Source: an uncultured bacterium
GTDB taxonomy: Bacteria; Vulcanimicrobiota; Vulcanimicrobiia; Vulcanimicrobiales; Vulcanimicrobiaceae
Direction of reading: 5' to 3'
DNA: 39,846 bases
Assembly: GCA_903829325.1 (NCBI GenBank)
Contig: CAIKPM010000059.1
Location: 1-39,846 of the forward strand
The notes beneath the pieces are model-generated. The model saw only the letters and a list, made by a program, of their open reading frames with translations. It was not told the origin of the DNA and did not search any database. Below are positions 1-39,846 of this stretch, piece by piece; the stretch's first letter is position 1; each line of letters starts with the position of its first letter. The translations under genes were made by a program, and so were the position numbers.

Positions 1-15
1 ACCAAAAAACGATAA

Positions 16-480
16 CTAGCAGACAGCCTTAACAGCGGCCAAGACCGCAGCGGCGTGTCCCTCTACGCTCACTTTCGGCCAAACCTGGGCGATTGTACCG
101 TCCGCATCAATGAAGAACGTTGAGCGTTGCACACCCAGCGATTTTTTGCCGTAATTATTCTTCTCAACAATCACCCCAAACGCGTCGCACAAAAGCGAAT
201 CGGTATCTGCCAAGAGGCGATACGGGAGTTCGAATTTCGCAATAAACGATTGGTGAGAAGCAACGCTATCGCGGCTCACGCCCAACACGGTCACCCCAAG
301 CGCCACGAATTGGTCGTGGAGTTCGCCGAATTGTGCTGCCTCACTCGAGCAACCCGGAGTATTATCTTTGGGATAAAAAAAGAGCACACAGGGCTTGCCC
401 TTGAGTGTAGCTGTCGCAAACGACTTGCCCTGATCATCCAGCACCGTTACTGCCGGAAGCGAAGCACCTTGTTCAAGCAT
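16..480 (-). CDS. bcp: Peroxiredoxin of the Bcp/PrxQ type
   Basis: Thiol peroxidase that reduces hydrogen peroxide and organic hydroperoxides in the cytoplasm. The protein is 154 residues from the chosen start. It has the peroxiredoxin active site YPKDNTPGCSSEA with the peroxidatic cysteine at residue 44 and the conserved arginine at 119 (GVQRSTFFID). The classical PrxQ resolving cysteine five residues after the peroxidatic one is an alanine here. Cys98 (LLCDAFGV) is the likelier resolving residue, as in the other Bcp subgroup; Cys31 and Cys154 are also present. The start is ATG at 480 because AAGGAG (minus strand, 487-492) lies six bases upstream; the frame is open to 507 with other ATGs that lack a site. 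It is divergent from the methyltransferase-like frame. Family assignment is firm; the resolving cysteine is inferred. Confidence 0.93.
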   Translation of the reverse strand: MLEQGASLPAVTVLDDQGKSFATATLKGKPCVLFFYPKDNTPGCSSEAAQFGELHDQFVALGVTVLGVSRDSVASHQSFIAKFELPYRLLADTDSLLCDAFGVIVEKNNYGKKSLGVQRSTFFIDADGTIAQVWPKVSVEGHAAAVLAAVKAVC

Positions 481-1029
481 GAGCATCTCCTTCATCAAAA
501 AGCGCACCCACTAGCCGTATCACTAGCCCAACGGACCCACCGTGCACCGGCACTGCTGGTTGGCATCGGCAGTGGACGCAACCTCCCGCCCTTCCTCGAC
601 GACGCGGTGGTCTACATCACCGAATCATCCTCAGCGAGCTTACCCTGGGAAACAGCAAGCGTCGGCCGCCTGCTCAGTACCCACACCCTCCAGCACGGCA
701 CCTGGGCGACACTGCGGGCACACCTGGCCGAATTCACCAGGGTGTGTGCCAATGAAGCGATCATCGCCCTCGTCTTTGCCTCAACGCGTGATGCTCGCTT
801 CGCTCGTGGTCGCTACTGCGGGCCACAGTGCTATGCACCAACAGGCGGCGAGGAGCAAGGTGTCCCTCATCTCTACGTCACCGAGCCTCAAATCCGCGAA
901 CACCTCACGCCCCATTTTGACATTGAAGCCATCGAAGAAATCAATGCCGACCAGATCGTCGGCACGTGGGCACACGCCCAGCCTAGCGGGCTATGGCATT
1001 ATTTCGTCACCGCAATTCGGCGTCGCTAG
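469..1029 (+). pseudogene. SAM-dependent methyltransferase-like frame, start unclear, shortened
   Basis: The frame reads like a class I methyltransferase. It has a glycine-rich SAM loop (LLVGIGSGRNLPPFL), then LSTHTLQHGT, a strand followed by FASTRDARFARGR, and a C-terminal GVPHLYVTEPQIREHL...WAH segment. Two things are wrong. No ATG or GTG lies in frame ahead of the SAM loop; the only canonical start nearby is TTG at 469, which would lie inside the start of the divergent peroxiredoxin gene. The stretch between the SAM loop and LSTHT is only about 25 residues, too short for the usual strand-2 to strand-4 part of the fold. It is therefore either a decayed gene or a minimal protein with an unusual start. 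The stop at 1027-1029 is certain. Substrate unknown. Confidence 0.5.
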
Positions 1030-1101
1030 GGCGGTGAAGCCTAGTGAGCTGCTTTACGGCAAAAAGGGGCCACCCTTGACGTGTGCGGAACTGCGAACGC
1101 G

Positions 1102-3762
1102 ATGAGGAAAATCGTTTCGCTTTCTTTCGCGTTCACGCTCGGCTTAGCTGCGCTTTGCGTACCGACAGCTTCGATAGCACGTGACGCGTACGTCCAAAAT
1201 CGTGTGCTCGGCAATGGCCTCAATGTAGTTGTAGTGGAAGATCACGCCGCCCCGGTCGTCCAAGTCGGCATGTGGTACCGCTTTGGCGCGTTAGATGAAA
1301 CCCCAGGCAAAACCGGCCTAGCCCACGGCCTCGAACACATGATGTTTCGCGGAACACCTTCTCTCTCTGAGGGAGGACTCGACGATGTGACCGCGCGTTT
1401 GGGCGCCGAAGAAAATGCGAACACCGCGAATGACTACACCCATTTTTTCCTCGTCTTGCCCTCATCGAAGCTTGATCTCGCTCTCCACATCGAAGCCGAT
1501 CGCATGCAGCATCTTCTGCTGCGCGAGCATGATTGGCAGCTCGAAAAAGGCGCGGTGCTCTCAGAATACGATGGTGACCTCGGCGGTCCAGCCACTCGCC
1601 TCATCAACGACCTCTGTGTAGCCGCGAGCTCAACCCCGGTCTGCGGGCTCGGTGCACTTGGGGTGCGCGATGATATCGTGCGCTCCCACGCGAGCGACTT
1701 ACGCCATTACTATAGCGAATATTATCACCCCAATAACGCCACACTCGTGGTTGTCGGCGACATCAACGCGCGCAGCGTTTTTTCCCAGGCGGCAGCACTG
1801 TTCGGTCAGATCCCGGCCCAAGCGTTGCCAGCTCGCCAACGTAGCCATTTCGACCTCAAGCATCATCCCGAGATCGATGAAAAAGGCGATTTCCCCTACA
1901 CCATCGTCGATAGCGTATACCCCTGCTCGGGTGATATCGATCAAGACGCTGGACCAGCGGCGATTCTGAATAGCATCCTCAATAACGAGCGCTCGCCGAT
2001 CTACGCCGATCTCGTCCTGAGCGGTGTCACGCTTGGTTACGAGGCGGCAGCCAACACCAATCTGCACGGCGGACTCGAACATGTCATCTTTGTTCTTGCC
2101 CCTGACCACACGCCTCAAGAAGCCCGCCGTCGCTTCGAGCAAAGTCTGCGGAAAATGCTGAGCGTCGGGATTCCTCCCGATCTCTTTGCCGCAGCACAAC
2201 GCGCCGCGGCCGCCAATGCCATCTATGCGCGCGATTCGATTACCGGGCTGGGTGACCGCGTTGGGTACGCCGTGGGCGTCGAAGGGCGACATGATCCGAG
2301 CGAAGATGACGCGACCATTGCCCACACCACGCTTGCACAAACGGCAGCTTACGCCAAACGCATCTTTGCCGATCCACTCGTCACCGGCATTCTGACCCCT
2401 GAACACCCCAAACCGGGAACTCGAGGGCCGGCAACCGATGCGAGCGTGTCGGACAACTTTGCCAATCGCGCGCCGACCGGCCCCATCGTGGAAGCGTCGT
2501 GGGTCAAGCAAGCGCTCAAACAACCGATGAGCTTAAGCAGCCGGGTCGCCCCAGTTCGCTATGTGCTAGCCAACGGGCTTACCCTCTACGTTCAAGCGGT
2601 GCACGAAAACCCGACCGTTTTTGTGAGCGGACTCATTCAGAGTACCCCGCGTTTTGACTACGCGAACAAAACGGGGCTCGGGAGCGTCGTTGGCGATCTG
2701 CTGGGATACGGCAGCAGCAAATACGACTTCACCTCCCAGCGCACTGTCGCCGACAAACTTGGCGCTAGCGTAGCCTTTGGTACAAGCTTTGGTGCTCATG
2801 GTCTCGTACGCGATCTTCCCCAACTGCTCGATCTCCTCTCCGATAGCGTAGAGCACCCGAGCTTCCCCGACCATTTCCTAGAACTGGTACGCTCCCAAAC
2901 GCTCGCGAGTATCCAAGCCCGCAAACATGATCCTGACTACCAAGCGAGCCGAGCATTTGGCCGTGCACTCTTGGCAAACAACGATCCAGATCTACGTGAA
3001 CCCACCGCATTGAGTATCAATGCCCTCACTCATGATGATCTGCTCCATTACACCAAAGACTATCTGCGACCAGACCTGACTTCGCTCTCGATCGTTGGCG
3101 ATATCACCCCTGCAGCAGCTCGTGCGATGGTTGAGCACGCGTTCGGCACCTGGCAGAACGTTGGCCCGCGACCTGACGTCAGCAAACCACCACTGCCGAG
3201 CACCCGCGCGCGTACCGTCCACATTGCTGCAGGGCGGAGGCTCGTGTCTGTGTCGCTAGGCGAAGCAGCAATTGCGCATGACTCACCGGACTATCCGGCG
3301 TTTACCTTACTCAACGCCATCCTGGGTGCAAATGGCACCTTCGATACCCGCCTTATGCACGAAATCCGCGAACGGCGCGGGCTCGTCTACCACGTTTCCA
3401 GTAGCTTGGTGGCTGGAAAATATCGAGGCACGTTCAGCGTTTCACTCAGCGCAGCACCCGAGCACGTTGCACCCGCGATAGCGCTGGTCAAGCAACAGCT
3501 CGCGCTGCTCACGCGTGTTGCTCCAAGCCAGGCCGAACTTGACCGCGCACGCAACCGCCTGATCGCGGGGTCGCTGGTGGCCGAAGAATCCACCGAAAGC
3601 ATCGTCGGCCGCTTGGATGCCATCGCCACGCTCGATCTACCCACCAACTATTTCCAAACCGTCGCGGCCCGCTACCAACGCGTCACCCGGGCCGATATTT
3701 TGGCTGTCGCAAAAAAATATCTCCACCCCGAAAACCTCGTGAGTATTTATGAAGGCCTCTGA
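1102..3762 (+). CDS. Secreted M16 zinc peptidase with two M16 halves
   Basis: Metallopeptidase of the M16 (pitrilysin/PqqL-like) family, 886 residues. An N-terminal signal peptide (MRKIVSLSFAFTLGLAALC...) predicts export. The first half carries the inverted zinc motif H-x-x-E-H at residues 75-79 (GLAHGLEHMMFRG) and the third ligand Glu155 (AVLSEYDGD) about 75 residues on, which is the family spacing. The second half starts near residue 485 (YVLANGLTLYV) and repeats the fold, but GLGSVVGDLL replaces the zinc motif, so it should be catalytically dead and form the other half of the clamshell. ATG 1102 was chosen over GTG 1081 because the signal peptide begins there; no strong ribosome site is visible. 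Its end overlaps the next gene by 14 bases, so it may be translationally coupled to the dehydrogenase genes. Confidence 0.9.
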   Translation: MRKIVSLSFAFTLGLAALCVPTASIARDAYVQNRVLGNGLNVVVVEDHAAPVVQVGMWYRFGALDETPGKTGLAHGLEHMMFRGTPSLSEGGLDDVTARLGAEENANTANDYTHFFLVLPSSKLDLALHIEADRMQHLLLREHDWQLEKGAVLSEYDGDLGGPATRLINDLCVAASSTPVCGLGALGVRDDIVRSHASDLRHYYSEYYHPNNATLVVVGDINARSVFSQAAALFGQIPAQALPARQRSHFDLKHHPEIDEKGDFPYTIVDSVYPCSGDIDQDAGPAAILNSILNNERSPIYADLVLSGVTLGYEAAANTNLHGGLEHVIFVLAPDHTPQEARRRFEQSLRKMLSVGIPPDLFAAAQRAAAANAIYARDSITGLGDRVGYAVGVEGRHDPSEDDATIAHTTLAQTAAYAKRIFADPLVTGILTPEHPKPGTRGPATDASVSDNFANRAPTGPIVEASWVKQALKQPMSLSSRVAPVRYVLANGLTLYVQAVHENPTVFVSGLIQSTPRFDYANKTGLGSVVGDLLGYGSSKYDFTSQRTVADKLGASVAFGTSFGAHGLVRDLPQLLDLLSDSVEHPSFPDHFLELVRSQTLASIQARKHDPDYQASRAFGRALLANNDPDLREPTALSINALTHDDLLHYTKDYLRPDLTSLSIVGDITPAAARAMVEHAFGTWQNVGPRPDVSKPPLPSTRARTVHIAAGRRLVSVSLGEAAIAHDSPDYPAFTLLNAILGANGTFDTRLMHEIRERRGLVYHVSSSLVAGKYRGTFSVSLSAAPEHVAPAIALVKQQLALLTRVAPSQAELDRARNRLIAGSLVAEESTESIVGRLDAIATLDLPTNYFQTVAARYQRVTRADILAVAKKYLHPENLVSIYEGL

Positions 3763-4729
3763 ACAACGCGAACTCCTACGACGAATGCTGTTGCATCGGC
3801 AGATTGACACCCGCGCTTTTCAGCTCAACCGCCAAGGTCGTATCCCCTTTGCCCTCGGTGGTGAGGGCCATGAAGCAGCCCAGGCGGGAGCTTCTCTGGC
3901 CTTCATGCGCGGCCAAGACGTGCTCGTGCCGTATTATCGCGATCTCGGCCTTGCTTTGGGTATCGGCCTGCCGGTAATCGATGTCTTCACTTCGCTTTTT
4001 GCAAAAAAAGCCGACACGTCGGGCGGGCGACAATTTCCCAGTCACTTTAGCAATAAGGCGCTGGGCCTGGTCTCGATTAGTTCGATTATTGCCGCGCACG
4101 TTGCACACGCCGTTGGTTTCGGGCTCGCGATGCAATACCGCAAAGAACGCGGTCGAGCGGTCCTCTGCTCGTTTGGCGATGGTGCCACCAGTCAAGGTGA
4201 ATGGCACGAAGCGCTCAATTTTGCGGCGGTTATGCAAGCACCGGTCGTCTTCTTCTGTCAGAACAACGGCTGGGCAATCAGCGTACCGCAAAGCAAACAA
4301 ATGCGTATCAACGACATCGCCGATCGCGCGATCGGCTACGGCATGCCTGGCAGCACCGTTGATGGGTTTGATCCAATCGCAGTATATGACGCCGTCCACG
4401 CAGCCCTTGAACGCGCACGCAACGGCGGCGGACCAAGCTTGATCGAGGCAAAATGCTACCGTTTTCTTCCTCACACCAGTGACGACGACGACCGCACCTA
4501 TCGTCAGCCTGAAGAAGTAGAAACACAGCGCACGCGCGATCCGCTCCCGACGTTCGAACGTCAATTAATTGAAAAGCAGATCTACAGTACGGATGAAATC
4601 GCTCTGCTCAAAGCAGAGCTCTACGAGCACATCGATCAAGCATTGGAGGAAGCAGCCGCCCTGGAAAACCCGTCCGCGGACAGCCTGACCACCAATGTCT
4701 ATGCTGGGACGGAAAAGGCCTGGCTCTAG
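3749..4729 (+). CDS. bkdA: Branched-chain-type 2-oxoacid dehydrogenase E1 alpha subunit
   Basis: Thiamine-diphosphate-binding alpha subunit of the E1 component, which decarboxylates 2-oxoacids and passes the acyl group to lipoyl-E2. It has 326 residues. The ThDP motif runs from GDG at residues 143-145 to NN at 172-173. The segment GRQFPSHFSNKALGLVS is closer to branched-chain (BCKDH) alpha subunits than to pyruvate dehydrogenase alpha subunits. RIPFALGGEGHEAAQ near residue 31 is also typical. ATG 3749 lies inside the end of the M16 gene, a 14-base overlap. It is followed after 56 bases by the beta subunit and then E2. Substrate preference (branched-chain, pyruvate or other) cannot be settled from sequence alone, so the symbol is tentative. 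Confidence 0.88.
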   Translation: MKASEQRELLRRMLLHRQIDTRAFQLNRQGRIPFALGGEGHEAAQAGASLAFMRGQDVLVPYYRDLGLALGIGLPVIDVFTSLFAKKADTSGGRQFPSHFSNKALGLVSISSIIAAHVAHAVGFGLAMQYRKERGRAVLCSFGDGATSQGEWHEALNFAAVMQAPVVFFCQNNGWAISVPQSKQMRINDIADRAIGYGMPGSTVDGFDPIAVYDAVHAALERARNGGGPSLIEAKCYRFLPHTSDDDDRTYRQPEEVETQRTRDPLPTFERQLIEKQIYSTDEIALLKAELYEHIDQALEEAAALENPSADSLTTNVYAGTEKAWL

Positions 4730-4785
4730 CAAGCCTTTCATCCGCAGAGCGAGGGGGCGCTTGTCAGAGAGCCTAAGGAGAACGT

Positions 4786-5766
4786 ATGAACGTCAATAAC
4801 GTTGAAGCGGTTCGCGCAACGCTGCACGACGCGCTCACGCGCGACGAGCGCATCGTCATTCTCGGCGAAGACGTAGGTGCCCGCGGCAATGTCTTTCTGA
4901 TCACCAAAGACTTTTTACAAGAATTCGGCCCACAGCGCATCGTCGACACCCCGCTTTCGGAAAGCGCGATCATCGGCGTCGCGGTAGGCATGGCGATGGA
5001 CGGTTTACGCCCGATCGCGGAAATTCAATTCGCTGATTTTATCTTTCCGGCGTTCAACCAGATTGTCGGCGAAGCCGCCAAAACGCGCTATCGTAGCAAC
5101 GGAGATTACACCTGTCCGCTCGTCATTCGCACGCCTTACGGCGGCGGCGTGCGCGGGGCACTTTCCCATTCAATCTCGATTGAGGCGCTCTTCTATCATG
5201 TGCCGGGCCTGAAGATCGTAGCACCTGCTTTCCCTGCGGATGTTCGCGGTCTGCTCAATGCAGCCATCGCTGACCCAGACCCCATACTCTTTCTCGAGCA
5301 TAAAAAGACCTATCGACTCGCGCGTACCGACATCGCCGATGAGGCGTACACCATCCCGATCGGGCAAGCCGACATCAAACGTAGTGGCACGGACCTCACG
5401 GTCGTGTCGTACGGCTATTTCGTGCATCTCGCGCTCGAAGCTGCAGCAAAACTGAGCAGCGAAGATATCTCGGTTGAAGTCATCGATTTGCGCTCGATTC
5501 GCCCGATGGATAAAACGACGATTCTCCAGTCGCTCAGTAAAACGCATCGCTTGCTGATTATCCACGAAGATCACGCCTTCGGTGGTATCGGCGCGGAAAT
5601 CGCGGCAATGGTCGCGAGTGAAGCCCTCTTCGAGCTTGATGCACCGATCCGCAGGCTTTGCGGGCCCGATGTTCCCGCTATGGGCTACGCTCACGCCCTG
5701 GAAGACGCGTACATGATTTCCAGCGAACAGATGGCAACCGCCATGCGAGAAATGGTCCAATTCTGA
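4786..5766 (+). CDS. bkdB: 2-oxoacid dehydrogenase E1 beta subunit
   Basis: Beta subunit of the alpha2-beta2 E1 component; it completes the thiamine diphosphate site and contacts E2. It has 326 residues, the normal family length. Recognisable blocks are LGEDVGARGNVFLITKDF, RIVDTPLSESAIIGVAVGMA, PIAEIQFADFIFPAFNQ and RTPYGGGVRGALSHS in the N-terminal transketolase-like pyrimidine-binding domain. The C-terminal transketolase domain follows, with DLRSIRPMD and HEDHAFGGIGAEIAA. A strong ribosome site AAGGAG (4775-4780) lies five bases before ATG 4786. The stop codon shares one base with the E2 start (TGATG), which implies coupled translation. Confidence 0.92.
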   Translation: MNVNNVEAVRATLHDALTRDERIVILGEDVGARGNVFLITKDFLQEFGPQRIVDTPLSESAIIGVAVGMAMDGLRPIAEIQFADFIFPAFNQIVGEAAKTRYRSNGDYTCPLVIRTPYGGGVRGALSHSISIEALFYHVPGLKIVAPAFPADVRGLLNAAIADPDPILFLEHKKTYRLARTDIADEAYTIPIGQADIKRSGTDLTVVSYGYFVHLALEAAAKLSSEDISVEVIDLRSIRPMDKTTILQSLSKTHRLLIIHEDHAFGGIGAEIAAMVASEALFELDAPIRRLCGPDVPAMGYAHALEDAYMISSEQMATAMREMVQF

Positions 5767-6920
5767 TGCCAGCAACCCTGATCACGATGCCCCAACTCGG
5801 TGAAACCGTTACCGAAGGGACCATTACCCGCTGGCTCAAGCGAGTGGGCGACCCCATCGCCAAATACGAGGCCTTTGCCGAAGTCGCGACCGACAAAGTC
5901 AACGCCGAAATCCCCTCGCCAACCGCGGGCGTCCTCTTAGCTATCCATATTGCCGAGGGCGCTACGGTCGCAACCGGTACACCCATCGCCCACATCGGTG
6001 ATCCAGGCAGCGATATTAGCCTCACGCCCAGTGCAAGCACGCTCGCTCCTGCCAGCCCGAATGCAAGCAATACCGTCGCAGTGATTGAACCGGTGGCGGA
6101 GCCGGCTCCCACAAATTTGCGTCACTACTCCCCCGCAGTTCGGCGTGCTGTCCGAGCAAGTGGGATTGATCCCAGCACCGTACGTGGGACCGGCACCGGC
6201 GGCAGAGTCACTCTACGCGATATCGCGACTGCCACCACGCACGTTGAGCGCATTCCCTTAACGCGCGCACGCCGGATGATCGCAGCGCATATGGTCGAGG
6301 CCAAGCAAACGATCCCCCACGCGTGGACTATGATCGAAGTCGATGTGTCCGGACTTGTCGCCAAACGTGCTCACGACGCTGCGTCTTTTGTTGCGAACAT
6401 GGGTTTCAAGCCAACCTATTTCCAATATTTTGCGCACACCGTTGTGCAGACATTGGCCCGCCATCCCATGATGAATGCCCGCTTCACTCCCGATGCGATC
6501 GAAGTCTTCCGGCGCGTTGACCTCGCTTTCGCAATCGCCCTCGATGGCAATCTGATCGTGCCGGTCATTGCCAATAGCCAACATATGGATTTTGCAACTT
6601 TCGCGCACGCGATGCACGATATGACAAGCCGCGCTCGCTCGCATCACCTGGCCGTCGATGAGCTCCACGGCGGCACGATCACCGTCAATAACACTGGTGC
6701 GAACGGCTCAATCCTCTCCAGCCCGATCATCAACGGTGGCCAAGCCGCAATTGTAACGATGGAAGCTATCGTCAAGCGCCCGGTCGTTGTCCACGATGCT
6801 ATCGCGATTCGCTCGATGCTAAATATCTGTTGCTCCATCGACCACCGCGTCATCGACGGAGATGTCGTTGGCGGCTTTCTCCGCGACCTCAAGCACCACT
6901 TAGAACAACTGCATGCCTAG
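5766..6920 (+). CDS. Dihydrolipoamide acyltransferase E2 of the 2-oxoacid dehydrogenase
   Basis: E2 core enzyme that carries the acyl group on lipoyl-lysine and transfers it to coenzyme A. It has 384 residues in standard order. A single lipoyl domain spans residues 1-80, with the modified lysine in EVATDKVNAEIPSP (Lys44). An Ala/Pro/Ser-rich linker follows. The peripheral-subunit-binding domain is near 118-152 (HYSPAVRRAVRASGID, GTGTGGRVTLRDI). The catalytic domain ends with SIDHRVIDGDVVGG, containing His360 and Asp364. The start ATG overlaps the E1 beta stop by one base. One lipoyl domain fits a branched-chain-type E2. No E3 (lpd) gene lies nearby, so E3 must be encoded elsewhere and shared. 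Confidence 0.92.
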   Translation: MPATLITMPQLGETVTEGTITRWLKRVGDPIAKYEAFAEVATDKVNAEIPSPTAGVLLAIHIAEGATVATGTPIAHIGDPGSDISLTPSASTLAPASPNASNTVAVIEPVAEPAPTNLRHYSPAVRRAVRASGIDPSTVRGTGTGGRVTLRDIATATTHVERIPLTRARRMIAAHMVEAKQTIPHAWTMIEVDVSGLVAKRAHDAASFVANMGFKPTYFQYFAHTVVQTLARHPMMNARFTPDAIEVFRRVDLAFAIALDGNLIVPVIANSQHMDFATFAHAMHDMTSRARSHHLAVDELHGGTITVNNTGANGSILSSPIINGGQAAIVTMEAIVKRPVVVHDAIAIRSMLNICCSIDHRVIDGDVVGGFLRDLKHHLEQLHA

Positions 6921-6935
6921 ACCGTGGTCAGCTCG

Positions 6936-7307
6936 ATGAGAATCCGCAAACAGTATAAATTCGAAGCCGCGCATATCTTGCCATGGCATCCGGGCAAATG
7001 CGCGAGGCTTCACGGCCATTCGTATCGGCTTGATGTCACGCTCCAAGGGCCTCTTCAGACAGATGGCCCCAGCCGCGGAATGGTCGAAGACTTTGATACC
7101 ATCTCTCAAGTCGTCGAACGCGAAGTCATTTCGACACTCGACCATCGTTCGCTCAACGATTTTCTCGAAAACCCCACTGCCGAAGCCATCGCTTGTTGGA
7201 TCTGGCAACGCCTCGCTCCCCATCTGCACCGACTTGAAGAATTAACGCTGTGGGAAACAGCCACCGCCTGCGCAATCCTCCGTCGTAGCGATCTCTCTGA
7301 GGAGTAG
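6936..7307 (+). CDS. queD: 6-carboxy-5,6,7,8-tetrahydropterin synthase family (QueD)
   Basis: Converts dihydroneopterin triphosphate to 6-carboxytetrahydropterin, the first dedicated step to 7-deazaguanines such as queuosine. The protein is 123 residues from ATG 6936 and belongs to the 6-pyruvoyl-tetrahydropterin synthase fold. The zinc ligands are seen as FEAAH (His13) and HGH (His26, His28). The catalytic cysteine is in GKCARLHGH (Cys22), matching the C-x3-HGH motif of QueD. DHRSLND and a late glutamate (LWETATACA) are further family positions. GTG at 6924 is an alternative start, three bases after the E2 stop; ATG 6936 gives the usual MRIRKQYKFEAAH beginning. It sits one gene away from queE, which supports the queuosine assignment over a pterin-only role. 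Confidence 0.88.
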   Translation: MRIRKQYKFEAAHILPWHPGKCARLHGHSYRLDVTLQGPLQTDGPSRGMVEDFDTISQVVEREVISTLDHRSLNDFLENPTAEAIACWIWQRLAPHLHRLEELTLWETATACAILRRSDLSEE

Positions 7308-7310
7308 ACC

Positions 7311-8369
7311 ATGCTCGCATCGTTCAGCTTCTGGCTTCTGACGCTCATTCTCGGGCTCGTCTTCACTGCCGCTACCCCTAGCGTCACCAATCGCGACCGA
7401 GCAATGCCCCGATTCGAGCACATCTTCGTCATCATGGATGAGAACCAAGATGCATGGCGCATCACCGGCAATCACACTGCTCCCACCCTGAGCCGGCTCG
7501 CCACCACCTTCGGATACGCGAGTAATTTCTTCGGAGAAGTCCATCCGAGCGAAGGCAATTATGCGGCACTTATCGGCGGGTCAACGCTTGGCATCTTCGA
7601 CGACGATGCCTATTTTTGCAAACCGCTCCAGCGCGATCACCTCTGCCCCCACGCCTTCTTCCCCTTCTATCCGAGCCACCTCAGCAATGAACCCCAGATC
7701 GGTGATCAGCTAAGCGCGGTTGGATTAAGCTGGAAAGGCTACTACCAGAGCATCCCCGAGGCGGGTTCACTCGCAGTAACAGATCACTTGTACGTATCGA
7801 AACACTCGGGTTTCATGAATTACGCGTCGGTCGTCAACGCGCATGACCGCGCGGCCCATTTGGTGTCGTTCGAGCAACTGCAACGCGATCTCGCGCAAAA
7901 TCGTGCCCCGAATTTCGCGTTCATTGTGCCAAACCTCTGCGATGATATGCACGGAATGCCCGCAGGACCAGGGGTGCCAACGAGCTGCCAGCACGACCAT
8001 CCCGCCGGCTTAATCGCGCGGGGTGACACAATGATCAAGCATCTCTACGAACTGATTACGAGCTCACCACTCTGGCGAGCCTCAGGCAATAGCGCGATCG
8101 TGATCACTTTCGACGAAGACGATGGCTCGGGACGCAGCGGATGTTGCGGTGTCACACCATTCTGGATTGCAAATTTTGGTGGCGGGCATATCGCAACATT
8201 GGTGATCACCAACCACCAACATCACGCAGTGCACGATGACACACCATATAACCATTATTCTTTGCTGCGGAGCATTGAAGATGCGTTCGGCATCCATCGC
8301 TATTTAGGGCTCGCTGCAGCTTCCGACAAGGGCGTGCAAGCGATGACGCCCCTCTTCGCTGCGCCGTGA
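7311..8369 (+). CDS. Secreted phosphoesterase of the acid phosphatase / phospholipase C family
   Basis: A 352-residue member of the alkaline-phosphatase-like phosphoesterase family (PF04185 type), probably exported. The N-terminus is a hydrophobic signal or anchor (MLASFSFWLLTLILGLVF). Family blocks are HIFVIMDENQ near residue 37, ASNFFGEVHPSEGNY, NFAFIVPNLCDDMHG, VITFDEDDG and NHYSLLRSIEDAFGI near the end. The acidic and histidine residues in those blocks are the likely metal and phosphate site. Substrate cannot be named. GAGGAG at the end of queD lies just ahead of ATG 7311, and the stop overlaps the queE start by four bases. It is therefore embedded between two queuosine-pathway genes although it looks extracytoplasmic. 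Confidence 0.82.
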   Translation: MLASFSFWLLTLILGLVFTAATPSVTNRDRAMPRFEHIFVIMDENQDAWRITGNHTAPTLSRLATTFGYASNFFGEVHPSEGNYAALIGGSTLGIFDDDAYFCKPLQRDHLCPHAFFPFYPSHLSNEPQIGDQLSAVGLSWKGYYQSIPEAGSLAVTDHLYVSKHSGFMNYASVVNAHDRAAHLVSFEQLQRDLAQNRAPNFAFIVPNLCDDMHGMPAGPGVPTSCQHDHPAGLIARGDTMIKHLYELITSSPLWRASGNSAIVITFDEDDGSGRSGCCGVTPFWIANFGGGHIATLVITNHQHHAVHDDTPYNHYSLLRSIEDAFGIHRYLGLAAASDKGVQAMTPLFAAP

Positions 8370-8959
8370 CGCTTCCAACGAGCACGCTCGGCGTGGTTGA
8401 AATATTCGCGACGCTCCAAGGTGAAGGGACACACACTGGCCGAGCGGCGGTGTTTATCCGGCTGGCTGGCTGCAATTTGCGCTGCCATTTTTGCGACACC
8501 GATTTTGCGCTGCGCAGCCTGCTCTCGAGCGAGCAGATTCTCGCGCGGGTTCAAGCTCTCGATCCGAGCGGACAAGCAATTATTGTGCTGACCGGGGGTG
8601 AGCCACTGGCTCAGACTACGAGCCTGCGCTTAATCGATGCACTCCGTGCTGAGGGTCGCAGTGTCCACATCGAATCCAACGGCACCATTCCCGTCGATTT
8701 GCCCGACGACGTGTGGCTCACGGTCTCGCCCAAGCTACGCTTACATCCGCGCATGGCCGCAAGAGCCAATGAGATCAAATGCATCGTCGATAAGCGCGTT
8801 CCGTTTGAATGGCGCGATCAAGTGAGCCAGCGTCCGATTTGGCTGCAACCTGAAAAAAACGCCCCGGAAAATATTGAGCTCGCGATGGTCGCGATTTTGC
8901 GAGAACCGGGAGAATTTCGTCTCTCGCTGCAGACCCATAAGTTGATCGGAATCGCTTGA
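8366..8959 (+). CDS. queE: 7-carboxy-7-deazaguanine synthase (radical SAM)
   Basis: Radical SAM enzyme that contracts 6-carboxytetrahydropterin to 7-carboxy-7-deazaguanine. It has 197 residues, in the normal QueE range. The substrate-recognition start EIFATLQGEGTHTGR is followed by the cluster motif GCNLRCHFCDTDFA (Cys36, Cys40, Cys43). The SAM-binding block VLTGGEPL, then HIESNGT and VSPKL, are typical of QueE. The start is GTG 8366, overlapping the phosphoesterase stop (GTGA). The stop in turn overlaps the mqnB start. With queD it covers two consecutive steps; queC and queF are not in the window. Confidence 0.92.
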   Translation: MTLPTSTLGVVEIFATLQGEGTHTGRAAVFIRLAGCNLRCHFCDTDFALRSLLSSEQILARVQALDPSGQAIIVLTGGEPLAQTTSLRLIDALRAEGRSVHIESNGTIPVDLPDDVWLTVSPKLRLHPRMAARANEIKCIVDKRVPFEWRDQVSQRPIWLQPEKNAPENIELAMVAILREPGEFRLSLQTHKLIGIA

Positions 8960-9573
8960 AGGCGCCCCGTATCTTGCTCGTCTGCGCCGTCGAGCAAGAA
9001 TTGGCCGCAATCGCGGCGCCACAGCTTGCCAGCCTGATTTGTGGGGTTGGACCGGTGCAAGCCGGTATCGTGCTCGCCGCCCACTTAGCCAGCAATGCCT
9101 ACGACTTAATCATCAATAGCGGCATTGCGGGTGGGTTTGCACCGGCAGCGCCGATTGGTTCAGGCGTCGTCGTCACGGCCGAACACTACGTCGAGCTTGG
9201 GCGCGAAGATGGCGTACCGTTGCAACTGCCCCCACCTGCCCAGCTCCAATCGCGATGCGCCTTGCCCGTATTCGCGCAGCTTGGCTCGATCCAAGCACTC
9301 CGCGGTCCAGCGCTAACTTCGGCGACCGTGACCACCAGCGAGACCCGCGCCAGCGAGCTGCGCCAGCGTTATCCAGGAGTGCTGTGCGAATCAATGGAGG
9401 GCTTTGCCCTAGCGAGTGCAGCAGCAATGGCCCAAACCCCCTTCATTGAACTACGCGGGATTTCGAATCGAGTCGGCGATCGCGCCAATTCCGGTTGGGA
9501 TCTCGCGGCCGGACTAGCGAGCACCGCGCAACTCACCCGCGCCGTCCTCCAAGCGCTCGCAACAGGAGGCTAG
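8956..9573 (+). CDS. mqnB: Futalosine hydrolase
   Basis: Nucleosidase of the MTA/SAH nucleosidase (PNP/UDP) superfamily that removes the base from futalosine in the menaquinone pathway that bypasses chorismate-to-isochorismate chemistry. It has 205 residues. Visible blocks are LLVCAVEQELAAI at the N-terminus, the GSGIAGG-like turn (INSGIAGGFAP), and the nucleoside-binding segment CESMEGFALASAAAM with the ribose-contacting glutamate, followed by ELRGISNRVGDR. The last block is characteristic of MqnB. The start is TTG 8956, overlapping the queE stop by four bases (TTGA). mqnD follows three bases after the stop, which supports the assignment over a general MTA nucleosidase. Confidence 0.88.
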   Translation: MKAPRILLVCAVEQELAAIAAPQLASLICGVGPVQAGIVLAAHLASNAYDLIINSGIAGGFAPAAPIGSGVVVTAEHYVELGREDGVPLQLPPPAQLQSRCALPVFAQLGSIQALRGPALTSATVTTSETRASELRQRYPGVLCESMEGFALASAAAMAQTPFIELRGISNRVGDRANSGWDLAAGLASTAQLTRAVLQALATGG

Positions 9574-9576
9574 CAC

Positions 9577-10407
9577 ATGCAACTTGCCTATTCGCCTTGC
9601 CCAAACGACACCTGGATTTTTGCCGCGTGGACCCAAGGCTTCTTACCCGCTGTCCCGCCGGTCAACGTTGTGCTCGACGATGTCGAGGCGCTCAATCGTG
9701 CGGCTCAAGCCGCACGCTATGAACTCACCAAAGTCAGCTATGGCGCCATCCCCATGTTATTGCCGGACTATCGTATTTTGCGAGCTGGTGGAGCGTTAGG
9801 ACGAGGTTGCGGCCCCCTGCTAGTCCGCCGCTCCGACGCTGCCCCCATAACGCTTTCCGAGCTCTCACGCGAGGCACTGATCGCCATCCCAGGGCAAATG
9901 ACGACCGCATTTCTGCTTCTCCAGCTCGCGCTGGGCTATCGCCCGCGGGTGCTCGAGCTTCGCTTTGACCAAATCCTCCCCGCCGTTGCAGCTGGAACGG
10001 TCGACGCCGGGCTGATCATCCACGAATCGCGTTTTACCTATGCGGCAGCAGGCTTGGAAGCGATCATCGACCTTGGCAGCTGGTGGGAAACCCACAGCGG
10101 ACACCCGATTCCCTTAGGAGCAATCCTCATCCGTCGCGACGTAAGCGATACCCAAGCTCAAGCAATCAACACCACCATCCGCGCCAGCCTTCGCTACGCC
10201 CAAACGCATCCCGATGCAGTCATGCCCTACGTACGCGACCACGCCCAGGAAATGGACGAAGCGGTAATGCGCGCCCACATCGACCTTTACGTGACGCCCT
10301 ACACCGACGACCTTGGTTCCAGCGGCGAGGCTGCCATCGGGGCACTCTTCAAAGAGGCAGCGACTCTAGGATTGATTCAGCCGACGCAACCGGAGTTTGT
10401 GGGGTAG
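9577..10407 (+). CDS. mqnD: 1,4-dihydroxy-6-naphthoate synthase
   Basis: Converts cyclic dehypoxanthinyl futalosine to 1,4-dihydroxy-6-naphthoate in menaquinone synthesis. It has 276 residues with a periplasmic-binding-protein-like fold and no signal peptide. The N-terminal SPCPNDTWIFAAW and the segment LIIHESRFTYAAAGL, holding His149 (equivalent to the catalytic histidine of characterised MqnD enzymes), are diagnostic. KVSYGAIP and GGALGRGCGPLL line the substrate pocket in the family. AGGAGG at 9564-9569 is seven bases before ATG 9577, inside the end of mqnB. mqnA and mqnC are not in the window. Confidence 0.93.
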   Translation: MQLAYSPCPNDTWIFAAWTQGFLPAVPPVNVVLDDVEALNRAAQAARYELTKVSYGAIPMLLPDYRILRAGGALGRGCGPLLVRRSDAAPITLSELSREALIAIPGQMTTAFLLLQLALGYRPRVLELRFDQILPAVAAGTVDAGLIIHESRFTYAAAGLEAIIDLGSWWETHSGHPIPLGAILIRRDVSDTQAQAINTTIRASLRYAQTHPDAVMPYVRDHAQEMDEAVMRAHIDLYVTPYTDDLGSSGEAAIGALFKEAATLGLIQPTQPEFVG

Positions 10408-10437
10408 GAGCTTGAGCCACCGACAAGGCCCTACCCC
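10401..10437 (+). terminator. Hairpin over the mqnD stop codon, terminator-like
   Basis: An 8-bp perfect stem GGGGTAGG (10401-10408) pairs with CCTACCCC (10430-10437). A further CTTG/CAAG stem lies inside, beyond a 2x2 internal loop. The left arm contains the mqnD stop codon. There is no run of T after the stem, so it is not a classical intrinsic terminator. It could still mark an RNA 3' end or slow decay of the upstream message. Confidence 0.4.
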
Positions 10438-10463
10438 GTGTTCCTCGCCAATGAAGCCGTGAT

Positions 10464-11672
10464 ATGCTCATTTTTTCACGCGCTGAAGCCTGTAGTCTGA
10501 TTGCCGCTGCTTGCGCCCTGCCATTTGGTGGGTCGCCGCGGGTAACACTTGGCAACGAACGTTTTGTCAGCGATGCCTGGAACGATTTTCGCGGCAAACG
10601 CCTCGGACTCGTGACGAATCACACCGGCATCCTGCCAAGTGGCGAGTCGTTGATCGATGCGCTCCAACGTAACCCTGCTCTGCAACTGCGCGCGCTCTTC
10701 GCTCCGGAGCATGGCTTACGAGGCACCCACGGGGCTGGGAATGCCGTCGCCAATGAACACGATGCGAAAAGCGGACTACCCGTCTATAGCCTGTACGGGA
10801 AAACACGCCGGCCAACCGCCGCAATGCTCGCAGATATCGACGTGCTCCTCTTCGATATCCAAGACGTCGGGGCACGCACCTATACCTACATCTCCACCCT
10901 TGCGATGGTCATGCAAGCCGCTGGTGCGCTCAGGAAAACCGTTGTCGTCCTCGATCGCCCCAACCCCATCGGCGGCCACCTGGTCGAAGGCCCCGTGCTG
11001 GACCCAGCTTGCTCGTCATTCATTGGTCTGTATCCGCTAGCATTACGGCACGGCATGACCATCGGCGAAATCGCCGAGTTCTATCGTCAATCGTTCGGCA
11101 TCGCCTGCGATCTGCAAGTTATTCCAATGCAGAAATACTACCGCTGGATGCTCTGGCCCGATACACGCCTAACGTGGGTGCCAACGTCGCCCCACATCCC
11201 CCACTTTGGCACGGCCTTGGTCTACCTGAGCACCGGCCCCTTGGGTGGAGCGGGCATCAACAATGGGATTGGTTCTCGTACACCGTTTGAACTCGCGGTC
11301 GCACCGCATCTCGAGAGTAGCGAACTCGCCTCATACCTCAACGCCCGGAAGCTTCCAGGCGTCATCTTCAAACCGAGCATCTGGACGCCCACGAGCGGAT
11401 TTTATCAAGACCAGCCCCTGAGCGGCGTACAGCTTATCGTCACCGATCCCGCGCGGTTTGGCGCCGTGCGAGCTGGGCTCGAAATTCTTTGCGCGATTCG
11501 CCAACTCTCACCACAGACGCTGCGTTATGCTGCGAGCCTCGATCGCGACTGGGGCACGAGCTCGCTACGCACCATGCTCGCAGCGGGCGACCGCCCCGAA
11601 CAAATCCTCGCGGCCTGGAATCCGAGGCTCGCCCGCTTCCTCGAACAACGCGCGAATGTACTGATGTATTAG
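10464..11672 (+). CDS. namZ: Exo-beta-N-acetylmuramidase NamZ family (DUF1343)
   Basis: The family includes the exo-acting beta-N-acetylmuramidase NamZ, which releases MurNAc from peptidoglycan fragments. It has 402 residues. A short hydrophobic N-terminus (LIAAACALPFGG) may be a signal peptide. Family blocks in order are KRLGLVTNHTG, FAPEHGLRG, YSLYGKTRRPT, DIQDVGARTYTYISTL, LDRPNPIGG, VEGPVLD, FIGLYPLALRHGMTIGE and TSPHIPHF. The glutamate in EHGLRG is the likely active-site region. The ribosome site before ATG 10464 is weak. Its end overlaps the convergent unknown gene by four bases. A muramic-acid recycling partner (murQ, nagZ) is not visible, so the link to cell-wall recycling rests on the family alone. 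Confidence 0.85.
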   Translation: MLIFSRAEACSLIAAACALPFGGSPRVTLGNERFVSDAWNDFRGKRLGLVTNHTGILPSGESLIDALQRNPALQLRALFAPEHGLRGTHGAGNAVANEHDAKSGLPVYSLYGKTRRPTAAMLADIDVLLFDIQDVGARTYTYISTLAMVMQAAGALRKTVVVLDRPNPIGGHLVEGPVLDPACSSFIGLYPLALRHGMTIGEIAEFYRQSFGIACDLQVIPMQKYYRWMLWPDTRLTWVPTSPHIPHFGTALVYLSTGPLGGAGINNGIGSRTPFELAVAPHLESSELASYLNARKLPGVIFKPSIWTPTSGFYQDQPLSGVQLIVTDPARFGAVRAGLEILCAIRQLSPQTLRYAASLDRDWGTSSLRTMLAAGDRPEQILAAWNPRLARFLEQRANVLMY

Positions 11673-12892
11673 AATGCGTTAACGAGTTGTTGCTGTTGCT
11701 GCTGCGCTTGCAGACGCTGCTGGCGTTGCTGGTTAGCCTGCGAGTGTTGAATCCATAACAAGGCAATGATTGACGTAAGCAGCGTTGTCACCGCAGCGAC
11801 CCCCGGGTTGAACCAAAAAGTCCGCGTGCCTTTTGAACCAACTTCGTCCGCGTTGCGAGCAGTTCGGAGCATACCGCGACGAATAATTCCCATACGCGAC
11901 TTCATAGCTCTCAAACTGCGTACGCGTGGGCGTGGATCAATCTCACCACGATAGCCGCGCATAAACCGCAGAACCCGAGTAAACGTTACGTCGTGCTGAG
12001 GATCGTTGATGCGCCCAGGCTCGCGAATGACATCCTTCAGGCGAGCAATATTCCCCTCAGTAAACGAATGCCGTCGTAGATACGCCAGCTTTTGCGCAGC
12101 AGTGCCATCGCGGAAAATGGCATGCATTCTCGCAATTTTGCGACCAAGCACGATATGCCGGTCGCGCACATCCGCCCCGCGACTAATACGGAATATTTGC
12201 GGCACGCGTTCACCCGCGAGCGACGTCTTACTGACGAGTATATCTTCTTTTTTGCCGGCAAATACCACGAAGCGATCGCCAAAGCCAGCACCGGGTAGGC
12301 GATGCGGCACAACAGTCGCACCTGGAAATACCGGATCACCCTCAACATCTTGAGGTAAATCGCCAACATGCGCGGCTGAACTATCAGAAGCGATGTATCG
12401 CTTAACCGCCGCAACGTCGGCCGCGCTCGAAGTTGTAGGAAGCTTGTCCAGCCGAGTTTCATTCTCTAAGTCGAGCCTGGCTTTGGTGAACAGATCTTTG
12501 AATAATCGTTTCTGAGCAAACTCGTACTCATTCGTACCAAAACGCTCTTCGGGGGGTTGCCCCCACTCGGGTTTTGCATCGATGAGGAGTGAGGAAATCA
12601 GGAAAGTCAGGATCCCGACTGCGATACTTCCGCCTACGATCAGCAACATTTTGGTCGTATTGATTTGCGGCGACGCAGACGACGCAACCAGCGTACTCGG
12701 GTCTTCGGTTGGGCTCTCGGTCGCCGGCGGCGGAATTAAAAACGCCGCACTAGGGTTCCCGAATGTCAAACCCGTTGAAGGCGGCGAAAAACTTGGTTGT
12801 GGACTGACGACGCTAGGGAAGGGAATCGCTGAATTTGGTGACGGTGCTTGATACCAGGTGCCTGACGGATTCGTTGCGGTTACAGCACTCAC
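11669..12892 (-). CDS. Unknown two-membrane-segment protein, paralogue A
   Basis: Not recognised. It has 407 residues. Residues 1-80 are rich in Pro, Ser and Thr, with no signal sequence. A membrane segment follows near 82-104 (KMLLIVGGSIAVGILTFLIS...), then a hydrophilic middle of about 255 residues with many Arg/Lys near 320-355. A second membrane segment lies near 362-381, and the tail is Gln-rich (about 15 Gln in the last 24 residues). The two helices would put both ends on the same side of the membrane. It shares layout and anchor motifs with the protein at 13967-15166: GTNEYEFAQ (119-127), GDPVFPG (185-191), RRHSF (273-277) and RFMRG (309-313). The start is GTG 12892, the only start in this part of the frame, with no clear ribosome site. 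I assign no function. Confidence 0.75.
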   Translation of the reverse strand: MSAVTATNPSGTWYQAPSPNSAIPFPSVVSPQPSFSPPSTGLTFGNPSAAFLIPPPATESPTEDPSTLVASSASPQINTTKMLLIVGGSIAVGILTFLISSLLIDAKPEWGQPPEERFGTNEYEFAQKRLFKDLFTKARLDLENETRLDKLPTTSSAADVAAVKRYIASDSSAAHVGDLPQDVEGDPVFPGATVVPHRLPGAGFGDRFVVFAGKKEDILVSKTSLAGERVPQIFRISRGADVRDRHIVLGRKIARMHAIFRDGTAAQKLAYLRRHSFTEGNIARLKDVIREPGRINDPQHDVTFTRVLRFMRGYRGEIDPRPRVRSLRAMKSRMGIIRRGMLRTARNADEVGSKGTRTFWFNPGVAAVTTLLTSIIALLWIQHSQANQQRQQRLQAQQQQQQLVNAF

Positions 12893-13249
12893 GAAATACA
12901 GCCATTGCTTTCGCAGGATGGATAAAACGCCGGAAGCCTCGAGAGGACAACCCTTGTTGCATCGTTTGTGTTGTAGGGGCTAGAGGTTAAGAACCGCATT
13001 CGCCTCTTTATCCACCGTTAAGATACCACCCAAGCGGATGAGCGCCCTATATATGTCCAGACAACGACGAATGGAAAGGCCATATTCCAAAAAAAATATT
13101 GCCACACCGCCTGCAGCAAGCGAGCCAGGAAAAGGGAGATTGGCGGCAGCGATTCGTATACTCCAGCCACCTCTGGGCGCTATGTCGACCCAGTTTTTTC
13201 GGTGTGCTTTTCCTGAAAAAACACTCCCCTCACACAACTCAAGAGGAAC
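12893..13249. other. 357-base intergenic region, AT-rich in parts
   Basis: This gap separates the unknown gene A (leaving to the left) from the small plus-strand gene at 13253, so it should hold promoters for both. It contains an A-rich tract (CCAAAAAAAATATT near 13089-13102) and the inverted repeat at 13193-13222. I see no convincing -35/-10 pair. A minus-strand frame at 12980-13237 with a TTG start contains a hydrophobic stretch but has no supporting ribosome site, so I leave it uncalled. Confidence 0.5.
13193..13222. repeat. 8-bp perfect inverted repeat, T6/A6 arms
   Basis: GTTTTTTC (13193-13200) and GAAAAAAC (13215-13222) form a perfect inverted repeat with a 14-base spacer. It ends 30 bases before the start of the small gene at 13253. 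The position suits an operator or the leader of that gene. A weak terminator for a transcript from the left is also possible. No protein is implicated by the sequence. Confidence 0.4.
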
Positions 13250-13252
13250 ATG

Positions 13253-13417
13253 ATGATGTCAAACGCCGTTGGACCAAACAACTCGAATCAACAAAATGGT
13301 CCGGTCCATGAAGGCTTGTTTGGCAACCGCAGACCGCAACGGCCTAGCGCGCCAAGCGCAAACCAAGCAAATACGCCGCCAACTCCGCCCAATAGTTCCA
13401 TCAACATCATCGCTTAG
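13253..13417 (+). CDS. Small Asn/Pro/Gln-rich peptide gene, 54 residues
   Basis: An unrecognised small gene. AGAGGA at 13242-13247 precedes three consecutive ATG codons (13250, 13253, 13256); spacing favours the second, giving 54 residues. The product begins MMSNAVGPNNSNQQ, continues through RRPQRPSAPSANQAN and TPPTPPNSS, and ends SINIIA. It is almost free of hydrophobic residues until the last few, so it should be disordered, with a short nonpolar tail. It lacks a signal peptide. Its composition resembles the Pro/Ser/Asn-rich N-termini of the two flanking unknown membrane proteins. The last 11 bases overlap the convergent ComEA-like gene. The good ribosome site is the main support. Confidence 0.55.
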   Translation: MMSNAVGPNNSNQQNGPVHEGLFGNRRPQRPSAPSANQANTPPTPPNSSINIIA

Positions 13418-13910
13418 GGGCGGGATTATTGAGAGTCACGTAGGCAAGCAACGCGCGGAATCGCGCGTCGTTGATCCCCTCTACGTCACGCAAGTCATCG
13501 AGCCCATCGAAGCCGCCATCAACCTCGCGTAAGGCGACGATCCGCTCAGCGAGCGTAGCATCGAGCCCTGGCAGCTGAGCCAACTCTGCGACCGTCGCAC
13601 TGTTGAGATCGACCTTCACCGTGCTCCCGCCAGGGCTCGTAGCTGGCGACGAATGGCGCTGATGCCGTCGCGTATGTCGATGATGCCCCAAGCGATACCC
13701 GCGCCGGTGTGCTTCGGGCAAACACTGCAGCGACGCAGCAGGCGACGTAGCTTCGGTCGCGGGCGACCCGGAAGCCGACACGAGCGGCATTGGCGTTTCA
13801 AACGTGGCCGACGAAATCTGCAGCACGGGCGGGCGCGATTGGCTCAACGCGGCCTCCCACCCCACGCCAGCGCAGGCAAGACCCGCGATCAACATCACTA
13901 GCGGTTTCAT
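13407..13910 (-). CDS. ComEA-like helix-hairpin-helix DNA-binding protein
   Basis: A 167-residue exported protein with a C-terminal ComEA-type helix-hairpin-helix domain. The domain covers about residues 98-160 (KVDLNSATVAELAQLPGLD, AERIVALRE, GFDGLDDLRDVEGI). ComEA proteins bind incoming double-stranded DNA outside the cytoplasmic membrane during natural transformation. The N-terminus is a signal or anchor (MKPLVMLIAGLACAGVG). Between lies a Pro/Ser/Thr segment and a striking His/Arg-rich patch near 69-86 (RRGYRLGHHRHTRRHQRH), which could bind nucleic acid or metal. No comEC or type IV pilus gene is adjacent, so a competence role is inferred from the domain only. Confidence 0.82.
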   Translation of the reverse strand: MKPLVMLIAGLACAGVGWEAALSQSRPPVLQISSATFETPMPLVSASGSPATEATSPAASLQCLPEAHRRGYRLGHHRHTRRHQRHSSPATSPGGSTVKVDLNSATVAELAQLPGLDATLAERIVALREVDGGFDGLDDLRDVEGINDARFRALLAYVTLNNPAPKR

Positions 13911-13966
13911 GCCAACGACTTCACGCCAGCCGCAGCCAGCGACTAGAAGGTACCTAGAGCGAGAGT

Positions 13967-15166
13967 CTAGTTCTGATCTGAGCCATTGTGGGGCAGCAAT
14001 TTGTCATTCTTATGGAGCGAGTAAAGCCCGAGACTCGCGACCAGCGCATAGATCATGACATTGATCACGACGCTCGACATAATGATGCGCCCGGCGGTGT
14101 CGCCAATGTTGAACGGATTGCGCATCGCCGCATTCCAGCCAGTCCCAAAATCACGCAGACGACGCCCCGCATGCCCAACCCCACGCATGAAGCGACCACG
14201 ATCAGCATACGCGGTGTTATCTGAAGCGCTCAAAGCTTGATCGAACGGAAGCGGCTCGGCAAACGAAAAGCGACCGCCCTCCTTGCGAATCCACGTCCTC
14301 TTATACGCAGACTTCAGCGTGTCGGGCTTCTCAATTCCGTAGTAACGGAAATGCTCAGCGCTCACGACACTTGGGTCATACGAGTGAGCGCGCGCCCAAA
14401 AATGAGTCCGTGCTTCACCACCGTTTGCATGCTCGAGATGAAACGCGGAAACCAACGTATCTTCAAGCTGCGCCCCTACCGGAGGATGCTGAAGCTTGTT
14501 TTCATCAAAGCCCCTAGGGGTTGTAAAAATTATCTTTCCTGATTTGCCGTCATAGCAAACCTGCGCACCGTTGTCGGCGCGACTAACCACTTGCTTGTGC
14601 GAAACAAGGGTAGGTGATAGGTACACTGCGCGGACACCCGAGCCAGGACGCACAGGGTCGCCAAAAACGCCATGCAACACCGTACCAGTTGCTGCAGGCA
14701 AGCCCGCAGCAGACGGAAGTGGCGCAACCGCAGCTTTGCGAACGAGTTTTTCGTACTCGTCGCTAATTTTTTGAGTTTGGGCCTTGTGCCACTCGGGCGT
14801 GCCGTGCACCAAATCTGCCGACCGGCCACCGTGCTTGCCCCAAGCTGGAGCGAAATACAACAACGCAGCGAGCGAGAGGAAACTCAAGTCGATAATCAGG
14901 GTTGCGATCGCAACAACTTCGCCCGGATTGCGTGGTTTTTTATGACCAGTGCTCGGCCCGGTGGCGGCTTGCCACATCAGCCAAGGGGGCGAGGACTCAT
15001 TCGCAGGCTGAACATACACGACTTGGGTGGACGGGAGCTGCGCACCGACTGGTGGGGCAATGGCAATATTTGCTGGCGAAGCAAACACGCCCGGCGGTTG
15101 AGCGAAGTAGCCAACGAAAGATTGACTGTTGGGTCCTTGCCAGGAACCATTTACGGAAGAATTCAT
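13967..15166 (-). CDS. Unknown two-membrane-segment protein, paralogue B
   Basis: Not recognised. It has 399 residues. The N-terminus is rich in Pro, Ser, Asn and Gln (1-80). A membrane segment lies near 83-106 (VVAIATLIIDLSFLSLAALLY), and a hydrophilic middle of about 250 residues follows. A second membrane segment near 360-382 (IIMSSVVINVMIYALVASLG) leads to a short polar tail. The order matches the protein at 11669-12892, and anchor motifs recur: GTPEWHKAQ (122-130), GDPVRPG (169-175), ARAHSY (258-263) and RFMRG (325-329). The tail is not Gln-rich. The start is ATG 15166; no good ribosome site is visible. It lies 56 bases upstream of the ComEA-like gene on the same strand, so the two may be co-transcribed. 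Function unknown. Confidence 0.75.
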   Translation of the reverse strand: MNSSVNGSWQGPNSQSFVGYFAQPPGVFASPANIAIAPPVGAQLPSTQVVYVQPANESSPPWLMWQAATGPSTGHKKPRNPGEVVAIATLIIDLSFLSLAALLYFAPAWGKHGGRSADLVHGTPEWHKAQTQKISDEYEKLVRKAAVAPLPSAAGLPAATGTVLHGVFGDPVRPGSGVRAVYLSPTLVSHKQVVSRADNGAQVCYDGKSGKIIFTTPRGFDENKLQHPPVGAQLEDTLVSAFHLEHANGGEARTHFWARAHSYDPSVVSAEHFRYYGIEKPDTLKSAYKRTWIRKEGGRFSFAEPLPFDQALSASDNTAYADRGRFMRGVGHAGRRLRDFGTGWNAAMRNPFNIGDTAGRIIMSSVVINVMIYALVASLGLYSLHKNDKLLPHNGSDQN

Positions 15167-15331
15167 CTACTCAACGCCTCAGGCCCTCGCCCAATTCACG
15201 CACACTCGGTTGGCTCGAGTCCAACTTGCAGCACATGGCAGGTTTGAAGACACCCACACTGGCCATTCGACTTATATCGGAACCCTCCCTCGTTTCGAGG
15301 AGCCATCGACCTATCGCCGTACCACCCCAGT

Positions 15332-17791
15332 ATGGCAGACCAACAACACCCCGCATCGACTAACGCGTATGATTTCCGCGCGATTGAACAGCGCTGGCAA
15401 ACCGCGTGGGAAGACAGTCGTCTGTATCAGGTAAGCGACGATGCGCCCGGCGAGCACTGTTATATCTTAGAGATGCTGCCGTACCCCTCAGGCGATCTGC
15501 ATGTCGGTCACGCCAAAAATTACACCCTCGGCGACACGATCGCGCGCATGTTCCGCATGCTCGGCCAGACCGTTGTTCATCCGATGGGCTGGGATGCTTT
15601 CGGCTTACCGGCAGAAAACGCCGCGATCAAACGTGGCATCGATCCCGAGAAGTGGACCCGCCAAAATATTCGCAACATGCAACGCCAAGTTCGCCTCATG
15701 GGCACGAGTTACGATTGGTCCCGCGAATTTGCGACCTGCGACCCAACGTATTACCGCTGGAACCAGTGGCTCTTTTTGCGGATGTACGAAGCCGGTCTCG
15801 CGTACAAGCGTGAAGCCCCGGTAAATTGGTGTCCGGTTGATCAAACCGTATTGGCGAACGAACAAGTTGAAGACGGCAAATGCTGGCGCTGTGGTGCAAG
15901 CGTTGAACGGCGCAATCTCTCGCAGTGGTTTTTCCGCATTACCGCCTACGCCGAGCGCCTCTTAGCCGATCTCGATACCCTCGAAGGCTGGCCAGAACGC
16001 ATCAAAGCCATGCAGCGCAATTGGATCGGACGCAGCGAAGGAACAACATTCACCTTCGCCGTTGCCGATCTGCCCAAAGCCAGCATCGACGTATACACCA
16101 CCCGGATCGATACCGTGTTTGGAGTCAGCTACATTGCGCTAGCAGCCGAGCACCCGCTGCTGCCCGAGCTCATCGCACAACATCCCCAGCACCGCACGGC
16201 GGTCGACGCGCTGCGCGAGAGTTTGCGCAGTAAATCCGAGCTCGAGCGCACGAGCCTTATGGCAAAAATCGGTGTCTTCACCGGCGCGTATGCCATCCAT
16301 CCGCTCTCGGGTGAACGCGTGCCGATCTGGGTCACCAATTATGTCTTAGCAGATTATGGCACCGGCGCGGTCATGGGTGTGCCCGCCCACGACGAGCGCG
16401 ATTTGTCGTTCGCTCAAGCCTATCAATTGCCGATTCGCACGGTGATCGACGAGCACGACACGCTCATCGATTCAGCTCAATTCTCGGGCCTGAACACAAC
16501 CGTAGCTCGCAGCGCTATTACCGCCGAATTGATCAAACGCCAAGTTGGTAGCGCCACGGTCAATTATCGCTTCCGCGATTGGCTGATTTCGCGCCAACGC
16601 TATTGGGGCACGCCCATCCCGATTGTGTATTGCCCCCGCGATGGCGAAGTCGCCGTGCCCGATAGCCAGCTACCAGTAGTCCTGCCCTTGGGCATTCCGA
16701 TCACGGGGGAAGGCTCGCCCTTAGCTCGCGATACGGCATTCCGTGCCACAACCTGCCCGAAGTGCGGTGGCCCCGCCGAACGCGAAACAGATACGATGGA
16801 CACCTTCGTTGATTCATCGTGGTATTATTTGCGCTACCTTGATCCGCACAACGCAAGCGCGCCATTCACAGCGAGCAAAGCAGACGCTTGGATGCCCGTC
16901 GACCAGTACATCGGTGGCGCCGAGCACGCGGTCATGCATCTATTATACGCCCGCTTCTTCTTTAAAGTGCTCCACGATCAAGGTTTGGTCGATGCGAGCG
17001 AACCATTTACCCGGCTCTTCAATCAAGGCATGGTCCTCGCAAATGGCGAGAAAATGAGCAAGAGCCGGGGCAACGTCGTTGGCATCGATGAAACCGTCGA
17101 GCGTCATGGCGTCGATGCAATGCGCTTGTATCTGCTCAAGGCTGCGCCACCTGAAGATACGATGAATTGGACCGAAGACGGCATCATCGGCAGGGTCCGT
17201 TTTCTCAATCGCCTCTGGCGCGCGTGTGAACCGTTTTTCGCCCACGCCGCGACAGTCCGTCGTGACGAGTTACCACCCATCAATGGCGAGCCCCAACGTG
17301 CTCTGGTCCGAGCGGTGCACGAGGCACTGCGTTCCGCCGCCGAAGAAACGACGACTCGGCGTTTTCACTACAACGTGACCACCGCGAAGCTCGACGAGCT
17401 ACTCAACGCACTCAACCAAGCCACCCGCGCCGTGGACGATGCGCATGATCCAGCCGTGCTCTATGCAGTGCACATCACTCCGCTGCTGCTAGCCCCCTTC
17501 GCTCCCCATCTCGCCGAAGAGCTATGGGAACGCTTAGGTTATCGCACCTCGGTGCATCTCGAGAAGTGGATTTCCTACGATCCTCACGCCCTCGCTCAAA
17601 GCGAAGTGACGCTTGTCGTCCAAATCAACGGCAAAATCCGTGCTCGGCTTCAAGTGGCACCTGGCCTGACCCAAACCCAGGCATACGACCAAGCGGTCGC
17701 TGATCCGAACGTGCAAAATAACCTCGCCGACAAAACGATCCGCAAAGTGATCTACGTTGAGAATAAATTGTTGAATCTCGTGGTGGGCTAG
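15332..17791 (+). CDS. leuS: Leucyl-tRNA synthetase
   Basis: Class I aminoacyl-tRNA synthetase that charges tRNA-Leu. It has 819 residues, slightly short but complete. The HIGH-type signature is HVGH at residues 57-60 (PYPSGDLHVGH). The zinc-like knuckle near 190 is CWRCGASVERRNL. The CP1 editing domain contains a Thr/Asp-rich block (TTRIDTVFGVSYIALA) and YGTGAVMGVPAHDERD. KMSKS is at 574-578 (ANGEKMSKSRGNVVG). The C-terminal anticodon-binding and leucine-specific domains follow. ATG 15332 gives the expected DFRAIEQRWQ beginning; the ribosome site is weak. In the 165 bases upstream I find no T-box leader sequence. The last four bases overlap the convergent cation transporter gene. Confidence 0.97.
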   Translation: MADQQHPASTNAYDFRAIEQRWQTAWEDSRLYQVSDDAPGEHCYILEMLPYPSGDLHVGHAKNYTLGDTIARMFRMLGQTVVHPMGWDAFGLPAENAAIKRGIDPEKWTRQNIRNMQRQVRLMGTSYDWSREFATCDPTYYRWNQWLFLRMYEAGLAYKREAPVNWCPVDQTVLANEQVEDGKCWRCGASVERRNLSQWFFRITAYAERLLADLDTLEGWPERIKAMQRNWIGRSEGTTFTFAVADLPKASIDVYTTRIDTVFGVSYIALAAEHPLLPELIAQHPQHRTAVDALRESLRSKSELERTSLMAKIGVFTGAYAIHPLSGERVPIWVTNYVLADYGTGAVMGVPAHDERDLSFAQAYQLPIRTVIDEHDTLIDSAQFSGLNTTVARSAITAELIKRQVGSATVNYRFRDWLISRQRYWGTPIPIVYCPRDGEVAVPDSQLPVVLPLGIPITGEGSPLARDTAFRATTCPKCGGPAERETDTMDTFVDSSWYYLRYLDPHNASAPFTASKADAWMPVDQYIGGAEHAVMHLLYARFFFKVLHDQGLVDASEPFTRLFNQGMVLANGEKMSKSRGNVVGIDETVERHGVDAMRLYLLKAAPPEDTMNWTEDGIIGRVRFLNRLWRACEPFFAHAATVRRDELPPINGEPQRALVRAVHEALRSAAEETTTRRFHYNVTTAKLDELLNALNQATRAVDDAHDPAVLYAVHITPLLLAPFAPHLAEELWERLGYRTSVHLEKWISYDPHALAQSEVTLVVQINGKIRARLQVAPGLTQTQAYDQAVADPNVQNNLADKTIRKVIYVENKLLNLVVG

Positions 17792-18714
17792 AGCGGTTTC
17801 ACGCTCACCAAGGGCAGGTCGCCACGCTGAGTGCAGACGATGCGGGCGTCTTGCGCACAGGTTTCGCACTCGAATTGTAAGGTGACATGCGTAATCGCGA
17901 AACGCTCGCGCACACTCGTTTCCACGGCACGAGCGATCGCGGTCGCTTCGCTGATCCGCCGATCATCCACGAGCACGTGGGCGGTTAAAATCGACTCGCG
18001 CCCGTCCAATGACCACACATGCACATCGTGCAGATCTTCCACGCCAGCGAGCGTGAGAACGTATTCGCGCACTGTCGTTACATCGGCATGATGCGGCGCA
18101 CTTTCAAGCAACACGTCGACGGCTTCACGCATAATCCGAAACGTCCCAAGCGCAAGAATCGCCGCAACAACCAATGATAAAACCGGATCAATCCAAGCAG
18201 CCCCGGTCGCGAGGATCGCCCACCCTCCCAGCAGAACCGCCAAGGCTCCAAAGGCGTCGCCCAACACATGCATCACAGCCGCGCGTGTACTCAAATTGCC
18301 GTGATCATGACCTTCATGCTGCTCGCGCGTGAGCGTGAAACCAACCAAGACATTCACGCCAAAACCAATCGCCGCGATCACCAGCATCAAGTGCCCGTGA
18401 GGCAACTCCGGAGCAAAAAAGCGCCGGAACGCGGCGATGGTCAACGCACCAGTCACCGCAAAGAGAAAGCCGCCATTCGCTAGCGCAGCTAGGACCTCCA
18501 TACGGGCAAAACCAAAGCTCTGGCGCGCGGTCGCCGGGCGTTGCGCCTGCAACCGCGCAGCAAGGGCAATCGCTAGAGCAACGACATCCAGCGCAACATG
18601 CGCCGAATCAGACATCAACGCTAGACTGTGCGCAAACCAACCGCCCACACATTCGAAGAGCGCGAGTATAGCCATCAAGGCCAGGGCAATTTTTAGCCTT
18701 GTGGCGCTATTCAT
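17788..18714 (-). CDS. Cation diffusion facilitator, zinc-type (CzcD/ZitB-like)
   Basis: A 308-residue inner-membrane metal/proton antiporter of the CDF family that exports Zn(II) or similar ions. Six membrane helices are readable. The transport site is seen as H-x3-D in helix 2 (SDSAHVALD, His39 and Asp43) and H-x3-D in helix 5 (MHVLGDAFG, His149 and Asp153). That His/Asp pattern is typical of zinc transporters. The cytosolic loop has EQHEGHDHGN (131-140). The C-terminal cytosolic domain (DLHDVHVWSLDGRE) ends in an unusual cysteine pair FECETC. It begins three bases after the ICMT-like gene, suggesting an operon. Confidence 0.93.
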   Translation of the reverse strand: MNSATRLKIALALMAILALFECVGGWFAHSLALMSDSAHVALDVVALAIALAARLQAQRPATARQSFGFARMEVLAALANGGFLFAVTGALTIAAFRRFFAPELPHGHLMLVIAAIGFGVNVLVGFTLTREQHEGHDHGNLSTRAAVMHVLGDAFGALAVLLGGWAILATGAAWIDPVLSLVVAAILALGTFRIMREAVDVLLESAPHHADVTTVREYVLTLAGVEDLHDVHVWSLDGRESILTAHVLVDDRRISEATAIARAVETSVRERFAITHVTLQFECETCAQDARIVCTQRGDLPLVSVKPL

Positions 18715-18717
18715 GGG

Positions 18718-19338
18718 TTATTCGTCAGCGGCCCGATCAGCCTGACCTGCGCGTACGACCAAGGCCAACAACATCAAGCCAAAGGTCACAAACGTACGCG
18801 TTTCTGCATTCGCGATGACACTCGCATCAAATTCGCCTTGGGCACGCGTAAAGCGACTCAAGCGTGGCACAATCGCCGGGACGCGTTCACGATACAGCGC
18901 AAAGTCTTCACCGAAAGTTTGCGCCAAAAAGGCTTCTTCGTGCGGGATAATCACCGCGTATACCGCCACCATCAGCCCAAGCCCACCAAGCATATACTGT
19001 GCTCGTTGCGCAGCGGGCAATCTGCCGGTAAACGCGATCGAAAAACCGAGCGCGGTGAGAAAATTACCGATATAGAGCGGGTTGCGGACATGCGCGTACG
19101 GACCGTTACTGACAAGCTTTGGCGCCTCAACGGCATCGCCGCGCGTGGTGACACCGGAATACCCCACCGCCCAGCAGCGCAATAATTCACCCGCCAGGGC
19201 CAACGGGAGACCAACCGCTGTAGACAAAGCACTCGGCTTGCCCCACAGGCCAAGCGCAATCGCCGGCAAGGCTAAAAGAGTCCCTCGGTTGCGGAAAACG
19301 AGGGCACGAAACGACTCATTGATCAGATCATCAGGCAC
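18718..19338 (-). CDS. Isoprenylcysteine carboxyl methyltransferase-like membrane methyltransferase
   Basis: A 206-residue membrane protein of the ICMT/PEMT-like family. The SAM-binding signature is present: LVSNGPYAHVRNPLYIGN near residues 76-93. The later block is HEEAFLAQTFGEDFALYRERVP, which is typical. Several hydrophobic helices surround them. In bacteria these proteins methylate small lipids or membrane substrates; the true substrate cannot be deduced. The stop lies three bases before the cation transporter start, so the two genes are probably co-transcribed. Confidence 0.85.
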   Translation of the reverse strand: MPDDLINESFRALVFRNRGTLLALPAIALGLWGKPSALSTAVGLPLALAGELLRCWAVGYSGVTTRGDAVEAPKLVSNGPYAHVRNPLYIGNFLTALGFSIAFTGRLPAAQRAQYMLGGLGLMVAVYAVIIPHEEAFLAQTFGEDFALYRERVPAIVPRLSRFTRAQGEFDASVIANAETRTFVTFGLMLLALVVRAGQADRAADE

Positions 19339-19377
19339 GATTGCTCAACCTCAGAGATTATAGGGCAGAGAGTACGC

Positions 19378-20313
19378 TTACCCATTCCCAGCGACGCTGG
19401 GAGCGCCTGCCCGCGCAGCCTCGAGAATCGCGGCCAGCGAATCCGCCAAGGGATACTTCGGCACCCAACCCGTCTCACGCTCAAGCTTCGTCGCGTCGCC
19501 ATAGAAACGCGGCACGTCGTGTAGTCGCAAGCGCTGAGGATCTTGCCGTACTTCGACCGGTTGACCGCTGAGCTCGATCAAGCGGCGTAACATCTCTTTC
19601 ATGGCAACCGGCCGCCCACTGCAGACATTATAGATTTCGCCCGCTTGACCATCACGCATCAACCCGACGTACGCCCGCACGACATCGCGCACATCGAGAA
19701 AATCACGCTCGGCGTCGAGGTTCCCAACCTGCAGAATGCGCGATCCATTCTGGGGCAGCGCAGCTAATTGCGCCGCAAAACCCGCCACGACAAAACGGGG
19801 ATCCTGACCCGGACCAATATGATTAAACGGCCGCGCAACCACCACTTCCAACGCAGGCGTCTGAGCCACCAAAGCGAGCATCTCCGCCGCGGCTTTGCTC
19901 GCCGCGTACGGGTTGCGAGGCGACAACGCGAGCGTCTCGCGCAAGGGGAAATATTCCGCCGCAACCTGACCATACACTTCCGCGGAACTCACCAGTAGCA
20001 CTCGGACGCGCGTACCGCGCACTTGCAAAGCTTGCAGTAAGCGCGCCGTGCCGAGCACATTGACTTCATACGTTGCTAAAGGATCAGCAAGAGCTGCTGG
20101 AACGAAACTTTGCGCGGCTAAATGCAAGACACACTCAGGCTGCACGACGTCAACAACCGCCTGGACACCGTGCTCATCGCGTAAATCTAAAGCAATATCG
20201 AGCGGCTGCGCGGCGTGTCCCGCGCGGATGACTTCGTAACCATGCGCAGCAAAAGTAGCGGCTGCATACGCACCGACAAACCCGCTCGCTCCGGTAATCA
20301 GCAATCGCGCCAT
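19378..20313 (-). CDS. rmd: GDP-6-deoxy-D-lyxo-4-hexulose reductase (GDP-D-rhamnose forming)
   Basis: Short-chain dehydrogenase/epimerase-type protein of 311 residues. The cofactor motif is GASGFVG (residues 8-14). The active site is SSAEVYG followed by Y-x3-K in NPYAASKAAAE. RPFNHIGPGQDPRFVVAGF and GNLDAERDFLDVRDV match Rmd proteins, which reduce the 4-keto sugar made by Gmd to GDP-D-rhamnose. It begins six bases after gmd, so the pair forms a two-gene pathway from GDP-mannose. A fucose-synthase (Fcl) or other 4-reductase role is possible but fits the motifs less well. The product would feed surface glycans. Confidence 0.85.
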   Translation of the reverse strand: MARLLITGASGFVGAYAAATFAAHGYEVIRAGHAAQPLDIALDLRDEHGVQAVVDVVQPECVLHLAAQSFVPAALADPLATYEVNVLGTARLLQALQVRGTRVRVLLVSSAEVYGQVAAEYFPLRETLALSPRNPYAASKAAAEMLALVAQTPALEVVVARPFNHIGPGQDPRFVVAGFAAQLAALPQNGSRILQVGNLDAERDFLDVRDVVRAYVGLMRDGQAGEIYNVCSGRPVAMKEMLRRLIELSGQPVEVRQDPQRLRLHDVPRFYGDATKLERETGWVPKYPLADSLAAILEAARAGAPSVAGNG

Positions 20314-20319
20314 AGCGAC

Positions 20320-21399
<1,080 letters not shown>

Positions 21400-21478
21400 T
21401 CACCGCTGTGAAGAGCGCCTTACGTAAAGATACGACCTAAAAGCTCTCTTCCATCGAGAGAATGACGATACTGATAGC

Positions 21479-21781
21479 ATGATAGGATTTATATTTCGCT
21501 GTGCCTTTATCTCGCTGATCGGCATCTTGTTGGATCCGAATCAGCTCGCCCATCGTCTACCGACTCCACAACAGATCACTCATTTTGAACATACGATTGA
21601 GCAGAATCATGGCTTACGCCATGTCTTGGCGCTAAAATGGATCGGCTTGCAAAAAAATCTCACGCAAGTCCAGGCGACCATCAAAGCCGCGGATGTGGCG
21701 TATCTCGACATACGCAAAGAGCTCGACAAAGATGCAAAAGTTGTGGGCAAACCGAGCAGCCGACACAACTCTGACGAATAA
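21479..21781 (+). CDS. Small hypothetical protein, possible N-terminal membrane anchor
   Basis: Not recognised. It has 100 residues. A hydrophobic start (MIGFIFRCAFISLIGILL) could be a signal or anchor. A helical polar body with even charge spacing follows (QKNLTQVQATIKAADVAYLDIRKELDKD), and could form a short coiled coil. There is no clear ribosome site before ATG 21479. It fills the gap between the gmd promoter region and the aminotransferase gene, 39 bases ahead of the latter. No overlapping frame is better. Confidence 0.42.
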   Translation: MIGFIFRCAFISLIGILLDPNQLAHRLPTPQQITHFEHTIEQNHGLRHVLALKWIGLQKNLTQVQATIKAADVAYLDIRKELDKDAKVVGKPSSRHNSDE

Positions 21782-21820
21782 ACCCAGGTCTCGTGGGCGA
21801 AAAATGCCGAAGAGTGCAAT

Positions 21821-23032
21821 ATGCAGTCTTCGAATCAGCGCTTCGCCCAACGTATCGCTTCGGTGCGTCCCTCTGCGATCCGAGAAATACTGAAGGTCAC
21901 TCAGCGGCCAGAAGTTATTTCGTTTGCCGGGGGGCTTCCCGCCCCCGAGCATTTCCCCACGGCGACGCTCGGAGCGCTCGCAAGCGAAGTCCTCGCCAGC
22001 ATCGGCAGTACGGCGCTGCAATATAGCCTGACCGAGGGCGTACCCGAGTTGCGTGCTTGGGTGGCTGAGCGGATGCAAGGGGTCTGGGGCATCCCCACCA
22101 CCCCCGACGACGTGCTGATCACCGGGGGATCTCAGCAGGGCCTCGACCTCGTGGCAAAGGCCTATCTGGATCCAGGCGATCTCGTCGCGCTCGAGGCTCC
22201 GTCGTATTTAGGCGCGATCCAGGCTTTTGATACCTACCAGGCGCGCTACCTGACGATCGAAACCGACGGTGACGGTTTGATTCCCGAGGCCTTGGAACGC
22301 AGCCTTAGCCAACTCAGTGTCCAGCCCAAGTTGCTCTATCTCATTCCCAACTTCCAAAACCCCAGCGGCACAACGTTGAGTGCCGAACGGCGGGAAGCTA
22401 TCGTGCGGATCTGTGAGCAATTCGAAATCCCGATCTTTGAGGACGATCCCTACGGCGAACTCCGCTTTGCGGGTACCCCACAACGCCCCTTGGCTTCGTT
22501 CAGCTCGCGTTCGCCGATCTTTTATGCGGGAACCGGTTCCAAGGTGATGGCCCCGGGCTTACGTGTCGCGTGGCTGCTGCTGCGCGATCCTGCCATCCGG
22601 GCTCAGGTCGTTCCGCTCAAGCAAGCTTCCGATCTGCACACCGGCACACTCGCCCAGTACCTCTTCCACCGGTTTGTCGCCGACGAAAGCCGTTTTTCCG
22701 AGCATCTGCACACGATCAGTAGTCTCTATGGAACGCGCCAACACGCGATGGTCTCAGGCTTACGCGCGACGTTTGGATCTGACATTGAATTTACGATCCC
22801 CGAAGGTGGCATGTTTCTCTGGGCCACCCTGCGCGGCATCGACAACACCGCGGCGCTTTTCCCCTACGCTCAAGAGCGCAACGTCGTCTTTGTCCCCGGC
22901 GAATTTTTCTATGCGAACGCAAAACAGCACAACGGCATGCGCCTTAGCTTCTCAAACACCGACGAAACAAAAATCACCGAAGGCCTCACCCGCCTCCAAG
23001 CCGCAGTCAACGCATACCACCAAGCCAGTTGA
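21821..23032 (+). CDS. PLP-dependent aminotransferase, 2-aminoadipate/LysN-like
   Basis: Fold-type I aminotransferase of 403 residues, related to LysN (2-aminoadipate) and other broad-range aromatic or branched-chain transaminases. Landmarks are ISFAGGLPAPEHFP, QYSLTEGVPELR, ITGGSQQGLDL, PNFQNPSGTT (substrate carboxylate and PLP contacts), EDDPYGELRF, and the Schiff-base lysine Lys241 in AGTGSKVMAPGLRVAW. GMRLSFSN near the C-terminus carries the arginine that binds the substrate carboxylate. No DNA-binding domain is present, so it is not a MocR regulator. AAGAG lies shortly before ATG 21821. It ends six bases from the convergent nucleotidyltransferase gene. The substrate cannot be fixed. Confidence 0.9.
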   Translation: MQSSNQRFAQRIASVRPSAIREILKVTQRPEVISFAGGLPAPEHFPTATLGALASEVLASIGSTALQYSLTEGVPELRAWVAERMQGVWGIPTTPDDVLITGGSQQGLDLVAKAYLDPGDLVALEAPSYLGAIQAFDTYQARYLTIETDGDGLIPEALERSLSQLSVQPKLLYLIPNFQNPSGTTLSAERREAIVRICEQFEIPIFEDDPYGELRFAGTPQRPLASFSSRSPIFYAGTGSKVMAPGLRVAWLLLRDPAIRAQVVPLKQASDLHTGTLAQYLFHRFVADESRFSEHLHTISSLYGTRQHAMVSGLRATFGSDIEFTIPEGGMFLWATLRGIDNTAALFPYAQERNVVFVPGEFFYANAKQHNGMRLSFSNTDETKITEGLTRLQAAVNAYHQAS

Positions 23033-23038
23033 GGCAGC

Positions 23039-23854
23039 TCAAATATCGTGCGTATAGCGCTCAAGCATAGCACTGGATATTTCGTGAGACGATGGCCATA
23101 CACCACCAACAGCACCTTCACACCGCTGGTAGTGTTCGAGCACGGCGAGATCAGGTTGAACAGCTTTTCCCTCATGAAGAAAGACCACGCCAATTGCTTC
23201 ACTCGGGACCGCACTGATGAATTTCTCTGCAGAATCAAGCATCGTATAAATACGGCGGTGAAGATCTGGAATATCGATCGGGCGCTCAGTCGCTAATGAG
23301 CGAAATTCATCCACAGTAAAACGACTATGCCTGGTAATATCAGCCAACATCTCTTCAGGCGATTGTCCCGGAAAGCGTCCTACAGCCGCACAAATCACCG
23401 CGCCAAGAGGAAGAATCGTCTCGTGGATAGTCACAAGATCAACGATATCTCGTGCTTCTCTCCGGTCGGCGGCTGCAGAAGTTTTATTGGTGGCAAGATC
23501 TACTGGATGAAGCACATACCCAAAAAGCGAGTGCCGCTGTGTTGGAAAAAATCGAAACGCACTATCATGTACCCATTCAAGGCGCATGGAATCGCCAAGC
23601 CCCCCGACCTCAGCCTCACGTTTTGCTGTCTGAATTTTTCGCCATATAAAGTTAAGCCCAGCGGTGGTCAAAGTGTGAGCGTCAGCTTGAGCCGCACTAT
23701 CAAGTGCAGCTTCAGAGTCCTGAAAGATGTCGATATCGCCTGAGAAGCGCGGCCCTTCCTGATTAACCGCAACACCCCCCGCGACATAGCTTTCAGGACT
23801 CCGACCAGCGGCGAGCAAGCTGAGAACGTGAGTTTGCAGTTCAGTGAGAGGCAC
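23039..23854 (-). CDS. AbiEii-like nucleotidyltransferase
   Basis: A 271-residue protein of the nucleotidyltransferase AbiEii/AbiGii toxin superfamily. The nucleotidyltransferase motif is AGGVAVNQEG then FSGDIDIF, giving Gly-Gly 26-27 and the metal-binding aspartates 40 and 42. The family's second block is VLHPVDLATNKTSAAADRREARDIVDLV, with Lys124, Arg131, Asp136 and Asp139. Such enzymes transfer nucleotides to tRNA or protein and act in phage defence or as toxins in two-gene modules. A short gene overlaps its start by 14 bases, the arrangement of a paired module. The partner is not the usual AbiEi winged-helix antitoxin, so the defence role is inferred. Confidence 0.78.
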   Translation of the reverse strand: MPLTELQTHVLSLLAAGRSPESYVAGGVAVNQEGPRFSGDIDIFQDSEAALDSAAQADAHTLTTAGLNFIWRKIQTAKREAEVGGLGDSMRLEWVHDSAFRFFPTQRHSLFGYVLHPVDLATNKTSAAADRREARDIVDLVTIHETILPLGAVICAAVGRFPGQSPEEMLADITRHSRFTVDEFRSLATERPIDIPDLHRRIYTMLDSAEKFISAVPSEAIGVVFLHEGKAVQPDLAVLEHYQRCEGAVGGVWPSSHEISSAMLERYTHDI

Positions 23855-24077
23855 GAGCGCTCCAACCCAATTGGGCTTTGCATTCCTGTTCTATTTGTTC
23901 TGCCATGCGCCGGCCGTCCATACCACCATGAACTCTCAGGGCCTTGGTAATCGCCAATGCCTCGCCAGGGGTGGGATTATTGAAATGACGCACGTTCCAA
24001 AGCGCACGCGTGCGATATTGCTCAAACGCGCGATGGTATAGAACTACGAACTCTGGTGCTCCGTCTTGATCGCTCAT
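23841..24077 (-). CDS. Small partner of the nucleotidyltransferase, candidate antitoxin
   Basis: A 78-residue soluble, mostly helical protein from ATG 24077. GTG 24110 would add 11 residues; neither start has a strong ribosome site. Notable text is FVVLYHRAFEQYRTRALWNV, then NNPTPGEALAITKALRVHGG and RRMAEQIEQECKA. I recall similar short proteins beside nucleotidyltransferase genes but cannot name the family. The 14-base overlap with the following gene implies co-translation. A role as antitoxin, or as substrate-recruiting subunit, is inference from that arrangement only. Confidence 0.65.
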   Translation of the reverse strand: MSDQDGAPEFVVLYHRAFEQYRTRALWNVRHFNNPTPGEALAITKALRVHGGMDGRRMAEQIEQECKAQLGWSARASH

Positions 24078-24129
24078 CGCAAGCAACTTTCGCAATATCA
24101 AGAGAGTCACCCCGCTCGGGACGACACAC

Positions 24130-27081
24130 TCAGATCCAGTGGACGAAGGGGAGCCAGGTGAGTACTCGCTGTGACCATTGCGCGTACGTCATGCCGGTGG
24201 CGGAGACGATCGGATACCAGAAGACGAACGCAGCGAGTGCAGCGGCGAGAATCGCGCACACGGTCAGGCGAGGCCACGTGCGTAGCGACGCCCGCGGACC
24301 CGCATACAGCCAGAGACGCTGAAGCAGCAACGCGTCACAACAACAAATAATCGCGAGGTTAGGGAAAAAGTGATACTCGAACGCAATCCGCGGCGAAGCG
24401 ATCCAGGGCAGCCACTGAAATAAATACGCGATGATTAATAAGCAATAACCGCGACGGCGCTCAACCCAACCGAGCACTGCAACCACCGGCACAGAAACCA
24501 ACCCCAACCACCACACGAGCGGATTCGGCAAGGCTAAAATTTCCGCAACGCAGCATGCACTGTCTTTGGCCGCAGCCAAGCCGGTACGAAAATCGTGATA
24601 ATAATACGAAATGGGACGCTGTAAAATCGGCCATTGCCACCATAACGACGAATACGGATGCGTCGCCCGCAAATCAGCATGGTAGGCGTACATCCCCTGC
24701 TGCAAAATCAGCAAGTCGAAGAAATTATTGCCAAGCAGAAAATAAGGAATATAACTCAAAACGTAGATACTGCTCGCTACAAAGAGCATGCTCGTGCATA
24801 ACAAATCGAGCGGTAGTACACGCGAATTGCCAAACGCCTTGAGTTGCGGAATCCAACGCGCGGCCAAAAGCACCAGCGCAAAGAACCAGACCACAAAGAA
24901 ATCAAAGAGCCCGTTCCATTTACACGCCGCTAAGCAGCCCGCACTCACGGTGAGCGCCAGCAGCCAGCCATTAGCCGCACGCGAACGTTGACTCGTCAAC
25001 AGCCGCAACAACGTGTAGCCGCCGGCTGCCGCATACAGGCAGAGTACGACCGCCGGCAACCACACCGGCACCACTTGCCCCGGCAAAATACCGGTAAAGC
25101 GCGCGAGCACCACGCCGACAACCAGCGCGCCGCACAGCATAATCCCGTAACGCAAGGAAAGTCGTGCGGTCAAGGGAGCGCGCACCTCGGGCGCAGCATC
25201 CGAAGCCAACCAAAAACGATAAAACGTATATAACGTTAATAGACAGAAAAAGGCGACGGTTATCTCAGGTGTGGCAATCCGTGATTGGGCAAAATGAAAC
25301 CCATCAAACACCAAAAAACCAGCGGCGATACTGGCGAATAATGTTGAGCCACTCAGGCGTTTCGCAAACGCGTACAAGACACCGACCATCAACGCGCCAA
25401 CAACCACGTTACCGAAGCGCCAACCGGCCGAGGTATCCCCCCCGTGCATGCCGCCGAATAGCAACATAGACGCGGTAATAATCAGCTTCGTGAGCGGTGG
25501 ATGCGTCCACTCGAATTGACCGATATGCTTGAGATACTCTTCACCCGAACGTGCGTAATAAATCTCATCGAAAATCTTCTCGTTCGGATACGCATAATTG
25601 ATCACACAAAGTACGAACGATGCCACGCTCAAACCGATGCTCATCCACCAATCGAGACGAGTAAACGCTGCGCAGCCTTCCTGATCGTTCAGCTGACGGA
25701 TGTGCTGGTCGAACCAACGGCGCGCACCCTGCCAACTCCGTTCACACCAGGCCTCGAACAATGCCCACGTGGGGTGAATCGGTTGACCGCTCGTCGCATC
25801 GTCAAACGCGCCCAAAAACGTCATCCCCGCAAAAAAAGCCAGGCCGGTATTCAGCAGCGCGCAAGGCCGACTCAACCACGGCATCAGGTTGCGCGGATCA
25901 ACGCCAGCCACCGACGTCGTCATGACCTGCAGATAATATAAAGAATAGAACAGATTGCAGAATAACGTGATGGTCGTCGCGAGCGCCAACCAACGATAGC
26001 GACGCAGCAGTGCACCGGTAATGATGAGCAGCAGAACCGCGTCGAAAATATAGCGCTCGTGCATCCGCGTTGCTAAGACAAAAAAGCTGAACAGTGTCAA
26101 GGTAGCCGCCTCGATCGCCGCAAGCGGAGTTGCTATTTGGACAAACCGCCAAGCAAAGGCTAGCGTAGCCATCACAACGAGGATCGCTCCTAAGGTTGAT
26201 TGATGGATGGGGAACACCGAAAAAAGCTGATGGCTATCGGGTTCCCAAAACGGCTGACTAATGGCATAGATATTAAATGCGTTGATCGTGTTATACGGAT
26301 ACACATTCGAACCAAACGCATACCGCTGCAACAGCCACTGCGCCACGCCGCCAAACGACTGCACCGGCGCAAAAGGTAACGCCAGGATATATGTCAGCAA
26401 TAAAGCCGACCCGATCCCTAAGACGGTAGCGAGTATGCGCAAACGCCGCGCCGCCCAAGTGCTCGTTTTCCACAATGCCAACGGCCAAGCGAGTAGCAAT
26501 GGCGCAAGGAGCAACGCCGGCGGCTTAATGAGCACCGAGAGTGCCAGCGTACTCCACGCCATCACACCGACCGCCAGTGGATGCCACTGACGGCGTATCC
26601 CACGATCGAGCGCTAAAAGGCTCAGCAAAACAAAACTCGCGGCGACGGCATCTACCTGTCCCCAATACGCCGAGATGAACAGAAATGCGGGATTAAAAGC
26701 AACGCAAGCGGCGGTAATGACCGCGATTTTTTCCGTGACAAAGCGGCGCACCAAACAAAACGCGAGCCACGCATTGAGCAGGTCACACAAGATGCCCGGT
26801 AATTTCATGAGCACACGCAAGATGCTATAACCGCTATCATGTGCACCGATCACACTATACAACCGCGCGAGCCCGGTCAAGACATACAAATATCCCGGCG
26901 GATAATCCGCAAACCCCGCCTGTGCATAGAAACTCGATAAGGGCTGGTCGCGCAGCGTCAAAGCCCAGGCCTCGAAGGTTTGCACGTCGTTATGGAAACC
27001 GTCAGCTCCCAAAAACAGACAGCGCACGACCAGCGCAACAAAAAGAATCAGCGGCAATATTTTAGGCAAGGCGATATGCAC
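24130..27081 (-). CDS. Double-module GT-C glycosyltransferase, PMT-like C-terminal half
   Basis: A 983-residue polytopic membrane protein built of two GT-C modules. The first spans about 1-430 and has an early acidic loop (GFHNDVQTFEAWAL) and a long row of hydrophobic helices. A polar linker near 430-475 follows. The second starts near 475 and has the protein O-mannosyltransferase hallmark KIFDEIYYARSGEEYL around residues 501-516, plus WTHPPLTKLII and SRIATPEITVAFF. GT-C enzymes use polyprenyl-phosphate sugars and act on the outer face of the membrane. One module of about 500 residues is the norm; two in a row is unusual. The start is GTG 27081, overlapping the polyprenyl synthase end by 20 bases. 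Acceptor and sugar unknown. Confidence 0.82.
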   Translation of the reverse strand: MHIALPKILPLILFVALVVRCLFLGADGFHNDVQTFEAWALTLRDQPLSSFYAQAGFADYPPGYLYVLTGLARLYSVIGAHDSGYSILRVLMKLPGILCDLLNAWLAFCLVRRFVTEKIAVITAACVAFNPAFLFISAYWGQVDAVAASFVLLSLLALDRGIRRQWHPLAVGVMAWSTLALSVLIKPPALLLAPLLLAWPLALWKTSTWAARRLRILATVLGIGSALLLTYILALPFAPVQSFGGVAQWLLQRYAFGSNVYPYNTINAFNIYAISQPFWEPDSHQLFSVFPIHQSTLGAILVVMATLAFAWRFVQIATPLAAIEAATLTLFSFFVLATRMHERYIFDAVLLLIITGALLRRYRWLALATTITLFCNLFYSLYYLQVMTTSVAGVDPRNLMPWLSRPCALLNTGLAFFAGMTFLGAFDDATSGQPIHPTWALFEAWCERSWQGARRWFDQHIRQLNDQEGCAAFTRLDWWMSIGLSVASFVLCVINYAYPNEKIFDEIYYARSGEEYLKHIGQFEWTHPPLTKLIITASMLLFGGMHGGDTSAGWRFGNVVVGALMVGVLYAFAKRLSGSTLFASIAAGFLVFDGFHFAQSRIATPEITVAFFCLLTLYTFYRFWLASDAAPEVRAPLTARLSLRYGIMLCGALVVGVVLARFTGILPGQVVPVWLPAVVLCLYAAAGGYTLLRLLTSQRSRAANGWLLALTVSAGCLAACKWNGLFDFFVVWFFALVLLAARWIPQLKAFGNSRVLPLDLLCTSMLFVASSIYVLSYIPYFLLGNNFFDLLILQQGMYAYHADLRATHPYSSLWWQWPILQRPISYYYHDFRTGLAAAKDSACCVAEILALPNPLVWWLGLVSVPVVAVLGWVERRRGYCLLIIAYLFQWLPWIASPRIAFEYHFFPNLAIICCCDALLLQRLWLYAGPRASLRTWPRLTVCAILAAALAAFVFWYPIVSATGMTYAQWSQRVLTWLPFVHWI

Positions 27082-28066
27082 TCACTTCGAACAGCTGGTG
27101 AAGAGTTTGATCACGATCGATCGCATGAACCTCGGCAATATGACGCGCCCGCTGGAAAGCCTGGGCCACCGCGAGATCAACTGCCTCGCGAGCACCCAAA
27201 GCATCGAAGGCCGCAATCACCTCAGCAACCCGCGCGTCGCTCAAGGGTGCCTTCTCGGCATAAGCCTCCGCGACGATCGTACGAGCCGCACTCGGTGGCT
27301 GCGCGAGACTCCACACCACCGGAAAACACCACTTGCGCCGCTTGATGTCAGCACCACTCGGCTTGCCAGTGGTCTCAACCGTGCCCCACGTCCCCAGCAA
27401 ATCATCACGCATTTGAAAGGCCTGTCCGTAGGATCGACCATATTCACCGTACGCACACTGTAACGCGGGTGCTACGCCAGCGATAATCGCCCCCATTTCG
27501 CACGCGGCCGCGAACAGGGCCGCGGTCTTGCCTGCGATCATCGCCAAATATTCATCATACGACACCAGCTCGCGTGATTCGAATGCAATATCCTGACCCT
27601 GCCCCAGGCACATCGCATAATTGGCCTCAAGTAATATGCGCGTCAAACGGGCCGCCATCTCGGGCGATGCGATACGCTGGTCTTGCACAAGCGATAAATA
27701 ACTCAGCGAACACAAGAGATCACCGGTGTTAATGCCGTGAGCAACCCCGTAACGTGCCCAGACGGTTGGTCGGCCGTGCCGTAACTCATCACGATCTTCG
27801 ATATCATCGTGCACCAGCGAATAATTGTGCAAGAGTTCAAGCGCGCAAGCCGCCGCACACGCATCGTTGAGCGCCTGTTCATCACCGGGACGTTCGTGCT
27901 CTACAACTGCAAACAGCAGCCGTGGACGTAAGCGTTTACCACGCCGTGGCGCTGCATCGCCAACCCCGAAATGGTAGCGCGCCATCGCGAGCGTAGGTTC
28001 ATCACCAGCAAAATTCGAGAGCCAAGCATCAAAACTCGCTTCAAAGCGCTGCATCACCTCAATCAT
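27062..28066 (-). CDS. Polyprenyl (GGPP/FPP-type) diphosphate synthase
   Basis: Trans-isoprenyl diphosphate synthase, 334 residues, that condenses isopentenyl diphosphate onto an allylic primer. GKRLRPRL (43-50) is the diphosphate-binding block. The first aspartate-rich motif is DDIED at 87-91 (LVHDDIEDRDELRHGRPTVW). The second is DDLLG at 221-225 in QMRDDLLGTWG, the D-D-x-x-G form seen in several geranylgeranyl diphosphate synthases. TGKPSGADIKRRK follows. Chain length cannot be read with certainty. It lies nine bases after ispH and just before the GT-C transferase, so its product may supply the lipid carrier. Confidence 0.9.
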   Translation of the reverse strand: MIEVMQRFEASFDAWLSNFAGDEPTLAMARYHFGVGDAAPRRGKRLRPRLLFAVVEHERPGDEQALNDACAAACALELLHNYSLVHDDIEDRDELRHGRPTVWARYGVAHGINTGDLLCSLSYLSLVQDQRIASPEMAARLTRILLEANYAMCLGQGQDIAFESRELVSYDEYLAMIAGKTAALFAAACEMGAIIAGVAPALQCAYGEYGRSYGQAFQMRDDLLGTWGTVETTGKPSGADIKRRKWCFPVVWSLAQPPSAARTIVAEAYAEKAPLSDARVAEVIAAFDALGAREAVDLAVAQAFQRARHIAEVHAIDRDQTLHQLFEVSAYRLA

Positions 28067-28075
28067 AAGGCTGCT

Positions 28076-28921
28076 TTATGCTGCGTGTTGGACGAACCAG
28101 CCTTCGAGACGTGCAGTTACTTCATCGACGAGAAAACCCGGGGTGCTTGCGCCCGAGGCAATGCCTACAGTTTCTTGTCCCGTAAACCAGCTTTTGTCCA
28201 ATTCATCCGGCCGCTCGATATGGTACGAGCGCGCACCGCGTTGCTCGGATAATTCAGCCAGGTGCTTGGTATTGGCCGAGGTTTTGCCGCCCACGACAAT
28301 CATAATATCAACTTGCTCAGCTAATGCAGCGACTTCGGCCTGACGATTGTGCGTATCGGTGCAAATCGTGTTGACACTGCGGACTTCATAATATTTGGCG
28401 ACCAACGCCCGCACAATATCGGTAAAACGCGCCTCGGAATACGTGGATTGCACCACCACGCCAACGCGACTGGCCCGGGGTAATTTCTCAACGTCTTCCA
28501 CAGTCTCAATACACCACGCGCCTGGAACATGACTCATCGTCCCGGCGACTTCGGGATGCACCGGATCACCGACCACGACAATTTTATAGCCCTCAGCGCG
28601 TAGTTTCTCGGCCTGACGATGAATTTTTGTGACCATCGGGCAAGTCGCGTCGATCACTTCCAGCCCTTTGCTCGCTGCGGCCTGAAAAATATCTACGGGC
28701 AGACCATGCGCGCGCACAAACAAGGCGCCTGAATCAACCTCGTCGATCGATTTCGCATTCTTGAGCCCCTTGGCAGCGAGCGAAGCGACCATCTGCGGAT
28801 TGTGCACGACGTGTCCCAAGGTAGTAACGTCACTGCGGTTCTCGACCGCTTCTTCAGCTTTTTTCACGGTGATCGCAACTCCAAAACAAAAGCCTTGGGT
28901 TTTAACTTTTTTAATCTGCAT
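28076..28921 (-). CDS. ispH: 4-hydroxy-3-methylbut-2-enyl diphosphate reductase
   Basis: Iron-sulfur enzyme of the last MEP-pathway step, giving isopentenyl and dimethylallyl diphosphate. It has 281 residues from ATG 28921. The three cluster cysteines are Cys12 (GFCFGV), Cys94 (DATCP) and Cys187 (NTICTDTHNRQ). HNPQMV, RAHG, VGDPVHPEVAG, QSTYSEARF, GGKTSANTKHL and GIASGASTPGFLVDEV are further signature segments. A GTG four codons upstream (28933) is possible but ATG gives the standard MQIKKVKTQGFCFG start. It overlaps the end of plsC by 11 bases. Confidence 0.96.
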   Translation of the reverse strand: MQIKKVKTQGFCFGVAITVKKAEEAVENRSDVTTLGHVVHNPQMVASLAAKGLKNAKSIDEVDSGALFVRAHGLPVDIFQAAASKGLEVIDATCPMVTKIHRQAEKLRAEGYKIVVVGDPVHPEVAGTMSHVPGAWCIETVEDVEKLPRASRVGVVVQSTYSEARFTDIVRALVAKYYEVRSVNTICTDTHNRQAEVAALAEQVDIMIVVGGKTSANTKHLAELSEQRGARSYHIERPDELDKSWFTGQETVGIASGASTPGFLVDEVTARLEGWFVQHAA

Positions 28922-29531
28922 GAACCTTGGCACTCCGTTCTCTCGCGACAGTTTTCAGGTCGGTAATCGCCTGCATGACGGTATCCCGCAAAAGCTCCAA
29001 ACCGGCATGGCCTTTGTGAACTTCTTCATCGTACGCGATCGGATCACCAAACGCGATGTGAATCTGCGTCAAACGCCGTGTCGCCTCAGTGCCAACAATG
29101 CCAACCGGGACAATCGGCGCGCCCGAAAGCCGAGCTAATAACGCCACCCCGTTTTTGGCTTCGGCCTTGCCATCAATATTGCGGCTTCCCTCGGGGAAAA
29201 TAAGCAAGGCGTTGCCCTCACGCAGCTTCGTTACCGCATAACGCACCGCCGCAGTATCACCTTGACTGCGGTCCAGTGGATACGCTCCCACTGCGCGCAA
29301 GTAACGACCAAACGGCGGGTAGGCGAACAGCTCTTTTTTGGCGAGAAAGGTTAAGCGCCGGGGAGACGCTACGGCCACTACCGGGGGATCAAAATACGAG
29401 ACATGGTTAGCGGCTAAAATCACGCTACCCGACTGAGGTAGTTTCTCCCGCCCGGTCACCCGCAAGCGATATACAAGATGCAAGAAGCCGCTGACCGTGC
29501 CCCGTGTCCAATCGTAAGCGAAGGGATTCAC
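28911..29531 (-). CDS. plsC: 1-acyl-sn-glycerol-3-phosphate acyltransferase
   Basis: Makes phosphatidic acid from lysophosphatidic acid at the inner membrane. It has 206 residues. The catalytic motif is H-x4-D in AANHVSYFDPP (His43, Asp48), and the glycerol-phosphate-binding motif is FPEGSR (112-117). PIVPVGIVGT is the fourth conserved block. The start is GTG 29531, overlapping the cmk stop by four bases (GTGA). The position between cmk and ispH is a common bacterial arrangement (cmk-plsC-ispH). Confidence 0.93.
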   Translation of the reverse strand: MNPFAYDWTRGTVSGFLHLVYRLRVTGREKLPQSGSVILAANHVSYFDPPVVAVASPRRLTFLAKKELFAYPPFGRYLRAVGAYPLDRSQGDTAAVRYAVTKLREGNALLIFPEGSRNIDGKAEAKNGVALLARLSGAPIVPVGIVGTEATRRLTQIHIAFGDPIAYDEEVHKGHAGLELLRDTVMQAITDLKTVARERSAKVHAD

Positions 29532-30211
29532 CGAACTGCCGCCACCGCACGCACCCGCGCGTGAATCATCTGCACGACCGCCTCAGGCGTCAAGTCGCTG
29601 GAATCAATCACCACAGCACCTTCCGCAACGCGTAACGGGGCCACCGCACGCGAACGATCGATCCGATCACGCTCTTCGATTTGCGCCCGGAGATGGGCAA
29701 GATCGGGGGGATTGCCCTGACGGGAATATTCTTCGAAACGGCGTTGCACGCGCGCTTCAACCGATGCAGTGAGGAAAATTTTGACTGGCGCATCGGGCAA
29801 AACGATGGTACCGATATCGCGCCCGGCCATCACCACAGGGCCTAGCGCTGCAATTTCGCGCTGCCGCTGGGTCAGCTCATCGCGCACCGCAGGGTGCGCC
29901 GCGACTACCGAGACCACTGCAGCGACTTCGCGCGCAAAGAGCTCCTCGCCCAATTCGAGACCGCCCGCGAACACACGATACCCGCGATCACCGTGGGTAT
30001 CGAGCTCAACGTGCACGGCGTGTTCACGCACGACTTCAAGGACCGCGCGCTCGCTATCGAGCTCGACACCGTAACGTAAGCCCATCACCGCCACCGCGCG
30101 ATACATCGCTCCGGTGTCGAGGTAAAGGTAGCCGAGTTCACGCGCGAGCAGACGCGCGACAGTCGTTTTCCCGCCGGCAACAGGGCCATCGATCGCAACA
30201 TGGGCATGCAT
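29528..30211 (-). CDS. cmk: Cytidylate kinase
   Basis: Phosphorylates CMP and dCMP. It has 227 residues from ATG 30211, with AGGA a few bases upstream. The frame is open much further back, but the P-loop must be near the N-terminus: VAIDGPVAGGKTTVARLLA with the lysine at residue 15. YLYLDTGAMYRAV, the GRDIGTIVLPDA block and the lid arginines (EERDRIDRSRAVAPL) are standard. The stop overlaps the plsC start. It is the first gene of the minus-strand series to the GT-C transferase and is divergent from radA with 52 bases between. Confidence 0.94.
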   Translation of the reverse strand: MHAHVAIDGPVAGGKTTVARLLARELGYLYLDTGAMYRAVAVMGLRYGVELDSERAVLEVVREHAVHVELDTHGDRGYRVFAGGLELGEELFAREVAAVVSVVAAHPAVRDELTQRQREIAALGPVVMAGRDIGTIVLPDAPVKIFLTASVEARVQRRFEEYSRQGNPPDLAHLRAQIEERDRIDRSRAVAPLRVAEGAVVIDSSDLTPEAVVQMIHARVRAVAAVR

Positions 30212-30263
30212 ACCGGTCCTGTTCTCTAGGCAAGCACACGGAGCCCGCCGAACTGCGCCAGGC

Positions 30264-31595
30264 GTGGCTGCTCTCAAAACTCGCTTCTTCTGTGCCTCGT
30301 GCGGCTTCGAAACACTCCGCTGGCTTGGCCGTTGCCCCGGCTGCCAAGCGTGGAATTCATTGTCCGAAGCACCTGCAGTTAGCAAAAGTGCCAATCGATC
30401 GGCAACCAGCCGTTTCCGCGACGAAGCGCGCCCCGTACGCCTCGCCGATGTGCAATCGACCCGAGAAGCAAGGCGTACCAGCGGCATGACCGAGTTCGAT
30501 CAGCTCCTCGGCGGCGGGATTGTCCCCGGCAGCTTGGTGCTCGTGGGCGGCCCACCAGGCACGGGCAAATCGACCCTCTTACTCCAACTCGCCGCAAAGA
30601 TCAGCGAGAACGGTGGCACGGTGCTCTATGTCTGCGCCGAAGAATCGACCGCTCAAGCCAAACTCCGCGCCGAACGCTTGGGGATTGGCGCGGACATCAT
30701 GCTCTATGCCCAGACCAATCTCCGAGCGATTCTCGACACGCTAGAAACCATGCAGCCCGATCTGCTCATCATCGATTCGATTCAAACCGTTGCCCTGCCC
30801 GAAGTCGAATCGTATGCGGGCAGTGTCGCCCAAGTTCGCGACTGCACGACCGCCCTGATGGAATACGCCAAACGCTCGGAATGTGCCACGTTCCTAGTCG
30901 GCCACGTGACCAAAGACGGACAAATCGCCGGCCCCCGTTTGCTCGAGCATTTAGTGGATGTCGTGCTCTCCTTTGAAGGCGATTTCGGGGGCGAATATCG
31001 CATCATCCGAGCATCAAAAAATCGCTTTGGCAGCGTCGACGAGATTTGTGTTTTTGCCATGGAGGCCAACGGCTTACGCGAGATCAGCAATCCATCCGAA
31101 CTATTTTTGGGGATGATTCCCCAGCAAGAAATTCGCCCCAGCGGCTCTTGCGTGGTGCCGTGCGTGGTTGGCTCTCGACCGGTGTTGGTCGAAGTCCAAG
31201 CACTCGTGGGGGAAAGTTCGTACGGCACCCCGCGCCGCCTGGCCGCCAACCTCGACCAAGCGCGGCTCGCGATGATTATTGCGGTCCTCGAACGCCGCGT
31301 CGGCATCGCTCTGGGCGGACACGATATTTACGCCTCGATCGCCGGCGGCTTGCGGATCAGCGAGCCCGCCGCCGATCTAGCGATCGCGCTCGCGATCACC
31401 TCGGCCTTCCGGAACATCCCCCTGCCCCCACGAGCAGCCGCTTTCGGGGAATTAGGGCTTTCCGGCGAAGTCCGCGCCGTATCCGCTGCATCACGCCGCC
31501 TCGCCGAAGCAGCACGTCTGGGTTTTGCCCCCGTAATCGGGCCTATGAACGTGCGCGACCTGCGCGAGGCAATAGAACGGAGCCTGATCCGATGA
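30264..31595 (+). CDS. radA: DNA repair protein RadA/Sms
   Basis: RecA-related ATPase that helps branch migration and processing of recombination intermediates. It has 443 residues. An N-terminal zinc finger (Cys10, Cys13, Cys24, Cys27; FFCASCG, GRCPGCQ) is followed by Walker A GPPGTGKST (96-104), Walker B DLLIIDSIQT and the RadA motif KNRFG (252-256). The C-terminal Lon-protease-like domain contains SIAGGLRISEPAADLAIA and ELGLSGEVR. The start is GTG 30264 next to the divergent cmk start. The stop overlaps ftcD by four bases. Confidence 0.96.
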   Translation: MAALKTRFFCASCGFETLRWLGRCPGCQAWNSLSEAPAVSKSANRSATSRFRDEARPVRLADVQSTREARRTSGMTEFDQLLGGGIVPGSLVLVGGPPGTGKSTLLLQLAAKISENGGTVLYVCAEESTAQAKLRAERLGIGADIMLYAQTNLRAILDTLETMQPDLLIIDSIQTVALPEVESYAGSVAQVRDCTTALMEYAKRSECATFLVGHVTKDGQIAGPRLLEHLVDVVLSFEGDFGGEYRIIRASKNRFGSVDEICVFAMEANGLREISNPSELFLGMIPQQEIRPSGSCVVPCVVGSRPVLVEVQALVGESSYGTPRRLAANLDQARLAMIIAVLERRVGIALGGHDIYASIAGGLRISEPAADLAIALAITSAFRNIPLPPRAAAFGELGLSGEVRAVSAASRRLAEAARLGFAPVIGPMNVRDLREAIERSLIR

Positions 31596-32443
31596 GCGAT
31601 CTTTTCGAAATCGTCCCCAATATTTCCGAAGGCCGCGACCGCGAGGTCATTGCAGCGTGCGCCCACGCCATTCAAAGTCACGCCAGACTCGCGCACCAAA
31701 CCAGCGACGCGACCCACCACCGCAGCGTCTTTACAGCCTTCGGCGATGAAGAAGCGATATTTGCGGCCGCACTTGCACTCGCCCGCGTCGCAGTCGCGCG
31801 GATCGATCTGCGCCAACACCGGGGGGTCCATCCACGCATCGGCGCGCTTGATGTGCTCCCCTTCGTGCCGATTGGCGCAACCCCGATGGCTTCTGCCGTC
31901 GCCCTCGCTCACCGCGTCGGCAACGCTATCTGGGAAGAACTCGGCGTTCCCAGCTTTTTTTACGGAGAAGCAGCTCGTTCCGAAGATCGTCGCGTGCTGG
32001 CGGATGTGCGGCGCGGCGAATTCGAGCGACTGAGCGAGCGTCATGCCGCCATGCCGCCAGATGTCGGACACCAAGCCGGGCACCAAAGCGCTGGTGCCAT
32101 CGCCATAGGCGCCCGCTTGCCCTTGGTCGCGTTTAACATCGAGCTGGATACCGACGATGTTATGCTCGCTCGACAAATCGCGAGTATGATTCGTGAACGC
32201 GGAGGCGGCCTCACCAGCCTTCGGGCCCTCGGGCTCGCTTTGAACAACAACCGCGTCCAAGTCTCGCTCAACATTACCGATGCGCAAGCCACGCCGCTCG
32301 CGCGTGTGATTCGCTTGGTTCGCGCCAGTGCCGCCCGCGCGGGCGTCGCAGTCAAACGCTGCGAGCTCATTGGGCTCGTCCCGCGGGCCGCCCTCGCTGA
32401 TTTTGTCGCCAGCGAATTCCAACTCGAGTTGCCCACAAGCTAG
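31592..32443 (+). CDS. ftcD: Glutamate formimidoyltransferase
   Basis: Transfers the formimino group between formiminoglutamate and tetrahydrofolate in histidine degradation. It has 283 residues, matching the stand-alone transferase; the cyclodeaminase domain of the bifunctional animal enzyme is absent. Signatures are IVPNISEGRD, HHRSVFTAFG, RQHRGVHPRIGALDVLPF with His80 (equivalent to the active-site histidine), PSFFYGEAA and GARLPLVAFNIELDT. ATG 31592 overlaps the radA stop (ATGA). Other histidine-degradation genes are not in the window, so a different one-carbon role cannot be excluded. Confidence 0.92.
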   Translation: MSDLFEIVPNISEGRDREVIAACAHAIQSHARLAHQTSDATHHRSVFTAFGDEEAIFAAALALARVAVARIDLRQHRGVHPRIGALDVLPFVPIGATPMASAVALAHRVGNAIWEELGVPSFFYGEAARSEDRRVLADVRRGEFERLSERHAAMPPDVGHQAGHQSAGAIAIGARLPLVAFNIELDTDDVMLARQIASMIRERGGGLTSLRALGLALNNNRVQVSLNITDAQATPLARVIRLVRASAARAGVAVKRCELIGLVPRAALADFVASEFQLELPTS

Positions 32444-32510
32444 AGCAAGCAAGCGGACGACCAAACGGCGGGTGCTAGCCCGCGCGAACGCCAAACAGCG
32501 TAGAACAATT

Positions 32511-33548
32511 ATGGCGATACCGGGGGAATGGGAAGCACTATGGCAACGGCGGGATTCGCGTGAGCGTTCCTCTGAATCGGGGAAGGTAATTCCGCCATCT
32601 GCCCAGTCGCCCCAATCGCATCGCGCCTGGTTGGGGATGGTCTTGATCGTGGTGATCTTTTTTTATACCACGATGCGTTCGCTGATTGCGATTTTCACTG
32701 GCTTGCCGGCCAGCACCGCCTTGCGCCTCAGCCTGTGCAGCTCAACCACCATCGGCAGCCATCTCGGCACCGATCTGCTGCGTGCTTTCCTGGAACGCCA
32801 AGGTGCCCACGATGTACGGGTGAGCACCGACGGAGGGCTGACCCAGATCCGGGCGCATCTGCCGGGACGTTTCTTCGAAACGACGGTCGAGCTGCGCAGC
32901 GATACCTCGAGCCAAGCGTTTGCCGCCCTTGGCCGACGAGAATGCACGCTTGCCCTGATCGGCCGCTCGATCGATCCCTTTGAAGCGACCCAATTCCACA
33001 CCCCACTCAGCGCAAATTTGATCGCCCTCGACGGCGCCGTGCTCGTGGTCAATCCGACCAATCCGCTCCGGAGCGTCTCGACCGCTGCGGTGCAAGGCAT
33101 TTTCGCGGGATCGACCCAAAATTGGTCTCGCCTTGGTGGAAAACCGGGACGGATCACAACCGTCCTGCCCACTGACCATGCGGACGAATTCTCGACCTTC
33201 GTGGAACATATGCTCAACGGTCAAGTCCCGACCATCTCTTCCCGCCATAGTGATAACGTTGCCCAGACCGTCGCCGCTCCCGGCAATACCAACGCACTGG
33301 GTTTAACCACGTTTCACGCGGCCGATCCAGCGAAAATTCTTCTCCCTCGTTCGCGCGACGGAAACACCATCGCCGCCAGCACGCTCTCGATTGGTCGCCG
33401 CACGTATCCGCTCGTTATGCCAATCTATGTGTACCGCGACGAAACTGCGATGACTCCCGCCGCTTATCAATTTATTTCGTTCCTCGATTCAGACGAAGGG
33501 CAAGATGTGGTCGTCGCAGATGGCTTTGTGAGCCCCTTTGCGTTTTAA
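32511..33548 (+). CDS. Membrane-anchored PstS-like solute-binding domain protein
   Basis: A 345-residue protein with a polar N-terminal tail of about 40 residues, one membrane segment (LGMVLIVVIFFYTTMRSLI, near 41-60) and an external domain like phosphate-binding periplasmic proteins. Typical pieces are LRLSLCSSTTIGSHLG, ALIGRSIDPFE, VLVVNPTNPLRSVS, and the IFAGSTQNWSRLGG block seen in PstS proteins, then YVYRD and FISFLDSDEGQDVV at the end. A normal PstS has a cleaved signal or lipobox; this one is anchored with a cytoplasmic tail. No pstCAB genes are near. ATG 32511 lacks a clear ribosome site. Sensing or ion scavenging are guesses. Confidence 0.72.
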   Translation: MAIPGEWEALWQRRDSRERSSESGKVIPPSAQSPQSHRAWLGMVLIVVIFFYTTMRSLIAIFTGLPASTALRLSLCSSTTIGSHLGTDLLRAFLERQGAHDVRVSTDGGLTQIRAHLPGRFFETTVELRSDTSSQAFAALGRRECTLALIGRSIDPFEATQFHTPLSANLIALDGAVLVVNPTNPLRSVSTAAVQGIFAGSTQNWSRLGGKPGRITTVLPTDHADEFSTFVEHMLNGQVPTISSRHSDNVAQTVAAPGNTNALGLTTFHAADPAKILLPRSRDGNTIAASTLSIGRRTYPLVMPIYVYRDETAMTPAAYQFISFLDSDEGQDVVVADGFVSPFAF

Positions 33549-34737
33549 GAGAACAACGCTATCCAGCTTCGCGACATTGCTCTTCACCAGCAGTGCCTTG
33601 GCCATAGGCAAAACCCCGACCCAACATACCGCCTTGGTGCCCACCATCAAGATCGGCGCGGTTGTTGCGCAAACCGGGGTCCATGCAGCTGGAGGCAGAG
33701 CGACCCGCGAGGGATACGCGTTTTGGGCCAATTGGGTCAATGCGCACGGCGGCATCCCGATCGGCAAGCAACGCGTTCGGGTTGAGTTGATCGAACGAGA
33801 CGATGAATCGAATCCAAGCTTTACCACCCAGCTTACCGAGCGGCTGATTGACGAAGACCAAGTCGCCTTTTTGCTTGGCCCTGCCACTTCGGCAGAAACA
33901 ATGGCCGCGGCCGCGGTCGCCGAACGCAAAGGGGTCCCCCTCGTCACCGGTACGGGCCCCGCCGAAATGACCTTTGAGCAAGGCTACCGTCAACTCTTCG
34001 GCGTGATGACCCCGGCTCGAGCCACCTTTGACGGCTTGCTGAGCTACGTCCATCGGCAACATCCCCACCTCCATACCATCGCGGTCGTTGCGGCCAATGA
34101 CAGCGCGTCGCTCGAGGCGCAGCAAGGGGCATTGCAGCGCGCGTATGATCTTGGGTTGCACGTTGTCGCAAGCGACCGTTACCCGCGTGGTGCATCCGCC
34201 GACCTCGCCCCACGGCTCGCATTCCTTAAGCCAGCCATCATCCTCAATGCCAGTCACCTCAGCGATGCACTGACGTTCCGGCGCGCTCTGGCTGATGCGC
34301 ACCTCAATCCCCCGATCTTCAGCCAAGCGTTTGCAGCCGAGCTACCCGCCTACGCCGCTTCGCTCGGGCGCTTGGCCAACAACACGCTAAGCCCGAGTCA
34401 ATGGAGCGATAAGATCACGATCCAAGGCCAAGGCACGTTCTTTCCGGCCTCAGCAGCCGCCTACGCGCAAGCGTTTGCGCACTTTGCGCATCACCAAGCC
34501 AATTCAACCAACGCCTCAGCTTCTGCGGCCGCGCTTGCGCTTGAGCTTGCGCTGGTTCATGCGGGTTCGAGCAACCCCACCCGCGTGCAGCACGCCCTGC
34601 GCACGCTCCATGCGGCAACGTTCTACGGCAACCTGAGCTTCGACGCCCGTGGCCTCAACAGTAACAAACCGATGTACATCCACCAGCTTGAACACGGCCG
34701 CCTCAACACCCTCAGCCCGGCGCGGCAACGCCGCTAG
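33538..34737 (+). CDS. LivJ-like periplasmic amino-acid-type binding protein
   Basis: A 399-residue exported binding protein of the branched-chain amino acid (Peripla_BP_6) class. A short signal (LSSFATLLFTSSALA) is followed by KIGAVVAQTGVHAAGG, NAHGGIPIGKQRVRVELIERDDESNP, FLLGPATSAETMAAAAVAE, and the second lobe with TIAVVAANDSASLEAQQGAL. The start is TTG 33538, giving an 11-base overlap with the preceding gene. Membrane and ATPase subunits of a transporter are absent, so it may be an orphan binding protein. It ends four bases into the convergent RNase J gene. Confidence 0.82.
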   Translation: MRFKRTTLSSFATLLFTSSALAIGKTPTQHTALVPTIKIGAVVAQTGVHAAGGRATREGYAFWANWVNAHGGIPIGKQRVRVELIERDDESNPSFTTQLTERLIDEDQVAFLLGPATSAETMAAAAVAERKGVPLVTGTGPAEMTFEQGYRQLFGVMTPARATFDGLLSYVHRQHPHLHTIAVVAANDSASLEAQQGALQRAYDLGLHVVASDRYPRGASADLAPRLAFLKPAIILNASHLSDALTFRRALADAHLNPPIFSQAFAAELPAYAASLGRLANNTLSPSQWSDKITIQGQGTFFPASAAAYAQAFAHFAHHQANSTNASASAAALALELALVHAGSSNPTRVQHALRTLHAATFYGNLSFDARGLNSNKPMYIHQLEHGRLNTLSPARQRR

Positions 34738-36446
34738 ACTTGCATCACCACCGGAATAATGACCGGCTTGCGTTTGGTGAGTGAGAAGATTGTTTTGCTC
34801 AAACCGTTACGCAGATGGTCCTTGACTTGTTCGGGCTCGAAGGTTTTGTTTTCCACGCACGCGCCGACGATCTCATTAACCCGATCGTATAAGCTCGCCA
34901 TTGTTTTTTCCGCATCAGGAACGTAGAAAATACCGCGGGTAACAATGTCTGGACCGGCAGAAACGCGTCCGAGTTTTTTGTCGATCGTCAAGACCACCAG
35001 CAAAATGCCATCCGAAGAAAGCAATTTGCGATCGCGTAAAACCGATTCGCTCACATCGCCAACGCCAGAACCGTCAACCAAAATATTGCCGCCGAGTGTA
35101 CGGCCGACATGACCTGCGGTGGCATGGGTGAATTCGAGAATATCGCCATTCTCAATCACAAAAACATTATTCTCTGGAACGCCGGTTTTTGTTGCTAATT
35201 CGCCATGCGCGGCCAGCATGCGATACTCACCGTGGACCGGCATAAAATAATCAGGCCGAACCAAATTGAGCATCAGCAATAATTCTTCTTGCGAACCGTG
35301 CCCAGAGACATGCGCACGACCAGCCGAACCGTGAACAACGTGCGCACCTAAACGACACAGGTTGTTGATCGTACGCGAAACACTCTTCTCGTTGCCAGGA
35401 ATCGGGGTAGCGCTAATCACCACGGTATCGCCTGGGCTGATCCGCAATTTTGGATGATCGCGCACCGAAAGCCGCGTCAACGCGGACATCGGTTCACCTT
35501 GCGACCCGGTCGTCATAATGACCACCGAGTCAGGCGGATGCAGATCAACATCTTCCAAGCGTAAATGCATACCCGGAGGAATCCGCAGATGCCCTTGTTC
35601 CGCGGCAAAATGGACCACATTCTGCAAAGAGCGGCCTAGGAAAGCAATCTTCCGCCCATGGCGTTCGGCTTGTTCGAGCACCTGCTGAATACGCGGCACA
35701 TTCGACGCAAACGAGGCCACAATAATGCGTCCCCGTGCCCGCGCAAACACATTAGCAAACGCCTCGCTTACGGCGCGTTCCGAAGGTGTATGTCCGGGAC
35801 GCTCAGCGTTCGTACTATCCGAGAGCAGAGCAAGGACACCCTCATCGCCGACACGAGCAATCGCAGCAAAATCAGCCGGTTCACCATCGAGTGGGGTTTG
35901 ATCGAACTTGAAATCACCGGTATGAAAAATGATCCCAACAGGGGTGCGAATCGCTAACGAGCACGCGCCAGCCACGCTGTGATTGATGTGAATAAATTCC
36001 ACCTCAATACTGCCGAAACGTCGGCGTTCACCAGGCTTAACCATTTCAAAACGTGCCTCGGCGAGATTCCGATGGTCACGCATCTTCGCGCGAATGAGAG
36101 CCAACGACAAGCCCGTACCGACCACCGGAACGTCAAATTCCCGTAACAGGTAAGGGATGCCACCAATATGGTCTTCGTGGCCATGTGTAACCAGCACGCC
36201 ACGAAATTTTTGCGCACGCGCCCGCAAATACGTAAAATCATTGATGACCACATCGACACCGAACATTTCGTCGTCGGGGAACATCAAACCACAATCAACG
36301 GCGACAATATCGTCGTTAGTCTCAATCAGCGTCATATTACGGCCGATCTCACCGCAACCACCTAGCGGAATAATACGTACGTACGGCTCGGTCGGGGGCG
36401 TTGGGCCCTGAGCTTCATCGACGGGGCGAGGTTCAGAATATCGCAA
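34734..36446 (-). CDS. rnj: Ribonuclease J
   Basis: Metallo-beta-lactamase/beta-CASP ribonuclease with 5' exo- and endonuclease activity in RNA maturation and decay. It has 570 residues. The metal site is HGHEDH at 88-93 (VTHGHEDHIGGIPYLL), followed by INHSVAGA and FHTGDFKFD. The beta-CASP domain has IVASFASNVPRIQQ and SATPIPGNE. VHGSAGRAHVSGHGSQEE and MPVHGEYRML are late signatures. The frame starts at TTG 36446, with AAGAAAG eight bases upstream on that strand; no ATG lies in the first 35 codons. Confidence 0.96.
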   Translation of the reverse strand: MRYSEPRPVDEAQGPTPPTEPYVRIIPLGGCGEIGRNMTLIETNDDIVAVDCGLMFPDDEMFGVDVVINDFTYLRARAQKFRGVLVTHGHEDHIGGIPYLLREFDVPVVGTGLSLALIRAKMRDHRNLAEARFEMVKPGERRRFGSIEVEFIHINHSVAGACSLAIRTPVGIIFHTGDFKFDQTPLDGEPADFAAIARVGDEGVLALLSDSTNAERPGHTPSERAVSEAFANVFARARGRIIVASFASNVPRIQQVLEQAERHGRKIAFLGRSLQNVVHFAAEQGHLRIPPGMHLRLEDVDLHPPDSVVIMTTGSQGEPMSALTRLSVRDHPKLRISPGDTVVISATPIPGNEKSVSRTINNLCRLGAHVVHGSAGRAHVSGHGSQEELLLMLNLVRPDYFMPVHGEYRMLAAHGELATKTGVPENNVFVIENGDILEFTHATAGHVGRTLGGNILVDGSGVGDVSESVLRDRKLLSSDGILLVVLTIDKKLGRVSAGPDIVTRGIFYVPDAEKTMASLYDRVNEIVGACVENKTFEPEQVKDHLRNGLSKTIFSLTKRKPVIIPVVMQV

Positions 36447-36506
36447 CAGTGGGTCTTTCTTGGATCAGGGCAGAGCGTGATGGTTGGGAGAAAAAAGGGG
36501 GTCTCG

Positions 36507-36764
36507 ATGCATACATTGCCACCCGCGACCAGGCAAATCACTTACGCACCAGCGGCGGTCATCGCCCCTGCATTCGATGAAGTGCTCTCGGTTCGGGCCA
36601 AACGGCGACTCACGATCCTCCTGCGCTTACGACTTTTGGAGCTCCGGGAAGCGGGTTTGGATCGTGCCAGGCGCGTCATCGAAAAACGCCTCAACATCGA
36701 GCAGCTTTTTCAAGACGACAACACCCTTCCACACGACGGCGGAAAAACCGCCCCAAAAATCTAA
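36507..36764 (+). CDS. Small basic hypothetical protein
   Basis: Not recognised. It has 85 residues from ATG 36507, supported by AAGGGGG (36495-36501) five bases upstream. The middle is an Arg- and Leu-rich helix (VRAKRRLTILLRLRLLELRE, then RARRVIEKRLNIEQLF). It could be an amphipathic nucleic-acid- or protein-binding helix. No membrane segment or signal. The htrA gene follows nine bases later, so the two may be co-transcribed. Confidence 0.6.
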   Translation: MHTLPPATRQITYAPAAVIAPAFDEVLSVRAKRRLTILLRLRLLELREAGLDRARRVIEKRLNIEQLFQDDNTLPHDGGKTAPKI

Positions 36765-36773
36765 AGGCTCATT

Positions 36774-37961
36774 ATGGAACGTTCACTTGTTCTTCCCACC
36801 GCGCTAGCCGGCGCTGCCGGCGTCCTCATCGGCTGTGCCCTCGCCGTCTCGTACCTGCATGGGCAAGAACATGCCCTCACAAGCCTGGCTGCCCAGCCAC
36901 CCCACGTAGCTACGGCACCATTGGCAAGTCGCGAAAGCGACCAAGATCGCATTATCAGCGCCGTGCGCCACGTCGAGCCCTCAGTCGTTGCGCTCAATGT
37001 GATCGTGAACGGCACGCAAGTTGTGCCAACTGACCCCTTCGCCCAAATCTTTGGCAACGGGCAAGGCATAGGCAGCATGTTGCAGCATTTTCACACGCGT
37101 GCTTCAGGCTCGGGCTTCGTCTATGCGAAAAATGGCTTCATCGTCACCAATGCCCACGTTGTTGAGAATGCCTCAAACATTTCGGTCGTCTTTGCAAACG
37201 GCGATCATATTCCCGGACACGTATTTGCCAGCGACCCGGTCAATGACTTAGCCATCGTCAAGGTCGATAATTACGCCAAGCTTCCCCCCCCGCTTGATTT
37301 GGGAGATTCTTCTCAGCTCGCTCAAGGCCAATGGGCAATCGCAATCGGCGAGCCGCTCGAGCTCAAGCAAACGGTCACGGTTGGTGTGGTATCAGGCTTT
37401 AACCGCGACGAAACGATCGGCTCAGACACCGGTGGTATCCCGCGGGAATTCAAGGGCTTGCTGCAAACCTCGGCAGCGATTAATCCCGGCAATTCAGGTG
37501 GTCCCCTTGTGAATATTGAAGGTCGCGTCATCGGTGTGAATCAATCGACCGCCAGCCCACAATACGCTCAAGGTATCGGCTTCGCGATTCCTGTGAATGT
37601 GATGAAAACGACGATCGAGGGGCTCATCAAGAACCCAACCGGCCAAGCAGGTCAGCTAAGCGGTTTTCTCGGGGTTCAATTAGCGGACATAGATAGCAAC
37701 ATCCGCAGCCAGCTCAATTATCTTGGCAACGGTGCAGCAATCGCGAGTGTCATCGGCCGGTCACCGGCTGAATCAGCAGGTCTTGAACCAGGCGATGTCA
37801 TCCAGCAGATTAACTCAACAATAATTCACAACTCACAAGACGTCACCAACCTGATCAGTCGTCTGCACCCTGGCCAAAGCGTGGCGATGATCGTGTGGTC
37901 GAATGGTGCCCAAAAACATCTCACCGTCAGAATCGGTGAACGTCCGAGTGAAGGCCCCTAA
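36774..37961 (+). CDS. HtrA/DegP-type serine protease with one PDZ domain
   Basis: Envelope quality-control protease, 395 residues. An N-terminal hydrophobic segment (about 8-28) anchors or exports it. The trypsin-like domain has the catalytic triad His128 (VTNAHVV), Asp158 (NDLAIVKV) and Ser241 (INPGNSGGP). A single PDZ domain near 300-390 contains GFLGVQLADI and SPAESAGLEPGDVIQQIN. An AAAGG ribosome site overlaps the stop of the preceding small gene. Near 37284-37291 a run of eight C encodes the PPP before LDLGDSS. The one-PDZ layout resembles DegS or HhoA rather than DegP. Confidence 0.94.
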   Translation: MERSLVLPTALAGAAGVLIGCALAVSYLHGQEHALTSLAAQPPHVATAPLASRESDQDRIISAVRHVEPSVVALNVIVNGTQVVPTDPFAQIFGNGQGIGSMLQHFHTRASGSGFVYAKNGFIVTNAHVVENASNISVVFANGDHIPGHVFASDPVNDLAIVKVDNYAKLPPPLDLGDSSQLAQGQWAIAIGEPLELKQTVTVGVVSGFNRDETIGSDTGGIPREFKGLLQTSAAINPGNSGGPLVNIEGRVIGVNQSTASPQYAQGIGFAIPVNVMKTTIEGLIKNPTGQAGQLSGFLGVQLADIDSNIRSQLNYLGNGAAIASVIGRSPAESAGLEPGDVIQQINSTIIHNSQDVTNLISRLHPGQSVAMIVWSNGAQKHLTVRIGERPSEGP

Positions 37962-37964
37962 ATC

Positions 37965-38597
37965 ATGAAAATCGCGATCGTCAGTCTCTATGATGCAGCC
38001 TTTTCCGCGCTGACCGATATCACGTTTCCTTCGCTGCGCGAATATTGCGAGAAATGGGGATACGCGACCTATTTTGGCGAGCCATTTGTTGGGCTTGATC
38101 CGCGCGATACGTACAATCGCTTTATCATCCCGTACAATCTCTTCTTACAAGAAAATTTTGACGCGGTGATGTGGCTCGATGCAGATGCGATGATCACCAA
38201 TCATCATATCCGCATTGAGGACCGCTTAGGAGATGAAAAATTCGTGATCGCTTCTGATTTACACGGGTTAAACGCGGGCGTATTTATTGTGCGCAATCAT
38301 GTCGAAACCCGCGAATTATTTCTTTCGTTGATCAATCTCGGGAAAAAGCTGACGGGCGAACATCCGTTCCGCGAGCAAGAAGCGCTCAATCGCTATCTCG
38401 CGTTCGATCACTACAAGCACATCGCGACGGTTCTGCCGCAGCGCATGATGAATTCGGTTGTGAATGCGTTTTACCAGCGCCCGCCTGATTTTTCGGGAAA
38501 CTGGCAGCCAGGCGATTGGATCCTCCATTTCCCCGGCATCACCCTAGCGGACCGCTGCCGCGTCGCCCCCGACTTCGTAAGCCAGATCGTGCGGTAG
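37965..38597 (+). CDS. Glycosyltransferase resembling the GT34 galactosyl/mannosyl family
   Basis: A 210-residue soluble protein similar in motif order to the GMA12/MNN10 (GT34) glycosyltransferases. KIAIVSLYDAAF opens the nucleotide-binding fold. The metal-binding D-x-D is in VMWLDADAMITN (Asp72, Asp74). LNAGVFIVRNHVETREL, FREQEALNRYL and WILHFPGITLADR complete the pattern. It starts three bases after the htrA stop. The coding sequence appears lower in G+C than its neighbours (one sampled 60-base row at 38221 has 29 G+C), a possible sign of transfer. Donor and acceptor are unknown. Confidence 0.8.
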   Translation: MKIAIVSLYDAAFSALTDITFPSLREYCEKWGYATYFGEPFVGLDPRDTYNRFIIPYNLFLQENFDAVMWLDADAMITNHHIRIEDRLGDEKFVIASDLHGLNAGVFIVRNHVETRELFLSLINLGKKLTGEHPFREQEALNRYLAFDHYKHIATVLPQRMMNSVVNAFYQRPPDFSGNWQPGDWILHFPGITLADRCRVAPDFVSQIVR

Positions 38598-38617
38598 TAG
38601 GCGTTGACTACGTCCGC
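38591..38617 (+). terminator. Weak hairpin at the end of the glycosyltransferase gene
   Basis: GCGG (38591-38594) pairs with CCGC (38614-38617), and GTAG with CTAC inside, separated by a 2x2 internal loop, with loop GCGTTGA. It spans the stop codon region, like the hairpin after mqnD, and has no T run. It is a possible RNA 3' end rather than a demonstrated terminator. Confidence 0.3.
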
Positions 38618-38720
38618 CTTCAAGACGGGCATAAGACCCCGGCGATACCTCAAGCAACAGACCTCTTCTGCCGAAGCACCTCAGAGAAGCTCTCACTCTA
38701 GTCCTTGAGGAACCTCCGGC

Positions 38721-39479
38721 ATGCGCCTTCCGGCACCAGGCACGCTCGTCAAGCACACCGCATATACGCTGGTGCTCCTTGGCATGCTCGCAGTGTCCGC
38801 TTGCGGTGGTGGTGGGCAAAATGGGGGGGGGGGACCTGCCTCTAATGCAGGCGGGGTAGCGAACCCGCTTCCACCGCTACCAGCAGCCCAGCCTGCGTTG
38901 AGTACCCCGGCACCCGCGGCAGTGAACGCGCCAACGCTTGCCACGCCGCAACCGGCGAATACCCAGCCGGTGCCGATCGTTGTCACTTTTCGCCTGCCAC
39001 AGGCAACGCCCGCACCGACGAGCCTGATTCAAAGCCGCATGCAACGTCGGCTGCAATATGTCTCCACGGCGAATACGCAAATGGCGATTACCGTGACGCC
39101 TGTGGGCGCCAGCAGCCCCTCGTATAGCAATCCGAGTGCAACGTGTACAACCACGAATTGCTCGGCAACGTTTGCGGCAACGCAAGGACCGAGTACCATC
39201 ACGCTCGCTCTGAGCGATGGCACCAATGTGCTCTCGAGCTATACAGGCGTGATTATCGTGCGTCCAGGCTTGAATAAATTCAATTTCACCGCGAACCCAG
39301 TCGTGCACTCGGTTAGCTTATCGCTTGCAACTACGGCAACAAATGGCGGGACTCCATATGATGATGTGCTGACGGTAAATGCGCTCGATGCTGACGGCAA
39401 CGAGATTATCGGAAAAGCGAATTATGTCGATGTGAACGGAAATATGGAAACTGGCTCGCGAGCGCCAGTGTTGCACTGA
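38721..39479 (+). CDS. Lipoprotein with poly-G tract, probably truncated by frameshift
   Basis: A 252-residue lipoprotein. The signal ends in lipobox AVSAC with Cys28 as the lipidated residue, followed at once by CGGGG and a Gly/Pro/Ala-rich linker. The body holds beta-rich repeats (VVTFRLPQATPAP, AITVTPVGASS, DVLTVNALDADGNEII). GAGGAA upstream of ATG 38721 is an acceptable ribosome site. The linker is encoded by a run of 11 G (38823-38833). The frame ends abruptly in ETGSRAPVLH, while another frame carries on with plausible protein up to 39712. Similar lipoproteins end in virginiamycin-lyase-like propellers. It is probably a damaged or switched gene; function unknown. Confidence 0.75.
   Translation: MRLPAPGTLVKHTAYTLVLLGMLAVSACGGGGQNGGGGPASNAGGVANPLPPLPAAQPALSTPAPAAVNAPTLATPQPANTQPVPIVVTFRLPQATPAPTSLIQSRMQRRLQYVSTANTQMAITVTPVGASSPSYSNPSATCTTTNCSATFAATQGPSTITLALSDGTNVLSSYTGVIIVRPGLNKFNFTANPVVHSVSLSLATTATNGGTPYDDVLTVNALDADGNEIIGKANYVDVNGNMETGSRAPVLH
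38823..38833. repeat. Homopolymer of 11 G inside a coding start
   Basis: Eleven consecutive G lie about 100 bases after the ATG of the lipoprotein gene. They encode part of the Gly-rich linker behind the lipidated cysteine. A change of one base would shift the frame, so this is a typical place for slipped-strand switching, and equally for sequencing error. Confidence 0.9.
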
Positions 39480-39712
39480 CGCCGACAAGCAGCACGATTG
39501 CAAGCCCCACGCCAGTGACCTTGAGCATTACGCCTTGGGTAACAGAATACAGTTCAGGAGTCACTTCGCCATTTATGATTACGAGTGGCCCAGACAGCAA
39601 GCTCTGGTATACAGCGTGGAGTTCTGCAAACATTAATGTAATGTCAACGAATGGCACGACGCTTGGTCCTTATACCTGTGCTGCAACAAACAACTTTTCA
39701 GTTACAACGTAA
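39470..39712 (+). pseudogene. Displaced C-terminal part of the lipoprotein gene
   Basis: From about 39458 the frame shifted relative to the lipoprotein reads ASVALTPTSSTIASPTPV, then TEYSSGVTSPFMITSGPDS and KLWYTAWSSANINVM, ending at a stop at 39710-39712. The ITSGPDSKLWYT stretch resembles the blade repeat of virginiamycin B lyase-like propellers. It has no ribosome site and joins the upstream frame by removal of one base or addition of two, so it is best read as the continuation of the preceding gene. Only about one blade remains before the stop. Confidence 0.6.
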
Positions 39713-39731
39713 GCGTCGGTCGCACACCGTC

Positions 39732-39762
39732 TTGCTGGATCTAACGTAGCTCGCGATAATAT
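39732..39762 (+). promoter_or_regulatory. Possible promoter for the gene at the right edge
   Basis: TTGCTG (39732-39737) and TAATAT (39757-39762) resemble -35 and -10 elements, with a 19-base spacer, longer than ideal. The start codon of the following gene is 30 bases downstream. The -10 element is the better part. Confidence 0.3.
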
Positions 39763-39792
39763 TGGCATATCCCTATTCGTCTCGAGGTTGGT

Positions 39793-39846
39793 ATGTCCGT
39801 ATTAGAATCCGCAATTCATAAACCAAGACGCAGCAGTCGTACTCGC
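39793..39846 (+). CDS. Start of an unknown gene, cut by the window end
   Basis: ATG 39793 has GAGG about six bases upstream and is open to the end of the window (18 codons, MSVLESAIHKPRRSSRTR). The basic N-terminus does not identify a family. A promoter-like pair lies just ahead. Confidence 0.5.
   Translation, partial: MSVLESAIHKPRRSSRTR

Follow-up and report, generated by a model that had tools for sequence, protein, structure and literature searches.

A comEA-like gene that has kept its inherited place near leuS is flanked by two orphan genes, A407 and B399, and we consider it somewhat probable that these encode lineage-restricted inner-membrane proteins, likely diverged paralogues, that probably function independently of DNA uptake. 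The locus lies in a window of 39,846 bases, which is one contig of a 1.89-Mb genome, and the three genes share the minus strand (Table 1). B399 is separated by 165 bp from the divergent leuS and ends 56 bp before comEA. A407 lies downstream of comEA after a gap of 514 bp, and its stop overlaps that of namZ by 4 bp. Scans for promoters and terminators found no excess of candidates over shuffled sequences.

Table 1. Features of the comEA locus, with positions in the window.
Feature	Position	Strand	Description
namZ (exo-beta-N-acetylmuramidase)	10464..11672	+	convergent with A407; away from comEA in relatives
A407	11669..12892	-	orphan, 407 aa; Pro/Ser-rich N-terminus 1-80, helix 1 ~82-103, polar loop, helix 2 ~363-381, Gln-rich tail
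RFMRG of A407	11954..11968	-	residues 309-313; out of register with the B399 copy
Common block of A407	12320..12571	-	residues 108-191, helix 1 to GDPVFPG
Asn/Pro-rich ORF	13250..13417	+	53-55 codons; AGAGGA at 13242-13247; doubtful coding status
comEA	13407..13910	-	stand-alone helix-hairpin-helix protein, hydrophobic N-terminus; PF12836 7.1e-17
B399	13967..15166	-	orphan, 399 aa, plan as in A407; helices ~84-104 and ~361-380
RFMRG of B399	14180..14194	-	residues 325-329
Common block of B399	14642..14848	-	residues 107-175, helix 1 to GDPVRPG
leuS-B399 divergent interval	15167..15331	.	size inside the range of the relatives' leuS-comEA interval
leuS	15332..17791	+	conserved comEA neighbour in relatives; divergent from B399

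A407 and B399 are real genes. Both open frames are present at the lengths given in the original prediction, and the codon statistics of each score best in its own frame. Frames of 400 codons would be most unlikely to stay open by chance at such base composition. Their GC3 (0.53 and 0.57) and codon adaptation are somewhat below those of most neighbours. The common plan proposed for the two proteins was borne out: each has an N-terminal tail of 80 residues rich in Pro, Ser and Ala, a single strong hydrophobic segment near residue 82-84, a polar loop of about 255 residues and another hydrophobic segment near residue 361-363. A membrane location is likely for both. The charge flanks give no clear topology, since in A407 those of helix 1 suggest that the loop is outside, in conflict with the basic stretch that precedes helix 2; we lean towards cytoplasmic ends and a periplasmic loop.

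Four short motifs had been proposed to recur in the same order. All are present in both proteins and three are colinear: GTxExxxAQ (residue 119 in A407, GTNEYEFAQ; residue 122 in B399, GTPEWHKAQ) and GDPVxPG (residue 185, GDPVFPG; residue 169, GDPVRPG) are aligned, and HS[FY] occupies similar positions (residues 275 and 261). The fourth, RFMRG, is not in register. The distance from HS to the start of RFMRG is 34 residues in A407 versus 64 in B399, and MAFFT aligns each copy with other residues of the partner protein rather than with its counterpart.

Comparison of the two proteins gave a BLASTP E value of 0.024. Their Smith-Waterman score was reached by 0-3 of 1000 block shuffles over the full length and by 5-9 of 1000 over the middle region, the ranges covering the choice of matrix and gap costs; these figures, like the E value, are unselected. 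The similarity is confined to the stretch between helix 1 and GDPVxPG, where identical residues occur in like order and the global score is 46, compared with a shuffle mean of 11.9; none of 5000 shuffles equalled it, a P value that is optimistic in that the limits of the block were set after the alignment had been seen. Beyond GDPVxPG the score falls below the shuffle mean (P 0.94), the N-termini match by composition only (P 0.44-0.55 by shuffling), and the 5-mers common to the two proteins reach a P of only 0.027. When 290 background frames from related genomes were scored alongside, B399 found its best match in A407 (z 7.9); with A407 as query, B399 ranked second to a single background frame, a Pro-rich linker (L002). 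Similarity as members of one family is thus seen over the common block, where it is moderate and partly post hoc, and not over most of the length. The proposal that the two are diverged paralogues accordingly draws moderate support from one block, through BLASTP and shuffling, and none from the N-termini or from the region after GDPVxPG. On a case consisting of two sequences and moderate statistics, we regard A407 and B399 as likely to be paralogous. Judged from sequence, their resemblance is now limited to a juxtamembrane block, some 70-85 residues long, that follows helix 1 and ends in GDPVxPG.

AlphaFold2 models had mean pLDDT values of 31.8 for B399 and 41.6 for the middle of A407 (two-row alignment), too poor for a comparison of folds. 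At this low confidence, the A407 model places GTxExxxAQ in a helix and is also helical around residues 242-313, and the regions after GDPVxPG are modelled as helices in A407 versus strands in B399.

The statement that the pair belongs to no known family held in every library searched: neither protein matched a family in Pfam, NCBIfam, PHROGs, PADLOC or PDB, permissive thresholds included. Profiles built from the pair found no homologue in 99 genomes of the family, 117 of the class and 149 of the phylum. None was found in two species-genome scans, IMG/VR, phages or plasmids, the species-genome and IMG/VR scans being made with single proteins and hence sensitive to close relatives only. In the genome itself A407 and B399 were the only matches, even at an E value of 10 with the common block as query. 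The restriction may be to the genus or to the species, as the searched genomes include no second species of the genus. Several candidate matches were rejected. One (G040) was a Pro-rich linker within a different protein, another (G013) lay in a frame with two stops, and two (G006, G079) were short stretches whose per-genome E values, 0.016 and 0.03, came from a search of 99 genomes. A further match (G046; E 0.003 in one genome among 149) was attributed to chance, the frame belonging to an enoyl-ACP-reductase-like ORF. In their homologue-free searches, simple two-helix plan, low-complexity N-terminus and codon adaptation somewhat below that of their neighbours, A407 and B399 are like lineage-specific ORFan membrane proteins. 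They differ from the usual ones in being two copies that share a block and flank one conserved gene.

The gene between them carries an HHH_3 domain (PF12836, 61.7 bits versus a cut-off of 27), and the match, at 7e-17, confirmed that a ComEA-like protein separates the pair. The protein scores far below the cut-off of the full-length model TIGR01259 (47.7 versus 152.35 bits) and below that of the domain model TIGR00426 (38.8 versus 53.1); we call the gene ComEA-like because of its helix-hairpin-helix domain and its conserved neighbourhood. Its N-terminus, MKPLVMLIAGLACAGVGWEAALSQ, looks hydrophobic by eye. The first hairpin reads LPGLDATLA; most relatives have PG[IVL]G at this point (GIG, GVG, GLG), and two sister-family genomes have GID. 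The Gram-negative ComEA is a stand-alone DNA-binding domain (PMC9747964), and the Vibrio cholerae protein binds incoming DNA in the periplasm and promotes uptake (PMC3879209). The window gene resembles the Gram-negative type in its HHH_3 domain, its hydrophobic N-terminus and the leuS linkage of its relatives, and differs from it in the TIGR01259 score and in having GLD for GIG in the first hairpin. In several relatives (L107, L121, L122, L123 and others) ComEA is longer (about 226-270 aa) and has an additional region ahead of the helix-hairpin-helix domain; this region, absent from the window copy, looks SLBB-like by eye (VYVCGAV..PGVYTF).

The surroundings of comEA were compared across related genomes. 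The gene was found in 57 of 60 genomes and the pair in one, so the expectation that pair and comEA travel together fails outside the genus. In all 49 relatives that have comEA and leuS on one contig the two genes are divergent, and in 47 of these they lie within 2 kb of each other, with a median of 462 bp between the matched parts of the two genes. The corresponding distance in the window is about 1.7 kb, longer because B399 sits between. The far side of comEA is occupied in relatives by genes for an acyl-CoA synthetase, PadR and S10-type peptidases, or by genes of rsfS/tsa type (all named by eye), and namZ in these genomes lies far away or on a different contig. The leuS linkage, the differing genes on the far side and the location of namZ elsewhere together indicate that comEA is the vertical copy and that in this lineage the pair was added around it or took the place of other genes there. 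These comparisons show comEA to be an ordinary vertical orthologue of the leuS-adjacent comEA of relatives. The divergent comEA-leuS arrangement is old in this group, and B399 sits inside an otherwise conserved interval. In four relatives (G019, G041, G051, G052) the interval holds other ORFs, none related to the pair, and therefore tolerates insertion, which it has accepted repeatedly. Interval ORFs at four loci, L120 (in G019), L121, L122 and L123, appeared lipoprotein-like or acetyltransferase-like.

A 54-residue Asn/Pro peptide had been described as similar in composition to the N-termini of the pair. Its ORF is on the strand opposite to comEA and overlaps the end of that gene by 11 bp. 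The AGAGGA sequence, a good Shine-Dalgarno, precedes its third ATG by 8 nt. Its codon score was below that of every equal-sized in-frame window of the reference genes, and the frame was not the best of six; because its unusual composition lowers the codon score, we treat the ORF as doubtful, not excluded. With 19% Asn and 17% Pro, the peptide has only a loose likeness to the tail of B399 (Pro 16%, Ser 12%, Ala 11%) and differs from that of A407 (Pro 20%, Ser 19%, Thr 12%); it gives no coding signal in its codons. An 85-aa ORF at 12980-13237 was rejected on codon use. Elsewhere in the window, the gene at 23039-23854 weakly matches AbiEii nucleotidyltransferase (6.9e-6), has a low GC3 of 0.42 and is possibly toxin-antitoxin or defence-like; near the contig end, 38721-39479 encodes a lipoprotein-like orphan of 252 aa (CGGGGQNGGGG) whose N-terminal part is rich in Pro and Ala and which matched nothing in Pfam.

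We considered the possibility that A407 and B399 are unrelated orphans that converged on one plan, their common motifs reflecting chance and composition. Such an origin would fit the disappearance of similarity outside one block, the N-termini that are alike in composition only, the RFMRG copies out of register, the modest 5-mer statistic and the helices versus strands of the low-confidence models. We nevertheless think it unlikely, given how rarely shuffles reached the full-length and middle scores, the identical block residues in the same order, and two genes that are near-adjacent and almost equal in length. If the pair were what is left of a mobile or viral element that had inserted around comEA, this would in turn account for its somewhat low GC3 and codon adaptation and for its absence from relatives. 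Yet the scanned genes of the window included no transposase or integrase, no notable flanking repeats were seen, and searches of PHROGs, IMG/VR, phages and plasmids matched neither protein; with comEA between the two genes being the vertical copy as well, we hold this origin to be very unlikely.

The pair could also represent lineage-specific uptake accessories, membrane partners of ComEA that hand DNA to ComEC or to a pilus in this genus. Both genes flank comEA on one strand, with B399 close upstream, and the genome encodes ComEC (in a 757-aa ORF; PF03772, 4.8e-46) and has three T2SSE-family ATPase matches above the cut-off (PilB/PilT-type); the GLD of the first ComEA hairpin might accompany a changed partner. 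However, comEA stays next to leuS in relatives that lack the pair, the machinery occurs without A407 and B399, and unrelated ORFs occupy the same interval in other relatives, and the GID of two sister-family genomes shows that a changed hairpin is not unique to this protein. Uptake machinery thus exists here, with ComEC and the ATPases encoded elsewhere in the genome, and no need for the pair is visible. The uptake role raised in the original prediction is not supported, and we judge it quite unlikely. Its most elaborate form, a genus-specific module in which two paralogous two-pass proteins with a GDPVxPG juxtamembrane domain would pass DNA across the inner membrane together with ComEA, B399 and ComEA being made from one transcript, seems to us highly improbable.

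Shared neighbourhood without shared function is the better fit, and the pair most likely consists of unremarkable lineage-specific genes. Of the lineage-specific envelope apparatus once proposed, the membrane location is likely and the lineage restriction was observed; the word apparatus goes further than these findings. As we picture it, the common block may form a helix that runs from the membrane to a loop domain, and this domain would be different in A407 and B399. Given the gap of 56 bp, B399 is probably co-transcribed with comEA. The two proteins would most likely act in the envelope apart from DNA uptake, and their place beside comEA would be an accident of insertion. ComEA itself would bind DNA in the periplasm in the ordinary way, working together with ComEC and type IV pili as it does in relatives. 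If A407 and B399 were uptake accessories after all, the ComEA step could gain lineage-specific membrane partners. The presence of two orphan genes at the old comEA-leuS neighbourhood limits the functional claims that can be drawn from gene neighbourhood alone.
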